The translations under genes were made by a program, and so were the position numbers. The notes beneath the pieces were generated by a model, which was given only the letters and a program-made list of their open reading frames with translations, did no database searches and was not told the DNA's origin. This document shows positions 1-57,611 of a DNA stretch of 57,611 nucleotides, piece by piece. The DNA is from Lachnospiraceae bacterium. GTDB taxonomy: Bacteria > Bacillota > Clostridia > Lachnospirales > Lachnospiraceae. The DNA lies in assembly GCA_015057055.1 (NCBI GenBank), contig SVFE01000008.1, forward strand, positions 1 through 57,611, given 5' to 3'. Each line of letters starts with the position of its first letter. Within the stretch, counting starts at the first letter, position 1.

Positions 1-375
1 TTCCGATCTGGAGATCATGGTGATGCCGGCCCCGTTTAACATTGCAGCCTCAGTATTGTCCGGTATGGATAATTCCTCCAGGGTAATATCCAGTTCGGTG
101 CGAACGCAGGCATCTTCTGCAAAGAATTCATCCAGAGAAGAGAGGGTGGAAACACCTTCGTACAGCGTCATAACGGAGTTTGCTCCGGCTTTATCTTCGT
201 TACCGGATAATACGGCTACCAGATTGTTTTCCCCTAAGGTTTGGGAAATGGCCAACATTACTCTTTCTTTGGGTGGAAGAAATTTGCCGGAATTAAAGAA
301 AAAGAAGGCTCCGACACCACCGCCGATCAATAAGACCGGGATGAAAATACACAAAAATACTTTTAATTTACTCAT
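1..375 (-). CDS. Membrane-anchored protein of unknown function, C-terminus cut by window edge
   Basis: The reading frame starts at an ATG read leftwards from 375, after a GGAAAGGA ribosome binding site, and stays open to the window edge, so only the first 125 codons are seen. Residues 4-26 form one hydrophobic segment ending in a Gly/Phe-rich stretch, followed by a hydrophilic part with no recognised motif, consistent with a single N-terminal membrane anchor and a domain outside the cytoplasm. It follows the ABC ATPase gene by about 48 bases on the same strand, so it may be an accessory or permease-associated protein of that transporter. That link is inference from position. Function unknown. 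Confidence 0.7.
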   Translation of the reverse strand, partial: MSKLKVFLCIFIPVLLIGGGVGAFFFFNSGKFLPPKERVMLAISQTLGENNLVAVLSGNEDKAGANSVMTLYEGVSTLSSLDEFFAEDACVRTELDITLEELSIPDNTEAAMLNGAGITMISRSE

Positions 376-423
376 TTGTTTTTCCTTTCCGAATGCATTC
401 CCTCATGCATTACATTAAAATTA

Positions 424-1098
424 TTATTGTAAGTGTTTAAGAAGTTCATTGCCGCGAAGTGTTTTTTCGATGGGACATAGGATGCCGTCCTTTAAAACAT
501 ATAAAGAATCGCATAAATCCAGCTCGATTTCGTCGTGGGTTGTCAGAACAATGGTGCCGCCGGATTCCTTGTAGCGCTGCAGGGCACCGGCAATATCCAT
601 TTTACAGGGTAAATCCAGTGCGGCAGAGGGTTCGTCCAGAATCAAAAGTGCAGGGCGGTTTAAAAAGGCAATGGCAATACTGACTCTTTTTTTCATGCCG
701 CCGGACAGTTTGGATACCGGTTTTTTTAAATAGCTTTGGATTCCAAGCATGGAAATATCCGGGTCTGCAAGACGATTTTCGAATTCTTTTTTTGTACCGC
801 GAAACCATAAGAAGAGATTATCATAGGGGGTTAGGTCTGCCATAAGAGGATTTTCCTGGGGAACATAGCCCACCACGGAGGAATATTCTTTGGCATTTTC
901 GCGGATATCTTTTTCTTGCCATAATATTTCGCCCCCGTCTCTTTTTTTGACACCTGCAAGGATGGAAAGCAGGGTGGATTTGCCGGAGCCGTTGGCGCCG
1001 ATGATGCCGATGCACCGGCCTTTTGGCAAAGAAAACGAAACATCCTTTAATACTTTATTCTTTTTATAAGAAAAACTCACATTTTTAAGTAAAATCAT
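424..1098 (-). CDS. ABC transporter ATP-binding protein
   Basis: Cytoplasmic ATPase subunit of an ABC transporter. The Walker A motif GANGSGKST lies near residue 33, the signature LSGGMKKR and the Walker B segment LLILDEPSAALD follow in the usual order, and a His switch (TTHDE) comes after. At about 224 residues it is a single nucleotide-binding domain of normal size. The frame is open further upstream, but the family normally starts at MILLKNVSFSY, and a promoter lies directly before that ATG, so I place the start at 1098. The neighbouring membrane-anchored gene downstream is likely co-transcribed. No permease is visible inside the window, and the substrate is unknown. Confidence 0.88.
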   Translation of the reverse strand: MILLKNVSFSYKKNKVLKDVSFSLPKGRCIGIIGANGSGKSTLLSILAGVKKRDGGEILWQEKDIRENAKEYSSVVGYVPQENPLMADLTPYDNLFLWFRGTKKEFENRLADPDISMLGIQSYLKKPVSKLSGGMKKRVSIAIAFLNRPALLILDEPSAALDLPCKMDIAGALQRYKESGGTIVLTTHDEIELDLCDSLYVLKDGILCPIEKTLRGNELLKHLQ

Positions 1099-1104
1099 AA
1101 AACC

Positions 1105-1133
1105 ATTGTAACAAAAAGATGGGAACTTAGCAA
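1105..1133 (-). promoter_or_regulatory. Sigma-A-like promoter of the ABC gene, predicting a leaderless mRNA
   Basis: Read on the minus strand, TTGCTA (1133-1128) and TACAAT (1110-1105) are separated by exactly 17 bases. The base expected as +1, seven after the hexamer, is the A of the ATG at 1098. No Shine-Dalgarno sequence lies between promoter and ATG. Confidence 0.5.
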
Positions 1134-1182
1134 CTGTCGGACATCCGTGCAGGAAGTGCTTTTGACACACTTTGAAAAAAAT

Positions 1183-1210
1183 GAATAGCAGGAGACGGAA
1201 AGGAATATAT
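1183..1210 (+). promoter_or_regulatory. Possible sigma-E promoter of spoIVA
   Basis: GAATAG (1183-1188) and GAATATAT (1203-1210) are 14 bases apart and loosely resemble the -35 and -10 elements of sporulation sigma-E. spoIVA is a known mother-cell, sigma-E-dependent gene. The match is weak, so this is mostly supported by knowledge of the gene. Confidence 0.3.
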
Positions 1211-1239
1211 TTTAATCAGAATAGGCAGGAGGAATTTCT

Positions 1240-2727
1240 ATGGATATGAAATCGATTAATACGTATGATTTATATCATGATATACAAAAGAGGACCGGCG
1301 GAGAAATATATCTTGGCGTGGTGGGTCCGGTCAGAACCGGTAAAAGCACCTTTGTAAAACGCTTTATGGATCTTTTGGTTATTCCGGAAATGAAGGAAGA
1401 ATATGAAATCCAGAGAACGCGGGATGAATTGCCCCAAAGTTCGGGAGGAAAAACCATTACAACCACGGAACCGAAATTTATTCCCAAAGAGGCAATCAAA
1501 ATATCGCTTGGGGAAGATGTGGAAGCTGCGGTGCGTTTGATTGACTGCGTCGGATACATGGTAGAGGGCGCAACGGGGCATATGGAAGAGGACGAAGAAC
1601 GTATGGTGAAGACGCCCTGGTTTGCCGAAGAGATACCCTTTACCCGGGCTGCCGAAGTAGGAACGGGAAAAGTGATTACGGACCATTCCACCATCGGACT
1701 TATCGTTACAACGGACGGAAGTTTCGGGGATATTCCGGGAGAGAATTATAAAGAGGCGGAACTTCGGTGCGTAGAGGAACTAAAAGGAATCGGCAAACCT
1801 TTTCTTATTCTCTATAACACGGTACACCCCTATGCCAAGGAAACGCTGGAAGAAGTTGCCAAAATGGAGGAAACCTACGGCGCAGGCGTATTGCCGGTAA
1901 ATATTTTGCAATTGAAAAAAGAAGACATACATAGCATTATGCAGAAAATCCTGTATGAATTCCCTTTAAGCCGAATTGAATTCTTTATGCCCGGATGGGT
2001 AAGGATGCTGGATATCAATCATCCTTTGAAGGCGGATATTGTAAAGAAAATCCGGGAAAATTATGAAGGAGTTTCCAAAATAAAAGATATGCGAGGGGAG
2101 CTGCCGGATTTAAAAGATGAGTATATTCGCAAATGCAAGATTGATGAAATCTGCATGGCAAATGGCTGCGTTAAGGCAACCATCGATGTGGAAGACGGTT
2201 GTTATTACGAAATGCTCAGTGATATGACGGGAGAAGAAATTACCGGCGAATCGGATCTTATGGAAAAAATGAAGGAATACACAATGCTGAAAAAGGAATA
2301 CGGTTTGGTACGGGACGCGTTAAATGCGGTGAAACAAAAAGGGTACGGCGTTGTAATGCCGGAAAAAAATGAAATCCGTCTGGATAAACCCCAGCTCATC
2401 CGCCATGGTAATAAATACGGCGTAAAAATCCGTGCCTTCAGCCCCAGTCTTCATCTGATTAAAGCGAATGTAGAAACGGAAATTGCGCCGATTGTAGGAA
2501 CGGAAGAACAGGCCAATGACCTTATTTCCTATCTTGCACGGGAGGAAGGAGACATTGAAGGGATTTGGGCTACGAATATTTTCGGGAAAAGCGTGGAACA
2601 GCTTGTGAATGAAGGGATCGGACATAAACTTTCCCAAATTGGGGAAGAAAGCCAAGTGAAATTACAGGACACCATGCAAAAAATTGTGAATGAAGGTAAC
2701 GGCGGAATGGTATGCATTATCATTTAA
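1240..2727 (+). CDS. spoIVA: Stage IV sporulation protein A
   Basis: SpoIVA is the mother-cell ATPase that polymerises on the forespore surface and forms the basement layer of the spore coat. The protein is 495 residues, close to the Bacillus length, and starts after an AGGAGGA site at 1227-1233. The Walker A motif GPVRTGKST is at residues 29-37 within a TRAFAC-type ATPase domain, followed by the long SpoIVA-specific middle and C-terminal regions; the C-terminus ends in a hydrophobic MVCIII, as expected for the membrane-targeting tail. It is monocistronic: cdd has its own promoter just after it. Together with cotJABC it shows the organism makes endospores. Confidence 0.97.
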   Translation: MDMKSINTYDLYHDIQKRTGGEIYLGVVGPVRTGKSTFVKRFMDLLVIPEMKEEYEIQRTRDELPQSSGGKTITTTEPKFIPKEAIKISLGEDVEAAVRLIDCVGYMVEGATGHMEEDEERMVKTPWFAEEIPFTRAAEVGTGKVITDHSTIGLIVTTDGSFGDIPGENYKEAELRCVEELKGIGKPFLILYNTVHPYAKETLEEVAKMEETYGAGVLPVNILQLKKEDIHSIMQKILYEFPLSRIEFFMPGWVRMLDINHPLKADIVKKIRENYEGVSKIKDMRGELPDLKDEYIRKCKIDEICMANGCVKATIDVEDGCYYEMLSDMTGEEITGESDLMEKMKEYTMLKKEYGLVRDALNAVKQKGYGVVMPEKNEIRLDKPQLIRHGNKYGVKIRAFSPSLHLIKANVETEIAPIVGTEEQANDLISYLAREEGDIEGIWATNIFGKSVEQLVNEGIGHKLSQIGEESQVKLQDTMQKIVNEGNGGMVCIII

Positions 2728-2735
2728 ACAATTCT

Positions 2736-2764
2736 TTGCAATAGCACACGCCCCGTGGTAAAAT
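2736..2764 (+). promoter_or_regulatory. Sigma-A promoter of cdd
   Basis: TTGCAA (2736-2741) and TAAAAT (2759-2764) are separated by 17 bases and lie 36 bases before the cdd start. It probably drives cdd, the MutS-like gene, rnhA and the following genes. Confidence 0.6.
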
Positions 2765-2799
2765 GAAAAAAGATTAAATCGGGAAAGAAGGTTGGTAAA

Positions 2800-3207
2800 A
2801 TGGAGCAGCTGATTACCTGTGCCATGGCGGCCAGAGAACTGGCCTATGCACCTTATTCGTCTTACCATGTGGGCGCGGCGGTGCGCGGAAAAAGCGGAAA
2901 AATATATACCGGTTGTAATGTGGAAAATGCATCCTACGGAGCAACGATTTGCGCGGAGCGAAACGCCATTTGGAAAGCAGTCAGCGAAGGCGAAAAGGAG
3001 ATCCTTGCGCTGGCAATTGTGGGCGGACCGGCAGGAGGCGATTTGTCCTATGCTTTTCCCTGCGGCATGTGCAGACAAGTGCTTCGTGAATTTTCCGACC
3101 CGGACCGGGTACAAATATATGTAGCAAAGAATACATCAGATTATAAGGTTTATACCCTGGCAGAGCTTTTGCCGGATAGTTTCGGACCGGATATTCTTTT
3201 GCCGTAG
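2800..3207 (+). CDS. cdd: Cytidine deaminase
   Basis: Deaminates cytidine and deoxycytidine to uridine and deoxyuridine in pyrimidine salvage. At 135 residues it has the normal length of the small homotetrameric family. The zinc site is complete: C51 in the CAE motif with catalytic E53, and the PCGMC motif giving C88 and C91. The substrate-binding N-terminal region (YSSYHVGAA) is also present. The ATG at 2800 follows a GAAAGAAGG-type ribosome binding site. The next gene begins 13 bases after its stop, so the two are likely co-transcribed. Confidence 0.96.
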   Translation: MEQLITCAMAARELAYAPYSSYHVGAAVRGKSGKIYTGCNVENASYGATICAERNAIWKAVSEGEKEILALAIVGGPAGGDLSYAFPCGMCRQVLREFSDPDRVQIYVAKNTSDYKVYTLAELLPDSFGPDILLP

Positions 3208-3220
3208 CAAGGAGGTTTTT

Positions 3221-4915
3221 TTGAGCGTTCATGATATTCGGGTGCTGTGTGCTTTTTTCGTTATCGTAATATTTGTGGTTTTGCTTGGAATGCGGGAAAA
3301 AAAGCGGAGACAGAAAGCCCTTCTTGAGAACATCCGTGGGCGGTACGGACATTTTTCCGACAAAAAAGCGGATGTGGTATATTTGCAACGTTTGCAAGCG
3401 ATGTTTGGAGCAGAACAAAAAGACGGAACGTTTTACGTAGATGACATTACCTGGCAGGATTTAAATATGGATGCACTGTATACATCCATGGATATCTGCG
3501 TTTCCGATGCAGGAAAACAACGCTTGTATATGCGGCTTAGGACGCCGTATTTTACGGAACAGGAGAAAGAAATTATTCATAACAGAGCTGGTTTTTTTGA
3601 TGAGAATTCTTCGTTTCGGGAATCCTTTTTAATGTTTCTTTCCGGGGCCGCAAGCCGTAGTAAACTGTCTTTTTTTGAATACTTGGATTTTGTAAAGAAA
3701 AAAGTCAAGGAAAATGACCGGAAAGGAAGCAAAAATGCATTGCTTTGTATGATTTTGTTTTTTTTGTCCCTTGCGTTAATTTTTCTTTCTACCGGTGTCG
3801 GAATTTGCTGTATGCTGGTTGTTTTGTCCTATAACATAATAACCTATTACCATTATCGGGCCAAGTATTTACCCTATTTATCCGGGCTTCGCTATGTGTT
3901 TTCCCTGGTTCATGCAGGGAACCTGTGCAGAAGGCAGCTCCTTTCGGATTCCGGGGAGGCTTATGGCGGTTTGGAGGAACTTCACGAACCTCTGGATAAA
4001 ATGAAAGGGTTTCAAAGTAAATTTGGCTTTTTATTCTCCGGATATGACAAAGAAGGAAGTATGGCAGGCGTTTTTTGGACTTACCTGAATATGGTTTTCC
4101 ATTTGGATATTATCGGATTTGAATGTATGTGCCGACAGGTAGAGGCGAAGGAAGCAGAACTTCGAAAAATTTATAATGTGATTGGCGATGCGGAATGCGC
4201 AATTGCGATAGCCTCTTATCGTAAAGGCCTTAGAGACTGGTGCATCCCGGTGATGGAGGGGGATTTTTTGGCGGAAAATCTATATCACCCGCTCCTTAAA
4301 CATCCGGTGAAGAATTCCCTGAAAATGGAACGTTCCATACTGCTTACCGGGTGTAACGCTTCCGGAAAGTCCACGTTTTTACGGACGGTAGCAGTGAATA
4401 TGCTCTTGGCGCAAACCATAGCAACTGCGGCGGCAGATCGTTTTGAAAGCGGATATTGCCGGATTTATTCTTCTATGTCACTAAAGGACAACCTTATGGA
4501 AGGGGAAAGCTATTATATGGCGGAAATCAAGGCCATGAAGCGGATTCTTGATGCGGCAGAAGAAAGCGGTCCCATGGTTGTTTGTTTTGTGGATGAAGTA
4601 CTGCGGGGCACCAATACAGCGGAACGGATTGCGGCATCGGCCGGAATTCTGTGTTATCTGCGGGAATTGGGAGCGCTTTGCATGGCGGCAACCCATGACG
4701 GAGAACTGGCAGATATTTTGAAAGACTTCTATGACAATTATCATTTTGATGAAGACATGCAGGGGGATGATGTTGCCTTTGACTATAAAATAAGAAAAGG
4801 GGCGGCAACTTCCCGAAATGCAATTTTGCTTTTGGAAAAAATGGGGTATTCGGATAAAATAGTGAAAACGGCCGAAGAAATGGCAGAGAGGATTGGTTAT
4901 CATGTTAAAAGTTAG
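3221..4915 (+). CDS. Membrane-anchored MutS-family ATPase
   Basis: A 564-residue protein with a C-terminal MutS/MSH-type ATPase domain: Walker A GCNASGKST at residues 377-385, Walker B with D458-E459, and the following LRGTNTAER segment. It lacks the mismatch-recognition domain of MutS. Instead it has one hydrophobic segment at residues 7-23 and a hydrophobic hairpin at about 172-210, so it should be tied to the membrane. The start is a TTG at 3221, five bases after a strong AAGGAGG; no nearby ATG has such a site. It overlaps rnhA by 14 bases. Membrane MutS-like proteins are common in Clostridia, but their role is not established; canonical mismatch repair is unlikely. Confidence 0.85.
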   Translation: MSVHDIRVLCAFFVIVIFVVLLGMREKKRRQKALLENIRGRYGHFSDKKADVVYLQRLQAMFGAEQKDGTFYVDDITWQDLNMDALYTSMDICVSDAGKQRLYMRLRTPYFTEQEKEIIHNRAGFFDENSSFRESFLMFLSGAASRSKLSFFEYLDFVKKKVKENDRKGSKNALLCMILFFLSLALIFLSTGVGICCMLVVLSYNIITYYHYRAKYLPYLSGLRYVFSLVHAGNLCRRQLLSDSGEAYGGLEELHEPLDKMKGFQSKFGFLFSGYDKEGSMAGVFWTYLNMVFHLDIIGFECMCRQVEAKEAELRKIYNVIGDAECAIAIASYRKGLRDWCIPVMEGDFLAENLYHPLLKHPVKNSLKMERSILLTGCNASGKSTFLRTVAVNMLLAQTIATAAADRFESGYCRIYSSMSLKDNLMEGESYYMAEIKAMKRILDAAEESGPMVVCFVDEVLRGTNTAERIAASAGILCYLRELGALCMAATHDGELADILKDFYDNYHFDEDMQGDDVAFDYKIRKGAATSRNAILLLEKMGYSDKIVKTAEEMAERIGYHVKS

Positions 4916-5387
4916 TTTATATACAGACGGGGCTGCCAGGGGAAATCCTGACGGACCGGGTGGTTACGGAGCGGTTTTACATTTTACCGACAGTAAAGGA
5001 ACTCTGCATGAACGGGAATACAGCGCCGGTTACAAAAAAACAACCAATAACCGAATGGAGCTCATGGCTGCAATTGTAGGGCTGGAGAACCTTACGAAAC
5101 CCTGCGTGGTGGACTTGTATTCGGATTCCAAGTATTTAACGGATGCTTTTAATCAGAACTGGATTGAAGGATGGATAAAAAAAGGTTGGCGAAGAAGCGG
5201 TAATGAAAAGGTAAAAAACGTCGATTTGTGGAAGCGGCTTTTAAAGGCAATGGAGCCCCATACCGTTCATTTTATTTGGGTGAAGGGACATGCCGGACAT
5301 CCGCTGAATGAACGCTGCGACGCCCTTGCTACTTCCGCTGCGGACCAAAATGCTTTGCTTGACGATGTAATCGAAGAAATGGTATGA
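4902..5387 (+). CDS. rnhA: Ribonuclease HI
   Basis: Degrades the RNA strand of RNA/DNA hybrids, for example Okazaki primers and R-loops. The 161-residue protein has the full DEDD set: D9 in YTDGAARGNP, E53 in NNRMEL, D75 in YSDS and D140 in ERCDALA, and the basic handle region around residues 87-105 (GWIKKGWRR). I choose the ATG at 4902, where an AGAGAGG site is about 10 bases away. An in-frame TTG nine bases upstream has no room for a ribosome binding site. It overlaps the end of the MutS-like gene by 14 bases, so translation is probably coupled. Confidence 0.94.
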   Translation: MLKVSLYTDGAARGNPDGPGGYGAVLHFTDSKGTLHEREYSAGYKKTTNNRMELMAAIVGLENLTKPCVVDLYSDSKYLTDAFNQNWIEGWIKKGWRRSGNEKVKNVDLWKRLLKAMEPHTVHFIWVKGHAGHPLNERCDALATSAADQNALLDDVIEEMV

Positions 5388-5424
5388 TGTTATTTGGATA
5401 ATAACTAAGGAAAGGCAGAAAATC

Positions 5425-5598
5425 ATGGATAATCTTTTAATTTTTTTGGATCGTTTTTTGGAGTATTTTATTTGTTTTGCCGTGTTTGTAACTTGCATTT
5501 TGATTGCATGTTTTTTGGGAATTAAAGTGAGAAAAGCAAAGAATGCCAAAGCAGAGGCTGTGGCAACAAAGGAAAGTGAAAATTCTGAGGAAGAATAA
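5425..5598 (+). CDS. Small single-span membrane protein, 57 residues, unknown function
   Basis: An intact 57-codon frame with ATG at 5425 after AAGGAAAGG and TAA at 5596-5598, two bases before the next gene. Residues 12-33 are strongly hydrophobic with three cysteines; the tail from residue 34 is first basic (KVRKAKNAK) then acidic (ESENSEEE), which suggests the tail is cytoplasmic. Good ribosome binding site, tight spacing and the amphipathic layout support a real gene. I do not recognise the family. It sits between rnhA and the WYL regulator and is probably co-transcribed with them. Confidence 0.7.
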   Translation: MDNLLIFLDRFLEYFICFAVFVTCILIACFLGIKVRKAKNAKAEAVATKESENSEEE

Positions 5599-5600
5599 TT

Positions 5601-6587
5601 ATGCCTAAATCGGAAAATCAAAAACTTAAGATTATGTATATCGCCAAGATTTTGAAGGAGGAGACGGATGAAGACCATCCGATTTCCATAAAAACGATGA
5701 TTGAACGCCTGTCTGCATTGGATATTAAAGCAGAGCGGAAGAGTCTCTATAGTGATTTACAAAGTCTTAGGGATTTTGGAATGGATATAGACTATATTGA
5801 TTCTAAGAAAAACGGCGGATACTATCTCGTAGAGCGGGATTTTGAACTTGCGGAGTTAAAGATTCTGGTTGACATGGTACAATCCTCCCGTTTTTTGACG
5901 GAGAAAAAATCCAGGGAACTGATAAAAAAACTGGAAAATATGGCCGGTAAATACGAGGCCGGTGAACTGCAACGCAGCGTTTTTGTTACCGGCAGAGCAA
6001 AAGCCGGAAATGAAAAAGTATATTACAGTGTGGACAAGATTCATCGAGCCATCCGAGATGATAAGAGCATCCGGTTTCAGTATATGGATTATTCCGTCGG
6101 CAAAGAACTTACCCTTCGCAAATCCGGCGCGGTTTATGAAGTCAGCCCCTTTTATCTGACCTGGAATACGGAGCAGTATTATTTGGTGGGTGTGGATGAA
6201 AAAATCGGAGAGATACGCCATTACCGTGTGGACCGGATGAAGGCCATCAGTCTGACGGACAAGGAACGGAAAGGGAAGGACCTCTTTCAGGGCTTTGATA
6301 TTGCAGATTATTCCAATGCAACCTTCGGAATGTTTGGCGGAGAAAAACGCAAGGTACAGATTCAATTTCAAAATGAACTGGCCGGTGTTGTCTTAGACCG
6401 TTTCGGCTTGGATACCAGTCTTAGGAAGAAGAATGAAACAACCTTTACGGTGAGTGTTTCCGTAGTTCCCAGCCAACAGTTTTTTGGCTGGCTTGCAGGG
6501 CTCGGTACCAGGGCTAAACTTTTAGGACCTGCGGATGTCCGGGAGGAATTTCACGATTTTATCGGCAATATTTACAAGAATTACTAA
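5601..6587 (+). CDS. WYL-domain transcriptional regulator
   Basis: A 328-residue DNA-binding regulator. The N-terminal 65 residues look like a winged helix (HTH_11/DeoR type, with the SLYSDLQSLRDFG recognition region), followed by a linker helix and a WYL domain at about 140-225 (FQYMDYS, YEVSPFYLTW, YYLVGVDEK, RHYRVDRM), then a C-terminal WCX-like extension. WYL domains commonly bind single-stranded nucleic acid or other ligands. It starts two bases after the small membrane protein gene and is followed by a terminator, so it is the last gene of this group. Its target genes cannot be read from the sequence. Confidence 0.87.
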   Translation: MPKSENQKLKIMYIAKILKEETDEDHPISIKTMIERLSALDIKAERKSLYSDLQSLRDFGMDIDYIDSKKNGGYYLVERDFELAELKILVDMVQSSRFLTEKKSRELIKKLENMAGKYEAGELQRSVFVTGRAKAGNEKVYYSVDKIHRAIRDDKSIRFQYMDYSVGKELTLRKSGAVYEVSPFYLTWNTEQYYLVGVDEKIGEIRHYRVDRMKAISLTDKERKGKDLFQGFDIADYSNATFGMFGGEKRKVQIQFQNELAGVVLDRFGLDTSLRKKNETTFTVSVSVVPSQQFFGWLAGLGTRAKLLGPADVREEFHDFIGNIYKNY

Positions 6588-6635
6588 GGCTTGGGAATTA
6601 CATTCCCGGTTCGTTATACAATAGAAACATAGAAG

Positions 6636-6670
6636 AACGTTGTAACCGGTCACGGTTGCAACGTTTTTAT
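6636..6670 (+). terminator. Intrinsic terminator after the WYL regulator
   Basis: Two 13-base arms (6636-6648 and 6653-6665) pair with one G-U over a four-base loop and run into a T-rich stretch. Confidence 0.85.
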
Positions 6671-6723
6671 TTTTCTTGTGCATAATACATAAAAGAAATG
6701 CTTCGGTAAGGTTAAAATGTACA

Positions 6724-6752
6724 TTGACATAAGGAATAGTATCTCTTATAAT
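6724..6752 (+). promoter_or_regulatory. Consensus sigma-A promoter of nrdD
   Basis: A perfect TTGACA (6724-6729) and a perfect TATAAT (6747-6752) are separated by 17 bases. The predicted transcript start is near 6759, giving an 88-base leader before nrdD. Confidence 0.9.
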
Positions 6753-6760
6753 GAGACTAC

Positions 6761-6778
6761 ACCACAATATCTTGTGGT
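6761..6778 (+). promoter_or_regulatory. NrdR-type operator upstream of nrdD
   Basis: The 18-base palindrome ACCACAATATCTTGTGGT has 7-base arms and closely fits the known NrdR box pattern (ACACwATATnTwGTGT). It begins just after the predicted transcript start and precedes a ribonucleotide reductase operon, the typical NrdR target. No convincing second box was found at the usual 31-base distance. Confidence 0.8.
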
Positions 6779-6780
6779 TG

Positions 6781-6812
6781 ATTTTGTGAATGGACGCTAC
6801 GCGCCACAAAAT
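6781..6812 (+). promoter_or_regulatory. Inverted repeat in the nrdD leader
   Basis: ATTTTGTG (6781-6788) and CACAAAAT (6805-6812) are exact complements separated by 16 bases, with a further CGC/GCG pairing inside. In RNA this gives a stem-loop about 35 bases before the nrdD start. Role unknown; it does not match the NrdR box. Confidence 0.4.
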
Positions 6813-6846
6813 AAGGAAATTATTGGGATTAGTGTGAGGGAAGCTT

Positions 6847-9036
6847 ATGAGTTGTTGTGACTGCAAACAAGAAAAACAGGAAATTGACTACGGGGCGTTG
6901 TATAAGACCAAACGCAACGTTAAAGTAGTAAAAAAAGACAATTGTTTGGAAGAATTTAATGTTCAAAAAGTAATTAATGCAGTCGGAAAATCCGCATATC
7001 GCGCCTTGACGGATTTTACGGACGAAGAAAAGAAACAGATTTGTCAGTATGTGATTGATAAAGTGGACGAAATGGATGTGGATAAAATTCCCATTCCCAT
7101 TATGCATAATATAGTGGAAAGTGCCCTTGAGCAGGTAAAGCCCATTGTTGCCAAAAGTTACCGTGATTATCGGAACTATAAGCAGGACTTTGTACGGATG
7201 CTGGATGATGTGTATAAAAAGAGCCAGTCTATTATGTATGTTGGTGACAAGGAAAATGCCAACACCGATTCTGCTCTTGTTTCGACCAAGAGAAGTCTTA
7301 TTTTTAATCAGTTAAATAAAGAACTTTACCAGAAATTCTTCCTGACAACGGAGGAACTTCAGGCATGCCGTGACGGTTATATTTATGTCCATGATATGTC
7401 GGCAAGAAGAGACACTATGAATTGCTGTCTTTTTGACGTGGAAAGTGTTCTTCGAGGCGGATTTGAAATGGGAAACATCTGGTATAATGAACCCAAAAGT
7501 CTGGACGTGGCATTTGATGTTATCGGAGATATCGTGCTGAGTGCAGCAAGCCAGCAGTATGGCGGCTTTACCGTTCCCGAAGTGGATAAAATCCTGGAGC
7601 CATATGCAAAAAAATCCTATCAGAAATATTTGGATAAATACGCCAATTTGTGTGTAGATAAAGAAATTGCGGAAGCGGAAGCATGGAATGATGTGGTACG
7701 GGAATTTGAACAGGGCTTCCAGGGGTGGGAGTATAAGTTCAATACCGTGGCCTCCAGCCGTGGTGATTATCCTTTTATTACGGTTACGGCAGGAATCGGT
7801 ACCGGCAAATTTGCAAAGCAGGCGACCATCAGCATGCTGAATGTCAGACGCAGAGGACAGGGGAAGAAAGAGAACAAAAAACCGGTTCTTTTCCCCAAAA
7901 TTGTATTTTTGTATGATGAAGAACTCCACGGTCCCGGAAAAGAACTGGAAGATGTATTTATGGCCGGCGTGGAATGCTCTGCGAAAACCATGTATCCGGA
8001 TTGGCTCAGTTTAACCGGAAAAGGATACATTGCAAGTATGTATAAGCAGTACGGAAAAGTAATTTCGCCCATGGGTTGTCGTGCCTTTTTATCTCCTTGG
8101 TACGAAAAGGGCGGAATGCACCCCGCGGATGAAAAAGATATGCCGATTTTTGTGGGTCGGTTTAATATCGGTGCAGTTTCTCTGCATTTACCTATGATTT
8201 TGGCAAAATCCCGCCAGGAAAGCCGAGATTTTTATGAAGTGCTGGATTATTATCTTAATTTGATTCGTCAGCTTCATATCCGCACCTATGCTTATTTGGG
8301 CGAGATGCGTGCCTCTACCAATCCTCTCGCTTACTGCGAAGGTGGATTTTTGTACGGAAAATTAAAACTTACGGATAAGATTAAACCGCTTTTGAAAGCG
8401 GCCACCGCATCCTTTGGAATTACGGCTTTAAATGAAATGCAAATGCTTTATAACGGAAAGTCCCTGGTGGAGGACGGTCAGTTTGCCATTGAAGTTATGG
8501 AGCATATCAATGAAAAAATCAACGAATTTAAAGAAGAGGACGGCAATCTGTACGCAATTTACGGGACTCCTGCGGAAAATCTTTGCGGTCTTCAGATTAA
8601 GCAGTTCCGTAAAAAATACGGTATTATTGAGGGCGTTTCCGATCGTGAATACGTAAGTAACAGTTTTCACTGTCATGTGGCGGAAGACATTACCCCCATT
8701 GAAAAACAGGATTTGGAATTTCGTTTCTGGGAACTTTTGAATGGTGGAAAAATCCAGTATGTGAAATATCCCATCGATTATAATCTGGAAGCAATTAAAA
8801 CGCTGATTCGCAGAGCTATGGAATATGGTTTCTATGAAGGGGTTAATCTGTCCCTTGCTTACTGTGATGATTGCGGACATCAGGAGTTGGAGATGGATGT
8901 GTGTCCCAAATGCGGCAGTAAAAATTTGACCAAGATTGACCGTATGAATGGTTATCTTTCTTACTCCCGCGTCCACGGAGATACCCGTCTTAACGATGCC
9001 AAAATGGCGGAGATTGCTGAAAGGAAGAGTATGTAA
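6847..9036 (+). CDS. nrdD: Anaerobic (class III) ribonucleoside-triphosphate reductase
   Basis: Oxygen-sensitive glycyl-radical enzyme that reduces NTPs to dNTPs. The 729-residue protein has an ATP-cone at about residues 24-115 (allosteric nucleotide sensing), the catalytic barrel, a four-cysteine zinc site (C673, C676, C686, C689) and the glycyl-radical loop RMNGYLS with Gly702 close to the C-terminus. The first residues (MSCCDCKQE) are unusually cysteine-rich. nrdG starts two bases after its stop and activates it by forming the radical. The consensus promoter and NrdR box upstream indicate repression by NrdR when (d)ATP is sufficient. It indicates anaerobic life. Confidence 0.98.
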   Translation: MSCCDCKQEKQEIDYGALYKTKRNVKVVKKDNCLEEFNVQKVINAVGKSAYRALTDFTDEEKKQICQYVIDKVDEMDVDKIPIPIMHNIVESALEQVKPIVAKSYRDYRNYKQDFVRMLDDVYKKSQSIMYVGDKENANTDSALVSTKRSLIFNQLNKELYQKFFLTTEELQACRDGYIYVHDMSARRDTMNCCLFDVESVLRGGFEMGNIWYNEPKSLDVAFDVIGDIVLSAASQQYGGFTVPEVDKILEPYAKKSYQKYLDKYANLCVDKEIAEAEAWNDVVREFEQGFQGWEYKFNTVASSRGDYPFITVTAGIGTGKFAKQATISMLNVRRRGQGKKENKKPVLFPKIVFLYDEELHGPGKELEDVFMAGVECSAKTMYPDWLSLTGKGYIASMYKQYGKVISPMGCRAFLSPWYEKGGMHPADEKDMPIFVGRFNIGAVSLHLPMILAKSRQESRDFYEVLDYYLNLIRQLHIRTYAYLGEMRASTNPLAYCEGGFLYGKLKLTDKIKPLLKAATASFGITALNEMQMLYNGKSLVEDGQFAIEVMEHINEKINEFKEEDGNLYAIYGTPAENLCGLQIKQFRKKYGIIEGVSDREYVSNSFHCHVAEDITPIEKQDLEFRFWELLNGGKIQYVKYPIDYNLEAIKTLIRRAMEYGFYEGVNLSLAYCDDCGHQELEMDVCPKCGSKNLTKIDRMNGYLSYSRVHGDTRLNDAKMAEIAERKSM

Positions 9037-9038
9037 GA

Positions 9039-9551
9039 ATGAGATATCATAATATAACGAAGGATGACATGCTTAACGGCGACGGACTACGCGTCGTTTT
9101 GTGGGTAGCAGGTTGTTCCCATTGTTGTAAAGAATGCCAGAATCCGTTGACCTGGGACCCGGATGGTGGTTTGCTTTTTGATGAAGCTGCCAAGCAGGAA
9201 ATTTTCGAACAGTTGGATAAAAGCTATATTTCCGGCCTTACTTTTTCCGGCGGCGACCCGCTCCATTCCGCGAATCGGGTTGAGGTTCGCAAGTTTGCAC
9301 AGGAAGTGAAAGAAAAGTATCCGGATAAGACCATTTGGCTGTACACCGGAGCGGATTGGGAGCAGATTTATCATTATCCGGTTATGCAGTATGTGGATGT
9401 GGTTGTAGACGGTGAATTTATTGTTGAGCAAAAGGATGCGACCCTGTTATGGAAGGGAAGCAAAAATCAAAATGTAATTGATGTAAAAAAAACCTTGGCT
9501 CAGACTGACCAGACCAGACCGGTATTGCATTGTAAAGATTACGAGAAATAA
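9039..9551 (+). CDS. nrdG: Anaerobic ribonucleotide reductase activating protein
   Basis: Radical-SAM activase that generates the glycyl radical on NrdD. It has the compact 170-residue size of the family and the CxxxCxxC iron-sulphur motif at C26, C30 and C33 within [12 protein letters not shown], followed by the SAM-binding FSGGDPL segment. It begins two bases after the nrdD stop, which suggests translational coupling. Flavodoxin or ferredoxin is the expected electron donor; neither gene is seen here. Confidence 0.97.
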
Positions 9552-9564
9552 GCGGAGAGTAGCG

Positions 9565-9999
9565 ATGAAAAGAATAAAGATAAAGTATTTTTCTAATGAA
9601 ATTGATAAATTGGACTACATTGATGGCAAATCCGATTGGATAGACTTGCGCAGCGCGGAACACATTGTTTTGAAAAAAGGAGAATTCAAATTGATTCCTT
9701 TGGGTGTGGCGATGCAGCTTCCGGAAGGATATGAGGCGCATGTGGTGCCGAGAAGTTCTACGTTTAAAAATTTTGGCCTTATTCAAACCAATCATATGGG
9801 AGTGATTGATTATACTTATTCCGGAGACAATGACCAATGGTTTATGCCTGTTTTGGCGGTTCGTGATACGGAAATTCAGGTTAACGATCGTGTGTGTCAG
9901 TTTCGGATTATGGAAAATCAACCCAAGATTGTATTTGATGAAGTTGTTGCCCTTGAGGGACCGGACAGGGGAGGGTTCGGTTCTACGGGCAAACAATGA
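9565..9999 (+). CDS. dut: dUTP diphosphatase
   Basis: Hydrolyses dUTP to dUMP and pyrophosphate, keeping uracil out of DNA and feeding dTMP synthesis. The 144-residue trimeric-type protein shows the conserved motifs in order: motif 1 (DLRSAE), motif 2 ([11 protein letters not shown]), motif 3 ([14 protein letters not shown]), motif 4 (RVCQFRI) and the C-terminal GGFGSTG loop. It lies 13 bases after nrdG behind a GGAGAG site, so reductase, activase and dUTPase form one dNTP-pool operon under the same NrdR-type control. Confidence 0.95.
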
Positions 10000-10036
10000 T
10001 GATTACGCATTCCTAAATAACAATAATTTATTCCTT

Positions 10037-10076
10037 AAAATCCCTTTTGCGCTAAGGCGCAAAGGGGATTTTGCTT
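10037..10076 (+). terminator. Intrinsic terminator after dut
   Basis: Sixteen-base arms (10037-10052 and 10057-10072) with one G-U pair and a TAAG loop, ending in a T run. It closes the nrdD-nrdG-dut operon. Confidence 0.9.
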
Positions 10077-10139
10077 TACAAATGACCGCCAAAAATAAAG
10101 TTAGAGTGAATATGCCGGCACATGGTACAAATATTTTTG

Positions 10140-10177
10140 AAAGTAGTATTGAAAACTACTTTGTGCTATGCTATAAT
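10140..10177 (+). promoter_or_regulatory. Promoter of the DegV gene with an overlapping palindromic operator
   Basis: TTGAAA (10149-10154) and TATAAT (10172-10177) are 17 bases apart. A perfect inverted repeat, AAAGTAGT (10140-10147) and ACTACTTT (10155-10162) with a 7-base centre, covers the -35 element. Its position suggests a repressor site. It does not clearly match the FapR or FabT patterns I know. Confidence 0.6.
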
Positions 10178-10224
10178 CAAAAACGTTGAGGGAAAGTATT
10201 GCAATTTAAGAAAGGAAACAAATC

Positions 10225-11097
10225 ATGGAGAAGTTTAAGTTAGTAACGGATACCTCTGCAGATTTAAAAGCAGAGTATTTGGAAGAGCACGGAGTCGGAT
10301 TAATGCATTTGTCTTGTCTTATGGATGGGGAGACCTACGGACGGGATAAAGCGATTGACATTAACACTTTTTATGAAAAAATTAGGAATGGCAGTATGCC
10401 TACAACTTCACAGGTTAACCCGGATGAAGCGAAGGAAGAGTTTTTGAAATACATCGATGAATATAAGAATATTCTTTGTCTTTCTTTTACTTCCGGTTTG
10501 AGCGGTACTTACCAGAGCGCAAAGATTGCGGCAGAAGAAATTATGGAGTCCAATCCGGATGTGAATATTGTGGTTATTGATACTTTATGTGCGTCCATAG
10601 GGCAGGGCTATATTGTGGATAAAGCCGTGGAAATGAAGGAAAGCGGCGCAACAATGCAGGAGATCGTGGATTTCGTGGAAGAAAATAAACTTCGCGTAGG
10701 TCACGTGGTAACGGTGGATGATTTGTATCATTTGCAGCGCGGCGGTCGTGTTAGTAAAACATCTGCCGTAATCGGTACCATGATCGGAATTAAGCCGATG
10801 ATCAATGTAAATAATGAAGGTAAACTTGAAGTAGTATCCAAAGCAAGAGGCCGTAAGAAATCATTGCTTACTATGGTGGATATGATGGAAGAGAAAATGG
10901 GTAAGAATTGTGATCCCAAGGAAAAGGTTTTCATTAACCATGGAGATTGTTTAGAGGATGCACAGTTTGTTGCAGATGAAATTAAGAGGCGTTTCGGCCA
11001 TGAAAACTTTGTGATTAACCACTTGGGACCGGTAATCGGTTCCCACACCGGTGCAGGAGCCGTTGCCCTTGGTTTTTGGGGTGAAAAGCGCCAGTAA
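10225..11097 (+). CDS. DegV family fatty-acid-binding protein
   Basis: DegV/FakB proteins bind a long-chain fatty acid and, with the FakA kinase, present it for phosphorylation and entry into phospholipid synthesis. The 290-residue protein starts with the family's KLVTDTSADL segment, continues with the TTSQV ligand-loop region, FTSGLSGTYQSA, and ends in GPVIGSHTGAGAV, all typical. No FakA gene is adjacent. It is transcribed alone between its own promoter and a terminator. The palindrome over its -35 box suggests regulation, possibly by lipid supply; that is inference. Confidence 0.9.
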   Translation: MEKFKLVTDTSADLKAEYLEEHGVGLMHLSCLMDGETYGRDKAIDINTFYEKIRNGSMPTTSQVNPDEAKEEFLKYIDEYKNILCLSFTSGLSGTYQSAKIAAEEIMESNPDVNIVVIDTLCASIGQGYIVDKAVEMKESGATMQEIVDFVEENKLRVGHVVTVDDLYHLQRGGRVSKTSAVIGTMIGIKPMINVNNEGKLEVVSKARGRKKSLLTMVDMMEEKMGKNCDPKEKVFINHGDCLEDAQFVADEIKRRFGHENFVINHLGPVIGSHTGAGAVALGFWGEKRQ

Positions 11098-11127
11098 TTT
11101 GTTTTTCCTTTAATTTAATGAAGTTAT

Positions 11128-11170
11128 AAAAAAGAAGGTTTCGGGAGTAATTCCGGAACTTTCTTTTTTG
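11128..11170 (+). terminator. Intrinsic terminator after degV
   Basis: An A-rich arm with GAAGG..TTTCGG pairs with CCGGAA..CTTTC and ends in TTTTTT (11164-11169). Several G-U pairs lie in the stem. Confidence 0.8.
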
Positions 11171-11172
11171 TT

Positions 11173-11198
11173 AAACATATAATGTAATAAATATGTTT
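11173..11198 (+). promoter_or_regulatory. Inverted repeat and possible sporulation promoter before cotJA
   Basis: AAACATAT (11173-11180) and ATATGTTT (11191-11198) are exact complements 10 bases apart. CATATAAT at 11176-11183 resembles a sigma-E -10 element, but no clear -35 element lies 14 bases upstream. cotJ genes are sigma-E controlled in Bacillus. Confidence 0.35.
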
Positions 11199-11212
11199 GA
11201 CAGGACAAAAAT

Positions 11213-11401
11213 ATGCATAAAAATAATTATCGCTACACCAATGACAGCCTGCCTCCTATGGATGGCGCAGGGGACTATCCCATTGCCATGGCCTATGTTC
11301 CTTGGCAAAAAGAACCGAAAATGTATGAAAATCTGGAAGAAGGCTTTTGTAACGGAACCATTTTCCCGGAATTAAATAAACCGTTTTGCGGAAAGCGTTA
11401 G
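11213..11401 (+). CDS. cotJA: Spore coat associated protein CotJA
   Basis: A 62-residue protein beginning the cotJ operon. It has the family's central motif with LPPMDGAGDYPIAMAYVPWQ at about residues 13-32, followed by an acidic helix and a short basic tail. The ATG at 11213 is preceded by AGGA at about 7 bases. Another frame overlaps but lacks the motif. cotJB follows 10 bases after its stop. CotJA is needed for correct incorporation of CotJC into the coat in Bacillus. Confidence 0.88.
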   Translation: MHKNNYRYTNDSLPPMDGAGDYPIAMAYVPWQKEPKMYENLEEGFCNGTIFPELNKPFCGKR

Positions 11402-11411
11402 GAGGGACAAT

Positions 11412-11699
11412 ATGAATTATCGAAACATGCCGGGTGGCAATGCAACAGAGAAAAGCATACTTTTAAAAAACATTGATATGGTAGGCTTTGCCATGGTGGA
11501 ATTGGCACAGTATCTGGATACCCATCCCGATGATGAGGAAGCAATGGAATATTTCATGCATTTTATGAAAAATAAGAAAATGCTCATGAAAGAATACACC
11601 TTAAAATACGGTCCGCTTTGTTTGGATAACATGAATGACAGGGATTTGACCAAATGGAAATGGGCAACGGAGCCCATGCCTTGGGAAGGAGTGTGCTGA
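11412..11699 (+). CDS. cotJB: Spore coat protein CotJB
   Basis: A 95-residue protein. It has the CotJB features: an early helix with MVGFAMVELAQYLDTHPDD, a middle YFMHFMKNKK segment, and a C-terminal WKWATEPMPWEG. It starts after an AGGAGGGA site and ends three bases before cotJC. It is the middle gene of the cotJABC operon and is expected in the inner spore coat. Confidence 0.93.
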   Translation: MNYRNMPGGNATEKSILLKNIDMVGFAMVELAQYLDTHPDDEEAMEYFMHFMKNKKMLMKEYTLKYGPLCLDNMNDRDLTKWKWATEPMPWEGVC

Positions 11700-11701
11700 T
11701 T

Positions 11702-12307
11702 ATGTTTAGTTATGAAAAGAGATTGGAATACCCCATTAAAATTACAAAGCCGAATGCACAGATTGCCCAGGTGATTATGAGCCAGTATGGCGGTCCTGAC
11801 GGAGAGCTTGGTGCTTCCATGCGTTATCTTTCCCAGCGGTATGCGGTGCCTTACCGTGAAGTGGCGGGATTATTAACGGACATCGGCACGGAAGAACTTT
11901 CTCATCTTGAGATGGTGGCTACCATTGTTCATCAGTTAACTAAGGATTTGACAATGGATGAAATCAAAGAATATGGCTTTGACAAATACTATGTGGATCA
12001 TACCTTGGGTATTTGGCCCCAGGCAGCCGGCGGCGTGCCTTTTTCTTCCACGGAATTTCAGTCGAAAGGGGACATTATCACGGATTTGATGGAGGATTTG
12101 GCGGCAGAACAGAAGGCCAGAACGACTTACGACAACATCTTGCGCCTTGTTCATGATCCGGAAGTCTGCGATCCGATTCGATTCCTTCGGGAGCGTGAAA
12201 TTGTTCACTTCCAGCGATTCGGCGAAGCCCTTCGTATGGTGCAGGAACGCTTGGATTCCAAGAATTTCTACGCAGTTAACCCCGGGTTTGACAAAAACTC
12301 CAGATAG
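11702..12307 (+). CDS. cotJC: Spore coat protein CotJC, manganese-catalase-like
   Basis: A 201-residue ferritin-like protein of the manganese catalase family, present in the spore coat. The dimetal ligands are visible as ExxH motifs: TEELSHLEM near residue 65 and REREIVHFQRF near residue 160, with further Glu residues in the AAEQKAR helix. I take the ATG at 11702 (MFSYEKRLEYP), 10 bases after AAGGAG. The frame is open upstream only because it overlaps cotJB. Its likely role is decomposing peroxide at the spore surface. A terminator follows. Confidence 0.95.
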   Translation: MFSYEKRLEYPIKITKPNAQIAQVIMSQYGGPDGELGASMRYLSQRYAVPYREVAGLLTDIGTEELSHLEMVATIVHQLTKDLTMDEIKEYGFDKYYVDHTLGIWPQAAGGVPFSSTEFQSKGDIITDLMEDLAAEQKARTTYDNILRLVHDPEVCDPIRFLREREIVHFQRFGEALRMVQERLDSKNFYAVNPGFDKNSR

Positions 12308-12331
12308 AAGCATAAATTCGGATTAAATATG

Positions 12332-12374
12332 ACCGCTGCGCGAAAAGTAACCCCTTTGTGCAGCGGTATTTTTA
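12332..12374 (+). terminator. Intrinsic terminator after cotJC
   Basis: Arms ACCGCTGCGC (12332-12341) and GTGCAGCGGT (12358-12367) pair with one G-U and are followed by ATTTTTAT. Confidence 0.8.
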
Positions 12375-12468
12375 TGTGAAAAAATGAACAAAATAAACCA
12401 AAAATCAGTTGCCTGAAAGCCGTAAATATTATATCATTATAGTGTGTAATATGGGGTAGAGTTGACGT

Positions 12469-13620
12469 ATGGGTAAAATGTATTGTTGGTTAGACCGAGG
12501 AAAATCAGAAACGGTCGAAAATTATGACAATAGAATAAATCAAATGCCCGGATTTCATGCCGGTTATGCTTTTTTTCATCCGGTTAATTATAATTCCGCA
12601 GACCATGTTTTTGCTGTTTATATGGTTTGGAACGGTGAATTTAATGCAGTGTTACAGGACTCCATGCCCCAGGGCGGTTATGTGGTTCACTGTTCCTGCA
12701 AGGAAGCGGCGTCGCTGAGCGAAGGATGGACCGGACTTCCCGTGTATGCCAAGGTGATATCGAAGGATGGTCGGATATATATAAAAGAGATTCTTCTGGA
12801 TTATAATGAGAAGCATTTTGTGATTTCCTATAATGGTTGTGATGTTGTTCCGCCGGAAGAGATTTGTTTCTGGGATTTAGGAAATGTAAACGCTTTTTTT
12901 GCGCCTAAGCCAGTCTCTTCGGGTAGTTTTTGTGGTCCGCAGGGAAGCGGAAAGTATCTTCTTGGAAGCTATCGCGGACTGCGGGGAAGCGGCAGACTGC
13001 GCTTTCAGTTTGGTTCCGGTATGGGACTTGGTCTTGGAAACGGATTTGGCTATGGCAGCGGGAAAACGTTTCTTGGAAGTTATCGTAAGATGCTGGGAAG
13101 CGGTAAGTATCTGCTTGGAAGTGGTTTTGGATTAGGCTACGGCTTGGGTTATGGTTACGGAAGCAGTCGGTATTTACTTGGAAGTTTTCGGGGACTGCAT
13201 GGAAGCGGTGGAATGCGCCGGCAGTTTGGTTTCGGCCTTGGGAGCGGATTCGGTTATGGATTTGGGTTCGGCTACGGCTACGGAAGCGGCAGGTATCTGC
13301 TTGGAAGTGGTTTGGGGTTAGGAAACGGCTTTGGTTATGGCTACGGAAGCGGCAGGTATTTGTTTGGAAGTTACCGTGGAGTGCAGAGTAGCGGTGGAAT
13401 GCACCGGCAATTTGGTTTCGGCTCCGGTTTTGGTCTTGGAAGTGGACTTGGCTCCGGCTTTGGTATTGGAAGCGCCGGAAAGAATCACGGTCTTGCCACA
13501 TCAGCTCGAATGCTTTCCGTGTCGGATGCAAAGGAATACGAAACTTATCTTTTGGAACTGAAGCTGATTCAGGAAATCTTTGGTATCGGCAGTCTCGGAT
13601 ACGGTTTGAATTTAATTTAA
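12469..13620 (+). CDS. Glycine-rich repeat protein, candidate spore coat or exosporium component
   Basis: A 383-residue protein of no recognised family. Residues 1-150 form a non-repetitive, possibly globular part with several cysteines (C6, C75, C77, C124, C133). Residues 156-336 are Gly/Ser/Tyr/Leu-rich and contain repeated units close to GSGRYLLGSYRGLxGSG at 159, 196, 231 and 293, with shorter GSG(K/R)YLLGSG units at 210 and 272, separated by GFG/GYG/GLG spacers. Residues 343-383 look like a short helical cap. No signal peptide is seen. It lies directly after cotJABC but behind a terminator, with an ATATT-containing sequence at 12424-12430 that resembles a sigma-E -35 box. A spore-surface role is inference from position and composition. 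Confidence 0.75.
   Translation: MGKMYCWLDRGKSETVENYDNRINQMPGFHAGYAFFHPVNYNSADHVFAVYMVWNGEFNAVLQDSMPQGGYVVHCSCKEAASLSEGWTGLPVYAKVISKDGRIYIKEILLDYNEKHFVISYNGCDVVPPEEICFWDLGNVNAFFAPKPVSSGSFCGPQGSGKYLLGSYRGLRGSGRLRFQFGSGMGLGLGNGFGYGSGKTFLGSYRKMLGSGKYLLGSGFGLGYGLGYGYGSSRYLLGSFRGLHGSGGMRRQFGFGLGSGFGYGFGFGYGYGSGRYLLGSGLGLGNGFGYGYGSGRYLFGSYRGVQSSGGMHRQFGFGSGFGLGSGLGSGFGIGSAGKNHGLATSARMLSVSDAKEYETYLLELKLIQEIFGIGSLGYGLNLI
12943..13473 (+). repeat. In-frame degenerate repeats encoding the Gly/Ser/Tyr modules
   Basis: DNA copies close to GGAAGCGGCAGGTATCTG recur with variation at about 12949, 13099, 13159, 13285 and 13345, all in the same frame. The copies are diverged, so this is an old protein repeat and not a fresh tandem array. 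Confidence 0.75.
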
Positions 13621-13666
13621 GGTTGAAGAATTCCTTCCCAAACCGAAGGGCTCCTTCAACCTTTTA
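13619..13666 (+). terminator. Intrinsic terminator after the glycine-rich gene
   Basis: AAGGTTGAAG (13619-13628) pairs with CTTCAACCTT (13654-13663), with further inner pairing of CTTCCC with GAAGG-type bases, and a T run follows. Confidence 0.8.
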
Positions 13667-13696
13667 TACTAAGTGCGTTTAATTTTGGAGGCCTAT

Positions 13697-14548
13697 ATGG
13701 ACGGTTTTTATTCGATATGGTCAAAGCCATATTTGAAAAATAAAAAAACAACGGAATATTTTATGCAGGATTTCGAGATTTTAACGCTGCTTTTGTCGGT
13801 GCTGAAATGGCAGGAAAAGAATGGAAAAGCCAAAATGATTGCGGATGACGCTGCGTTAAAGTTTTTGCAAAAAAAGAACCTTTTGGATTTTTTTGAAGAC
13901 GGGGTGTCCGCTTTGGAAGTGGATGAATCAATTTCTACGGAGGTTTTCTGGGCGGCAGGAAAGCTGTATGCTTTGAAAAAACAAAACAAGCCTTCCGTTA
14001 TGATTGATTTGGATTTAATCATTTGGCAGGATATGAAAAAATGGTTTGAAGAAAGTGAACTGCTTGTTATTCACCGGGAAGAAATAGCGGAGCATGTGTA
14101 TCCCGACAAATCTTTCTTTCGTATGGAGCCCGGATTTGCCTTTCCCGGCAGCTATGATTGGTCGGTGCGCCCCTGTAATACAGCTATGCTTTATTATAAG
14201 GATGTGGATTTTAAGAATTATTACGCGGAAACATCCATTGATTTTATGAAACGATGCACAGAAAAGTCGGAGAATTTAAAGCATATGGTTTTTGCCGAGC
14301 AGCGTCTTCTATCGATATTGGCAAAGGAAAAGCAGATAGAAATTAAAGCAATTTTTGAACTGGCTTCCGACATCGGCATGCAGGATTTGTTTACCCATGT
14401 TTGGGGGCACAAAAATATTTTGCGGTTCAATTATGAGGAGCGTACCCGGTATTGTCAAAGAGTTATCGGGCGAATAAAGAATGACTTCCCGGAAGCATTT
14501 GAAAAAATTGCGGATTGTAAGGATTTTAAGGAGTATATCAGCCAATGA
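13697..14548 (+). CDS. Protein of unknown function, DUF6734-like
   Basis: A 283-residue soluble protein. The start at 13697 follows GGAGG (13687-13691); an in-frame GTG 24 bases earlier would put that site inside the gene. It opens with MDGFYSIWSKPYLKNKK and contains a VMIDLDLIIW segment near residue 115, which recalls the DxD region of GT-A glycosyltransferases; this resembles the DUF6734 family as I remember it. The stop overlaps the ABC ATPase start as ATGA, so the two are translationally coupled and the protein probably works with that transporter. A glycosyltransferase-like activity is only a guess. Confidence 0.6.
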   Translation: MDGFYSIWSKPYLKNKKTTEYFMQDFEILTLLLSVLKWQEKNGKAKMIADDAALKFLQKKNLLDFFEDGVSALEVDESISTEVFWAAGKLYALKKQNKPSVMIDLDLIIWQDMKKWFEESELLVIHREEIAEHVYPDKSFFRMEPGFAFPGSYDWSVRPCNTAMLYYKDVDFKNYYAETSIDFMKRCTEKSENLKHMVFAEQRLLSILAKEKQIEIKAIFELASDIGMQDLFTHVWGHKNILRFNYEERTRYCQRVIGRIKNDFPEAFEKIADCKDFKEYISQ

Positions 14549-15483
14549 TAAAAGTTGAAAATTTATCGAAAATATATGATGATGTCACCGTTGTTGACAA
14601 TTTATCGTTTCACTTGGAAAAAGGAAAAGTGTACGGATTTTTAGGGCCGAACGGCGCCGGAAAGTCAACTACGATGAATATGCTTACCGGTTATCTGGCC
14701 CCCACAAAAGGCACCATTTCCATGAAGGGCATTGATCTGTTGAAAGCGCCTGACAAAGCCAAGGCAAACATCGGCTATTTGCCGGAAATTCCGCCTTTAT
14801 ATCCGGATATGACTGTAACGGAATATTTAATGTTTGCGGCAGAAATCAAAGGAATTTTGACAAAAGCCTTCCAAAAGGAGGCGGTGGATAAAGTGATGGA
14901 GCAGATGATGCTTACTCCCGTTGCCCGGAGAATGATTAAGAATTTGTCCAAGGGATACAAACAAAGGGTAGGGTTTGCCATGGCGCTTCTGGGCAGACCG
15001 GATATTTTGATTTTGGACGAGCCTACGGTTGGCCTTGATCCGAAACAGATTGTGGAAATTCGAAATCTAATCAAAAAATTGAAGGATGGCAGAACCATTA
15101 TTCTTAGTTCTCATATTTTGAGCGAAATAAATGCAGTTTGCGACCGGCTTTTAATTCTTTCCCGAGGAAAACTGGTGGCAGATGCTACCGCAGAAGAACT
15201 GGTGGCAAAATACAACCGCCGGCAGATTTTGGAAATCGTTTTAAAAGGAAATGCTACCGGTGCGGAAAATATGCTGAAGCGGATGAAGGAAATCGAGAGT
15301 TATCGTTTCCTTTCCGAAGATGCGCAGTCCTGTAAAATTTCTGTCACGGTGAAGGAAGGAATGGATATTAGAGAAAAGATTTCTTCCGGATGTGTGAAGG
15401 AAGGCTATGTTTTATTGGAATTAAAAGTTACTCGTGTAACGTTGGAAGACGTGTATTTAATGTTGACAAAGGAGGCGCAGTAA
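14545..15483 (+). CDS. ABC transporter ATP-binding protein, GldA/CcmA type
   Basis: A 312-residue ATPase of the ABC-2 exporter class. Walker A GPNGAGKST is near residue 36, the signature is LSKGYKQRV, Walker B is ILILDEPTVGLDP, and the D-loop and switch SSHIL follow. About 95 extra residues at the C-terminus form the regulatory extension typical of this subgroup. The gene overlaps the DUF6734-like gene by four bases and is followed at once by the permease, so the three form one transport unit. Substrate unknown. Confidence 0.92.
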   Translation: MIKVENLSKIYDDVTVVDNLSFHLEKGKVYGFLGPNGAGKSTTMNMLTGYLAPTKGTISMKGIDLLKAPDKAKANIGYLPEIPPLYPDMTVTEYLMFAAEIKGILTKAFQKEAVDKVMEQMMLTPVARRMIKNLSKGYKQRVGFAMALLGRPDILILDEPTVGLDPKQIVEIRNLIKKLKDGRTIILSSHILSEINAVCDRLLILSRGKLVADATAEELVAKYNRRQILEIVLKGNATGAENMLKRMKEIESYRFLSEDAQSCKISVTVKEGMDIREKISSGCVKEGYVLLELKVTRVTLEDVYLMLTKEAQ

Positions 15484-17619
15484 ATGTGGGCAATTTATAA
15501 AAAAGAATTGCGCGGATTTTTCCATTCTTTTCTTGGATGGTTTTACATCGCGTTTCATTTGTTTTTTGCAGGCTGGTATTTTCGTTTTTATGGGATGCTC
15601 CAGGGGCTGCCCTATATTTCCTATGTCATCAGCGGTATTCTTCTGATCTCCCTCTTCGGGATTCCGATTCTTACCATGCGAAGTTTTTCAGAAGAGATGC
15701 GTATGCGTACGGACCAGCTTTTATATACGTCGCCGCTTTCCGTTTGGAAGATTATTTTGGGCAAATACTTTGCTTTTGTTTCTGTTTTTGGCGCCCAGTT
15801 ATTGGTAATCAGTTTTTATCCCTGCTTTTTGCAGATTTTCGGGGAGGTTCCTGTGGGAGAAAATTACCTTGCGGTGCTTGGATTTTTTCTATTTGGAATG
15901 GCGGCCATTGCCATCGGTATTTTGATTTCTTCTCTTACGGAAAATCAGATTATTGCGGCAGTTTTGACTTTCTTTGTGCTTATGACAGGGGTTATGATTC
16001 CGGAAATCTGTGATTTTATCAGTCCTGGTGGGAATTTTGTGACGAAGATTCTGCAAATGTTTGATTTGACGGCGCAGATGGATTATACCCTTTACGGAAT
16101 GCTTTATTTACCTTCGTTTTTGTATTATTTTTCCGTAACTTTTGTATGCCTCTATCTTACGGGATTTCTTATCTTAAAGCGTCGCTGGCGTGTTGCTACC
16201 CATGGAATCGGCAAGGTTCTGGGAAGCACGGCCCAGATTCTATTTTGGGGCATAGTAATTGTGGGAGTAAATTTCCTGGTATCGTTGATGCCGAAAGAAT
16301 ATGTTTTGCTTGATATGACCTATAACGGAATTTATTCTTTGACAGAGGAGTCGAAAGAGGTGCTTTCCGGGTTGGAGAGTGATGTGACTTTGTATGTTTT
16401 GCAGGGCGATGGCGAAGCGGATGATACGATTCTTGCCACGGTAGAAGGGATGGAAGCGGCGAACGAACATATCCATGCAGAATATATTTCATTAGAAGAA
16501 AATCCGTATTTTTATACGACGTATACGGATACGGAGCCTCCGGCCAACAGCATTATCGTAGTTTCCGAGGATAAAAGCATCGTTGTGAATTATTATGATT
16601 GTTATCAGGTTCAGTACGATTATGAATACAATTATGAATCCGGAGAATACCTTGTGACGGATTATAAGGTTACCGGATATGACGGGGAAGGACGCATTTT
16701 ATCGGCAATCATGCAAACGGTATCGTCTGAGGTACCCAAGATATATTGTATCACCGGTCATGATGAGATTGTGCCGGATACCGAACTGGCATCTTTGTTG
16801 TCCAAAGCAAATGTGCAGACACAAATGATTAATCTTTTGGATTATGAAACCATACCGGAGGATGCGGATTGTGTATTCTTGCTTGGTCCTCTGGTGGATT
16901 ATTCTGCAGAAGAAGCGGAAAAAATCACTGCTTATTTGGAAGGCGGCGGAAAAGCGATTTTTGCGGTTGCCTTTACGGATGCGGATGAACTTGAGGTGTT
17001 TCACGGACTCCTTTCTCCTTATGGTATGGAGGTTCTTCCGGGATATGTCATGGAGCAGGGAGCCAGCTATTACAATAGCTATGAATATTTCCTTCTTCCT
17101 GAGATATTGTATACGGACATTACGGAAGGGGTATACAGTACGCTTCGGACAAAATATGTCTATATGCCCTATGCCAAAGGAATTGTCTTTAATGAGGAAG
17201 CGGAAAATGTTTGGCTGGAACCCTTCCTGCAAACCACAGCCAATGCGTATTTGATGACGGATTATTCCGGTACAAATGAAACAACGGAAACCGGTGTATA
17301 TTATCTTGGCGTTTATGCACGAAAAGCCTTCGGGGAAAATATATCCGAAATTATTGTTTTTTCTTCGGATTACTTTTTGTATGAAGACGTAAATATGGCG
17401 GTGAACGGAAACAATTACACTATTTTCATAAATGGCGTGAATAAACTCCTCGGAAAGGAAGCAGCAGAGAGCATTATTCCCGTTAAGAATTATTCTTATG
17501 ACCCAATCATGATGGATGAAGTGGCGATTAATCTTCTTTCGGTTATTCTGGTGGGGGTAATTCCGCTGGTATTTTTAAGTATCGGGTTTGCGGTTTGGAT
17601 AAAACGCAGAAAACTGTAG
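15484..17619 (+). CDS. ABC-2 permease fused to a GldG-like extracytoplasmic domain
   Basis: A 711-residue fusion. Residues 1-240 form a six-segment ABC-2 permease (GldF-like; note MRSFSEEMRMRTDQLLYTSP, typical of the family). A further segment near 250-270 leads to a large GldG-like domain (about 280-670, with YSLTEESKEVL near its start and the CITGHDE, LLGPLVDYS, GGGKAIFAV segments), and a final membrane segment lies at about 682-703 before basic IKRRKL. Bacteroidetes carry GldF and GldG as separate gliding genes; fused or paired forms occur widely in non-gliding Firmicutes. It starts one base after the ATPase stop codon. Confidence 0.85.
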   Translation: MWAIYKKELRGFFHSFLGWFYIAFHLFFAGWYFRFYGMLQGLPYISYVISGILLISLFGIPILTMRSFSEEMRMRTDQLLYTSPLSVWKIILGKYFAFVSVFGAQLLVISFYPCFLQIFGEVPVGENYLAVLGFFLFGMAAIAIGILISSLTENQIIAAVLTFFVLMTGVMIPEICDFISPGGNFVTKILQMFDLTAQMDYTLYGMLYLPSFLYYFSVTFVCLYLTGFLILKRRWRVATHGIGKVLGSTAQILFWGIVIVGVNFLVSLMPKEYVLLDMTYNGIYSLTEESKEVLSGLESDVTLYVLQGDGEADDTILATVEGMEAANEHIHAEYISLEENPYFYTTYTDTEPPANSIIVVSEDKSIVVNYYDCYQVQYDYEYNYESGEYLVTDYKVTGYDGEGRILSAIMQTVSSEVPKIYCITGHDEIVPDTELASLLSKANVQTQMINLLDYETIPEDADCVFLLGPLVDYSAEEAEKITAYLEGGGKAIFAVAFTDADELEVFHGLLSPYGMEVLPGYVMEQGASYYNSYEYFLLPEILYTDITEGVYSTLRTKYVYMPYAKGIVFNEEAENVWLEPFLQTTANAYLMTDYSGTNETTETGVYYLGVYARKAFGENISEIIVFSSDYFLYEDVNMAVNGNNYTIFINGVNKLLGKEAAESIIPVKNYSYDPIMMDEVAINLLSVILVGVIPLVFLSIGFAVWIKRRKL

Positions 17620-17634
17620 CAAACTGTAGCAAAC
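17611..17634 (+). repeat. Tandem 10-base repeat over the permease stop codon
   Basis: AAACTGTAGC occurs twice in direct succession (17611-17630) and a third copy begins (AAAC). The permease stop TAG lies in the first copy. Probably a small slippage duplication. Confidence 0.7.
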
Positions 17635-17642
17635 GGCCGGGC

Positions 17643-17670
17643 TTGATTTTTCGTTTGGCTGTGGTAAGAT
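17643..17670 (+). promoter_or_regulatory. Possible promoter of gltX
   Basis: TTGATT (17643-17648) and TAAGAT (17665-17670) are 16 bases apart and 37 bases before gltX. The leader is far too short for a T-box. Confidence 0.4.
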
Positions 17671-17706
17671 AAAACATAAAGTTGTTGAAACGGAGGCAGA
17701 AATAGA

Positions 17707-19164
17707 ATGGCAAAAATCAGAACCAGATTTGCACCCAGTCCTACTGGGCGGATGCATGTGGGCAATTTAAGAACGGCATTATACGCATATTTAATTACCA
17801 AACATGAGGGCGGTGATTTCATTTTGCGTATTGAAGATACGGATCAGGAGCGGTATGTGGAAGGCGCGGTGGAAATTATTTACCGTACTTTGGAAAAGAC
17901 CGGACTAATTCATGATGAAGGTCCGGATAAAGATAAGGGCGTGGGTCCTTATGTACAGAGTGACCGCCAAAAACAGGGCATTTATTTGGAATATGCCAAG
18001 CAGTTGATTGAAAAAGGGCAGGCATATTACTGCTTTTGCGACAAGGAACGTTTGGCTTCGTTAAACCAGTCCGTGGGCGGAGAGGATAAGGAGATTACCG
18101 TTTATGACAAGCATTGTCTGTCTTTGTCCAAAGAAGAGGTAGAAAAGAATCTTGCGGAAGGTAAACCTTATGTTATCCGGCAGAACAATCCTACGGAAGG
18201 CACTACGACATTCCATGATGAGATTTATGGCGATATCGAAGTGGATAATTCCGAATTGGACGATATGATTTTGATTAAATCCGACGGCTATCCGACCTAT
18301 AATTTTGCCAATGTAGTGGATGATCATTTGATGGGAATTACCCATGTGGTACGTGGAAATGAATATCTTTCTTCTTCACCGAAATACAACCGTTTGTATG
18401 AAGCGTTTGGCTGGGAAGTGCCGATTTATGTGCATTGTCCGTTGATTACCGATGAAGAGCATAAGAAATTGTCAAAGCGTTGCGGACATTCTTCCTATGA
18501 AGATTTAGTGGAGCAGGGATTTTTGACAGAGGCAATCGTGAATTTTGTTGCCCTCCTTGGTTGGAGCCCGGAAGAAAATCGCGAGATTTTCTCTTTGAAG
18601 GAACTTACGGAGGCTTTTGATTACCGACGCATGAACAAGTCGCCTTCTGTTTTTGACTATACGAAGTTGAAATGGATGAACGGCGAGTATTTGAAAGCAA
18701 TGGAGGAAGATCGTTTTTATGAAATGGCTGAGCCCTATTTGGAAAAATACTTAAAGCCGGGCTTGGACAAGCGTAAAATTGCTTCCATGGTTAAGACACG
18801 TATCGAAATTTTCCCGGATATTGAGGAATTGGTTGATTTCTTTAATGAAGTACCGGAATATGATTCGGCAATGTATATCCATAAGAAGATGAAGACCGAT
18901 GAAGAATCTTCCCTGGCGGTGTTAAAAGAAGTGCTTCCGATACTGGAAAATCTTGCGGATTACAGTAATGATAGTTTGTATCAGACGCTTTGCGCTTACG
19001 CTTCCGAAAAGGAATACAAAACCGGTTATGTAATGTGGCCGGTGCGTACGGCGGTTTCCGGAAAGCAGATGACACCTGCCGGAGCAACGGAGATTATGGA
19101 GATTATCGGTAAAGAAGAGACGTTGAAGCGTATTTCGGCGGCTATTGCTAAATTAGAAAAATAA
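17707..19164 (+). CDS. gltX: Glutamyl-tRNA synthetase
   Basis: Class I aminoacyl-tRNA synthetase charging tRNA-Glu. The 485-residue protein has the HIGH-type motif [11 protein letters not shown] at residues 10-20, the RIEDTDQER segment, and the KLSKR motif at 254-258, followed by the helical anticodon-binding domain. It starts at ATG after GGAGG and ends before a terminator. Whether it is discriminating or also charges tRNA-Gln cannot be decided here; in most Clostridia one GluRS serves both together with GatCAB. Confidence 0.97.
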
Positions 19165-19169
19165 AGGTA

Positions 19170-19220
19170 AAAAAGACGGTACGGGGCTGCATCGTTGCGG
19201 CCTTCGGTACCGCTTTATTT
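19170..19220 (+). terminator. Intrinsic terminator after gltX
   Basis: CGGTAC (19176-19181) and GTACCG (19206-19211) form the base of a branched stem with GGGCTGC/GCGGCC inside, followed by CTTTATTTT. Confidence 0.6.
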
Positions 19221-19275
19221 TACTGCAACGGAAAGAAACTTTCGGTTGCGCAAATGAAAAAAAGGAGGACAATGG

Positions 19276-21141
19276 ATGGAAGTAAACAAACAACAAAAAA
19301 TTGCCATGGAACACGGCAGGGGAACTATGATGGTGCTTGCCGGGCCGGGGAGCGGAAAGACTTTTACGATTACCCGAAGGATTCGCTATTTAATCCGGGA
19401 ACTGGATATTCCGCCGGAGGAAATTTTGGTCATTACCTTCACGAAGGCTGCGGCCCGGGAGATGGAAAAACGTTTTTTTGACCTGATGGAGAAGGAAGCT
19501 TTGCCGGTAACATTCGGTACATTTCACGCAATCTATTTTCATATCATAAAAAGTTCTTATCATTATGATTATTCAAATATTATCACCGAAAAAGAAAAGA
19601 AAAATTATATCAGGGAAGCCATGGAAGCGACCTGCAAAGAAGGCCTTGATGGTTCCTATACAGAATTGTTATTATCGGAAATCAGCAGAGTAAAAAATGA
19701 AGGTACGGAGCCCGAAAAACACAAAGTTGCCTATCTGGAACAGGAAGTTTTTTCTAAAGTTTATAAAAAATATGAAGAGATAAAGCTTTGGAATAAAAAA
19801 ATTGATTTTGATGATATGGTACTTATGTGCAGAACATTGTTTTTACACGATGAAAGGGCACTGGAATTTTGGCGAAAACGGTATCGTTATATCTTAGTCG
19901 ACGAATTTCAGGATATCAATTCCGTGCAATATGACGTACTTCGGATGCTGGCGGCGCCGGAGAATAATTTGTTTGTAGTGGGTGACGATGACCAGTCAAT
20001 CTATGGATTTCGCGGCGCAAAGCCGGGAATTATGCTGAATTTTAAAAGGGATTATCCTAGGGCAAAAATGGTGACTCTTCCGGTCAATTACCGCAGTACG
20101 CCGGAAATTGTCAGCGCGTCGTCGTATTTTGTCGGACATAATAAGAAACGCTATAAAAAGAAAATTAAGGCAATGAGCAACCCTGGGGAACTGCTAAGGT
20201 GCATTGCTTTTTCCAATAAACGCGAGGAAGCGGATTTTGTAGCAGAATTACTTTCGGAAAGCCGGAAGAAAATGAAGTGGGAGGATATGGCGGTTTTATA
20301 TCGTAGTAATCGAGGGATTGAATTTATAATGAAAACCCTTTCGGAAAAAGGAATTCCTTTTGTGGTAAAGGAAAGAATCAGTAATCCTTTTACCGGCGAT
20401 ATATATAAAGACATTGCGGCCTATTTATCTGTGATTTACGGGGAAGGTAAACGGGCGGATTTTCTCCGGATTATGAATAAACCGGTGCGCTATATGAAAC
20501 GGGAGTATTTACGGGAGGGGATTATTTCGCCGGAAAAACTTCTAACGGACCATTCTGTTCCGGAATATGTAAAAAAGCATCTTAAAAAATTATGCAGGGA
20601 TTTACATTTTTTGAAAGAACAGCCTCCTTACGGCGCCATAAATTATATTCGGAAAGGCATGGGGTACGAAGAATATCTGTTGGTAAAAACTCCGAAAAAA
20701 AATCTTGAAGAAACGATTTCTTTATTGGAATTTTTTTCGGAAATCTCAAAAAACATACCGGATTTTAAGGAATGGAAACGTGTTATGGAAGCGACTGAGG
20801 AAGAATTTCTTGCATCAATGAATACGACACAAGAGAAAACAGGGGTAAACTTATCCACCATGCATGCATCGAAGGGACTGGAATACCGGCTGGTTATTTT
20901 GCCGGATGTTAACGAGGGGAATATTCCGCAACCGAAAGCAGAAGGGAAAGACGGGATAGAAGAAGAACGGCGCATTTTTTATGTGGCAATGACCAGGGCC
21001 AAAGAACAGTTGTATCTTTTATATCTGAAAAACCCAAAAGAAAACCGGCTGCAAAAGAGCCGGTTCTTATCACAAATCAAGTATTTGAAGGAAGAGGATT
21101 ATTCTTCGTCATCCCCATCAATCAATTCATCAAATTCCTGA
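19276..21141 (+). CDS. UvrD/PcrA-type DNA helicase, compact form
   Basis: Superfamily 1A 3'-5' DNA helicase. Walker A AGPGSGKT is at residues 22-29, followed by motif Ia (ITFTKAAAREM), GTFH, Walker B VDEFQDIN, motif III GDDDQSIYGFRGA, NYRST, and motifs V-VI (STMHASKGLEY, RRIFYVAMTRA). At 621 residues it is about 100 shorter than PcrA and lacks most of the C-terminal extension. I start at the second ATG (19276), 8 bases after AAAGGAGG; the ATG at 19272 is out of frame. Its last 43 bases run into the 3' end of the convergent DUF1292 gene, which gives the odd Ser/Asn-rich tail. Confidence 0.93.
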   Translation: MEVNKQQKIAMEHGRGTMMVLAGPGSGKTFTITRRIRYLIRELDIPPEEILVITFTKAAAREMEKRFFDLMEKEALPVTFGTFHAIYFHIIKSSYHYDYSNIITEKEKKNYIREAMEATCKEGLDGSYTELLLSEISRVKNEGTEPEKHKVAYLEQEVFSKVYKKYEEIKLWNKKIDFDDMVLMCRTLFLHDERALEFWRKRYRYILVDEFQDINSVQYDVLRMLAAPENNLFVVGDDDQSIYGFRGAKPGIMLNFKRDYPRAKMVTLPVNYRSTPEIVSASSYFVGHNKKRYKKKIKAMSNPGELLRCIAFSNKREEADFVAELLSESRKKMKWEDMAVLYRSNRGIEFIMKTLSEKGIPFVVKERISNPFTGDIYKDIAAYLSVIYGEGKRADFLRIMNKPVRYMKREYLREGIISPEKLLTDHSVPEYVKKHLKKLCRDLHFLKEQPPYGAINYIRKGMGYEEYLLVKTPKKNLEETISLLEFFSEISKNIPDFKEWKRVMEATEEEFLASMNTTQEKTGVNLSTMHASKGLEYRLVILPDVNEGNIPQPKAEGKDGIEEERRIFYVAMTRAKEQLYLLYLKNPKENRLQKSRFLSQIKYLKEEDYSSSSPSINSSNS

Positions 21142-21428
21142 GAATCAAGATATTCGTCAAAGGCATCCGCTGCCGCTTCGTATTCTTCTTCATCCTCAAT
21201 GTAAATTATCTCGGGTTCGGCTTCCGGATTATCGGGATCTTCCTTATAGCCGTAGAGCCATACGTTGCCTTCCTCATTTTCCCCGTTTTCATTTAAGGGA
21301 AGAAGGGCAATATAGTCCTTTTCATCCACCGTGAAAATGGTGACAATGGAGCAGGTGATTTCTTTGCCGTCGATATTCAAATCAACATAGATTTCTTCGT
21401 CTTCCATGGGATTATTCTGATTTTCCAT
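21099..21428 (-). CDS. DUF1292 family protein
   Basis: A 109-residue, very acidic protein: a small beta-rich core with EIYVDLNIDGKEITCSIVTIF and an acidic tail (EYEAAADAFDEYLD, DELIDGDDEE). This matches the DUF1292 (YrzB-like) family, whose function is unknown. The start is MENQNN at 21428, 7 bases after AAGGAGG; the six extra codons upstream would include that site. It converges on the helicase gene, with 43 bases shared between the two 3' ends. In other Firmicutes the family usually sits in the yrrK/yqgF neighbourhood, which is not present here. Confidence 0.9.
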   Translation of the reverse strand: MENQNNPMEDEEIYVDLNIDGKEITCSIVTIFTVDEKDYIALLPLNENGENEEGNVWLYGYKEDPDNPEAEPEIIYIEDEEEYEAAADAFDEYLDSQEFDELIDGDDEE

Positions 21429-21494
21429 AGGCCGCCTCCTTATCATAAAAATGCGTATTTGCTTTAAACTACAGACATTTTACAAAATAAAGGA

Positions 21495-21523
21495 TTGGAA
21501 AGCAAGACTTTTTATGCTATTAT
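21495..21523 (+). promoter_or_regulatory. Sigma-A promoter of the DUF5662 gene
   Basis: TTGGAA (21495-21500) and TATTAT (21518-21523) are 17 bases apart, placing the transcript start near 21530. This supports the TTG at 21555 as the translational start. Confidence 0.55.
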
Positions 21524-21554
21524 TTACAAGAATGTAAAAAGGAGAGTGGGCATT

Positions 21555-22097
21555 TTGCAGGCTTGGAAACATTTTAAAACCATAACCAGACATAAGTATT
21601 TGGTGATGAAGGGCTGTTTTGCCGTTGGTTTGTACCGGCAGGGCTTACTGCATGACCTTTCGAAATACATGCCTTCGGAGTTTTGGGTAGGTGCAAAGTA
21701 TTATCAGGGAAACCAAAGTCCCAACAATGCCGAACGGGAGGCGAAGGGGTATTCGTCGTCTTGGCTGCATCACAAAGGACGGAATAAACATCATTTTGAA
21801 TATTGGATCGATTACAGCGGGAAAAAGGTTGATGAAGTGATGCAACCGGCCAAAATGCCGAATCGTTATATCGTTGAGATGTTTATTGACCGGGTGGCGG
21901 CATCGAAAGTGTATAACGGTATGTTTTATACGGATTGGGATGCCTGGCATTATTATAATAAAGGGAATACGGCGCAGTTTTTACATCCCTATACCAGACG
22001 TTTACTGGAGAAACTATTGTATATGAACGGAAAATACGGTGAAGAAGCAACCTACCGTTATATCCGGAAACATGTTCTTCATAATCTTTCGTCATAG
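21555..22097 (+). CDS. DUF5662 family protein, HD-like histidine motifs
   Basis: A 180-residue soluble protein. I choose the TTG at 21555 because GGAGAG lies at 21541 and the family usually begins with a WKHFKTITRHK-type sequence; the longer frame starts inside the promoter. Conserved His/Asp clusters LLHDLSKY near residue 37 and WLHHKGRNKHHFEYW near residue 75 resemble the metal-binding pattern of HD-superfamily phosphohydrolases. This matches the DUF5662 family. A hydrolase activity on a phosphorylated substrate is inference; the substrate is unknown. It precedes trpS by about 50 bases. Confidence 0.75.
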   Translation: MQAWKHFKTITRHKYLVMKGCFAVGLYRQGLLHDLSKYMPSEFWVGAKYYQGNQSPNNAEREAKGYSSSWLHHKGRNKHHFEYWIDYSGKKVDEVMQPAKMPNRYIVEMFIDRVAASKVYNGMFYTDWDAWHYYNKGNTAQFLHPYTRRLLEKLLYMNGKYGEEATYRYIRKHVLHNLSS

Positions 22098-22147
22098 TGA
22101 ACCGGCGAAGGTGTGCAGGAAAAAAGATATCAGGAAGGGTAGATAAA

Positions 22148-23152
22148 ATGATTAACGATAAAAAAGTGTTATTTAGCGGAATGCAGGCAACGGGAAATCT
22201 GACTTTGGGAAATTATCTCGGTGCATTAAAGAATTGGGTGAATATCTGTGATGAATACGAATGTTTCTATTCGGTGGTGGATTTGCATTCCATAACGGTC
22301 AGACAGGATCCGGCAGAACTCAGAAAACGTGCCAGACAGCTTCTCACCCTGTATATTGCGGCTGGATTGGATCCTAAGAAAAATTGTATTTATTATCAGT
22401 CTCACGTGAGTGGTCATGCGGAATTGGCATGGATTTTGAACTGTTTTACTTATATGGGAGAATTGAACCGTATGACCCAGTTTAAGGATAAGTCAGCCAA
22501 ACATGCGGATAACATTAACGCAGGACTTTTTACATATCCTGTACTGATGGCAGCGGACATTTTGCTTTATCAGGCAGATGTTGTTCCTGTGGGAAAAGAC
22601 CAATTGCAGCATCTTGAACTTACCAGGGATTTGGCGCAACGTTTTAACGGTGTGTACGGAGACGTTTTCACGGTTCCGGAGCCGTATCTTGGTAAAGTGG
22701 GAGCCAAGATTATGAGTCTGCAGGAGCCGACAAAGAAAATGTCTAAATCCGATGAGAATTCCAATGCCTCCGTGTATCTGATGGACGATACGGATACGAT
22801 TATGCGTAAATTTAAGCGTGCAGTGACGGATTCGGAAGGCTGCGTACGTTATTCGGAAGAGCAACCCGGCATCCGGAATCTGATCGATATTTACAGTGCA
22901 TGTACCGGAAAAACCCCGCAGGATATTGAAAAGGAATTTGAAGGTCGCGGGTACGGTGATTTTAAGATGGCAGTAGGTGAGTCTGTAGTGGCTGTACTTA
23001 AGCCCTTACAGGAAAGATTTGAAGAATTGTCGAAGGACAAAGCATATATTGATGAAGTCATCAAGGAAAACGGCGAAAAAGCCAATTATTACGCAACCAA
23101 AACCTTGCGAAAGGTGCAGAAAAAAGTTGGTTTTCCGGAAAGAATTCGTTAA
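22148..23152 (+). CDS. trpS: Tryptophanyl-tRNA synthetase
   Basis: Class I synthetase charging tRNA-Trp. The 334-residue protein begins MINDKKVLFSGMQATGNLTLGNY, containing the TxGNY form of the HIGH motif seen in many Firmicutes, and carries the KMSKS motif (TKKMSKSDEN) near residue 200. AIDQ-type signature residues are seen as PVGKDQLQHLELTRD. The start is the ATG at 22148 after AGGAAGG. The frame continues upstream into the DUF5662 stop, but that part has no conserved sequence. No T-box precedes it. The citrate synthase gene follows after 17 bases. Confidence 0.96.
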   Translation: MINDKKVLFSGMQATGNLTLGNYLGALKNWVNICDEYECFYSVVDLHSITVRQDPAELRKRARQLLTLYIAAGLDPKKNCIYYQSHVSGHAELAWILNCFTYMGELNRMTQFKDKSAKHADNINAGLFTYPVLMAADILLYQADVVPVGKDQLQHLELTRDLAQRFNGVYGDVFTVPEPYLGKVGAKIMSLQEPTKKMSKSDENSNASVYLMDDTDTIMRKFKRAVTDSEGCVRYSEEQPGIRNLIDIYSACTGKTPQDIEKEFEGRGYGDFKMAVGESVVAVLKPLQERFEELSKDKAYIDEVIKENGEKANYYATKTLRKVQKKVGFPERIR

Positions 23153-23169
23153 TACAGGAGGAGTAGAAT

Positions 23170-24549
23170 ATGGTGAAAAGTTCCATGATGGAATTAAATG
23201 AAAACAGAAATGAATTGTTCAATGAGTTGGTAGGATACTGTATGCAGTCCGGTGCCATTGATCAGAATCTGTACACGGAATATGATGTTAAGCGTGGACT
23301 TCGTGATGCCAACGGAAAAGGTGTCCTTACCGGACTTACCGAAATATCTGATGTTGTGGGCTATCAGGTGGTGGAAGGCGTTAAAATGCCGGGCGAAGGT
23401 AAGCTTTATTATCAGGGATATGATGTGGAAGACTTAGTAAAGGGGATTGGGAAACGTCGCTATGCGTTTGAAGAAATCACCTATTTATTGATGTTTGGTG
23501 CACTTCCTACGCAGAAACAGTTTGAGAGTTTCCTTGCTATTTTATCAGATTTGCAGGAGTTGTCCGGTGATTTTGTGCGAAATGTAGTGTTGCATAATCC
23601 CAGCATTAATGTAATGAATTCCCTCCAGAAGGCGATTTTAAATCTGTATTCTTATGACGAAAATCCGGAAGATATTTCTGTATCCAATGTTTTGCGTCAA
23701 TGTCTTCAGATTATCGGAAAGATTCCTTTGATTTCTGTCTATGCATACCACGGATATCGTCATTTTAATTTAAATAAGAATTTAATTATTCGTAATCCGA
23801 AAAAGAATTTGTCCATCGCAGAGAATATTTTGAATATGCTTCGTCCGGACGGTAAGTTTACGGAATTGGAAGCAGCGGCACTTGATATTGCCCTCGTTCT
23901 TCATGCGGAACATGGCGGTGGTAACAATTCAACATTCACTACCCATGTAGTTACGTCTTCCGGAACGGATACCTATTCGGCTATGGCGGCGGCAATTGCT
24001 TCTTTGAAGGGGCCGAAACACGGCGGTGCCAACTTGAAAGTACAGCACATGTTTGCTGACATTAAAGCGCATGTTAAGGATTGGGATGACAAGAAAGAAT
24101 TGAAAGCATATCTTACCAAGATTTTGGATAAGGAAGCCTTTGACAAGGCGGGCTTGATTTATGGTATGGGGCATGCGGTATATACGGAGTCTGACCCCAG
24201 GGAAATTATCCTGAAAGAGTTCGTGAAGAAGCTTGCGAAGGAAAAAGATCGTATGGATGAACTTCGTCTTTACGAAAATGTAGAGAATATTTCCGGTAAA
24301 TTGATTGGAGAGCGCAGAAGACTCTTTAAACCGGTTTGCGCTAACGTGGATATGTATAGCGGATTTTTATACTCCATGTTGAATATTCCGGAAGAATTGT
24401 TCACTCCGATTTTTGCGATTTCCCGTATTTCCGGTTGGAGCGCACATCGTCTGGAAGAACTGGTAAATCACGGTAAAATCATTCGTCCGGCTTATAAATA
24501 TGTGGGTACTCACAGGGAATTCTGTCCCATTGATAACCGTAGTGAGTAA
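23170..24549 (+). CDS. gltA: Citrate synthase
   Basis: Condenses acetyl-CoA and oxaloacetate to citrate. The 459-residue protein shows the catalytic residues in context: His in VLHAEHGGGNNS, His in GMGHAVYTESDPR, and Asp in CANVDMYSG, plus the KGPKHGGAN segment. It is 30-80 residues longer than the short bacterial type, mainly at the N-terminus. It follows trpS by 17 bases behind AGGAGGAG. The citZ/mmgD/prpC subfamily cannot be excluded by eye. In anaerobes it usually serves glutamate synthesis. No aconitase or isocitrate dehydrogenase gene is adjacent. Confidence 0.92.
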   Translation: MVKSSMMELNENRNELFNELVGYCMQSGAIDQNLYTEYDVKRGLRDANGKGVLTGLTEISDVVGYQVVEGVKMPGEGKLYYQGYDVEDLVKGIGKRRYAFEEITYLLMFGALPTQKQFESFLAILSDLQELSGDFVRNVVLHNPSINVMNSLQKAILNLYSYDENPEDISVSNVLRQCLQIIGKIPLISVYAYHGYRHFNLNKNLIIRNPKKNLSIAENILNMLRPDGKFTELEAAALDIALVLHAEHGGGNNSTFTTHVVTSSGTDTYSAMAAAIASLKGPKHGGANLKVQHMFADIKAHVKDWDDKKELKAYLTKILDKEAFDKAGLIYGMGHAVYTESDPREIILKEFVKKLAKEKDRMDELRLYENVENISGKLIGERRRLFKPVCANVDMYSGFLYSMLNIPEELFTPIFAISRISGWSAHRLEELVNHGKIIRPAYKYVGTHREFCPIDNRSE

Positions 24550-24600
24550 TTTGAACGGAAGGTATTTTTTAGAGCGTTTATGCTTGGAAATGAGGTTAAT

Positions 24601-25656
24601 ATGGCAGATAAATACGTTGCTTATGTTTCCTGCTATACACAGGGGAGTAAGGATGGAATAAAAATTTATGACGTAGATGTTGCAAATGGGGTAATGGCAG
24701 AAAAGGCAAAGGTGGAGATTACGAACTCCTCCTATATCACAATTTCTCACAGCAGAAAACATCTCTATTCCATAACGGATTACGGAGTGGAGGCCTTTGC
24801 GATATTACCGGACGGAATGCTGGCGTATAAGGCATCTGCGTCCATTAACGGAATGCGGGGCTGTTATTTATCGACAGACTATACAGACCGTTATCTGTTT
24901 GTGGCGGGTTACCACGATGGTAAAATCACCGTCTTAAAGTTAAAGGAAGATGGTAGTTTTGACGGTATCACGGACGAAGTGTTCCATAAAGGAATGGGAA
25001 GTATTGCAGACCGTAATTTCCGTCCCCATGTGAATTGCGTGAAGATGACAAGAGATAACAAATATCTTTTGGCGGCAGATTTGGGTATGGATCATGTGAA
25101 GGTTTATGCGGTGGATTTTTCTACCGGAAAACTTAAATTGGTGGATATCATCCATTCAGAGCAGTATTCCGGACCGAGACATATTAAAATATCCAAAGAC
25201 GGAAAGTATATTTATATTATTCATGAATTAAAGAATCAGGTGGATGTATATGCTTATACGGAAGCTGCACCTGGCAACCCGGAGTTTGAAAAGATTCAGT
25301 CTATTTCCACTTTAAATGATTACCATGCAGGAGATTCTGCGGCAAGTGCATTGAATTTGTCTTGGGATTATAACTATTTAATCTGTTCTAATGCCGGCGA
25401 TAATAGTGTAATTATATACGAGATTGATAAGAAAAGCGGTCTGCTGAAAAAAATTCTTTGTCTTCCCATTAGCGGAAGTTACCCCAAAGATGCCATGATG
25501 TTCCCGGATAACAAACATTTGGTTTCTCTTAATCATGAAGGTAATACCATGACGTTTTTTGCAGTAGATTTGGCTGCCGGAACGTTGGCAATGAATACAA
25601 AAACCCTTAGCATTGCACAGCCGAACTGCATTGTATTTCATAAAGTCAGCGTGTAA
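24601..25656 (+). CDS. Beta-propeller lactonase, 6-phosphogluconolactonase (YbhE) type
   Basis: A 351-residue protein with seven-bladed beta-propeller repeats: recurring blade ends of the type KHLYSI, RYLFVAGYHDG, KYLLAADLGMDHVKVY, KYIYIIHELKNQVDVYAY, NYLICSNAGDNSVIIYEI and KHLVSLNHEGNTMTFF. This is the lactonase family (PF10282) that includes Pgl. The start ATGGCAGAT at 24601 follows GGAAATGAGG; an ATG 21 bases earlier lacks a good site. No pentose phosphate genes are adjacent, so the true substrate may differ from 6-phosphogluconolactone. Confidence 0.85.
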   Translation: MADKYVAYVSCYTQGSKDGIKIYDVDVANGVMAEKAKVEITNSSYITISHSRKHLYSITDYGVEAFAILPDGMLAYKASASINGMRGCYLSTDYTDRYLFVAGYHDGKITVLKLKEDGSFDGITDEVFHKGMGSIADRNFRPHVNCVKMTRDNKYLLAADLGMDHVKVYAVDFSTGKLKLVDIIHSEQYSGPRHIKISKDGKYIYIIHELKNQVDVYAYTEAAPGNPEFEKIQSISTLNDYHAGDSAASALNLSWDYNYLICSNAGDNSVIIYEIDKKSGLLKKILCLPISGSYPKDAMMFPDNKHLVSLNHEGNTMTFFAVDLAAGTLAMNTKTLSIAQPNCIVFHKVSV

Positions 25657-25698
25657 ATGTCGGATAAATGATAGAATGGAAATAAATATACGAAAAGA

Positions 25699-25730
25699 GA
25701 AAGGAGTAGCATATGGCTACTCCTTTTTTG
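25699..25730. terminator. Bidirectional terminator between the lactonase and aroC genes
   Basis: An 11-base perfect stem, AAAGGAGTAGC (25701-25711) with GCTACTCCTTT (25717-25727), has T-rich tails on both strands and lies between two convergent genes. Confidence 0.9.
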
Positions 25731-25735
25731 CTGTT

Positions 25736-26833
25736 TTAAGAATATATTTTATGGAGATGCTCCATTTTGGCACCGGCACCGGCCAGTAATAAATCCAAAA
25801 GAGTAAGAGCAGTCATAGCTTCCACAACGACAACGGCTCTCGGTACGATGCAGGGGTCGTGTCGGCCTTCAATGGATAATGTTATGGCATTTCCGTTTTG
25901 GTCTACGGTTTTTTGGGGCTGATAAATGGAAGGGGTAGGTTTGAAATAGGTTTTTATCACGATTTCTCCTCCGGTGGAGATTCCGCCGAGAATTCCCCCA
26001 CAGTGGTTGGTAGCAGTGGCAATCCTACCGTCTGCACAAGTAAAGCCATCATTGTTCTCGCTCCCAAGTGCCCGTGACGCGGAAATTCCGTCGCCGATTT
26101 CTACGGCTTTTACAGCACCGATGGAAAACATGGCTTTGGAAAGGGCAGCATCCAATTTATCAAAAACCGGTTCACCGACACCGGCCGGTGCGCCGCTTAT
26201 GATACATTTTACGCATCCTCCCACAGAATCTTTTGCAAGACGCTTTTCGTCGATAAAAGCCAGCGCTTTTTCGCCGGCTTCCCTATCCGGCATGCATACG
26301 GGATGGGAAAGGGCAAAAGAAATATCGGGGGCGGAATCATTGGCTTCAATAGGACCAATCGCTTTGGTGTAGGCAGTAAGCGAGATGCCAAGTTCTTTTA
26401 ATATTTTGATTGCAACTGCACCGGCAGCAACTCTGGCTGCGGTTTCACGGCCGGAAGAGCGTCCGCCGCCGCGGTAATCCCGGAATCCGTATTTTGCATC
26501 AAAAGAAAAATCAGCATGCCCGGGACGATAACAGTTTGCAATGTTGGAATAATCTTTGGAATGTTGCGAGGTATTTTGAATCACAAGCGATATCGGAGCA
26601 CCGGTGGTGCGACCTTCAAAAACACCGGATAAAATTTCGACTTTATCATCCTCTTTACGCTGGGTGGTTACGGATGAAGTACCCGGTTTTCTGCGGTCGA
26701 GATATACTTGGATATCCTCCGCGCATAAAGAAAGTCCTGCCGGACAGCCGTCAATAACTGCGCCTAGAGCGGGACCATGGGATTCCCCCCATGTTGTGAT
26801 ACGAAATAAATTACCATATGTTGAACCGGCCAT
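25736..26833 (-). CDS. aroC: Chorismate synthase
   Basis: Last step of the shikimate pathway, making chorismate from EPSP with reduced FMN. The 365-residue protein opens with the signature WGESHGPALGAVIDGCPAG, then has YGFRDYRGGGRSSGRETAARV and the C-terminal EGRHDPCIVPRAVVVVEAM. The ATG at 26833 follows AGGAGG at 4-5 bases. It is transcribed alone, divergently from tgt and with its own promoter. No other aro gene is close by. Confidence 0.97.
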   Translation of the reverse strand: MAGSTYGNLFRITTWGESHGPALGAVIDGCPAGLSLCAEDIQVYLDRRKPGTSSVTTQRKEDDKVEILSGVFEGRTTGAPISLVIQNTSQHSKDYSNIANCYRPGHADFSFDAKYGFRDYRGGGRSSGRETAARVAAGAVAIKILKELGISLTAYTKAIGPIEANDSAPDISFALSHPVCMPDREAGEKALAFIDEKRLAKDSVGGCVKCIISGAPAGVGEPVFDKLDAALSKAMFSIGAVKAVEIGDGISASRALGSENNDGFTCADGRIATATNHCGGILGGISTGGEIVIKTYFKPTPSIYQPQKTVDQNGNAITLSIEGRHDPCIVPRAVVVVEAMTALTLLDLLLAGAGAKMEHLHKIYS

Positions 26834-26864
26834 AGTAACCTCCTGAAGTTAGAAATCAAATCTT

Positions 26865-26893
26865 ATTATAAAACAAGGAATTTATTAGGACAA
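26865..26893 (-). promoter_or_regulatory. Sigma-A promoter of aroC
   Basis: On the minus strand TTGTCC (26893-26888) and TATAAT (26870-26865) are 17 bases apart, about 30 bases before aroC. Confidence 0.7.
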
Positions 26894-26902
26894 GAAAAAA
26901 TA

Positions 26903-26932
26903 TTGTAGTTTGCAGTGTAATAGTGTTAAAAT
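26903..26932 (+). promoter_or_regulatory. Possible sigma-A promoter of tgt
   Basis: TTGTAG (26903-26908) and TAAAAT (26927-26932) are 18 bases apart and lie 30 bases before tgt, divergent from the aroC promoter. Confidence 0.5.
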
Positions 26933-26961
26933 GGTAGAAGAATTTTGATTGGAGATAGAAA

Positions 26962-28101
26962 ATGTATAAGATTATTACACAGGAAGGCCGGGCAAAGAGG
27001 GGCGAATTTCATACTCCTCACGGCGTAATTCAAACACCGGTTTTTATGAATGTAGGTACGGTCGCAGCAATCAAAGGGGCTGTCTCAACAGAGGATTTGG
27101 AACAAATCGGTACACAGGTACAGCTTTCCAATACCTATCATTTGCATGTTCGACCCGGTGATGAAGTGGTTAAAAAAATGGGTGGGCTTCATAAATTTAT
27201 GTCCTGGGACAAGCCCATTCTTACGGATTCCGGCGGATTTCAGGTGTTTTCCCTGGCAGGTCTTCGGAAAATAAAAGAAGAAGGTGTATATTTTAACTCC
27301 CACATTGACGGTCGGAAGATTTTTATGGGACCAGAGGAAAGCATGCAAATTCAGTCCAATCTGGCTTCTACCATAGCCATGGCATTTGATGAATGTCCCT
27401 CCAGTAAGGCGGATAAGGGATATGTAAGGGCATCTGTGGAACGGACCACGAGATGGCTGGAGCGGTGCCAAAAGAAAATGAAAGAACTGAATATGCGGGA
27501 AGATACGATTAACAAAGAGCAGCTTTTGTTTGGAATAAATCAGGGTGCGATATTTACGGATTTACGAATTGAACACGCAAAGAGAATCGCAGAATTTGAC
27601 CTTCCGGGATATGCCCTTGGTGGTCTTGCGGTGGGGGAGAGCCATGAGGAAATGTATCATGTTTTGGAGGAAACGGTACCGTATCTTCCGGTAAATAAGC
27701 CGACCTATCTGATGGGCGTCGGTACCCCGGCCAATATTTTGGAGGCGGTGGAACGAGGGGTAGACTTCTTTGATTGCGTTTATCCTACCAGAAACGGCCG
27801 TCATGCACATCTGTACACTAATTTCGGGAAGATTAACCTTATGAATGCGCAGTATGAAACGGACGATTCGCCCATTGAAGAAGGTTGCGGTTGCCCTACC
27901 TGCAGAAGATACAGCCGCGGATATATTCGTCACCTGTTAAAAGCGAAAGAAATGCTTGGTATGCGTCTTTGTGTACTTCATAATTTGTATTTCTATAACA
28001 AGATGATGGAAGAAATCCGGGAAGCCTTGGATGAAGGCCGTTTTGCGGCTTATAAAAAAGCCAAACTGGACGGAATGAACAACGGAAACGAAAAAATGTG
28101 A
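26962..28101 (+). CDS. tgt: tRNA-guanine transglycosylase
   Basis: Exchanges the wobble guanine of GUN-anticodon tRNAs for preQ1 (or queuine, in salvaging species) in queuosine synthesis. The 379-residue protein has the active-site segments TDSGGFQVFSL and YPTRNGRHAHLYT, the GGLAVGES substrate loop, and the zinc site CGCPTC with a later Cys/His pair (LCVLHNLYF). In many bacteria tgt and yajC are adjacent, as here, although a terminator separates them in this genome. No queA is seen. Confidence 0.97.
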   Translation: MYKIITQEGRAKRGEFHTPHGVIQTPVFMNVGTVAAIKGAVSTEDLEQIGTQVQLSNTYHLHVRPGDEVVKKMGGLHKFMSWDKPILTDSGGFQVFSLAGLRKIKEEGVYFNSHIDGRKIFMGPEESMQIQSNLASTIAMAFDECPSSKADKGYVRASVERTTRWLERCQKKMKELNMREDTINKEQLLFGINQGAIFTDLRIEHAKRIAEFDLPGYALGGLAVGESHEEMYHVLEETVPYLPVNKPTYLMGVGTPANILEAVERGVDFFDCVYPTRNGRHAHLYTNFGKINLMNAQYETDDSPIEEGCGCPTCRRYSRGYIRHLLKAKEMLGMRLCVLHNLYFYNKMMEEIREALDEGRFAAYKKAKLDGMNNGNEKM

Positions 28102-28107
28102 AAAAAC

Positions 28108-28137
28108 AGAAAACGCCTTGTAATTAAGGCGTTTTTT
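28108..28137 (+). terminator. Intrinsic terminator between tgt and yajC
   Basis: AAACGCCTT (28111-28119) and AAGGCGTTT (28125-28133) pair perfectly, with a run of six T residues. Confidence 0.85.
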
Positions 28138-28210
28138 GTGTATTATTTAGAGTGGTGTGTTGTGGAGATTTCATCACGACGCAAAGGTAAAAGTTTTAGG
28201 AGGAATAACT

Positions 28211-28540
28211 ATGATGACAGTATTTGAACAGGCAACCGTGGCTACAGGAGGAGCGGCAGTAGACCCTATGGGTGGTGTTGTAGGCACACTTATTTATATG
28301 GTGGTTATTTTTGCGCTTTTCTATTTTATTGCAATTCGTCCCCAGAGAAAGGAACAGAAAAGAATCGAAGCTCAGATTGCATCCATGGAAACCGGAGATG
28401 TTGTTCTTACAACATGCGGATTTTACGGTGTAGTTATGGATATTACGGAAGATGATGTTATTGTGGAATTCGGTAGCAACAAAAACTGCCGTATTGCTAT
28501 GAAGAAGTCTGCAATTGCGCAGGTTGAAAAAGCAGAATAA
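28211..28540 (+). CDS. yajC: Preprotein translocase accessory subunit YajC
   Basis: A 109-residue membrane protein that associates with SecDF-YidC/SecYEG. The single transmembrane segment at about residues 24-44 (GTLIYMVVIFALFYFIAI) is followed by the hallmark RPQRKEQKR and the small soluble domain (GDVVLTTCGFYGVV). The start is the ATG at 28211, 5 bases after TAGGAGGAAT; the second ATG directly after is also possible. An in-frame start further upstream has no such site. leuB begins 19 bases after its stop. Confidence 0.93.
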   Translation: MMTVFEQATVATGGAAVDPMGGVVGTLIYMVVIFALFYFIAIRPQRKEQKRIEAQIASMETGDVVLTTCGFYGVVMDITEDDVIVEFGSNKNCRIAMKKSAIAQVEKAE

Positions 28541-28559
28541 AACACGGAAGGTGACGAAT

Positions 28560-29645
28560 ATGAATTTGAATCTTGTATGCATTCCCGGCGACGGAATCGG
28601 TCCGGAAATCGTTGCCCAGGCCAAGAAAGTCTTGGACAAAGTGGCTTCGGTTTACGGTCATGAAATAAATTATACGGATATTCTTATGGGAGGAGCCTCC
28701 ATCGACGTACACGGTATTCCTTTGACGGATGAGGCAATTGCTACCGCAAAGGCAGCCGATGCTGTACTGATGGGATCTATCGGCGGAGATACCAATACCT
28801 CTCCCTGGTATCAGCTTCCCCCTGAAAAGCGTCCGGAAGCAGGTCTTTTAAAAATCAGAAAGGCATTAAATTTATTTGCCAACCTGCGTCCTGCCGTACT
28901 TTACGATGAACTTTCCGGTGCGTGTCCACTGAAAGAAGAAATCAGCAAAGCCGGTTTTGATATGATGATTATGAGGGAACTTACCGGTGGTCTTTATTTC
29001 GGTGAGAGAAAAACCACGACGGAAAATGGTGTGAGAAAAGCCGTGGACACGCTTTCTTACGATGAAAATGAAATCCGCAGAATTGCCATCAAAGGGTTTG
29101 ATATTGCAAGAAAACGTCGCGGTAAGGTTACCAGCGTGGATAAAGCCAATGTTTTGGATTCTTCCAGACTTTGGAGAGCAGTAGTGAACGAAGTGGCAAA
29201 AGATTATCCGGATGTAACCTTGGAGCATATGCTGGTGGATAACTGTGCCATGCAGCTTGTGAAAGATCCGGCGCAGTTTGATGTCATTCTTACCGAGAAT
29301 ATGTTTGGTGATATTTTATCGGATGAAGCAAGTATGGTTACCGGTTCCATCGGAATGCTGGCTTCCGCATCCTTAAATGATACCAAATTCGGTCTGTATG
29401 AACCCAGTCATGGTTCGGCACCGGATATTGCCGGCAAGGATTTGGCCAATCCCATTGCAACGATTTTGTCCGCATCCATGATGCTTCGTTATACATTTGA
29501 TTTGGATAAAGAAGCGGATGCGATTGATGCCGCTGTCCAGCAGGTACTGAAAGACAACTATCGTACGGGAGATATTTTCAGTGAAGGATGCGAAAAGGTT
29601 GGCTGTAATCAGATGGGCGATTTAATTGTGGAAAGAATTTGTTAA
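28560..29645 (+). CDS. leuB: 3-isopropylmalate dehydrogenase
   Basis: NAD-dependent oxidative decarboxylation in leucine synthesis. The 361-residue protein begins MNLNLVCIPGDGIGPEI, and shows LLKIRKALNLFANLRP, MRELTGGLYFGER, the Lys/Asp region VDKANVLDSSRLWR, and ENMFGDILSDEASMVTGS followed by the NAD site YEPSHGSAPDIAGK. The ATG at 28560 comes after GGAAGGTG. It opens a branched-chain amino acid group with ilvD and ilvB. leuA, leuC, leuD and ilvC are not in this window. Confidence 0.96.
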   Translation: MNLNLVCIPGDGIGPEIVAQAKKVLDKVASVYGHEINYTDILMGGASIDVHGIPLTDEAIATAKAADAVLMGSIGGDTNTSPWYQLPPEKRPEAGLLKIRKALNLFANLRPAVLYDELSGACPLKEEISKAGFDMMIMRELTGGLYFGERKTTTENGVRKAVDTLSYDENEIRRIAIKGFDIARKRRGKVTSVDKANVLDSSRLWRAVVNEVAKDYPDVTLEHMLVDNCAMQLVKDPAQFDVILTENMFGDILSDEASMVTGSIGMLASASLNDTKFGLYEPSHGSAPDIAGKDLANPIATILSASMMLRYTFDLDKEADAIDAAVQQVLKDNYRTGDIFSEGCEKVGCNQMGDLIVERIC

Positions 29646-29693
29646 TACGTTTTATAACAGTTAGTTAATTTGTTTATACAGGAGGAGAAGGAA

Positions 29694-31364
29694 ATGAGAA
29701 GTGACAGCGTAAAAACAGGTACGCAGCAGGCACCCCACAGAAGCTTGTTTAATGCCTTGGGTTATACAAAAGAAGAAAGAGAACGTCCTTTAATCGGTAT
29801 CGTTAGTTCTTATAACGAAATTGTTCCTGGGCATATGAATCTGGATAAGATTGTGGACGCAGTAAAAATGGGTGTTGCCATGGCCGGCGGTACTCCGGTT
29901 GTATTTCCCGCTATTGCAGTATGTGACGGTATTGCCATGGGACATGTGGGGATGAAATATTCCCTGGTGACAAGAGATTTGATTTGTGATTCTACGGAAT
30001 GTATGGCTATGGCCCATGGATTTGACGGTCTTGTTATGGTACCGAACTGCGATAAGAATGTGCCCGGTCTTTTAATGGCGGCTGCTCGTCTTAACATTCC
30101 TACTATTTTCTGTTCCGGCGGGCCTATGCTTGCGGGAAGAGTGAAAGGTGAAAAGAGAAGTTTATCGTCTATGTTTGAAGCGGTTGGCTCCGTTGCGGCA
30201 GGCACCATGACCATGGAAGATTTGGAACTTTTTGAAGAAAAGGTATGTCCTACCTGTGGTTCCTGCTCCGGAATGTATACGGCCAACAGCATGAACTGTC
30301 TTACGGAAGCACTGGGGATGGGACTGAAAGGAAACGGAACCATTCCTGCAGTTTATTCCGAACGTATCCGTCTCGCAAAACATGCCGGAATGCAGATTAT
30401 GGAATTGGTGAAGAATGATATCCGCCCGAAGGATATTATGACGGAAAAAGCATTTTTAAATGCCCTCACCATCGATATGGCACTTGGTTGTTCTACCAAC
30501 TCCATGCTTCATTTGCCTGCGATTGCTAATGAAGCTGGTGTTGAATTGAATCTTGATATTGCCAATGAACTTAGTGCAAAAACACCGAATCTTTGTCATT
30601 TGGCGCCTGCAGGGCCTACTTATATGGAGGATTTGAATGAAGCCGGCGGTGTGTATGCGGTAATGAATGAATTAACTAAGAAGGATTTGCTATATACGGA
30701 TGTCCTTACCGTAACCGGTAAGACCATGGGTGAAAACATTAAGGGCGCCATTAATATGAACCCGGAAGTTATTCGTCCCATTGAAAATCCTTACAGTGAA
30801 ACCGGCGGTATTGCTGTGCTGAAGGGTAACCTTGCCCCGGATTCCGGTGTGGTAAAACGTTCGGCCGTAGTACCTGAGATGATGGTTCACGAAGGGCCTG
30901 CGAGAGTATTCGAATGTGAAGAAGATGCTATTGATGCAATCAAAAACGGTAAAATTGTTGCCGGTGATGTTGTGGTAATCCGTTATGAAGGTCCGAAAGG
31001 CGGTCCGGGTATGCGTGAAATGTTAAATCCTACATCGGCAATTGCCGGAATGGGACTTGGATCCAGCGTTGCTCTGATTACGGACGGTAGATTTTCCGGC
31101 GCATCCAGAGGCGCATCCATCGGCCATGTTTCACCGGAAGCAGCCGTTGGCGGACCGATTGCGCTGGTGGAAGAAGGCGACATTATTTCCATTGATATTC
31201 CCAATAATCGTTTGGATATGAAGGTTTCCGATGAGGAATTGGCAGCAAGAAAAGCAAAATGGCAGCCTAAAGAACAGCATCTTACCGGTTATCTTGCACG
31301 TTACCGCGAGATGGTAACCAGCGGAAATCGCGGTGCGGTTTTGGTAAAACCCGGAGAAAACTAA
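29694..31364 (+). CDS. ilvD: Dihydroxy-acid dehydratase
   Basis: Iron-sulphur dehydratase of valine, isoleucine and leucine synthesis. The 556-residue protein has the cluster cysteines in [15 protein letters not shown] and [18 protein letters not shown], and the C-terminal [19 protein letters not shown] signature. The start is at 29694 after AGGAGGAGAAGG; the eight codons upstream would include that site. It lies 48 bases after leuB and 24 before ilvB, in one operon. Confidence 0.97.
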
Positions 31365-31388
31365 GATTTACAAAGAGAGGATTAGAAC

Positions 31389-33071
31389 ATGCAGTTAAAT
31401 GGTTCACAAATTGTAGTAGAATGTTTGAAAGAACAGGGGGTGGATACGGTTTTTGGTTATCCCGGAGGAAGTATCCTTAATATTTATGATGAACTTTATA
31501 AACATTCGGATGAAATTACACATATACTGACCTCCCACGAACAGGGGGCTTCTCATGCGGCAGACGGATATGCAAGAGCCACCGGAAAAGTAGGTGTCTG
31601 TATGGCAACCAGTGGACCCGGTGCAACCAATCTGGTTACGGGTATTGCTACCGCATATATGGACAGTGTGCCCATGGTGGCAATTACAGCAAATGTTTTT
31701 TTGCCGCTCCTTGGAAAAGACAGTTTTCAGGAAGTGGATATTGCCGGTGTAACCATGCCGATTACAAAACACAGTTTTATTGTTAAGGATGTAACTATTT
31801 TGGCGGATACCATCCGGAAAGCATTTGCCATTGCCCGTTCCGGACGTCCCGGTCCTGTACTTGTGGATATCACAAAGGATGTAACAGCCAATACCTGTGA
31901 GTATGAAAAGAAAGAACCCTATTCTCTGGATGTGAAAGCACGTTATGACGAAGCTGACATTACCAAAGTGCTGGAGCTGATTCGCGCATCGAAAAAGCCG
32001 TATATCTACCTTGGCGGTGGCGCAATTATCTCTGACGCTACGAAAGAAGTGGCTGAATTTGCCAAGAAAGCGGATGCTCCTGTTTGCGATACCTTGATGG
32101 GAAAGGGCGCCTTTGATGCCTATTCGGATTTGTATACCGGAATGATTGGTATGCACGGTACAAAAACTTCAAATCTTGGCGTAAGTAAATGTGATTTGTT
32201 AATTGCACTGGGGGCAAGATTTTCTGACCGTGTAATCAGCAAAGCCAATATGTTTGCCAGCAACGCAAAGATTGTACACATTGATGTGGATGCGGCAGAA
32301 ATTAACAAAAATATTAAGACCACAGCTTCCGTTGTGGGAGATTTAAAAGAGGTATTACAGAAACTGAATGCCTCCTTGGAACAGCAAAACCACAGTGAAT
32401 GGATTGCGGAAATTAAAGAAATGAAAGAAAAGATGCCGCTTACTTATCCTCAGGATAAATTGACCTGTCCGTACATTATCGAAACCTTGGATAAGGTGAC
32501 GGAAGGAAAAGCGATTATTACCACGGATGTAGGACAGCATCAGATGTGGGCGGCGCAGTATTATAAATATACCCAGCCCAGAACCTTTTTGTCTTCCGGC
32601 GGACTCGGTACCATGGGATACGGTCTGGGTGCTTCCATCGGAGCCAAGGTTGGTATGCCGGATAAGATTGTTTGTAATATCGGTGGCGACGGATGCTTCC
32701 GAATGAATATGAACGAGTTGGCCACCGCTTCCCGTTACAATATTCCGATTATTCAGATTGTAATTAACAATCATGTTCTCGGTATGGTGCGTCAGTGGCA
32801 GACTCTGTTTTACGGAAAGCGTTATTCACAGACTATTTTGGAAGATAAAGTGGATTTTGTAAAAGTTGCGGAAGGTCTTGGATGTAAAGCAATCCGCGTA
32901 ACGAAAAAGGAAGAGGTTGAACCGGCCCTTCGCGAGGCTATTGCGGCAGGTTGTCCCGTTGTATTGGATTGTATCATTGAGGAAGATGAAAAGGTATTCC
33001 CCATGGTACCCGGCGGCGCACCCATCAGCGATGCTTTTGATGCAGAGGATCTTGCAAAGAAAGAATCCTAA
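31389..33071 (+). CDS. ilvB: Acetolactate synthase, large subunit
   Basis: Thiamine-diphosphate enzyme forming acetolactate or acetohydroxybutyrate. The 560-residue protein has the N-terminal VFGYPGGSILNIYDEL with catalytic Glu in HEQGASHAADGYAR, the middle FAD-binding-like domain (FAKKADAPVCDTLMGKGAF, RFSDRVISK) and the C-terminal ThDP motif GGDGCFRMNMNELATA to NNHVLGMVRQWQ. It closes the leuB-ilvD-ilvB group. No small regulatory subunit gene (ilvN/ilvH) follows; an L,D-transpeptidase comes next. Confidence 0.96.
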   Translation: MQLNGSQIVVECLKEQGVDTVFGYPGGSILNIYDELYKHSDEITHILTSHEQGASHAADGYARATGKVGVCMATSGPGATNLVTGIATAYMDSVPMVAITANVFLPLLGKDSFQEVDIAGVTMPITKHSFIVKDVTILADTIRKAFAIARSGRPGPVLVDITKDVTANTCEYEKKEPYSLDVKARYDEADITKVLELIRASKKPYIYLGGGAIISDATKEVAEFAKKADAPVCDTLMGKGAFDAYSDLYTGMIGMHGTKTSNLGVSKCDLLIALGARFSDRVISKANMFASNAKIVHIDVDAAEINKNIKTTASVVGDLKEVLQKLNASLEQQNHSEWIAEIKEMKEKMPLTYPQDKLTCPYIIETLDKVTEGKAIITTDVGQHQMWAAQYYKYTQPRTFLSSGGLGTMGYGLGASIGAKVGMPDKIVCNIGGDGCFRMNMNELATASRYNIPIIQIVINNHVLGMVRQWQTLFYGKRYSQTILEDKVDFVKVAEGLGCKAIRVTKKEEVEPALREAIAAGCPVVLDCIIEEDEKVFPMVPGGAPISDAFDAEDLAKKES

Positions 33072-33112
33072 TATAGTTTGAAAGTGAAAAGGCTTTAGCC
33101 GGTATGTAATTT

Positions 33113-34516
33113 ATGAAGGAAAAACTTAAGATAATAGGCGGCGCAATGCTTGCCCTAATCGTAATTTCTGTTGTCGGATTCTATTTTTCCATGGCAAATT
33201 ATTATTCGGACAAGTTTCTTTGCGGCACCTGGATTAACGGTATTTATTGTACCGGACTTACGGTAGAAGAAGTAGAGAGTCGTCTCGTTTCCGAAAACTC
33301 TGCGGAGTATTTTGCGGTGACAGATTATGAGGGAAATACGGAGCAGATTTGTCTTTCTGATGTAGGATATTATATTTCTTACGGCGAGGAACTTCGTAAC
33401 ATCATGCATACACAGAACCCTCTTTCTTGGCTTGGAAGTTATTTTACCCGGCGTACTTATGATGTGGTTCCGGTATGTTCTGTTTCGGAAAATGCCCTTC
33501 GGGAAACCGTTTACGAAATGGAATTTATGTCAGCGATGCAGTATGATGAAACGCTGCATCCTTATATTGTCCGAACAAGAGAGGGTTATGCTCTCGTGGA
33601 TGAAACCAAACATTTGTTGTGTCCGGAAGAGGCTTATCATGCCATTTACGAAGAAATCAGAAATCACGGAGACAGTATTTCATTAAATGAAGCCGGTTGT
33701 TATCGTGATGTTCCCATTACGGATGATATGCAGGAAGTGTATGATTTGTGGGCAAGCATCGAAGACGTCCAGGATTTTCGGGTGACGTATATGTTTGGAG
33801 AGGAGGAATTTGTAATTGATTCTTCCGAAACCAGCAGCTGGATTATGACGGATGAAAATGGCAGATTTGTATATGATTCTTCCGGCGATTTGATGATTAG
33901 CGAAGAAGAAGTTGCAAAAACCGTAAATGAGATGTCAGAAATCTTTTCCACCTTGGGCGGTACCCACCGTTTTTTTACAACAGACGGTGAATGGATTGAA
34001 GTATCCGGCGGTACCTACGGAAATGACATTGATGAAGCTGCAGAGATAAATAATTTGCTGACCCTGTATCGGAGCGGCATGAGAGCATGTCGGCGCACAC
34101 CGCAGTATGAGGAACAAGGTGCAGAACCGGGTAGGGATGATTTGGGCGATACCTATGTGGAAGTTGACATGGGAGAACAAAAATTGTATTACTACGAAGA
34201 GGGACAGCTTCTGCTGGAAACGGATATTGTTACCGGAAATCAGGCAAGGGGCTGGGATACGCCTTCGGTCGTGTGCTACGTGTATTCCAAGCAACGAAAC
34301 CGTATTTTGCGGGGCGCTACCTACGCCACCTTTGTTTACTACTGGATGCCCATATACGGAAACATCGGTTTTCATGATGCAACATGGCGCAGAAGCTTTG
34401 GGGATGACATTTATACCTATGACGGTTCCCATGGTTGCGTGAATATGCCCAAGGAGGCAGCGGCGGCTTTGTATGATTATGTCGAAATCGGAACCCCGGT
34501 TATACTATATAATTAG
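33113..34516 (+). CDS. L,D-transpeptidase with peptidoglycan-binding domain
   Basis: A 467-residue protein outside the membrane, anchored by one N-terminal segment (residues 5-27). Residues about 40-320 form a PG_binding_4-type region with repeated beta elements, and the C-terminal 125 residues are a YkuD catalytic domain with His in NIGFHDATWR and the SHGCVN motif (S439-N444, nucleophile Cys442). It cross-links peptidoglycan stems through 3-3 bonds or attaches other groups. It begins 41 bases after ilvB; its role is unrelated to that pathway. Confidence 0.92.
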   Translation: MKEKLKIIGGAMLALIVISVVGFYFSMANYYSDKFLCGTWINGIYCTGLTVEEVESRLVSENSAEYFAVTDYEGNTEQICLSDVGYYISYGEELRNIMHTQNPLSWLGSYFTRRTYDVVPVCSVSENALRETVYEMEFMSAMQYDETLHPYIVRTREGYALVDETKHLLCPEEAYHAIYEEIRNHGDSISLNEAGCYRDVPITDDMQEVYDLWASIEDVQDFRVTYMFGEEEFVIDSSETSSWIMTDENGRFVYDSSGDLMISEEEVAKTVNEMSEIFSTLGGTHRFFTTDGEWIEVSGGTYGNDIDEAAEINNLLTLYRSGMRACRRTPQYEEQGAEPGRDDLGDTYVEVDMGEQKLYYYEEGQLLLETDIVTGNQARGWDTPSVVCYVYSKQRNRILRGATYATFVYYWMPIYGNIGFHDATWRRSFGDDIYTYDGSHGCVNMPKEAAAALYDYVEIGTPVILYN

Positions 34517-34528
34517 TAAATTTTATTG

Positions 34529-34557
34529 TTGACGCATTTGAAAAATAAGCGTAACAT
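34529..34557 (+). promoter_or_regulatory. Sigma-A promoter of serC-serA
   Basis: TTGACG (34529-34534) and TAACAT (34552-34557) are 17 bases apart, 42 bases before the serC start. Confidence 0.65.
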
Positions 34558-34598
34558 ACAAGATAAACTTGATATTTAGCTTTAAGGAGGAGAAAAAA

Positions 34599-35684
34599 GT
34601 GGGAAGAGTTTATAATTTCTCAGCAGGTCCTGCAGTTTTACCCGAGGAGGTATTAAAAGAAGCACAGGACGAAATGATGGACTACAGAGGAACAGGAATG
34701 TCTGTAATGGAGATGAGTCATCGCTCCAAGACTTACGATGCAATTATTAAAGAAGCAGAAGCGGATTTAAGAGAGCTGATGAATATTCCTGACAATTACA
34801 AAGTATTGTTTTTACAGGGCGGAGCAAGCCAGCAGTTTGCAATGATTCCTATGAATCTTATGAAAAACAAAGTGGCTGATTATATTGTAACCGGACAGTG
34901 GGCTAAGAAAGCTTATCAGGAAGCTTCCATTTACGGTAAGGCGAATAAAATTGCTTCTTCCGAAGATGAGACTTTCTCTTATATTCCGGATTGTTCTGAT
35001 CTTCCGATTTCGGAAGATGCAGACTATGTTTACATCTGTGAAAACAACACAATTTACGGTACCAAGTTTAAAACCCTTCCGAATACCAAGGGTAAACTTC
35101 TTGTTTCCGACGTATCTTCCTGCTTCCTTAGCGAGCCGGTGGATGTTACAAAGTACGGCGTAATCTACGGCGGTGTTCAGAAGAACATCGGACCTGCCGG
35201 TGTGGTTATTGTAATTATCCGTGAAGATTTGATTACGGAAGATGTTCTTCCCGGTACTCCTACCATGTTGAAATATAAGACTCATTCTGATAATGATTCA
35301 ATGTACAATACACCGCCTGCATACGGTATTTATATCTGCGGTAAAGTATTTAAATGGATTAAGAAGATGGGCGGCCTTAGCGCAATGAAAGAGCACAATG
35401 AAGCAAAGGCAAAAATTCTTTACGATTTCCTTGACGAAAGCAAATTGTTTAAGGGTACCGTTCGTAAAGAAGACCGTTCTCTTATGAATGTTCCTTTTGT
35501 AACCGGAAGCGACGAACTGGATGCTAAGTTTGTTAAGGAAGCAAAAGAAGCAGGACTTGAGAATCTCAAAGGCCACAGAAGCGTTGGCGGTATGAGAGCA
35601 AGTATTTACAATGCAATGCCGGTAGAAGGCGTGAAAGCATTGGTTGAATTTATGAAGAAATTCGAAGCAGAAAATACAAAATAA
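34599..35684 (+). CDS. serC: Phosphoserine aminotransferase
   Basis: PLP enzyme converting 3-phosphohydroxypyruvate to phosphoserine. The 361-residue protein begins GRVYNFSAGPAVLPEEVL and has the cofactor Lys in YGGVQKNIGPAGVV, and the C-terminal GHRSVGGMRASIYNAM. The start is a GTG at 34599, after AAGGAGGAG (34584-34592); the frame is open 10 codons upstream, but that part overlaps the ribosome binding site. serA follows after 22 bases. Codon choice is strongly A/T-biased at third positions, as for a highly expressed gene. Confidence 0.96.
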   Translation: MGRVYNFSAGPAVLPEEVLKEAQDEMMDYRGTGMSVMEMSHRSKTYDAIIKEAEADLRELMNIPDNYKVLFLQGGASQQFAMIPMNLMKNKVADYIVTGQWAKKAYQEASIYGKANKIASSEDETFSYIPDCSDLPISEDADYVYICENNTIYGTKFKTLPNTKGKLLVSDVSSCFLSEPVDVTKYGVIYGGVQKNIGPAGVVIVIIREDLITEDVLPGTPTMLKYKTHSDNDSMYNTPPAYGIYICGKVFKWIKKMGGLSAMKEHNEAKAKILYDFLDESKLFKGTVRKEDRSLMNVPFVTGSDELDAKFVKEAKEAGLENLKGHRSVGGMRASIYNAMPVEGVKALVEFMKKFEAENTK

Positions 35685-35706
35685 GAAAGATAGCAGGAGA
35701 GAAAAA

Positions 35707-36870
35707 ATGTTTAAATATCATTGCTTAAATCCGATTGCCAACGTTGGTTTGGATAAGTTTACGGATAATTATGTAAAAACAGATGCTTTTGAAGAAGCAC
35801 AGGGTGTTTTGGTTCGTAGTGCAGCGATGCACGATTTGGATTTGCCGGAAAATCTTTTGGCAGTAGCAAGAGCCGGTGCAGGTGTTAATAATATTCCTTT
35901 GGATAAATGTGCAGATAAGGGTATTGTTGTATTTAATACCCCCGGTGCTAATGCAAATGCAGTAAAGGAAATCGTCATTGCTGCATTGTTTATGGCAAGC
36001 CGTGATATTGTTGGCGGTATTGAATGGGTAAAATCTGCAAAAGACGATGAAAACATTGCAAAAGCAGCAGAAAAAGAAAAGAAAAAATTTGCCGGAACCG
36101 AAATCGAAGGCAAGAAACTTGGTATCATCGGTCTTGGCGCTATCGGTGTTAAGGTAGCTAATGCAGCAACTAACCTTGGAATGGAAGTATACGGATATGA
36201 CCCGTATGTTTCCGTTGATGCAGCATGGAATCTTAGCCGCAGTGTTAAGCATGTATTTGATGTGGATGATATTTACCGTGAATGTGATTACATCACCATC
36301 CATGTTCCCTTGATGGATTCCACAAAGAATACCATCAACGAAGCTGCCATCAGTAAGATGAAAGACGGCGTTATTATTCTTAACTTTGCAAGAGATCTTT
36401 TGGCAGATGAAAAAGCAGTTTTGGAAGGATTAAAATCCGGAAAAATCAGAAAATATGTATCTGATTTCCCGAACCCTACCACAGCAGGTCAGGACGGATG
36501 TATCGTGATTCCTCATCTTGGTGCTTCTACTGAAGAGGCAGAAGATAACTGTGCTAAGATGGCAGTGAAAGAGATGATGAATTATCTTGAAAACGGTAAT
36601 ATCGTAAACAGCGTAAATTATCCGAATGTGGATATGGGTGTATGCCAGAACGCAGGTCGCGTGGCTATCTGTCACAAAAACATTGCAAACATGATTACGA
36701 AGTTTACGGCTACCTTTGGTGATTTGGGCATCAATATTGAAAATATGATGAATAAGTCCAAAGGTGAATATGCTTACACCATGCTTGATGTAGCAGCTTC
36801 TGTTACGGATGAAATCGTAGAAAAATTAAACGCAATCGAAGGTGTTATTAAAGTACGTGTAGTAAAATAA
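35707..36870 (+). CDS. serA: D-3-phosphoglycerate dehydrogenase
   Basis: First step of serine synthesis. The 387-residue protein has the Rossmann motif GIIGLGAIGVKVA near residue 140, the catalytic Arg/Glu/His context (NFARDLLADE, DFPNPTT, VIPHLGASTEEAEDNC) and a C-terminal ACT-like domain from about 315 (NVGD-type region FGDLGINIENMMNKSKGEYAYTM is split here), so serine feedback is possible. Pairing with serC makes a serine operon that lacks serB. A perfect terminator follows. Confidence 0.95.
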   Translation: MFKYHCLNPIANVGLDKFTDNYVKTDAFEEAQGVLVRSAAMHDLDLPENLLAVARAGAGVNNIPLDKCADKGIVVFNTPGANANAVKEIVIAALFMASRDIVGGIEWVKSAKDDENIAKAAEKEKKKFAGTEIEGKKLGIIGLGAIGVKVANAATNLGMEVYGYDPYVSVDAAWNLSRSVKHVFDVDDIYRECDYITIHVPLMDSTKNTINEAAISKMKDGVIILNFARDLLADEKAVLEGLKSGKIRKYVSDFPNPTTAGQDGCIVIPHLGASTEEAEDNCAKMAVKEMMNYLENGNIVNSVNYPNVDMGVCQNAGRVAICHKNIANMITKFTATFGDLGINIENMMNKSKGEYAYTMLDVAASVTDEIVEKLNAIEGVIKVRVVK

Positions 36871-36901
36871 TGGTTTGCCGAAAAAACAGAAAATTAAGTA
36901 T

Positions 36902-36936
36902 AAAAAACCGGATAACGTAATGGTTATCCGGTTTTT
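36902..36936. terminator. Bidirectional terminator after serA
   Basis: A perfect 14-base stem (36903-36916 with 36923-36936) around a 6-base loop, with A-tract and T-tract flanks. It sits between the convergent serA and the minus-strand membrane protein gene. Confidence 0.95.
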
Positions 36937-36952
36937 GTATTCAACAAAAATT

Positions 36953-37303
36953 TTATACACTTTGTCCTATAGTTAATCCTGCTATAATTAGTAACTGTAA
37001 GATCGTACCGATGAGAAAGAAAATGGAGGTTATCCATAAGATAACATTTTCTGCCACAGCATAAGGCGGTCTGTTCTTTTGAAACAAATTGACGAAAATA
37101 AGAACGAAACTAATCAGTCCCAGTATGATTTCCGTCAGACTGGTTATGGAAAAAAGAATCAAGACACCGTCGTACAATAAATCAAAAGCATCCCATGCAT
37201 GTGACATGAAAGCGCAGAATGCAGGAAATCCCAAGAAGGGCATTAAAAAGGGCAAAAGTACTTCTGCAAAAAGAAATACCCTTGGGCGCATTTTTTTAAA
37301 CAT
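36953..37303 (-). CDS. Small membrane protein of unknown function
   Basis: A 116-residue protein with three or four hydrophobic segments (about residues 9-32, 42-72 and 85-113) and few charged residues. It starts at 37303 after AAAGGAGC. It lies 29 bases downstream of the 91-residue gene on the same strand and is probably co-transcribed with it. I do not recognise the family. Confidence 0.75.
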   Translation of the reverse strand: MFKKMRPRVFLFAEVLLPFLMPFLGFPAFCAFMSHAWDAFDLLYDGVLILFSITSLTEIILGLISFVLIFVNLFQKNRPPYAVAENVILWITSIFFLIGTILQLLIIAGLTIGQSV

Positions 37304-37332
37304 AAGCAGTGCTCCTTTGTGATAGAGAAAAA

Positions 37333-37608
37333 TCAGTCATGAATATGAACATCGCCGTAGTTTCCCATATTTCCTACGGTATTTTGGAACTTTCTTTCGT
37401 TTTCCACGCTCTGCTCGGAGGCTAAATCCATATAGCGGATGAAAACTTCTTCCAAAGTTGTGTTATGCTTTTGGGCTAATTCTTCCATAATTGGTTTTAA
37501 TTTTTCCAACTGATAGGATACCTGGGTTTTTTGCGGATCAATACCGCATAAAACTTTATCTGCGTACTCGTTAATTGTATTTAAAAATTCTCTGTCTTCC
37601 GCTGTCAT
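37333..37608 (-). CDS. Small soluble protein of unknown function
   Basis: A 91-residue, mostly helical, mildly acidic protein with one cysteine (C21). It has an excellent AAGGAGG ribosome binding site and a consensus-like promoter, so it is certainly expressed. No domain recognised. It is the first gene of a two-gene unit with the small membrane protein. Confidence 0.8.
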   Translation of the reverse strand: MTAEDREFLNTINEYADKVLCGIDPQKTQVSYQLEKLKPIMEELAQKHNTTLEEVFIRYMDLASEQSVENERKFQNTVGNMGNYGDVHIHD

Positions 37609-37652
37609 ACGGGACCTCCTTGAATATAAAATTGATCCTTTGAATCGTTTAT

Positions 37653-37681
37653 ATTATAACTTACAATTGTTGTTTTGACAA
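37653..37681 (-). promoter_or_regulatory. Sigma-A promoter of the 91-residue gene
   Basis: On the minus strand TTGTCA (37681-37676) and a perfect TATAAT (37658-37653) are 17 bases apart. Confidence 0.8.
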
Positions 37682-37711
37682 ATGAAACAAAAACTGTCCC
37701 GGCTTCCTTTA

Positions 37712-37740
37712 TTGAAAGAAATATCCAATAATGGTATCAT
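37712..37740 (+). promoter_or_regulatory. Sigma-A promoter of the methyltransferase gene
   Basis: TTGAAA (37712-37717) and TATCAT (37735-37740) are 17 bases apart, 30 bases before the start, divergent from the promoter at 37653-37681. Confidence 0.6.
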
Positions 37741-37770
37741 CAATAATATACAAAAAATTGAGGAAATGTT

Positions 37771-38559
37771 ATGAATAATGTAAATAAAACTTTGTATATC
37801 CCCTTGTACGGGAAAGCTCTGGTCAGTAGTAGAGGGATTATTCTTTCGGATAAAACAGCGGAAGATATATGGGCAAAAGAGGGATTTTTGCTAAAAGGAA
37901 AATCGAAATCCGTTTGGCTGGCCTATTATATGGCGATGCGTTCCGCGGTTTATGATGCGTGGCTTACTTCAAAGGTAAAGAATCATCCGGATGGTGTTGT
38001 GTTACATATCGGATGCGGAATGGACAGCAGAATAAAAAGGGTTTCAGAAAAGTGCAGCCATTGGTATGACATTGATTTCCCGGAGGTAATAAAAGAACGA
38101 AAAAAATATTATGTGGAAGACTCTTATTATCAAATGATAGAGGCAGATATGCGAAGGGGAGACTGGGAAAACAAAGTGAAAGAAACTGGCACTGCGCTTA
38201 TTATTATGGAGGGTGTCAGCATGTATTTTTCGCCGGAAGAAATTGACACATTGCTGCAGGGTATTGCAAAGCATTTTAGTTCGGTTATGCTTTTAATGGA
38301 TTGCTATACGGAAAAAGCGGCCCGGATATCGAAATATAAAAATCCCATTAATGACGTAGGCGTAACAACGGTATACGGTTATGATGAACCGGAAAAATTG
38401 GTTGAAAATGCCGGTTTGAAATTTCTGGCGGAGCACACCATGACACCAAAATATCTAATTGATGCGTTGCAAGGCGCAGAAAAAATGATTTTTCGTAATG
38501 TTTTTGCAGGAAAATTTGCAAAAAACATGTATCGGATGTATGAATTTAGTACTATATAG
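37771..38559 (+). CDS. Class I SAM methyltransferase, leucine carboxyl methyltransferase (LCM) type
   Basis: A 262-residue methyltransferase. The SAM motif appears as LHIGCGMDSR near residue 80, matching the LGCGLDTR pattern of the LCM/Ppm family, followed by WYDIDFPEVIKERK and the EGVSMYF motif near residue 150. These are the classic LCM-family landmarks (PF04072). In bacteria the family includes O-methyltransferases of polyketide and other small-molecule pathways. No biosynthetic cluster surrounds it, so the substrate is unknown. It has its own promoter. Confidence 0.85.
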   Translation: MNNVNKTLYIPLYGKALVSSRGIILSDKTAEDIWAKEGFLLKGKSKSVWLAYYMAMRSAVYDAWLTSKVKNHPDGVVLHIGCGMDSRIKRVSEKCSHWYDIDFPEVIKERKKYYVEDSYYQMIEADMRRGDWENKVKETGTALIIMEGVSMYFSPEEIDTLLQGIAKHFSSVMLLMDCYTEKAARISKYKNPINDVGVTTVYGYDEPEKLVENAGLKFLAEHTMTPKYLIDALQGAEKMIFRNVFAGKFAKNMYRMYEFSTI

Positions 38560-38606
38560 TTGCTTTTTGACGGGTTCGAAGGAATTCTAGGGAGGAAATA
38601 CATACC

Positions 38607-38635
38607 TTGTTTTATATGCAATTTTTTGGTAAAAT
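38607..38635 (+). promoter_or_regulatory. Promoter of the DUF1015-GlgB-like-MscS group
   Basis: TTGTTT (38607-38612) and TAAAAT (38630-38635) are 17 bases apart, 65 bases before the DUF1015 start. Confidence 0.5.
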
Positions 38636-38699
38636 AATCAAGTGATTTTGCACAAATGAAAATAAAAAATAATGCATTAAGCATGGAAAAGAGGACTTT

Positions 38700-39938
38700 A
38701 TGGCAAATATCAGACCTTTTCAGGCGGTAAGACCGAGACAGGATATGGCATCCACAATTGCGGCACTTCCTTATGATGTGTACAACAGAAAAGAAGCAAA
38801 GGAAATTGTACAGGAAAATCCCCGCTCCTTTTTGGCAATTGATCGTGCTGAAACCCAGTTTGATGGCAGTGTAGATACCTACGCGGATTGTGTTTATGAG
38901 AAAGCATCTCAAATGCTTCGCGAATGGATTGCAGAAGGGTATTTTATCAGAGAGAATAAGCCATGCTATTACATATATGAGTTGACAATGAACGGAAGAA
39001 AACAGACCGGTATTACAGCCTGTGCCTCCATTGATGATTACCAGAACAACGTTATCATGAAGCATGAAAATACCAGAGCCGATAAGGAAGTTGACCGTAT
39101 TCGTCACGTTGATGCTTGTAACGCTCAGACCGGGCCCATTTTTTTGGCCTACAGAAATAACGGGGTAATCAGTGAGATTATTGCGAAAGTAAAGTTGAAT
39201 GAAGCAGAGTATGATTTTACCGGAGAAGACGGCGTTACCCATAAAGTGTGGGTAATTTCTGATGAAAGTGATGTGGAAGCTATTTGTAAAGCTTTTTCCG
39301 GAATTGATAAGATTTATATCGCGGATGGTCATCATCGCTGTGCTTCTGCTGTGAAAGTCGGATTAAAGAGAAGAGAGGAAAATCCTACTTATACCGGTGA
39401 AGAAGAATTCAATTATTTTCTTTCTGTTTTGTTCCCGGACAGCGAACTTATGATTATGGACTATAACCGTGTCATTAAGGATTTAAACGGTATGAGCAAA
39501 GAGGAATTTATGGATAAGTTATCCGTGCTTTTTGAAATTTCGGATGCATCGGATGTGCCTGTGAAACCGTCTTGCAAAGGAGAAGTCGGCTTCTATACAG
39601 CGGGCAAATGGTATTTGCTTACCATGAAAGATGCCATTAAGAGCGTTGACCCGGTAGAGGGACTGGATGTATCGGTTTTGCAAAAATATGTTTTGGATGA
39701 ACTTCTTGGAATCACCGACCCGAAAACGGATAAACGAATCGATTTTGTAGGTGGAATCCGAGGACTTCAGGAATTGGAGCGCAGAGCGGATAGTGATTGC
39801 GTGGCAGCATTTGCAATGTATCCTACGTCCATTCAGGAGTTATTTGGTGTATCGGATGCAGGACTTTTGATGCCTCCGAAGTCTACCTGGTTTGAGCCGA
39901 AGCTTCGAAGCGGTATCTTTATTCACGACTTGGCATAG
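38700..39938 (+). CDS. DUF1015 family protein
   Basis: A 412-residue soluble protein of the DUF1015 family: N-terminal RPFQAVRPRQDMASTIAALP, KHENT at residues 121-125, and the conserved IADGHHRCASA with DGHHR at 209-213. DGHHR-type motifs occur in ParB/sulfiredoxin-fold nucleotide-binding enzymes, including free serine kinases. Members often lie near serA and serC; here that pair ends 1.8 kb upstream. A role in serine or phosphoserine metabolism is therefore plausible but unproven. The GlgB-like gene starts 14 bases after its stop. Confidence 0.9.
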   Translation: MANIRPFQAVRPRQDMASTIAALPYDVYNRKEAKEIVQENPRSFLAIDRAETQFDGSVDTYADCVYEKASQMLREWIAEGYFIRENKPCYYIYELTMNGRKQTGITACASIDDYQNNVIMKHENTRADKEVDRIRHVDACNAQTGPIFLAYRNNGVISEIIAKVKLNEAEYDFTGEDGVTHKVWVISDESDVEAICKAFSGIDKIYIADGHHRCASAVKVGLKRREENPTYTGEEEFNYFLSVLFPDSELMIMDYNRVIKDLNGMSKEEFMDKLSVLFEISDASDVPVKPSCKGEVGFYTAGKWYLLTMKDAIKSVDPVEGLDVSVLQKYVLDELLGITDPKTDKRIDFVGGIRGLQELERRADSDCVAAFAMYPTSIQELFGVSDAGLLMPPKSTWFEPKLRSGIFIHDLA

Positions 39939-39952
39939 GGGAGGATAAGGTC

Positions 39953-42388
39953 TTGAACAAAAAACTGTATAATTTAATGGATTGGGCGGAAATAGAGGCT
40001 GTTGTTTACGGAGAATGTGAACATCCGGAGAATATTTTAGGACCTCATAATGTGGGCAAACAGACTCTGGTACAGGCTTTTTTCCCGGGGACAAAAAAAG
40101 TTTCCCTTTATATTGACGGCAAGGAAGGTACCAAGGGAAAAACAGTCAAAGAAGAGATTAAGATGGATTTGGCCGACGAAGCGGGATTTTATGCTGCTTT
40201 GCTTTCCGGAAAAGACAGACGGGATTACTATTTCCATGCGGAATATCCGGAAAAAGGAAAGAAAGCCAGGGATTTTAAAGATGTATATTCCTTTACCGCC
40301 TTGATCAAAGAAGCCCAGGCGGAAATGTTTAATTCCGGGGCAGACCGGGAAGTGCAAAATCTTTTAGGCGCTCATAAAATGACGATAAATGGTGTACGCG
40401 GCTGTCGTTTCGCTGTTTGGGCACCGAATGCAGTCCGTGTCAGCGTTGTGGGGGATTTTAACGAATGGGATGAACTGATGTATCCCATGATGCCTGTGGG
40501 TAATTCCGGCCTTTATGAAATTTTTATTCCCGGCGTGGAATACGGAGCAAAATATAAATATCAGATTTTGAAAAAGGGCGGGGAAAAACTCTGGAAAAGT
40601 GACCCTTATTCAATGGTTGTTGAAAAAGACGGCGGAGCTTCCGTTGTAACGAATCCGGGCGGTTTTAAATGGCAGGATGATGATTGGATGAAAAACCGCA
40701 AGAAAAAGGATTACAAAGTGCTACCGCTTAATATCTATGAATTGTTTCCGGGGACATTTTCGGAAAAGGGAGATGTAAACATGAAGGCATTGACGCCGGA
40801 TGTTGTCTCTTATGTGAAGGATATGGGATATACCTATGTGGAATTGTTTCCTATTGCGGAGTACCAAAATGAAGAGAGTCTTGGCTTTCAAACAAGTCAT
40901 TTTTATGCACCTACAAGTCGCTATGGTACGCCTTCTGATTATATGTATTTTATCAATGAATTGCATAAAGCGGGAATCGGTGCGGTTTTGCAATGGTGTC
41001 CTTATGGATTTTCTGCGGACGAGTCGGGGCTTATGGCCTTTGACGGAAGCTGCTTGTATGAGCATGAAGACTATCGTAAAGGAATTGATTTTCGAAATGG
41101 ACTGCGCTTGTTTAATTACGGACGGCCGGAAGTTGCACAGTTTTTATTATCCAATGCCTTGTATTGGCTGGATAAGTTTCATTTTGATGCGATTAAAGTG
41201 TGCGATGTAACGCCGATGCTCTATTTGGACTATTATCGTCCGGCAGGAGAATGGGTGCCTAACATGTACGGCGGAAATGAAAATCTAGAGTCCGTTTCCT
41301 TCTTGAAGAAGTTTAATCGTATGATTCATAAGAGAGGGGACGGAGTGTTTACCGTAGCCCATGAAATCAGCGGATTTAATAACGTCACTGCCGTGGACGA
41401 GAGCGCGCAGGCTATGGACGGTCTAGGATTTGATTTTGTATATCATCATGGATTTAATGTTGACGTGCTTGGTTATATGCGGCAAGACCCTTACCTTCGT
41501 AAAAACTACCATGATGAGTTGACAGTTAGCACATTATATCGAAATAAAGAAAACTACCTTTTGTCTTTGGGACATGGTTGTGTTGATGACGGGCAAAGCG
41601 GTCTTGTGCAGAATATGCCCGGCGATATTTCGGATAAAATGGCCAATATGCGTGTGCTTATGGGCTATTTTATGACACATCCCGGAAAGAAACTTTTGTT
41701 CATGGGACAGGAAATTGCGGAGTTTGACGGCTTTGACGGGGTACGTAAAATGCAGTGGGATTTGCTTTCGTTTGAACACCATGCACAGTACCGCGACTAT
41801 GTGAAAGCGTTGAATGAATTCTATCGTACCAAAGAAGCTTTTTATGCTTCGGATTATAAAGAGGACGGATTTGTTTGGGAAAATGATTCTCTTTCCGGCG
41901 AAAATGTAATCTCCTTTATTCGGAAAAGTGATAAGGAAAGTTATCTTGTGGTACTGAATTTCGCCAATGCCGTATATGACAAGTTTATGCTTCCGGTAGA
42001 AGGGAAAGGCCGTTATAAAGAAATTTTCTCTTCGGATGCGACTCAGTTTGGCGGATACGGAAGAGGTAACAAAAAGACGGTTGCTTCCAAAGAAGGTAAT
42101 GTTGCTTTAGCGGAAACCGGTGAAAAGGCGGAAGTTGTGAAATTGTGTCTCCCGCCCCTGTCTTTGTCTATTTTTGAATTTGTGCCTTATTCCAAAGAGG
42201 AACTGGAAGCGATTGAAAAAAAGAAAGCGGAAGCGGAGCAGCGCCGCTTGGAAAAACTTCGCCAAAAAGAACTTTTGGAGAAAGAAAAGGCTAAAATACG
42301 TGCTTCTTTAAAAGAAGAATTGGCAAGAAAGATTCGGGATGCGGAAGCTGCGATTGCCGCAGGAAGTGAAAAAAAGCGTAAAAAGTAG
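39953..42388 (+). CDS. GlgB-like protein with altered active site (probable pseudo-branching enzyme)
   Basis: An intact 811-residue protein with the architecture of 1,4-alpha-glucan branching enzyme: two N-terminal CBM48-like domains (about 10-110 and 140-225, VWAPNAVRVSVVGDFNEWD), a GH13 barrel, and a C-terminal beta domain, plus a charged coiled coil at about 746-811 that GlgB lacks. Aligned on MLYLDY, the nucleophile Asp of RVDAV is Cys417 (KVCDV). The acid/base Glu of IAEES is His470 (VAHEI), the Asp of SHDEV is Gly542 (GHGCV), and DWVPAHF has become QWCPYGF. It should bind glucan but not cleave it. TTG start at 39953, 8 bases after GGGGAGG. Confidence 0.88.
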   Translation: MNKKLYNLMDWAEIEAVVYGECEHPENILGPHNVGKQTLVQAFFPGTKKVSLYIDGKEGTKGKTVKEEIKMDLADEAGFYAALLSGKDRRDYYFHAEYPEKGKKARDFKDVYSFTALIKEAQAEMFNSGADREVQNLLGAHKMTINGVRGCRFAVWAPNAVRVSVVGDFNEWDELMYPMMPVGNSGLYEIFIPGVEYGAKYKYQILKKGGEKLWKSDPYSMVVEKDGGASVVTNPGGFKWQDDDWMKNRKKKDYKVLPLNIYELFPGTFSEKGDVNMKALTPDVVSYVKDMGYTYVELFPIAEYQNEESLGFQTSHFYAPTSRYGTPSDYMYFINELHKAGIGAVLQWCPYGFSADESGLMAFDGSCLYEHEDYRKGIDFRNGLRLFNYGRPEVAQFLLSNALYWLDKFHFDAIKVCDVTPMLYLDYYRPAGEWVPNMYGGNENLESVSFLKKFNRMIHKRGDGVFTVAHEISGFNNVTAVDESAQAMDGLGFDFVYHHGFNVDVLGYMRQDPYLRKNYHDELTVSTLYRNKENYLLSLGHGCVDDGQSGLVQNMPGDISDKMANMRVLMGYFMTHPGKKLLFMGQEIAEFDGFDGVRKMQWDLLSFEHHAQYRDYVKALNEFYRTKEAFYASDYKEDGFVWENDSLSGENVISFIRKSDKESYLVVLNFANAVYDKFMLPVEGKGRYKEIFSSDATQFGGYGRGNKKTVASKEGNVALAETGEKAEVVKLCLPPLSLSIFEFVPYSKEELEAIEKKKAEAEQRRLEKLRQKELLEKEKAKIRASLKEELARKIRDAEAAIAAGSEKKRKK

Positions 42389-42397
42389 GGCGGATAA

Positions 42398-43357
42398 ATG
42401 TTTTGGTTGAATGCAGGGAATTGTATATGGAGTGATAATGCAGTGTCCGGTAATACTGCGTCCGGAAATACTTCGTCCGGAGACGGAGTAGGGGACGCTT
42501 TTGCTGTGGCCGGAGAAGGTCTGGCAACGATTTCGGAAGAAATATCTGCATTTCAGCAGTATATGGATGCACTGCCCTCCAAAATTGCGCAATTCGGGAT
42601 TAAATTTGCACTAGCTCTTTTGATTCTTTTTATCGGTTCCAAACTGATTAAACTGGTGCGTAAAATCCTGCGACGTTCTTTGGAACGAATGAATGCCGAG
42701 GCCGGTGTAATACAGTTTTTGGATTCCCTTGCCAGAGCATTATTATATCTGGTGCTTGTATGTTGGATTGCTTCCTATTTCGGATTTGAGACCACCAGCC
42801 TGATTGCGATTCTCGGTTCTGCAGGAGCGGCCATTGCTTTGGCGTTGCAAGGGAGTTTGTCGAATTTTACCGGCGGCGTTCTGATTTTGCTTTTGAAACC
42901 CTTTAAAGTCGGAGATTATATTATCGAAGATAACAAGAACAATGAAGGAACGGTTACGGAAATTGAACTTTTTTACACCAAGCTTAGGACGATTGATGAT
43001 AAGGTTGTTGTATTGCCAAACGGTACTTTGGCCAATACTTCCCTTACCAATGTAAGCCAGTCTCCGGTTCGGTGTCTAATTGTTACGGTGGGGATTTCTT
43101 ATGATGCCGATGTGAAAAAAGCAAAAGAAGTTATCCGTAACATGATTGAAAATGAGAAGCGCATCATGAAGAATAGGGATGTGAATGTTTATGTGGACAG
43201 TCTCGGTTCCAGTGAAGTCGTGGTAGGATATCGTTGTTATGTGAAAAATGAAGAGTACTGGCAGGTTCGTTGGGATATGATCGAGCGGACTAAGGAAGAG
43301 TTTGACAGAAACGGTATCGAAATTCCGTTTAGTCAAATTTGCGTGCATATGAAATAA
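42398..43357 (+). CDS. MscS-family mechanosensitive ion channel
   Basis: A 319-residue channel that should open on membrane tension during osmotic downshock. Transmembrane segments lie at about 67-84, 107-125 and the pore helix 129-160, which carries the typical GSAGAAIALALQGSLSNFTGGVLIL. The cytoplasmic beta domain follows (FKVGDYI, VVLPNGTLANTSLTN) and the alpha/beta C-terminus ends IEIPFSQICVHMK. The first 30 residues carry SGNT/SGD repeats and no clear signal. It begins 10 bases after the GlgB-like stop, with the ribosome binding site overlapping that stop, so it is co-transcribed. Confidence 0.93.
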   Translation: MFWLNAGNCIWSDNAVSGNTASGNTSSGDGVGDAFAVAGEGLATISEEISAFQQYMDALPSKIAQFGIKFALALLILFIGSKLIKLVRKILRRSLERMNAEAGVIQFLDSLARALLYLVLVCWIASYFGFETTSLIAILGSAGAAIALALQGSLSNFTGGVLILLLKPFKVGDYIIEDNKNNEGTVTEIELFYTKLRTIDDKVVVLPNGTLANTSLTNVSQSPVRCLIVTVGISYDADVKKAKEVIRNMIENEKRIMKNRDVNVYVDSLGSSEVVVGYRCYVKNEEYWQVRWDMIERTKEEFDRNGIEIPFSQICVHMK

Positions 43358-43377
43358 TAACAATAGTTAAGAACGAT

Positions 43378-43408
43378 AAAAAGACGAGGGTAAATACCCT
43401 CGTCTTTT
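43378..43408. terminator. Bidirectional terminator between mscS and tRNA-Thr
   Basis: AAAAGACGAGGG and CCCTCGTCTTTT (arms 43379-43390 and 43397-43408) pair perfectly with a 6-base loop and have A/T tracts on both sides. It serves mscS on the plus strand and the tRNA on the minus strand. Confidence 0.9.
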
Positions 43409-43415
43409 CTTGTAA

Positions 43416-43487
43416 GCTGAAAAAGGGACTTGAACCCTCGACCCCTTCATTACGAGTGAAGTGCTCTACCGACTGAGCTATTTCAGC
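43416..43487 (-). tRNA. tRNA-Thr (anticodon CGT)
   Basis: A 72-base cloverleaf on the minus strand: acceptor GCTGAAA/TTTCAGC, D arm GCTCAGTCGGTAGAGC, anticodon arm CTTCA-CTCGTAA-TGAAG with anticodon CGT, and T arm GAGGG-TTCAAGT-CCCTT. The CCA end is not encoded. It reads the threonine codon ACG. The gene stands alone. Confidence 0.96.
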
Positions 43488-43497
43488 AACAAAAATT

Positions 43498-43526
43498 ATT
43501 ATAGCTACTAAATGCGTTTTTGGCAA
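43498..43526 (-). promoter_or_regulatory. Sigma-A promoter of tRNA-Thr
   Basis: On the minus strand TTGCCA (43526-43521) and a perfect TATAAT (43503-43498) are 17 bases apart, 10 bases before the tRNA 5' end. Confidence 0.85.
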
Positions 43527-43569
43527 GTAGTTTGTTTCGAAATGATTTTTTATTTTTCGGTCGGAAAGT

Positions 43570-43599
43570 TTGACAAGCCTGCTACTACGATATTATAAT
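43570..43599 (+). promoter_or_regulatory. Sigma-A promoter of alaS
   Basis: TTGACA (43570-43575) and TATAAT (43594-43599) are both perfect and 18 bases apart. The leader of about 54 bases is too short for a T-box. The surrounding gene-free stretch 43358-43659 holds only this promoter, the tRNA with its promoter, and the terminator. Confidence 0.85.
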
Positions 43600-43659
43600 A
43601 GATAAGTTGAAAAGAGAAAATAAGGTTTTTTTATGACCTTTAAAATATGGAGGAGAAAC

Positions 43660-46329
43660 GTGGAAAAATACGGTGTAAATCAACTTAGAAAAATGTTTTT
43701 GGATTTTTTTGAAAGCAAAGAGCATTTGGCGATGAAGAGCTTTTCTTTGATTCCTCATAATGACAATTCGCTTTTGATCATTAATTCCGGTATGGCGCCT
43801 TTGAAACCTTACTTTACCGGTCAGGAAGTTCCGCCCAGAAAAAGAGTAACTACCTGCCAGAAGTGTGTTCGGACCGGGGATATTGAAAATGTGGGTAAGA
43901 CTGCAAGACATCTTACATTTTTTGAGATGCTGGGAAATTTCTCCTTCGGAGATTATTTTAAGCATGAGTCACTGGCGTGGAGCTGGGAGTTTTTGACCAA
44001 AGTGGTTGGACTTGAAGAAGACCGTCTGTATCCTTCGATTTATTGTGAAGATGAGGAAGCGTTTGAAATCTGGACCAATGAAATCGGTGTGCCGGCAGAG
44101 AAAATCACCCGTTTTTATCGTGATGCGGAAGGAAAGTGTGATAACTTCTGGGAGCATGGCGCAGGCCCTTGTGGTCCCTGTTCCGAAATTTATTATGACC
44201 GCGGTATTAAATACGGCTGCGGAAAGCCGGATTGTAAAGTGGGTTGTGAATGCGATCGCTTTATGGAAGTTTGGAATAATGTATTTACCCAGTTTGACGG
44301 AGACGGAAAAGGAAATTATTCGGAATTAAAACAAAAGAACATTGATACCGGTATGGGATTGGAGCGTCTTGCGGTAGTTGTTCAGGATGTGGATTCCGTA
44401 TTTGATGTAGATACGATGAAATCCATTCGTGACCGTATCTGTGAAATTGCCGGGGTGTCATATCAGACCGATGCAACCAAAGATGTATCTATCCGTCTGA
44501 TTACGGATCATATGCGTTCTGCAACCTTTATGATTTCGGATGGTATTTTACCTTCTAATGAAGGTCGGGGTTATGTACTTCGTCGTATTATCCGCCGGGC
44601 TGCCCGTCACGGAAAACTTTTGGGAATTTCGGACAAATTCCTTGCAAACCTTGCAATTACCGTTATTGAAGGAAGCAAAGACGGTTATCCGGAATTGGAA
44701 GAAAAGAAAGATTTTATCTTAAACGTATTAACTCAGGAAGAAGATAAGTTTTACAAGACCATTGACCAGGGACTTGCTATTTTGGCTGAAATGGAAGGAA
44801 AAATGCAAGCGGCAGGAAGTAAAATTCTGCCCGGAGAGGATGCATTTAAACTTTATGATACTTATGGATTCCCCATGGATTTGACGATGGAAATTCTTTC
44901 AGAAAAAGGATTTACCATTGACGAAGAAGGATTTAAGACGGCGATGGATGCCCAGAGAAAGAAAGCACGAGAGTCCAGAAAAGAATCCAATTACATGGGA
45001 CAGGATGCCACAATTTTTGAGACCCTTGACAAAAATTTGACCACCACCTTTGTGGGCTACGATTCCCTTAGCGCAAAGGCGAATGTCCTTGTTTTGGCAG
45101 TAGCGGATGAAAACGGAGATGCGGAGTTCGCCGAAGCAATGACAGACGGTCAGAAAGGTACCGTGATTACGGATGTAACACCTTTTTATGCTACCATGGG
45201 CGGACAAAAAGGTGATTGCGGTGTCATCGTCTGCGATGGCGGTGAGTTTAAAGTGACGGATACCGTGAAATTGGTTGGCAATAAAGTCGGACATATCGGT
45301 TTTGTAACCAAAGGTATGATTAAGAAAAATGATGTGGTAACCATGCAGGTAGAAGATACAAATCGAAGCAACACCTGTAAAAATCACAGTGCAACCCATT
45401 TGCTTCAAAAAGCACTTCGTCTTGTGCTTGGAACCCATGTAGAGCAGGCCGGTTCCTATGTAGACGGAGACAGACTTCGCTTTGACTTTTCGCATTTTGC
45501 TGCTATGACGACAGATGAGCTTGCAAAAGTGGAGCAGTTGGTAAATGAAAAAATTGCAGAGCAGATTGGCGTTGTTACGGAAGAGATGACCATGGAGGAA
45601 GCGAAGAAGACCGGTGCTATGGCTCTCTTTGGTGAAAAATACGGTGAAAAGGTACGTGTTGTACAGATGGGTGATTTTTCCGTAGAACTTTGCGGCGGTA
45701 CCCATGTGAAAAATACCGGTTCCATCGCAGCATTTAAAATCGTATCCGAAAGCGGCGTTGCTGCAGGGGTACGAAGAATTGAGGCGATTACCGGCGATGG
45801 CGTTTTTGCTTACTATAAATCTATGGAAGATTTGGTTCGCAGCGTATCTGCAGTATTGAAGACCACACCGAATAATCTTACGGAAAAAGTGGAAGCTGTT
45901 CTGGCGGAAGTTAAGGAACTTCATAAGGAATTGGATACCATTAAGAAGAATGCAGCAAAAGAAGCCCTTGCGGACGTAATGGATAGTGTGGTTGAAGTGA
46001 AAGGGGTTAAACTTTTGGCTGTGGAAGTTCCCGGTGTTGATATGAACGGTCTTAGGGAACAGGGAGATAACCTGAAACAGAAGTTAAGTGATGGCGTTAT
46101 TGTTCTGGCTTCCGCTGTGGATGGTAAAGTAAATCTTATGGCGATGGCAACGGATGCGGCTATGGAAAAAGGCGCACATGCCGGCAATTTGATTAAAGGA
46201 ATTGCAGGAAAAGTCGGCGGTGGCGGCGGCGGTCGTCCTAATATGGCGCAGGCCGGCGGAAAGAATCCGGAAGGAATTACGGACGCGTTGAAAGAAGCTG
46301 CAGTTGTTTTGGAAGGACAGATTTCCTAA
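43660..46329 (+). CDS. alaS: Alanyl-tRNA synthetase
   Basis: Class II synthetase charging and proofreading tRNA-Ala. The 889-residue protein has the aminoacylation domain (FFESKEHLAMKSFSLIPHND, RHLTFFEMLGNFSFGDYF), the editing site with HSATHLLQKALR and the zinc-binding CGGTHVKNTG, and a C-terminal DHHA1-type domain (GKVGGGGGGRPNMAQAGG). The start is a GTG at 43660, 5 bases after GGAGGAG; the extra nine codons upstream have no ribosome binding site. It has its own promoter. Confidence 0.97.
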   Translation: MEKYGVNQLRKMFLDFFESKEHLAMKSFSLIPHNDNSLLIINSGMAPLKPYFTGQEVPPRKRVTTCQKCVRTGDIENVGKTARHLTFFEMLGNFSFGDYFKHESLAWSWEFLTKVVGLEEDRLYPSIYCEDEEAFEIWTNEIGVPAEKITRFYRDAEGKCDNFWEHGAGPCGPCSEIYYDRGIKYGCGKPDCKVGCECDRFMEVWNNVFTQFDGDGKGNYSELKQKNIDTGMGLERLAVVVQDVDSVFDVDTMKSIRDRICEIAGVSYQTDATKDVSIRLITDHMRSATFMISDGILPSNEGRGYVLRRIIRRAARHGKLLGISDKFLANLAITVIEGSKDGYPELEEKKDFILNVLTQEEDKFYKTIDQGLAILAEMEGKMQAAGSKILPGEDAFKLYDTYGFPMDLTMEILSEKGFTIDEEGFKTAMDAQRKKARESRKESNYMGQDATIFETLDKNLTTTFVGYDSLSAKANVLVLAVADENGDAEFAEAMTDGQKGTVITDVTPFYATMGGQKGDCGVIVCDGGEFKVTDTVKLVGNKVGHIGFVTKGMIKKNDVVTMQVEDTNRSNTCKNHSATHLLQKALRLVLGTHVEQAGSYVDGDRLRFDFSHFAAMTTDELAKVEQLVNEKIAEQIGVVTEEMTMEEAKKTGAMALFGEKYGEKVRVVQMGDFSVELCGGTHVKNTGSIAAFKIVSESGVAAGVRRIEAITGDGVFAYYKSMEDLVRSVSAVLKTTPNNLTEKVEAVLAEVKELHKELDTIKKNAAKEALADVMDSVVEVKGVKLLAVEVPGVDMNGLREQGDNLKQKLSDGVIVLASAVDGKVNLMAMATDAAMEKGAHAGNLIKGIAGKVGGGGGGRPNMAQAGGKNPEGITDALKEAAVVLEGQIS

Positions 46330-46356
46330 AAAAGTATATTTCTGTAAAAGAAATTG

Positions 46357-46384
46357 TTGACGAACTGTTATTTTATGGTATAAT
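46357..46384 (+). promoter_or_regulatory. Sigma-A promoter of rpsU
   Basis: TTGACG (46357-46362) and TATAAT (46379-46384) are 16 bases apart. A leader of about 65 bases precedes rpsU and contains GTGCA/TGCAC complements, with no recognised riboswitch. Confidence 0.75.
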
Positions 46385-46455
46385 CATTATGTGCAATTTT
46401 GAAAACCCTAAATCAGTAGGTGCACGAGTTTACGATTGGGGGGAGGTTGAGTTAG

Positions 46456-46632
46456 ATGTCTAAGATTGAAGTTAAACCGAATGAAGATTTGGATAGCGCA
46501 TTGCGTCGTTTCAAGAGAAGTTGTGCTAAGGCCGGAATCCAGCAGGAAATCCGTAAAAGAGAGCATTACGAGAAACCTAGCGTAAAGCGTAAGAAAAAAT
46601 CTGAAGCAGCAAGAAAACGCAAATTTAACTAA
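46456..46632 (+). CDS. rpsU: 30S ribosomal protein S21
   Basis: A 58-residue, very basic protein of the small ribosomal subunit. It begins [20 protein letters not shown], continues with the family's [18 protein letters not shown] and ends in a lysine/arginine-rich tail. Length and sequence match S21. The GGGGGGAGG ribosome binding site is exceptionally strong. It has its own promoter and terminator. Confidence 0.97.
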
Positions 46633-46637
46633 TATTT

Positions 46638-46670
46638 ACAAAAAAGCAATCCGTTTGGGTTGCTTTTTTT
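46638..46670 (+). terminator. Intrinsic terminator after rpsU
   Basis: AAAAAAGCAATCC (46640-46652) pairs with GGGTTGCTTTTTT (46657-46669) over a four-base loop, followed by T residues. Confidence 0.85.
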
Positions 46671-46732
46671 AATATCACAAAAAGCAATTACATATATTTA
46701 CATTAAGAATATTTATCAGGTTAATAGTAATT

Positions 46733-47923
46733 ATGAATTTCATGTTAAAAAAGAGTTTAAGAAGAGGTTTTGCACGATGCGTTCTCATTTTTTGTTTTAT
46801 GCTTCAGGTTCCGCATTTGACATTGATTGTAAAGGCAGCGGAGCCGGAAATCTCCGCACCTTCCGCTGTTCTTATGGAAGCATCCACCGGAGCAATAATA
46901 TATGAAAAGGATGCAGATGAAAGAAGGAGCCCGGCAAGCATAACAAAGATTATGACATTGCTTCTGGTGTTTGAGTCTTTGGAAAAAGGGGAAATTGCTC
47001 TTACGGATGAAGTGGTAACCAGTGATTATGCACAATCCATGGGCGGCTCCCAGGTGTTTTTGGAAGCAGGGGAAGTCCAAACGGTGGAAACGCTGATTAA
47101 ATGTATTGCCATTGCCAGCGGAAATGATGCCAGCGTTGCCATTGCGGAATATATCAGTGGCTCGGAGGCTTCTTTTGTGGAACGTATGAATGCAAAGGCG
47201 ACAGAACTCGGCCTTTCGGGAACTCACTTTATGGATTGCTGCGGACTTTCGGATTCGGAGCAGCATTACACGACGGCTCGCGATGTGGCAGTGATGAGCC
47301 GGGAATTAATCACAAGGTATCCGGAAATTTTTGATTATACAACCATTTGGATGGAAGATATCGTACATTCCACCCATCGCGGGGATGAAGTGTTTACCCT
47401 GAGCAGTACCAATAAATTGTTGCAGGAATACCCTTATACTACCGGTTTGAAAACCGGTTCCACCGATGCGGCAGGATATTGTCTTTCTGCAACGGCGCAC
47501 AAGGATGGTATGGATTTAATCGCAGTTGTTATGGGGGCGGATAATCCAAGTGTTCGATTCGACGAAGCGGTTGTGCTCTTGGAATACGGATACTCTTCCT
47601 GTGCCCTTTATTCGGATTCCGAACGAAGTGAACTCTTGCCAATACCGATCCGGCGCGGCGAAGCGGAATCGGCTCCGGTATCCTATGGGGAGGATTTTTC
47701 CTTTCTTTTGTGTGATGGCTTTACGCCGGAAAATGTAACAAAAGAAATAATTTATTATGATGACATAACTGCGCCGGTATCGGAAGGAGATGTTGCGGGA
47801 GAAGTCATATATTATCTGAACGGAAATGAAATTGGTAGAGTTAACATAATTTTTACAGAGGCAGTTTCAGAGGCCGGAATCGGAAATTATTTTATGAATA
47901 ATCTTAGAAAATATCTTTTATAA
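46733..47923 (+). CDS. D-alanyl-D-alanine carboxypeptidase, PBP5/DacF type
   Basis: A secreted low-molecular-weight penicillin-binding protein that trims terminal D-Ala from peptidoglycan stems. It is 396 residues with a signal peptide (hydrophobic stretch about 14-35, cleavage near VKAAE). Active-site motifs are SITK (SxxK), SGN in IASGNDAS, and KTG in GLKTGSTDAAG. A C-terminal beta domain and a basic end (NNLRKYLL) that may be an amphipathic anchor follow. An ATG three codons downstream is an alternative start; neither has a strong ribosome binding site. DacF types often act during sporulation. Confidence 0.93.
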   Translation: MNFMLKKSLRRGFARCVLIFCFMLQVPHLTLIVKAAEPEISAPSAVLMEASTGAIIYEKDADERRSPASITKIMTLLLVFESLEKGEIALTDEVVTSDYAQSMGGSQVFLEAGEVQTVETLIKCIAIASGNDASVAIAEYISGSEASFVERMNAKATELGLSGTHFMDCCGLSDSEQHYTTARDVAVMSRELITRYPEIFDYTTIWMEDIVHSTHRGDEVFTLSSTNKLLQEYPYTTGLKTGSTDAAGYCLSATAHKDGMDLIAVVMGADNPSVRFDEAVVLLEYGYSSCALYSDSERSELLPIPIRRGEAESAPVSYGEDFSFLLCDGFTPENVTKEIIYYDDITAPVSEGDVAGEVIYYLNGNEIGRVNIIFTEAVSEAGIGNYFMNNLRKYLL

Positions 47924-47969
47924 GGAAAGATATTGTGCTATAATCTGCTAATGACACAATATCTTGTGA
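47923..47969 (+). promoter_or_regulatory. Extended -10 promoter flanked by tandem NrdR-type boxes
   Basis: TGCTATAAT (47936-47944) is an extended -10 promoter with its start expected near 47951. ACACAATATCTTGTGA (47954-47969) fits the NrdR pattern and shares 14 identical bases (CACAATATCTTGTG) with the nrdD operator. Its distance from the -10 hexamer is the same as at nrdD. A second, weaker box (47923-47938, 11 of 16 matches) lies exactly 31 bases upstream centre to centre, the usual spacing of NrdR pairs. Confidence 0.75.
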
Positions 47970-47982
47970 AGGGAGAGGGGCA

Positions 47983-48879
47983 TTGGACGTTATTGTCGGA
48001 TTGATTTCATTTTTGATTTCTTTTTTTGGCGGTGTGATTGTTTCGGATAATAGCCATTTTAAGATTAAGCATTACCGCATTGAAAATAAAAAAATCAGGA
48101 CTCCGTTTCGGTTCGCCCTTCTTTCTGATTTGCACGGCAAACAATACGGGGAGGATAATGCAAAACTCCTTGCGGCGCTCATGCGTAAGAACCCGGATTT
48201 TGTGATTGTGGCCGGTGATTTGATTATCGGGAATAAAAAAGAAAGCATTGCTCCGGCGATGAAGTTTCTGAAGAAGCTGTGCGAGATGTTTCCGGTATAT
48301 TTTGCGCTCGGAAATCATGAAAGTAAGTGGAAGTACACGAAAGAGGAATATGAAGCCCTTCTTTTTAAAATTAAAGAAGCGGGAGCTGTTCTTCTGGACA
48401 ATGATACGTTGCATATGTCAGGGCAGGATATTTATCTTCACGGTTTGACGTTGGAAAAGCGATATTATGATAAGTTTAAAAAGCCCGGATTGGAAATAGA
48501 GGATATCAACGGATATTTGGGCGAACCTGCAAAGGATGGATTTCATTTGTTGGTTGCCCACAATCCGGAATATTTTCCGGCCTATGCCCGCTGGGGCGCA
48601 GACCTAACGGTGTCCGGTCATTTGCATGGCGGTATTATGCGGCTTCCTGCATTAAAGCGTAAAAAACGCAGACAAACTGCCAGGGGCGTTATTTCTCCGA
48701 AGTTTCGATTGTTTCCGGATTATTCCGGCGGCAAGTACGATTTTTGTGAAAAAAACGGACAGGCAAAGCATTTGATTGTCAGCTGCGGACTCGGAAGCCA
48801 TACGATTCCGGTAAGGGTTTTTAATCCGGGTGAACTTGTATTTGCGGATGTAATGCCGGAAGAAAAGGCAACTGTTTGA
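47983..48879 (+). CDS. Metallophosphoesterase, YkuE/YaeI-like
   Basis: A 298-residue calcineurin-fold phosphoesterase with one N-terminal membrane segment (residues 3-21). The dimetal site is complete: LLSDLHGKQYG (D..H), VAGDLI, ALGNHE, LLVAHNPEYF and VSGHLHGG. The TTG start at 47983 follows GGGAGAGGGG; no ATG is available near by. It is the first gene of an operon with scpA and scpB, behind an NrdR-type operator. YkuE-like enzymes act at the membrane or cell wall, but the substrate here is not known. Confidence 0.9.
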   Translation: MDVIVGLISFLISFFGGVIVSDNSHFKIKHYRIENKKIRTPFRFALLSDLHGKQYGEDNAKLLAALMRKNPDFVIVAGDLIIGNKKESIAPAMKFLKKLCEMFPVYFALGNHESKWKYTKEEYEALLFKIKEAGAVLLDNDTLHMSGQDIYLHGLTLEKRYYDKFKKPGLEIEDINGYLGEPAKDGFHLLVAHNPEYFPAYARWGADLTVSGHLHGGIMRLPALKRKKRRQTARGVISPKFRLFPDYSGGKYDFCEKNGQAKHLIVSCGLGSHTIPVRVFNPGELVFADVMPEEKATV

Positions 48880-48896
48880 TAATTTGATTAGAAAGT

Positions 48897-49691
48897 GTGA
48901 TTAAAGTGGCATTGTTAGTAAAATTGCAGGTGTTTGAAGGTCCGCTGGATTTGCTTTTACACCTGATAGAGAAAAATAAGGTAGATATTTATGATATTCC
49001 CATTGTGGAAATTACGGAACAGTATTTGGAATATATCCGTGCCATGGAGCAGGAGGATATGAATATTGTCAGTGAATTTCTGGTGATGGCGGCTACGCTG
49101 ATTGATATTAAGTGCAAAATGCTTCTTCCTAAGGAAATCGGTGAAGATGGTGAGGAAGAAGATCCGAGAGCGGAACTGGTACAACAGCTCTTGGAATATA
49201 AATTGTACAAGTATATGTCTTTTGAACTAAAAGATCGTCAGGTGGACGCGGCAAGAGTTGTTTCGAAAGGCTCCTCCATGCCCAAAGAAATTTTGGAATA
49301 TCGTCCCCCGGTGGATTATGAAGAATTGGTAGGGGATTTAAATCTCCAGAAGTTAAATGAAATTTTCAAAGGAATGATGAAACGGCAGGAAGATCGTGTA
49401 GACCCCATTCGAAGCAGTTTTGGTAAAGTGGAAAAGGACGAAATTCCGTTGGAGGAAAAACAAACCTATATTTTTGAATACATATCTTCCCATGACCGTT
49501 GTTCCTTCCGCGAACTTTTGGAAAAACAGGGAAGTAAGATGGAGATAATCGTAAGTTTCCTTGTGGTCTTGGAACTTATGAAAATAGGACAGATTTATAT
49601 AGAGCAGGATCAGCTGTTTGATGATATTATCATCTGTAAGAGTGACGCGTCCCGGCCTCTTACGGTTTCGGAAGATTTTGCGATTTTGTAA
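48897..49691 (+). CDS. scpA: Segregation and condensation protein A
   Basis: Kleisin subunit that bridges SMC heads in the bacterial condensin. The 264-residue protein has the ScpA N-terminus (VKLQVFEGPLDLLLHLIEKNKVDIYDIPI), an acidic linker, and a C-terminal winged helix (FLVVLELMKIGQIYIEQ). A GTG at 48897 is the first possible start; a second GTG nine bases later is equally possible, since no strong ribosome binding site is seen. It sits 17 bases after the phosphoesterase and just before scpB. Confidence 0.95.
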   Translation: MIKVALLVKLQVFEGPLDLLLHLIEKNKVDIYDIPIVEITEQYLEYIRAMEQEDMNIVSEFLVMAATLIDIKCKMLLPKEIGEDGEEEDPRAELVQQLLEYKLYKYMSFELKDRQVDAARVVSKGSSMPKEILEYRPPVDYEELVGDLNLQKLNEIFKGMMKRQEDRVDPIRSSFGKVEKDEIPLEEKQTYIFEYISSHDRCSFRELLEKQGSKMEIIVSFLVVLELMKIGQIYIEQDQLFDDIIICKSDASRPLTVSEDFAIL

Positions 49692-49709
49692 AGGATGGTG
49701 CGAATCGGC

Positions 49710-50279
49710 ATGGAAAGACAAAAGGCCTTGGCGGTTACGGAAGCGGTATTGTTTGCGGTAGGCGAATCTGTAACGCTGGATAAGTTGGCGGACATTTTAG
49801 AGGTTGAAAAAAAAGAAATGCGTGAGATTATCGCGCAGTTAAAGGAAAAATATGAAGATGAGGAGCGAGGAATTTTGCTGATTGAACTGGAGAATTCGGT
49901 TCAGCTTGTAACAAAAGACATTGCATACGAATATCTCGTGAAAATTGCGAAAACGCCTCCAAAGCAAACACTTACGGATACGGTTTTGGAGACTTTGTCT
50001 ATCATTGCCTATAAACAACCGGTTACTCGAGGCGAAATCGAGAAAATCCGCGGCGTAAGCTGCGATCATGCAATCAATAAATTGCTGGAATATGATTTTA
50101 TTGAAGAAGTAGGACGGTTGGATGCACCGGGGCGCCCTCTTTTGTTTGGTACAACGGAGCAATTCTTGCGGAGCTTTGGCGTAAAATCAATTGGCGATTT
50201 GCCTTCCATGAGCCCGGAACTTGTGGAGGATATGAAAGCCCAGGCGGAGGAAGAAATCAGCCTGAAGGTAGATGTATAA
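49710..50279 (+). CDS. scpB: Segregation and condensation protein B
   Basis: Partner of ScpA in the SMC-ScpAB complex; dimeric double winged-helix protein. The sequence shows AVLFAVGESVTLDKLADILE, TLSIIAYKQPVTRGEIEKIRGV and GRPLLFGTTEQFLRSFG, the family's landmarks. I place the start at the ATG at 49710 (MERQKALA) because AAGGATGG at 49691-49698 fits it; the ATG at 49695 overlaps that site. It follows scpA by 18 bases. Confidence 0.95.
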   Translation: MERQKALAVTEAVLFAVGESVTLDKLADILEVEKKEMREIIAQLKEKYEDEERGILLIELENSVQLVTKDIAYEYLVKIAKTPPKQTLTDTVLETLSIIAYKQPVTRGEIEKIRGVSCDHAINKLLEYDFIEEVGRLDAPGRPLLFGTTEQFLRSFGVKSIGDLPSMSPELVEDMKAQAEEEISLKVDV

Positions 50280-50317
50280 TCGGTGGGATAAGAAGGACAA
50301 AACTCGCATATACTATT

Positions 50318-50337
50318 CCAAAGAACTCTTTGGAGCG
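50318..50337 (+). promoter_or_regulatory. Short hairpin touching the ribosome binding site of the second carboxypeptidase
   Basis: CCAAAG (50318-50323) and CTTTGG (50328-50333) form a 6-base stem with a 4-base loop whose end shares bases with the GGAGCGG site. It could dampen translation initiation at the TTG 50343. Confidence 0.3.
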
Positions 50338-50342
50338 GACAA

Positions 50343-51533
50343 TTGAAACGAATAACGGAAAGATTAAAAAATAATAAAAAAACAATTGCTATTATTGCGA
50401 TGGCAGTTGTTTTTTTGTTTTTTATTAAATATAAGATTAGCAACGAAAGTGCTCCGCCGGCGCTTACACTTCGTATGGTTTCGGAGAACGAAGTAATCAA
50501 GACGGGTAGCGAAAACATCGATTTGTCTCTGTATGCCAATGCTTCGGCACTTTACGATGCTACGGAAAGGCGTTTTTTATATGGGGAAAATGAGAATGAA
50601 AGTCTGCCCATGGCTTCCACAACAAAAATCATGACCTGTATTCTTGTTCTGGAAGCGGGCTGTTTGGAGGAATGGGCAGAGGTTTCCTCCTATGCGGCAT
50701 CACAGCCAAAAGTCAGAGCGGATTTAAGGGCAAAAGAGCGATACCTTGTAGGAGATTTGCTTTATTCTCTTATGTTGGAATCCCATAATGACACAGCAGT
50801 TGTTTTGGCGGAGCATGTGGGAGGCAGCGTGGAAGGATTTGCGGAAATGATGAATGCGAAAGCAAATGAACTGGGGCTTACGGATACGTATTTTATTACG
50901 CCAAACGGACTGGATGCTTGTGATGAAGGCGGAGTTCATTCCACTACGGCCTGTGATTTGGCGATTCTTGCGGCTTATGCCATGGAAAATGAAACATTTC
51001 GTGAAATCATACAAACAGAGAATTATACCTTCTTGGACGAAACGGGAGCCCATGCGATTTCGGTTACGAATGCCAATGCGTTTCTTGATTTAAGAGACGG
51101 GGCCCTTGGAATTAAGACGGGATATACGGATGATGCAGGTTATTGTTTCGTCGGGGCAAGCGAGGAAGAAGGGCATTTGCTGATTTCGGTGGTGCTTGGA
51201 GCCGGATGGCCGCCTCATAGAGAATATAAGTGGGAAGATACCGGAGAACTTATGGATTATGCAAGAGATAATTATGAAGAAGAATGCATATTGCTTTCGG
51301 AAGTAATGCTGGAGTATGCCTGGGGGGAACAAGAGGGATACGTTGCAGGAGATGGCTATGAGGAAATGTTGTATTTGTCTGCGTTTGATGAAGTAACGGT
51401 GGAAAGCTTTTATGCAGATGAGTTGCATTTGGAAACCATTCCGGATGAAACGGTAATCGGCTGGCGAAGCATTTGCTTAAACGGAGTTGAAATTGAACGT
51501 TTGCCACTTGTTTTTTTCTTAAAAAACAGATAA
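50343..51533 (+). CDS. D-alanyl-D-alanine carboxypeptidase, second PBP5-type
   Basis: A 396-residue membrane-anchored PBP5-family protein. An N-terminal segment at residues 13-30 follows a basic stretch. The motifs are STTK (SxxK), SHN in LESHNDTA in place of the more usual SGN, and KTG in GIKTGYTDDAG. It lacks the amphipathic C-terminal helix, so the N-terminal segment is the anchor. The TTG start at 50343 has GGAGCGG five bases upstream. It lies 63 bases after scpB and may be in the same operon. Related sequence to the 46.7-kb carboxypeptidase is confined to the motifs. Confidence 0.9.
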   Translation: MKRITERLKNNKKTIAIIAMAVVFLFFIKYKISNESAPPALTLRMVSENEVIKTGSENIDLSLYANASALYDATERRFLYGENENESLPMASTTKIMTCILVLEAGCLEEWAEVSSYAASQPKVRADLRAKERYLVGDLLYSLMLESHNDTAVVLAEHVGGSVEGFAEMMNAKANELGLTDTYFITPNGLDACDEGGVHSTTACDLAILAAYAMENETFREIIQTENYTFLDETGAHAISVTNANAFLDLRDGALGIKTGYTDDAGYCFVGASEEEGHLLISVVLGAGWPPHREYKWEDTGELMDYARDNYEEECILLSEVMLEYAWGEQEGYVAGDGYEEMLYLSAFDEVTVESFYADELHLETIPDETVIGWRSICLNGVEIERLPLVFFLKNR

Positions 51534-51571
51534 AAAATTGAAATATTATGCTAGGATATTTTTGGGAAGTA

Positions 51572-51580
51572 TGTTATACT
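51572..51580 (+). promoter_or_regulatory. Extended -10 promoter of the decarboxylase operon
   Basis: TGTTATACT is an extended -10 element with the transcript start expected near 51587. No good -35 element is present. Confidence 0.55.
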
Positions 51581-51589
51581 AAGCACAGT

Positions 51590-51624
51590 GCGAAATTTTG
51601 TGAATAACAAAAAATTTCGCGAAA
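51590..51624 (+). promoter_or_regulatory. Long inverted repeat at the predicted 5' end of the decarboxylase mRNA
   Basis: GCGAAATTTT (51590-51599) and AAAATTTCGC (51611-51620) are exact complements 11 bases apart. The second arm also forms the palindrome TTTCGCGAAA (51615-51624), so the half-site GCGAAA occurs three times. It could be a repressor operator or a 5' stabilising hairpin. It does not match Rex or CcpA sites. Confidence 0.5.
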
Positions 51625-51668
51625 GATATTTAATAAAAATTTTTAAATAATAAATGGAGGTCTAAAAC

Positions 51669-53060
51669 ATGAGTAGTTCAACAAGCTCAGCGAGTCAAAG
51701 AATTGAAGCTTTGCTCGATGAAAAAAGTTTCGTTGAAATCGGTGCAATGGTTACTGCCAGAGCTACGGATTTTAATCTGAAACAAAACGAGACTCCGTCT
51801 GACGGTGTTATTACCGGATACGGAACCATCGATGGCAATCGTGTGTATGTGTACAGCCAGAATGCAGCTGTTATCGGCGGTAGCGTTGGCGAAATGCATG
51901 CCAAGAAGATTGCAAATCTTTACGAACTTGCAATGAAGACAGGAACACCGGTAATCGGTCTGATTGATTCTGCAGGTTTAAGATTGCAGGAGGCAACCGA
52001 TGCCCTCAACAGTCTTGGTGAGATTTATTTTAAACAGGCTATGGCCAAGGGTGTAGTTCCTCAGTTTACTGCAATTTTTGGTGCTTGTGGCGGCGGACTT
52101 GCCATTATGCCTTCTCTTACGGACTTTACATTCATGGAAGAGACAAAGGCAAAATTGTTTGTTAACTCTCCGGATGCTTTGGACGGAAATTCTTGCGAGA
52201 AAAAGGATACTTCTTCTGCAGCGTTCCAGGCAAATGAAAGCGGCGTAGTGGATTTTGTTGGTGACGAAGCTTCCGTTATGGCACAGATTCGTGAACTTGT
52301 TTCCATGATTCCTGCCAATAATGATGACGTTGCACTTGCAGATTGCGGTGATGACTTGAACAGAACATGTCCTGATATTGCAGGTTGCGCAGGCGATACT
52401 TCCATTTTGCTTTCTCAGATTGCAGATGATAACAATTTTGTTGAAGTAAAAGCCGGATATGCAAAAGAAATGGTTACCGGATTTATCCGTTTGGACGGGC
52501 TTACCGTTGGTTGCGTTGCAAACCGTAACGAAGTGATCGGCGAAGACGGAAAAGCAGAAGAAAAATTTGCCGGTGTTCTTACCGCAAAGGGATGTGATAA
52601 AGCAGCAGATTTCGTTGATTTCTGCGACAGCTTTGGTATTCCCGTACTTACTGTAACCAATGTAAAAGGTTACGAAGCTACTGTTTGCTCTGAAAAGAGA
52701 ATTTCCAAAGCAGCAGCAAATCTTACCTCTGCATTTGCAAACTGTGATGTGCCCAGAGTAAATCTTATCGTTGGTAAGGCTCTCGGAAGTGCATATGTAA
52801 CAATGAACTCAAAAGCAATCGGTGCTGATTTGACATTTGCTTGGCCGGATGCACAGATCGGACCTATGGAAGCAAATCTTGCTGCTAAGATTATGTATGA
52901 AGGACAGGGTAGTGATGTAATTGCTGAAAAGGCAAAAGAATACGCTGAACTTCAGAATAGTGCGAACAGCGCAGCAAGACGCGGTTATGTAGATTCTATC
53001 ATTGAGCCTGCAGATACCAGAAAACATTTGGTATATGCATTTGAGATGTTGTACGCATAA
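51669..53060 (+). CDS. Biotin-dependent acyl-CoA carboxyltransferase (MmdA/PccB type)
   Basis: A 463-residue carboxyltransferase of the crotonase-like ACC/PCC beta family, about 50 residues shorter than MmdA. The first half carries VYSQNAAVIGGSVGEMHAKKI, LIDSAGLRLQEA (a variant of the usual DSGGARIQEG) and the oxyanion-hole region FGACGGGLAIMPSLTDF; the second half has CVANRNEV, FCDSFGIPVLTVTN and LGSAYVTMNSKAIGADLTFAWPDA. It opens a five-gene operon with a Na+ pump and biotin carrier, so it may decarboxylate methylmalonyl-CoA or a similar acyl-CoA. The divergent motifs leave the substrate open. Codon use suggests high expression. Confidence 0.82.
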   Translation: MSSSTSSASQRIEALLDEKSFVEIGAMVTARATDFNLKQNETPSDGVITGYGTIDGNRVYVYSQNAAVIGGSVGEMHAKKIANLYELAMKTGTPVIGLIDSAGLRLQEATDALNSLGEIYFKQAMAKGVVPQFTAIFGACGGGLAIMPSLTDFTFMEETKAKLFVNSPDALDGNSCEKKDTSSAAFQANESGVVDFVGDEASVMAQIRELVSMIPANNDDVALADCGDDLNRTCPDIAGCAGDTSILLSQIADDNNFVEVKAGYAKEMVTGFIRLDGLTVGCVANRNEVIGEDGKAEEKFAGVLTAKGCDKAADFVDFCDSFGIPVLTVTNVKGYEATVCSEKRISKAAANLTSAFANCDVPRVNLIVGKALGSAYVTMNSKAIGADLTFAWPDAQIGPMEANLAAKIMYEGQGSDVIAEKAKEYAELQNSANSAARRGYVDSIIEPADTRKHLVYAFEMLYA

Positions 53061-53092
53061 GTAAAGATAAGTAGGAAAGGATGACAATCATT

Positions 53093-53848
53093 ATGAAAAA
53101 ACTTTTAAGTTTATTGCTCATGCTTACCTGTGTCTTGGGATTAACTGCTTGTAATGGTGAAAAAGAAATGATCAAATACGATCAGGAAACGATTGAGACC
53201 CAGTGTCAGATCGTTTATGTATTGGCAACCACTACAGACCCGGCTACATTCGAAGATTATAACATTGACGACAAACAGCTTTTGGAAGATGCGCTTGCTC
53301 AGGTTTACGGAGTGCGTGCAGAAGGCGATGTTATCATTAACGCTGTTAATTCCTATGTTAATTCCCAGGAACTTATCGGGGATGCGGTAGCAACAAATAA
53401 TTATGTATTTACTGCAAAAGAAGATGAACTTATTGTTGGATATGAATTTGAAGGTTCTGTTCACAATGGTGTGATGGAGCTTATTTATGACGAAAATCTT
53501 CACATTACAGCGGTTACTTTCAACGTGGAATATTCTCTTGCAGAGTCCATGGAGAAAGCCGGTGTGAATACGTTAATCGGTATGGGAACCGTATTTGTAA
53601 TGTTGATTTTGATTTCACTCATTATTTCTACATTTTCTTTCATTCCCAAGATACAGGCGGCTTTTGCAAAGAAAGAAAAAACACCGGATTCCGTGGATAG
53701 TGCAATTGCGGGAATCATTGAAAGAGAAGAAGTGGAAGAGTCCGATGATTTGGAACTTGTTGCTGTTATCGCAGCTGCAATTGCTGCAAGCGAAGGTGCT
53801 TCTTCTACCGATGGTTTTGTTGTTAGAAGTATTAAGAGAATCAGATAA
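53093..53848 (+). CDS. OadG-like gamma subunit with lipoprotein domain
   Basis: A 251-residue protein with two parts. Residues 1-20 are a lipoprotein signal (MKKLLSLLLMLTCVLGLTAC, lipid Cys20), leading to an extracytoplasmic alpha/beta domain of about 130 residues. A transmembrane segment at about 156-182 (IGMGTVFVMLILISLIISTF) and a charged cytoplasmic tail follow, as in OadG/MmdD gamma subunits of Na+-translocating decarboxylases. Normal gamma subunits are only 80-120 residues. I choose the ATG at 53093 because it gives the exact signal peptide; an ATG four codons earlier is possible. Confidence 0.8.
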   Translation: MKKLLSLLLMLTCVLGLTACNGEKEMIKYDQETIETQCQIVYVLATTTDPATFEDYNIDDKQLLEDALAQVYGVRAEGDVIINAVNSYVNSQELIGDAVATNNYVFTAKEDELIVGYEFEGSVHNGVMELIYDENLHITAVTFNVEYSLAESMEKAGVNTLIGMGTVFVMLILISLIISTFSFIPKIQAAFAKKEKTPDSVDSAIAGIIEREEVEESDDLELVAVIAAAIAASEGASSTDGFVVRSIKRIR

Positions 53849-53876
53849 TTTTAGTTAAATTTTGGAGGATAAAAAA

Positions 53877-54245
53877 ATGAAAAATTATACAATTACCGTG
53901 AATGGAAACGTGTATGATGTTACTGTAGAAGAAGGCGCATCCACAGGCGCTCCCGCAGCAGCACCTAAAGCTGCACCCAAAGCAGCACCTAAGGCAGCTC
54001 CTAAAGCAGCAGCTCCCGCAGGCGGAGCAGGTTCTGTAAGAATCGAAGCAGGAGCAGCAGGTAAAGTGTTTAAGATTGAAAAGAATGTAGGAGCAGCTGT
54101 TAAGAAAGGTGATGCAGTTGTTATTCTTGAAGCTATGAAGATGGAAATTCCTGTAGTTGCACCCGAAGACGGAACTGTTGCAAGTATTGATGTAGCAGTT
54201 GGTGATGCAGTGGAAGCCGGCGGATTGCTTGCTACATTGAACTAA
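53877..54245 (+). CDS. Biotin carboxyl carrier protein of the decarboxylase
   Basis: A 122-residue biotin carrier that shuttles CO2 between the carboxyltransferases and the membrane pump. Residues 1-20 are a small beta segment, 21-50 a flexible Ala/Pro/Lys linker with APKA repeats, and 51-122 the biotinyl domain with the EAMKM motif (biotin on Lys88). It resembles MmdC and the 1.3S subunit of transcarboxylase. The start at 53877 follows TTTGGAGGAT. It is the shared carrier of the operon. Confidence 0.94.
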   Translation: MKNYTITVNGNVYDVTVEEGASTGAPAAAPKAAPKAAPKAAPKAAAPAGGAGSVRIEAGAAGKVFKIEKNVGAAVKKGDAVVILEAMKMEIPVVAPEDGTVASIDVAVGDAVEAGGLLATLN

Positions 54246-54282
54246 TTTCGGGCTATAAAAAATTCTACAGGAGGTTAAAGTA

Positions 54283-55449
54283 ATGTCAGAAATTTTAAAC
54301 AATCTGTTGAACCAGATGGCATTCATGAATCCGGATTTTTCATATAAAAACGTGATCATGATTGGCGTTGCATGCTTTTTCCTTTATCTGGCAATCAGAA
54401 AGGAATATGAACCTCTTTTGCTTTTGCCTATTTCATTCGGTATGTTGCTTGTAAACATTTATCCGGATATTATGCTTAGTATTGAGGATTCGCAAAATGG
54501 TGTCGGCGGATTATTATACTACTTTTATTTATTAGATGAATGGGCGATTCTGCCGTCTCTTATTTTCCTTGGAGTAGGAGCCATGACAGACTTTGGTCCC
54601 CTCATCGCAAACCCCAAGAGTTTCCTTCTTGGTGCAGCAGCGCAGTTCGGTATTTTTGCTGCTTACTTTGGTGCACTCTTTGCAGGAGCTATGGGCTGGG
54701 CTGACTTTAATGATAAGGCAGCTGCTGCAATTTCCATTATCGGTGGTGCGGATGGACCGACCTCGATCTTCCTTGCCGGTAAACTGGGACAGACCAAGTA
54801 CATGGGTCCTATCGCAGTGGCAGCATATTCCTATATGTCACTGGTTCCGATTATCCAGCCCCCTATTATGAGATTGCTTACCACAAAGAAAGAAAGAGCA
54901 ATCAAGATGGAACAGCTTCGTCCGGTTACAAAGTTGGAGAAAATTTTGTTCCCTATTATTGTTACCATCGTAGTTTGTATTATTCTTCCTACGACAGCTC
55001 CCCTGGTTGGTATGTTAATGCTTGGTAACTTATTTAAAGAGTCCGGAGTGGTTCGTCAGCTTACTGACACAGCATCCAATGCTCTTATGTACATCGTAGT
55101 TATTATCCTTGGTACATCCGTAGGTGCTACCACAAGTGCGGAAGCATTCCTGAACAAGGAAACCCTGTTTATTGTTGCACTTGGTTTGATTGCATTCTGT
55201 TTTGGTACTGCAGCCGGAGTTCTCTTTGGTAAATTGATGTGCGTTATGACAAAAGGTAAGGTTAATCCATTGATCGGTTCTGCCGGTGTATCTGCCGTTC
55301 CTATGGCAGCCCGTGTATCCCAGAAGGTTGGTGCGGAAGAAGATCCCACAAACTTCCTTCTTATGCATGCGATGGGACCTAACGTAGCAGGTGTTATCGG
55401 TACTGCAGTAGCAGCCGGTACCTTCATGGCTATCTTTGGTGTAATGTAA
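54283..55449 (+). CDS. Na+-translocating decarboxylase beta subunit
   Basis: A 388-residue, very hydrophobic protein that decarboxylates carboxybiotin and pumps Na+ outward (OadB/MmdB/GcdB family). Conserved elements are the ISIIGGADGPTSIFLA motif near residue 160, the DFGPLIANP segment near residue 104, and the C-terminal SAGVSAVPMAARVSQKVG and HAMGPNVAGVIGTAVAAG. About nine transmembrane segments are present. The ATG follows CAGGAGGT. The family member names cannot be told apart by eye. Confidence 0.95.
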   Translation: MSEILNNLLNQMAFMNPDFSYKNVIMIGVACFFLYLAIRKEYEPLLLLPISFGMLLVNIYPDIMLSIEDSQNGVGGLLYYFYLLDEWAILPSLIFLGVGAMTDFGPLIANPKSFLLGAAAQFGIFAAYFGALFAGAMGWADFNDKAAAAISIIGGADGPTSIFLAGKLGQTKYMGPIAVAAYSYMSLVPIIQPPIMRLLTTKKERAIKMEQLRPVTKLEKILFPIIVTIVVCIILPTTAPLVGMLMLGNLFKESGVVRQLTDTASNALMYIVVIILGTSVGATTSAEAFLNKETLFIVALGLIAFCFGTAAGVLFGKLMCVMTKGKVNPLIGSAGVSAVPMAARVSQKVGAEEDPTNFLLMHAMGPNVAGVIGTAVAAGTFMAIFGVM

Positions 55450-55494
55450 GAAATGCTTATATTTGATAAAATTTAGAAAGGAAAGGTTAATACA

Positions 55495-56913
55495 ATGGCT
55501 AATAAACCGATTAAAATCACAGAAACAGTATTACGTGATGCTCATCAGTCCTTAATCGCTACTAGAATGCCCACTGAACTTATGCTTCCTATCTTGGAAA
55601 AGATGGACAAAGTTGGTTATCATTCTGTAGAGTGCTGGGGTGGAGCAACATTTGATGCTTCCCTTCGATTCTTAAAAGAAGATCCCTGGGAGAGACTTAG
55701 AAAAATTAAAGATGGTTTGAAAAATACTCCGACACAGATGTTATTCCGTGGACAGAATATTTTGGGATACCGTCACTATGCAGATGACGTAGTATACAAA
55801 TTCGTAGAAAAGTCGATCGCAAACGGTATTGATATTATCCGTATTTTCGACTGCTTCAATGACCTTAGAAACCTTCAGGCGGCAGTTGATGCAACCAACA
55901 AAATTAAACAGCAGGAAGGAAGAGGACACTCTCAGATCGCTCTTTCCTATACCCTTGGTGATGCATACACCATGGAATATTGGATGAAGATGGCAAAAGA
56001 CATCGAAGAGATGGGTGCAGATTCCATCTGTATTAAAGATATGGCCGGTCTTCTTGTTCCTTACAAAGCAGGTGAACTTGTTTCTGCTATGAAGAGCGCA
56101 ACCAAGCTTCCGATTCAGCTTCATACACATTACACCTCCGGTGTTGCTTCCATGACCTACCTTAAGGCAGTAGAAGCAGGTGTTGATGTTATTGACTGTG
56201 CAATTTCTCCCTTCTCTATGGGTACTTCACAGCCGGCAACCGAAGTTATGGTAGAAACCTTCAAGGGAACCGAATATGATACCGGATTTGACCAGAATCT
56301 TTTGGCTGAAATTGCAGATTACTTCCGTCCTTACAGAGAGGAATGTCTTGCAAATGGTCTCATGAACTCTAAGGTTCTGGGTGCTGATATTAAGACTCTT
56401 CTTTATCAGGTACCCGGCGGTATGCTTTCTAACATGGTTAGCCAGTTGAAAGAACAGAACGCAGAAGACAAATACATGGAAGTACTTCAGGAGATTCCTA
56501 AGGTTCGTAAAGACCTTGGTGAGCCGCCTTTGGTTACTCCTTCTTCTCAGATTGTTGGTACTCAGGCTGTATTTAACGTTCTTATGGGCGAAAGATACAA
56601 AATGGCGACTGACCAGACCAAGGATGTACTTCGCGGTAAATACGGTCAGACTGTAAAACCTTTCGATGCAGAAGTGCAGAAGAAGGTTATCGGTGATGAA
56701 GAACCTATCACATGCAGACCTGCAGATAAGATTGCAAACGAATTGGATAAGATCGAAAGCGAAATGAAGGAATGGAAGCAGCAGGAAGAAGATGTTCTTT
56801 CCTATGCATTGTTCCCTCAGGTAGCTATTGACTTCTTTAAATATCGTCAGGCACAGCAGGAAAAAGTAGATATGAACAAAGCAGATTCCAAGAATGGGGC
56901 TTATCCTGTATAA
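55495..56913 (+). CDS. Oxaloacetate decarboxylase alpha / pyruvate carboxyltransferase subunit
   Basis: A 472-residue TIM-barrel carboxyltransferase of the OadA/PycB/transcarboxylase-5S family. It begins KITETVLRDAHQSLIATRM, has FRGQNILGYRHYADD, IFDCFNDLRN, the carbamylated-Lys/metal region SICIKDMAGLL and QLHTHYTSGVASMTYLKA, and the C-terminal PASQ-like GGMLSNMVSQL. It ends near residue 470 without the biotinyl domain that OadA carries, in keeping with the separate carrier upstream. It works on oxaloacetate/pyruvate. A terminator closes the operon. Confidence 0.93.
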   Translation: MANKPIKITETVLRDAHQSLIATRMPTELMLPILEKMDKVGYHSVECWGGATFDASLRFLKEDPWERLRKIKDGLKNTPTQMLFRGQNILGYRHYADDVVYKFVEKSIANGIDIIRIFDCFNDLRNLQAAVDATNKIKQQEGRGHSQIALSYTLGDAYTMEYWMKMAKDIEEMGADSICIKDMAGLLVPYKAGELVSAMKSATKLPIQLHTHYTSGVASMTYLKAVEAGVDVIDCAISPFSMGTSQPATEVMVETFKGTEYDTGFDQNLLAEIADYFRPYREECLANGLMNSKVLGADIKTLLYQVPGGMLSNMVSQLKEQNAEDKYMEVLQEIPKVRKDLGEPPLVTPSSQIVGTQAVFNVLMGERYKMATDQTKDVLRGKYGQTVKPFDAEVQKKVIGDEEPITCRPADKIANELDKIESEMKEWKQQEEDVLSYALFPQVAIDFFKYRQAQQEKVDMNKADSKNGAYPV

Positions 56914-56936
56914 GAACATGTTTTGAACATTTTTAC

Positions 56937-56966
56937 CCCCGCAGCGTTTTGCTGCGGGGATTTTTA
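56937..56966 (+). terminator. Intrinsic terminator after the decarboxylase operon
   Basis: CCCCGCAGC (56937-56945) and GCTGCGGGG (56951-56959) pair perfectly over GTTTT, followed by ATTTTT. Confidence 0.95.
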
Positions 56967-56988
56967 AAAAAGGACAACGGAGAATGGC

Positions 56989-57611
56989 ATGAAAGACATT
57001 AATTCAAAGCATCTGGTAAATTTAGGCATTCCTGATTTGATTAGTGCAAAATATGGGAAAATGAGTAAAAGCCAGAAGAAGGTAGCGGATTTTATTTTAG
57101 AACATTATGACCGGGCGGCCTTTATGACAGCAGAGCAAATCGGGACAGAAACAGGGGTTAGCGAATCCACGGTAGTTCGGTTTGCGTCGTCCCTTGGCTA
57201 TCAGGGATTTAGTGAATTTCAAAAGGAATTGGCCCAGTGGATGCAAGGAAGAATCGGTGTTTCCGGTCGCGTAAATTCAAAATACAGTGATTGTGAAAGC
57301 GGAGAAATTGTAAAAGGCATCCTTACCATGGATGCTCGTAATATTTTGGACTCTTTGGATGTCTTTCCTTTCGATAGTATGGAAAATGCCGTTACGATGT
57401 TAAACGAAGCAAAAACGGTTTATGTTGTGGGTCTCCGTAGTTGTGCGCCATTGGCGGAATTTCTTGCTTTTTATCTGAACATGCTTCGTGGGAATATTAT
57501 CCTGATAAAAACAACAAACGTAAGTGAAATATTCGAGCAAATGATACATGTATCCGAAGAGGATGCGGTGGTGGGAATCAGTTTTCCAAGATACTCTCTG
57601 CGAACCCTTCG
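56989..57611 (+). CDS. RpiR-family transcriptional regulator, C-terminus cut by window edge
   Basis: The frame starts at ATG 56989 after CGGAG and is open to the window edge, so 207 codons are seen. Residues 15-90 are an RpiR-type helix-turn-helix (MSKSQKKVADFILEH, MTAEQIGTETGVSESTVVRFASSLGY), and from about residue 135 an SIS sugar-phosphate-binding domain begins (KTVYVVGLRSCAPLAEFLAFYLN). Such proteins usually control sugar or amino-sugar genes in response to a phosphosugar. Its targets probably lie beyond the window. Confidence 0.9.
   Translation, partial: MKDINSKHLVNLGIPDLISAKYGKMSKSQKKVADFILEHYDRAAFMTAEQIGTETGVSESTVVRFASSLGYQGFSEFQKELAQWMQGRIGVSGRVNSKYSDCESGEIVKGILTMDARNILDSLDVFPFDSMENAVTMLNEAKTVYVVGLRSCAPLAEFLAFYLNMLRGNIILIKTTNVSEIFEQMIHVSEEDAVVGISFPRYSLRTL

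Follow-up and report, generated by a model that had tools for sequence, protein, structure and literature searches.

A putative tandem NrdR operator in front of the metallophosphoesterase-scpA-scpB operon in a genus of Lachnospiraceae

Results

The putative operator and its promoter

The chromosome segregation genes scpA and scpB of a Lachnospiraceae bacterium share an operon with a metallophosphoesterase gene (MPE), and the promoter of this operon carries a pair of NrdR-type boxes. We put the probability at roughly three in four that this pair, at 47923-47969, is a tandem NrdR operator, at which dATP-loaded NrdR most likely represses scpAB along with ribonucleotide reductase (RNR). The NrdR reading was first put forward in an initial annotation of the window, the whole 57,611-nucleotide stretch analysed here, and the geometry of the pair, a scoring matrix built from nrdD sites alone, the presence of nrdR and conservation within the genus all argue for it. 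The features concerned are as follows.

47923..47938, + strand: upstream NrdR-type box AGGAAAGATATTGTGC, 8.3 bits; right half good, left half degenerate
47936..47944, + strand: extended -10 TGcTATAAT of the MPE-scpA-scpB promoter, read from the sequence; 29 genus operators have a TATAAT-type -10 at the same place
47954..47969, + strand: downstream NrdR-type box ACACAATATCTTGTGA, 20.2 bits with the nrdD-only matrix; covers the expected transcription start
47983..48879, + strand: MPE, calcineurin-like metallophosphoesterase, TTG start (Pfam PF00149, 4e-16; NCBIfam matches all under their cut-offs)
48897..49691, + strand: scpA, segregation and condensation protein A (Pfam PF02616, 2.2e-36)
49695..50279, + strand: scpB, SMC-Scp complex subunit (Pfam PF04079, 2.3e-55; TIGR00281 above cut-off)

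The two boxes lie 31 bp apart, centre to centre, with a 15-bp spacer, and score 28.5 bits as a pair. The weak second box is within the range of second boxes at nrdD promoters. It had been described as a weaker copy of the downstream box; its spacing and its weakness both stand, the likeness being good in the right half only. This box begins on the final base of the preceding dac stop codon and shares the TG of the extended -10. The -35 is poor, as judged by eye.

NrdR operators are built on a 16-bp palindrome close to ACACWATATMTWGTGT, and the downstream box has a single mismatch to this consensus. Direct comparison confirms that its 14-base core, CACAATATCTTGTG, is identical to that of the nrdD box. 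The exact 14-mer occurs at only two sites in the 2.23-Mb genome, after the -10 of nrdD and after that of MPE-scpA-scpB. The claim of an equal distance from the -10 is also correct, as both boxes begin at the tenth base after TATAAT (47939-47944 and 6747-6752). Allowing up to three mismatches on both strands, the window holds 12 matches against 5.2 expected, and 100 shuffles peak at 11.

The neighbourhood of carboxypeptidase, scpA and scpB resembles that of B. subtilis, where scpA-scpB lies next to a D-Ala-D-Ala carboxypeptidase gene, but here an NrdR-type operator stands in front.

NrdR and the RNR promoters

The nrdD region of the window contains the following.

6724..6752, + strand: nrdD promoter, TTGACA, 17 bp, TATAAT, read from the sequence
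6762..6777, + strand: primary NrdR box of nrdD, CCACAATATCTTGTGG, 22.6 bits
6804..6819, + strand: weak candidate second nrdD box, CCACAAAATAAGGAAA, 3.4 bits, 42 bp (about four turns) downstream
6847..9036, + strand: nrdD, anaerobic ribonucleoside-triphosphate reductase with ATP-cone, from profile matches

A three-turn partner box is absent from the nrdD promoter of this genome (-11.3 bits), the 3.4-bit candidate being the best partner. The second RNR of the genome (contig C25, L005) has a good box pair of 33.7 bits. Across 29 RNR loci of the genus, the best pairs have centre distances of 31 (15 loci) or 32 (14 loci). The genome encodes an NrdR with both Zn-ribbon and ATP-cone (G000:C54:12371-12808; TIGR00244 at 201 bits, PF22811 and PF03477).

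Conservation within the genus

Sites were scored with a matrix made from the nrdD boxes of the genus only, containing no MPE or scpA sites. The genus set comprises 35 genomes, of which 31 were scored and 32 judged at MPE; two species were not judgeable. A pair before MPE exceeds the 99% point of 6200 shuffles (a 1% threshold) in 29 of the 31 scored species, and 28 of the 31 have a p-value of their own of 0.01 or below. The centre distances of the 29 pairs are 31 bp (14), 32 bp (14) and 33 bp (1). A profile search recovered one further pair (G031), so that the pair is kept in 30 of the 32 judged genomes, and the conservation in relatives on which the initial annotation had made its proposal depend is found. 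Full-length ScpA matches from species with the conserved pair are 63-78% identical to the ScpA of this genome. Control windows passed once in 83 at MPE loci and never in 177 at mraZ, ftsZ and nrdR loci. With no more than one mismatch allowed, the 14-mer occurs at 153 sites in the 35 genomes, against 26 for a reversed control.

Conservation differs between the two boxes. Downstream, positions C4, A6, A8, T9, T11 and G13, which are symmetric about the centre, are invariant in all 29 operators (26 distinct box pairs), and the box averages 1.14 bits per column, whereas three neighbouring stretches (the preceding 40 bases, the final 7 bases of the spacer and the following 30 bases) have 0.30-0.47. 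In the upstream box the left half is unconserved, the commonest base reaching 31-59% at the first five positions. The invariant TGTG of this box may represent the -16 element of an extended -10, and part of the conservation of the upstream box may therefore belong to the promoter.

G001 has no pair at MPE and instead has one between MPE and scpA, directly before scpA; G017 lacks an MPE in front of scpA, and there too a pair immediately precedes scpA. In each, one box is weak. Profile R1 finds these pairs with E-values of 2.9e-4 and 0.042, neither site being part of the model; under the nrdD-only matrix they score 12.1 and 8.6 bits, their second boxes standing at -0.4 and -1.9. The higher R1 scores take in the promoter as well. 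In the tree, G001 and G017 form a clade (support 100/100) that branches from among species with boxes at MPE. G021, 81% complete, is alone among the judged genomes in having a pair at neither MPE nor scpA.

A match to nrdR is present in 31 of the 35 genomes and absent from G004 (77% complete), G005 (67%), G012 and G021. Boxes are kept in G004 and G005, and in G012, rated 100% complete, they are kept at nrdD, MPE, mraZ and ftsZ. The G012 assembly is in 310 contigs, so its nrdR may sit in a gap.

Other genera and families

Elsewhere in the family, 12 of 88 genera reach p<=0.01 within 200 bp of scpA (about one expected) and 76 have no significant score. In five of the 12, both boxes reach 4 bits or more. 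By eye, the matches in G085 and G149 fall over MPE coding sequence, and the -35 comes after the pair in G076, G091, G161 and G062. Among genomes of other families, one of 58 has a significant score near scpA. A pair preceding MPE was considered for other genera and set aside: 3 of 56 loci, a set that includes G001 and G021, exceed 5.6 bits, and none has two good boxes. A phosphoesterase search led to three distant loci (Candidatus Paralachnospira, Merdimonas and a Lachnospiraceae MAG), with no pair before MPE or scpA.

Given the MPE pairs within the genus, the scpA pairs of G001 and G017 and the 12 of 88 other genera, scpAB, rather than the phosphoesterase, looks like the constant target.

Other candidate targets

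With the nrdD-only matrix, pairs are found before mraZ in 18 and before ftsZ in 15 of 30 genus genomes. The operator of MraZ itself consists of direct repeats at steps of about 10 bp. Single boxes were seen near genes for HU and DivIC, an rpsF-like gene, a patatin-like gene and a gene of about 200 amino acids.

Three further readings were rejected. Autoregulation of nrdR by a tandem operator reaches p<=0.01 in 4 of 29 genomes, in none of them with two boxes of at least 3 bits. Palindrome matches were not accepted as evidence by themselves, since the 95 matches at 94 loci include terminator-like hairpins (L211, L226, L212) and intragenic sites (L007 and others). A 5′-leader RNA hairpin does not fit, as the promoter comes after the upstream box and, in some other genera, after both.

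Discussion

We propose that the tandem operator, which lies across the -10 and the start site of the MPE-scpA-scpB promoter, would work as follows. When dATP is plentiful, NrdR carrying ATP and dATP would assemble into a tetramer and occupy both boxes, which lie three turns apart on one face of the DNA, thereby blocking RNA polymerase. A drop in dATP would then release the operon and ribonucleotide reductase together. The selected target would be scpAB, so that the segregation machinery obeys the same signal as the synthesis of DNA precursors.

The boxes at RNR, scpAB, mraZ and ftsZ might instead be read by another regulator with this motif, in place of NrdR or beside it. The set of genes is unusual for NrdR, and G012, G004 and G005 keep boxes with no NrdR match. 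Even so we find this unlikely: nrdR is found in nearly all of the genus, the motif and the three-turn spacing match those of NrdR, the fragmented G012 may hide its nrdR, and G021, the sole judged genome without a pair, is also without an nrdR match.

Somewhat less probable again is that NrdR binds at a site of little consequence, for example if the operon were expressed mostly from other promoters. That one box is weak would suit this, but the box pair persists across species whose full-length ScpA matches share 63-78% identity with the protein of this genome, and a pair stands before scpA where gene order differs.

It is very improbable that the likeness to an operator arose from an extended -10, an AT-rich start region and chance, with no repressor site. 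The upstream box does overlap TGnTATAAT, with a poorly conserved left half, and the downstream boxes of G001 and G017 are weak by the nrdD matrix. However, the downstream box is not a promoter element, is dyad-symmetric and has six invariant positions; in the four other genera named above the pair stands upstream of a -35 identified by eye, and neither shuffles nor control windows reproduce the pair. Least credible is an operator serving the phosphoesterase with scpAB as passengers, for although the genus usually has the pair before MPE, G001 and G017 have it directly before scpA, and other genera score before scpA, against three MPE loci with no good pair.

The NrdR operator proposed here resembles those of RNR operons, which the available text of PMC12051234 describes as paired 16-bp palindromes around or upstream of the promoter, with spacers commonly of 15-16 bp and 14-17 bp bound in vitro, read by a repressor with a Zn-ribbon and an ATP-cone. 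The box pair, the spacer and the domains of NrdR agree; the target, a chromosome-segregation operon, differs, and NrdR appears RNR-specific in that text. A non-RNR target has been described in P. aeruginosa, where the DNA-topology gene topA is activated through one box, according to the available text of PMC4409342; the mechanism is called questionable in that of PMC12051234. Unlike topA, the operon here has two boxes at standard spacing, conserved genus-wide. Our literature search found no description of an NrdR-type operator before scpA-scpB.

More tentatively, and at slightly worse than even odds in our estimate, NrdR in this family may be a dATP-sensing regulator of replication, segregation and division, acting on RNR, scpAB, the mraZ-headed division cluster and ftsZ, and not specific to RNR. 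Division genes would then come and go among species, with scpAB nearly universal in the genus.

The finding bears on how bacteria link the supply of DNA precursors with segregation and division. Delayed origin segregation in a Caulobacter mutant whose dNTPs are raised, reported in the available text of PMC12186491, hints at a connection between dNTP level and segregation. The sequences analysed here suggest one nucleotide sensor linking precursor supply to chromosome segregation. If this is true, the view of NrdR as an RNR-only regulator would change, with a bearing on its proposed use as an antibiotic target, and a dATP-sensing repressor of both RNR and ScpAB would be a direct and testable link between supply and segregation.

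The operator and its promoter

The gap between a D-Ala-D-Ala carboxypeptidase gene and a calcineurin-like metallophosphoesterase gene (MPE), the first gene of the MPE-scpA-scpB operon, is 59 bp long and contains both a promoter and two NrdR-type boxes.

Features of the operon and the gap before it (positions in the window)
Ends at 47923: D-Ala-D-Ala carboxypeptidase gene, preceding MPE
47923-47938: upstream box, a half-degenerate copy, 5' of the -10
47936-47944: extended -10, TGcTATAAT, within the gap
47954-47969: downstream box, a good 16-bp palindrome, 3' of the -10
47983-48879: MPE, identified by a Pfam match
48897-49691: scpA, downstream of MPE
49695-50279: scpB, downstream of scpA

The initial annotation proposed that the downstream box shares its core, and its distance from the -10, with the box of the anaerobic ribonucleotide reductase (RNR) gene nrdD (6763-6776). 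This is borne out: 14/14 core bases are identical and the 16-bp box starts at the tenth base after TATAAT in both promoters. The proposed second box has the expected spacing, with centres 31 bp apart and a 15-bp spacer, although this upstream copy is half-degenerate. The suggested whole-genome search finds the exact 14-mer at only two sites in 2.23 Mb, the MPE operator and nrdD. An ordinary NrdR, the (d)ATP-sensing repressor of RNR genes, is encoded in this genome (TIGR00244, 201 bits; Zn-ribbon and ATP-cone). The NrdR box was reportedly defined in a paper from 2005.

Two genes directly after nrdD may share its NrdR promoter: one is 4Fe-4S activase-like (9039-9551), the other belongs to the dUTPase family (9565-9999).

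Conservation in the genus

ScpA is present in 35/35 genomes of the genus set, with full-length matches 63-78% identical to the window's ScpA. Pairs of boxes 30-33 bp apart were scored within a 190-bp region surrounding the start of MPE, using a symmetrised matrix built from the genus nrdD boxes only (23 primary, 11 secondary). The threshold of 5.6 bits is the value that 99% of 6200 dinucleotide-shuffled sequences stay below. The pair exceeds this threshold in 29/31 scored genomes, at 9.6-29.8 bits (28.5 in this genome), the exceptions being genomes G001 and G021. When each region is compared with its own shuffles, 28/31 reach p<=0.01; among control windows in the same loci 1/83 does. Genome G005 was not scored because of a contig end, nor were G017, G031 and G034, where the stretch used lacked MPE. 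In G031 the pair sits before MPE on another contig, so the pair is found at MPE in 30/32 judged genomes. Nearly all judged relatives thus keep the box before this operon, in line with the check that the initial annotation had suggested.

The 29 operators comprise 26 distinct box pairs, with centre distances of 31 bp (14), 32 bp (14) and 33 bp (1). RNR pairs, from nrdD and six loci of a second RNR, lie 31 bp (15) or 32 bp (14) apart. The best pair exceeds 10 bits at 23/30 genus nrdD loci, three of these 23 having a partner box below 0 bits; some of the seven remaining loci are truncated by contig ends. This genome's own nrdD promoter has no good second box at three helical turns.

In the 29 MPE operators the mean information content of the downstream box is 1.14 bits per column; C4, A6, A8, T9, T11 and G13 are invariant, T14 is kept in 93%, and these positions are symmetric about the box centre. 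The flanks are lower (last seven spacer bases 0.42, 30 bases 3' 0.30, 40 bases 5' of the upstream box 0.47), and the -10 stretch (1.41) and upstream box (1.22) are likewise high. The upstream box keeps TAT-C-TTGTG at 83-100%, its TGTG possibly doubling as a -16 promoter element, and its left half is variable (31-59% at the first five positions). This box is the weakest point of the MPE operator; second boxes in nrdD promoters are comparably weak.

Pairs directly before scpA

A profile of 34 operators (R1; 19 RNR and 15 MPE promoters) was searched over the 35 genomes. Among the matches listed, the top ones fall mainly, as far as they were classified, at promoters of MPE and RNR, which is expected from the make-up of the model. 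Two matches from outside the model lie directly before scpA: G001:C8:38481-38522 (E 2.9e-4, 24 bp 5' of the scpA match) and G017:C50:19304-19343 (E 0.042, 16 bp 5'). R1 scores include the promoter between the boxes as well. Scored by the nrdD-only matrix, the G001 pair reaches 12.1 bits and the G017 pair 8.6 bits, both above 5.6, and their downstream (post -10) boxes are weak (-0.4 and -1.9 bits). G001 retains a phosphoesterase gene upstream of scpA. In the tree G001 and G017 form a clade (100/100 support), nested in a larger clade of 22 rows; all 20 others in it carry the pair at MPE. From its placement in these genomes, the operator appears to follow scpA. G021 (81% complete) has no pair at MPE or before scpA and no nrdR match. 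Neither G005 nor G034 allowed a judgement.

Other genera and families

For the best 88, by ScpA match score, of the 153 other family genera that have a ScpA match (one genome each, 28 + 60), the 200 bp 5' of scpA were scanned with 200 shuffles each. The score exceeds 5.6 bits in 13/88 and reaches p<=0.01 in 12/88, where about one is expected; the other 76 have no significant score before scpA. Both boxes reach at least 4 bits in five genera (G076, G091, G161, G111, G062), and one box carries the score in the remaining significant ones; by eye, the match in G085 and G149 lies over MPE coding sequence. In the 12 genomes with p<=0.01, 13/14 nrdD-like loci have a pair that scores more than 16 bits (judged without shuffles; in three the partner is below 3 bits), G085 being the single miss.

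In G076, G091, G161 and G062 the pair lies 5' of the -35; by eye, the hexamers are TTGAAA-like and TATAAT, 17 bp apart, and promoter overlap is therefore no explanation there. The NrdR boxes of S. pneumoniae nrdHEF are likewise described upstream of the -35 (PMC12051234).

A scan of 64 further genomes of the order (58 from other families and six from this one, after removal of two with weak ScpA matches) gave p<=0.01 in 1/64, a genome of another family. Together, the genus, family and order counts indicate that the scpA-operator link belongs to this family, nearly fixed in the genus and sporadic elsewhere.

Other candidate targets

The same matrix was applied before mraZ (the first gene of the cluster for division and cell wall), ftsZ and nrdR, with 200 shuffles per region and promoter windows fixed after a first look. 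Significant pairs (p<=0.01) precede mraZ in 18/30 fetched genus loci (L234-L263; 13 with both boxes at least 3 bits) and ftsZ in 15/30 (L264-L293; 12 with both at least 3 bits), the ftsZ pairs often 33 bp apart. Only 4/29 nrdR promoters are significant, none of them with two boxes of at least 3 bits, and 0/177 control windows in the three sets of loci are. Two additional mraZ loci score 23.5 (G007) and 4.5 bits (G032), and the G017 mraZ pair is near-perfect. This genome carries a single good box before mraZ (G000:C9:54343-54378) and none before ftsZ. The mraZ boxes may coincide with sites of MraZ autoregulation.

Single boxes in several species near HU (L185, L186, L192, L210, L225, L229), DivIC (L176, L179, L205, L213) and an rpsF-like gene (L199, L220), genes identified by eye, suggest further replication and division targets. 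One NrdR-type box also lies near the start of a conserved protein of ~200 aa without a Pfam/NCBIfam match at 10 loci (L161, L165, L173, L180, L190, L198, L203, L216, L231, L232); parts of it may resemble the PolC C-terminus, an impression only. A patatin-like gene has a pair or box in front in G005, G029 and G004 (L325, L329, L233), and in this genome a 19.8-bit pair lies between CodY-like and FlgB-like genes (G000:C66:4498-4542, L328); these genes were identified by eye. The palindrome matches at L211, L226 and L212 resemble hairpins of intrinsic terminators, which can mislead a scan for single boxes.

No NrdR match was found in G012 (rated 100% complete, 310 contigs), which nonetheless has boxes at nrdD, MPE, mraZ and ftsZ, nor in G004 (77% complete) or G005 (67%). 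In G012 the gene may fall into a gap of the assembly, or a different protein may read the box.

Relation to known NrdR regulation

According to PMC12051234, NrdR loaded with both ATP and dATP assembles into tetramers, which bind a pair of boxes separated by whole helical turns; it cannot bind a lone box. There NrdR is considered apparently RNR-specific and the P. aeruginosa topA case questionable. PMC4409342 states that before topA only RNR genes had been described as regulated by NrdR. Searches of open-access full texts, judged mostly by titles and abstract starts, turned up no description of scpAB, mraZ or ftsZ as NrdR-controlled; the initial annotation had named none for scpAB. In passages of four of the listed papers, PMC10505187 and PMC10081379 mention both genes without a link to NrdR control, PMC12186491 likewise describes no such control, and PMC4898720 connects E. 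coli FtsZ with NrdR through a protein-interaction network rather than as a gene under its transcriptional control.

Judging from the box geometry, NrdR would repress MPE-scpA-scpB when dATP is high, and low dATP would release the operon.
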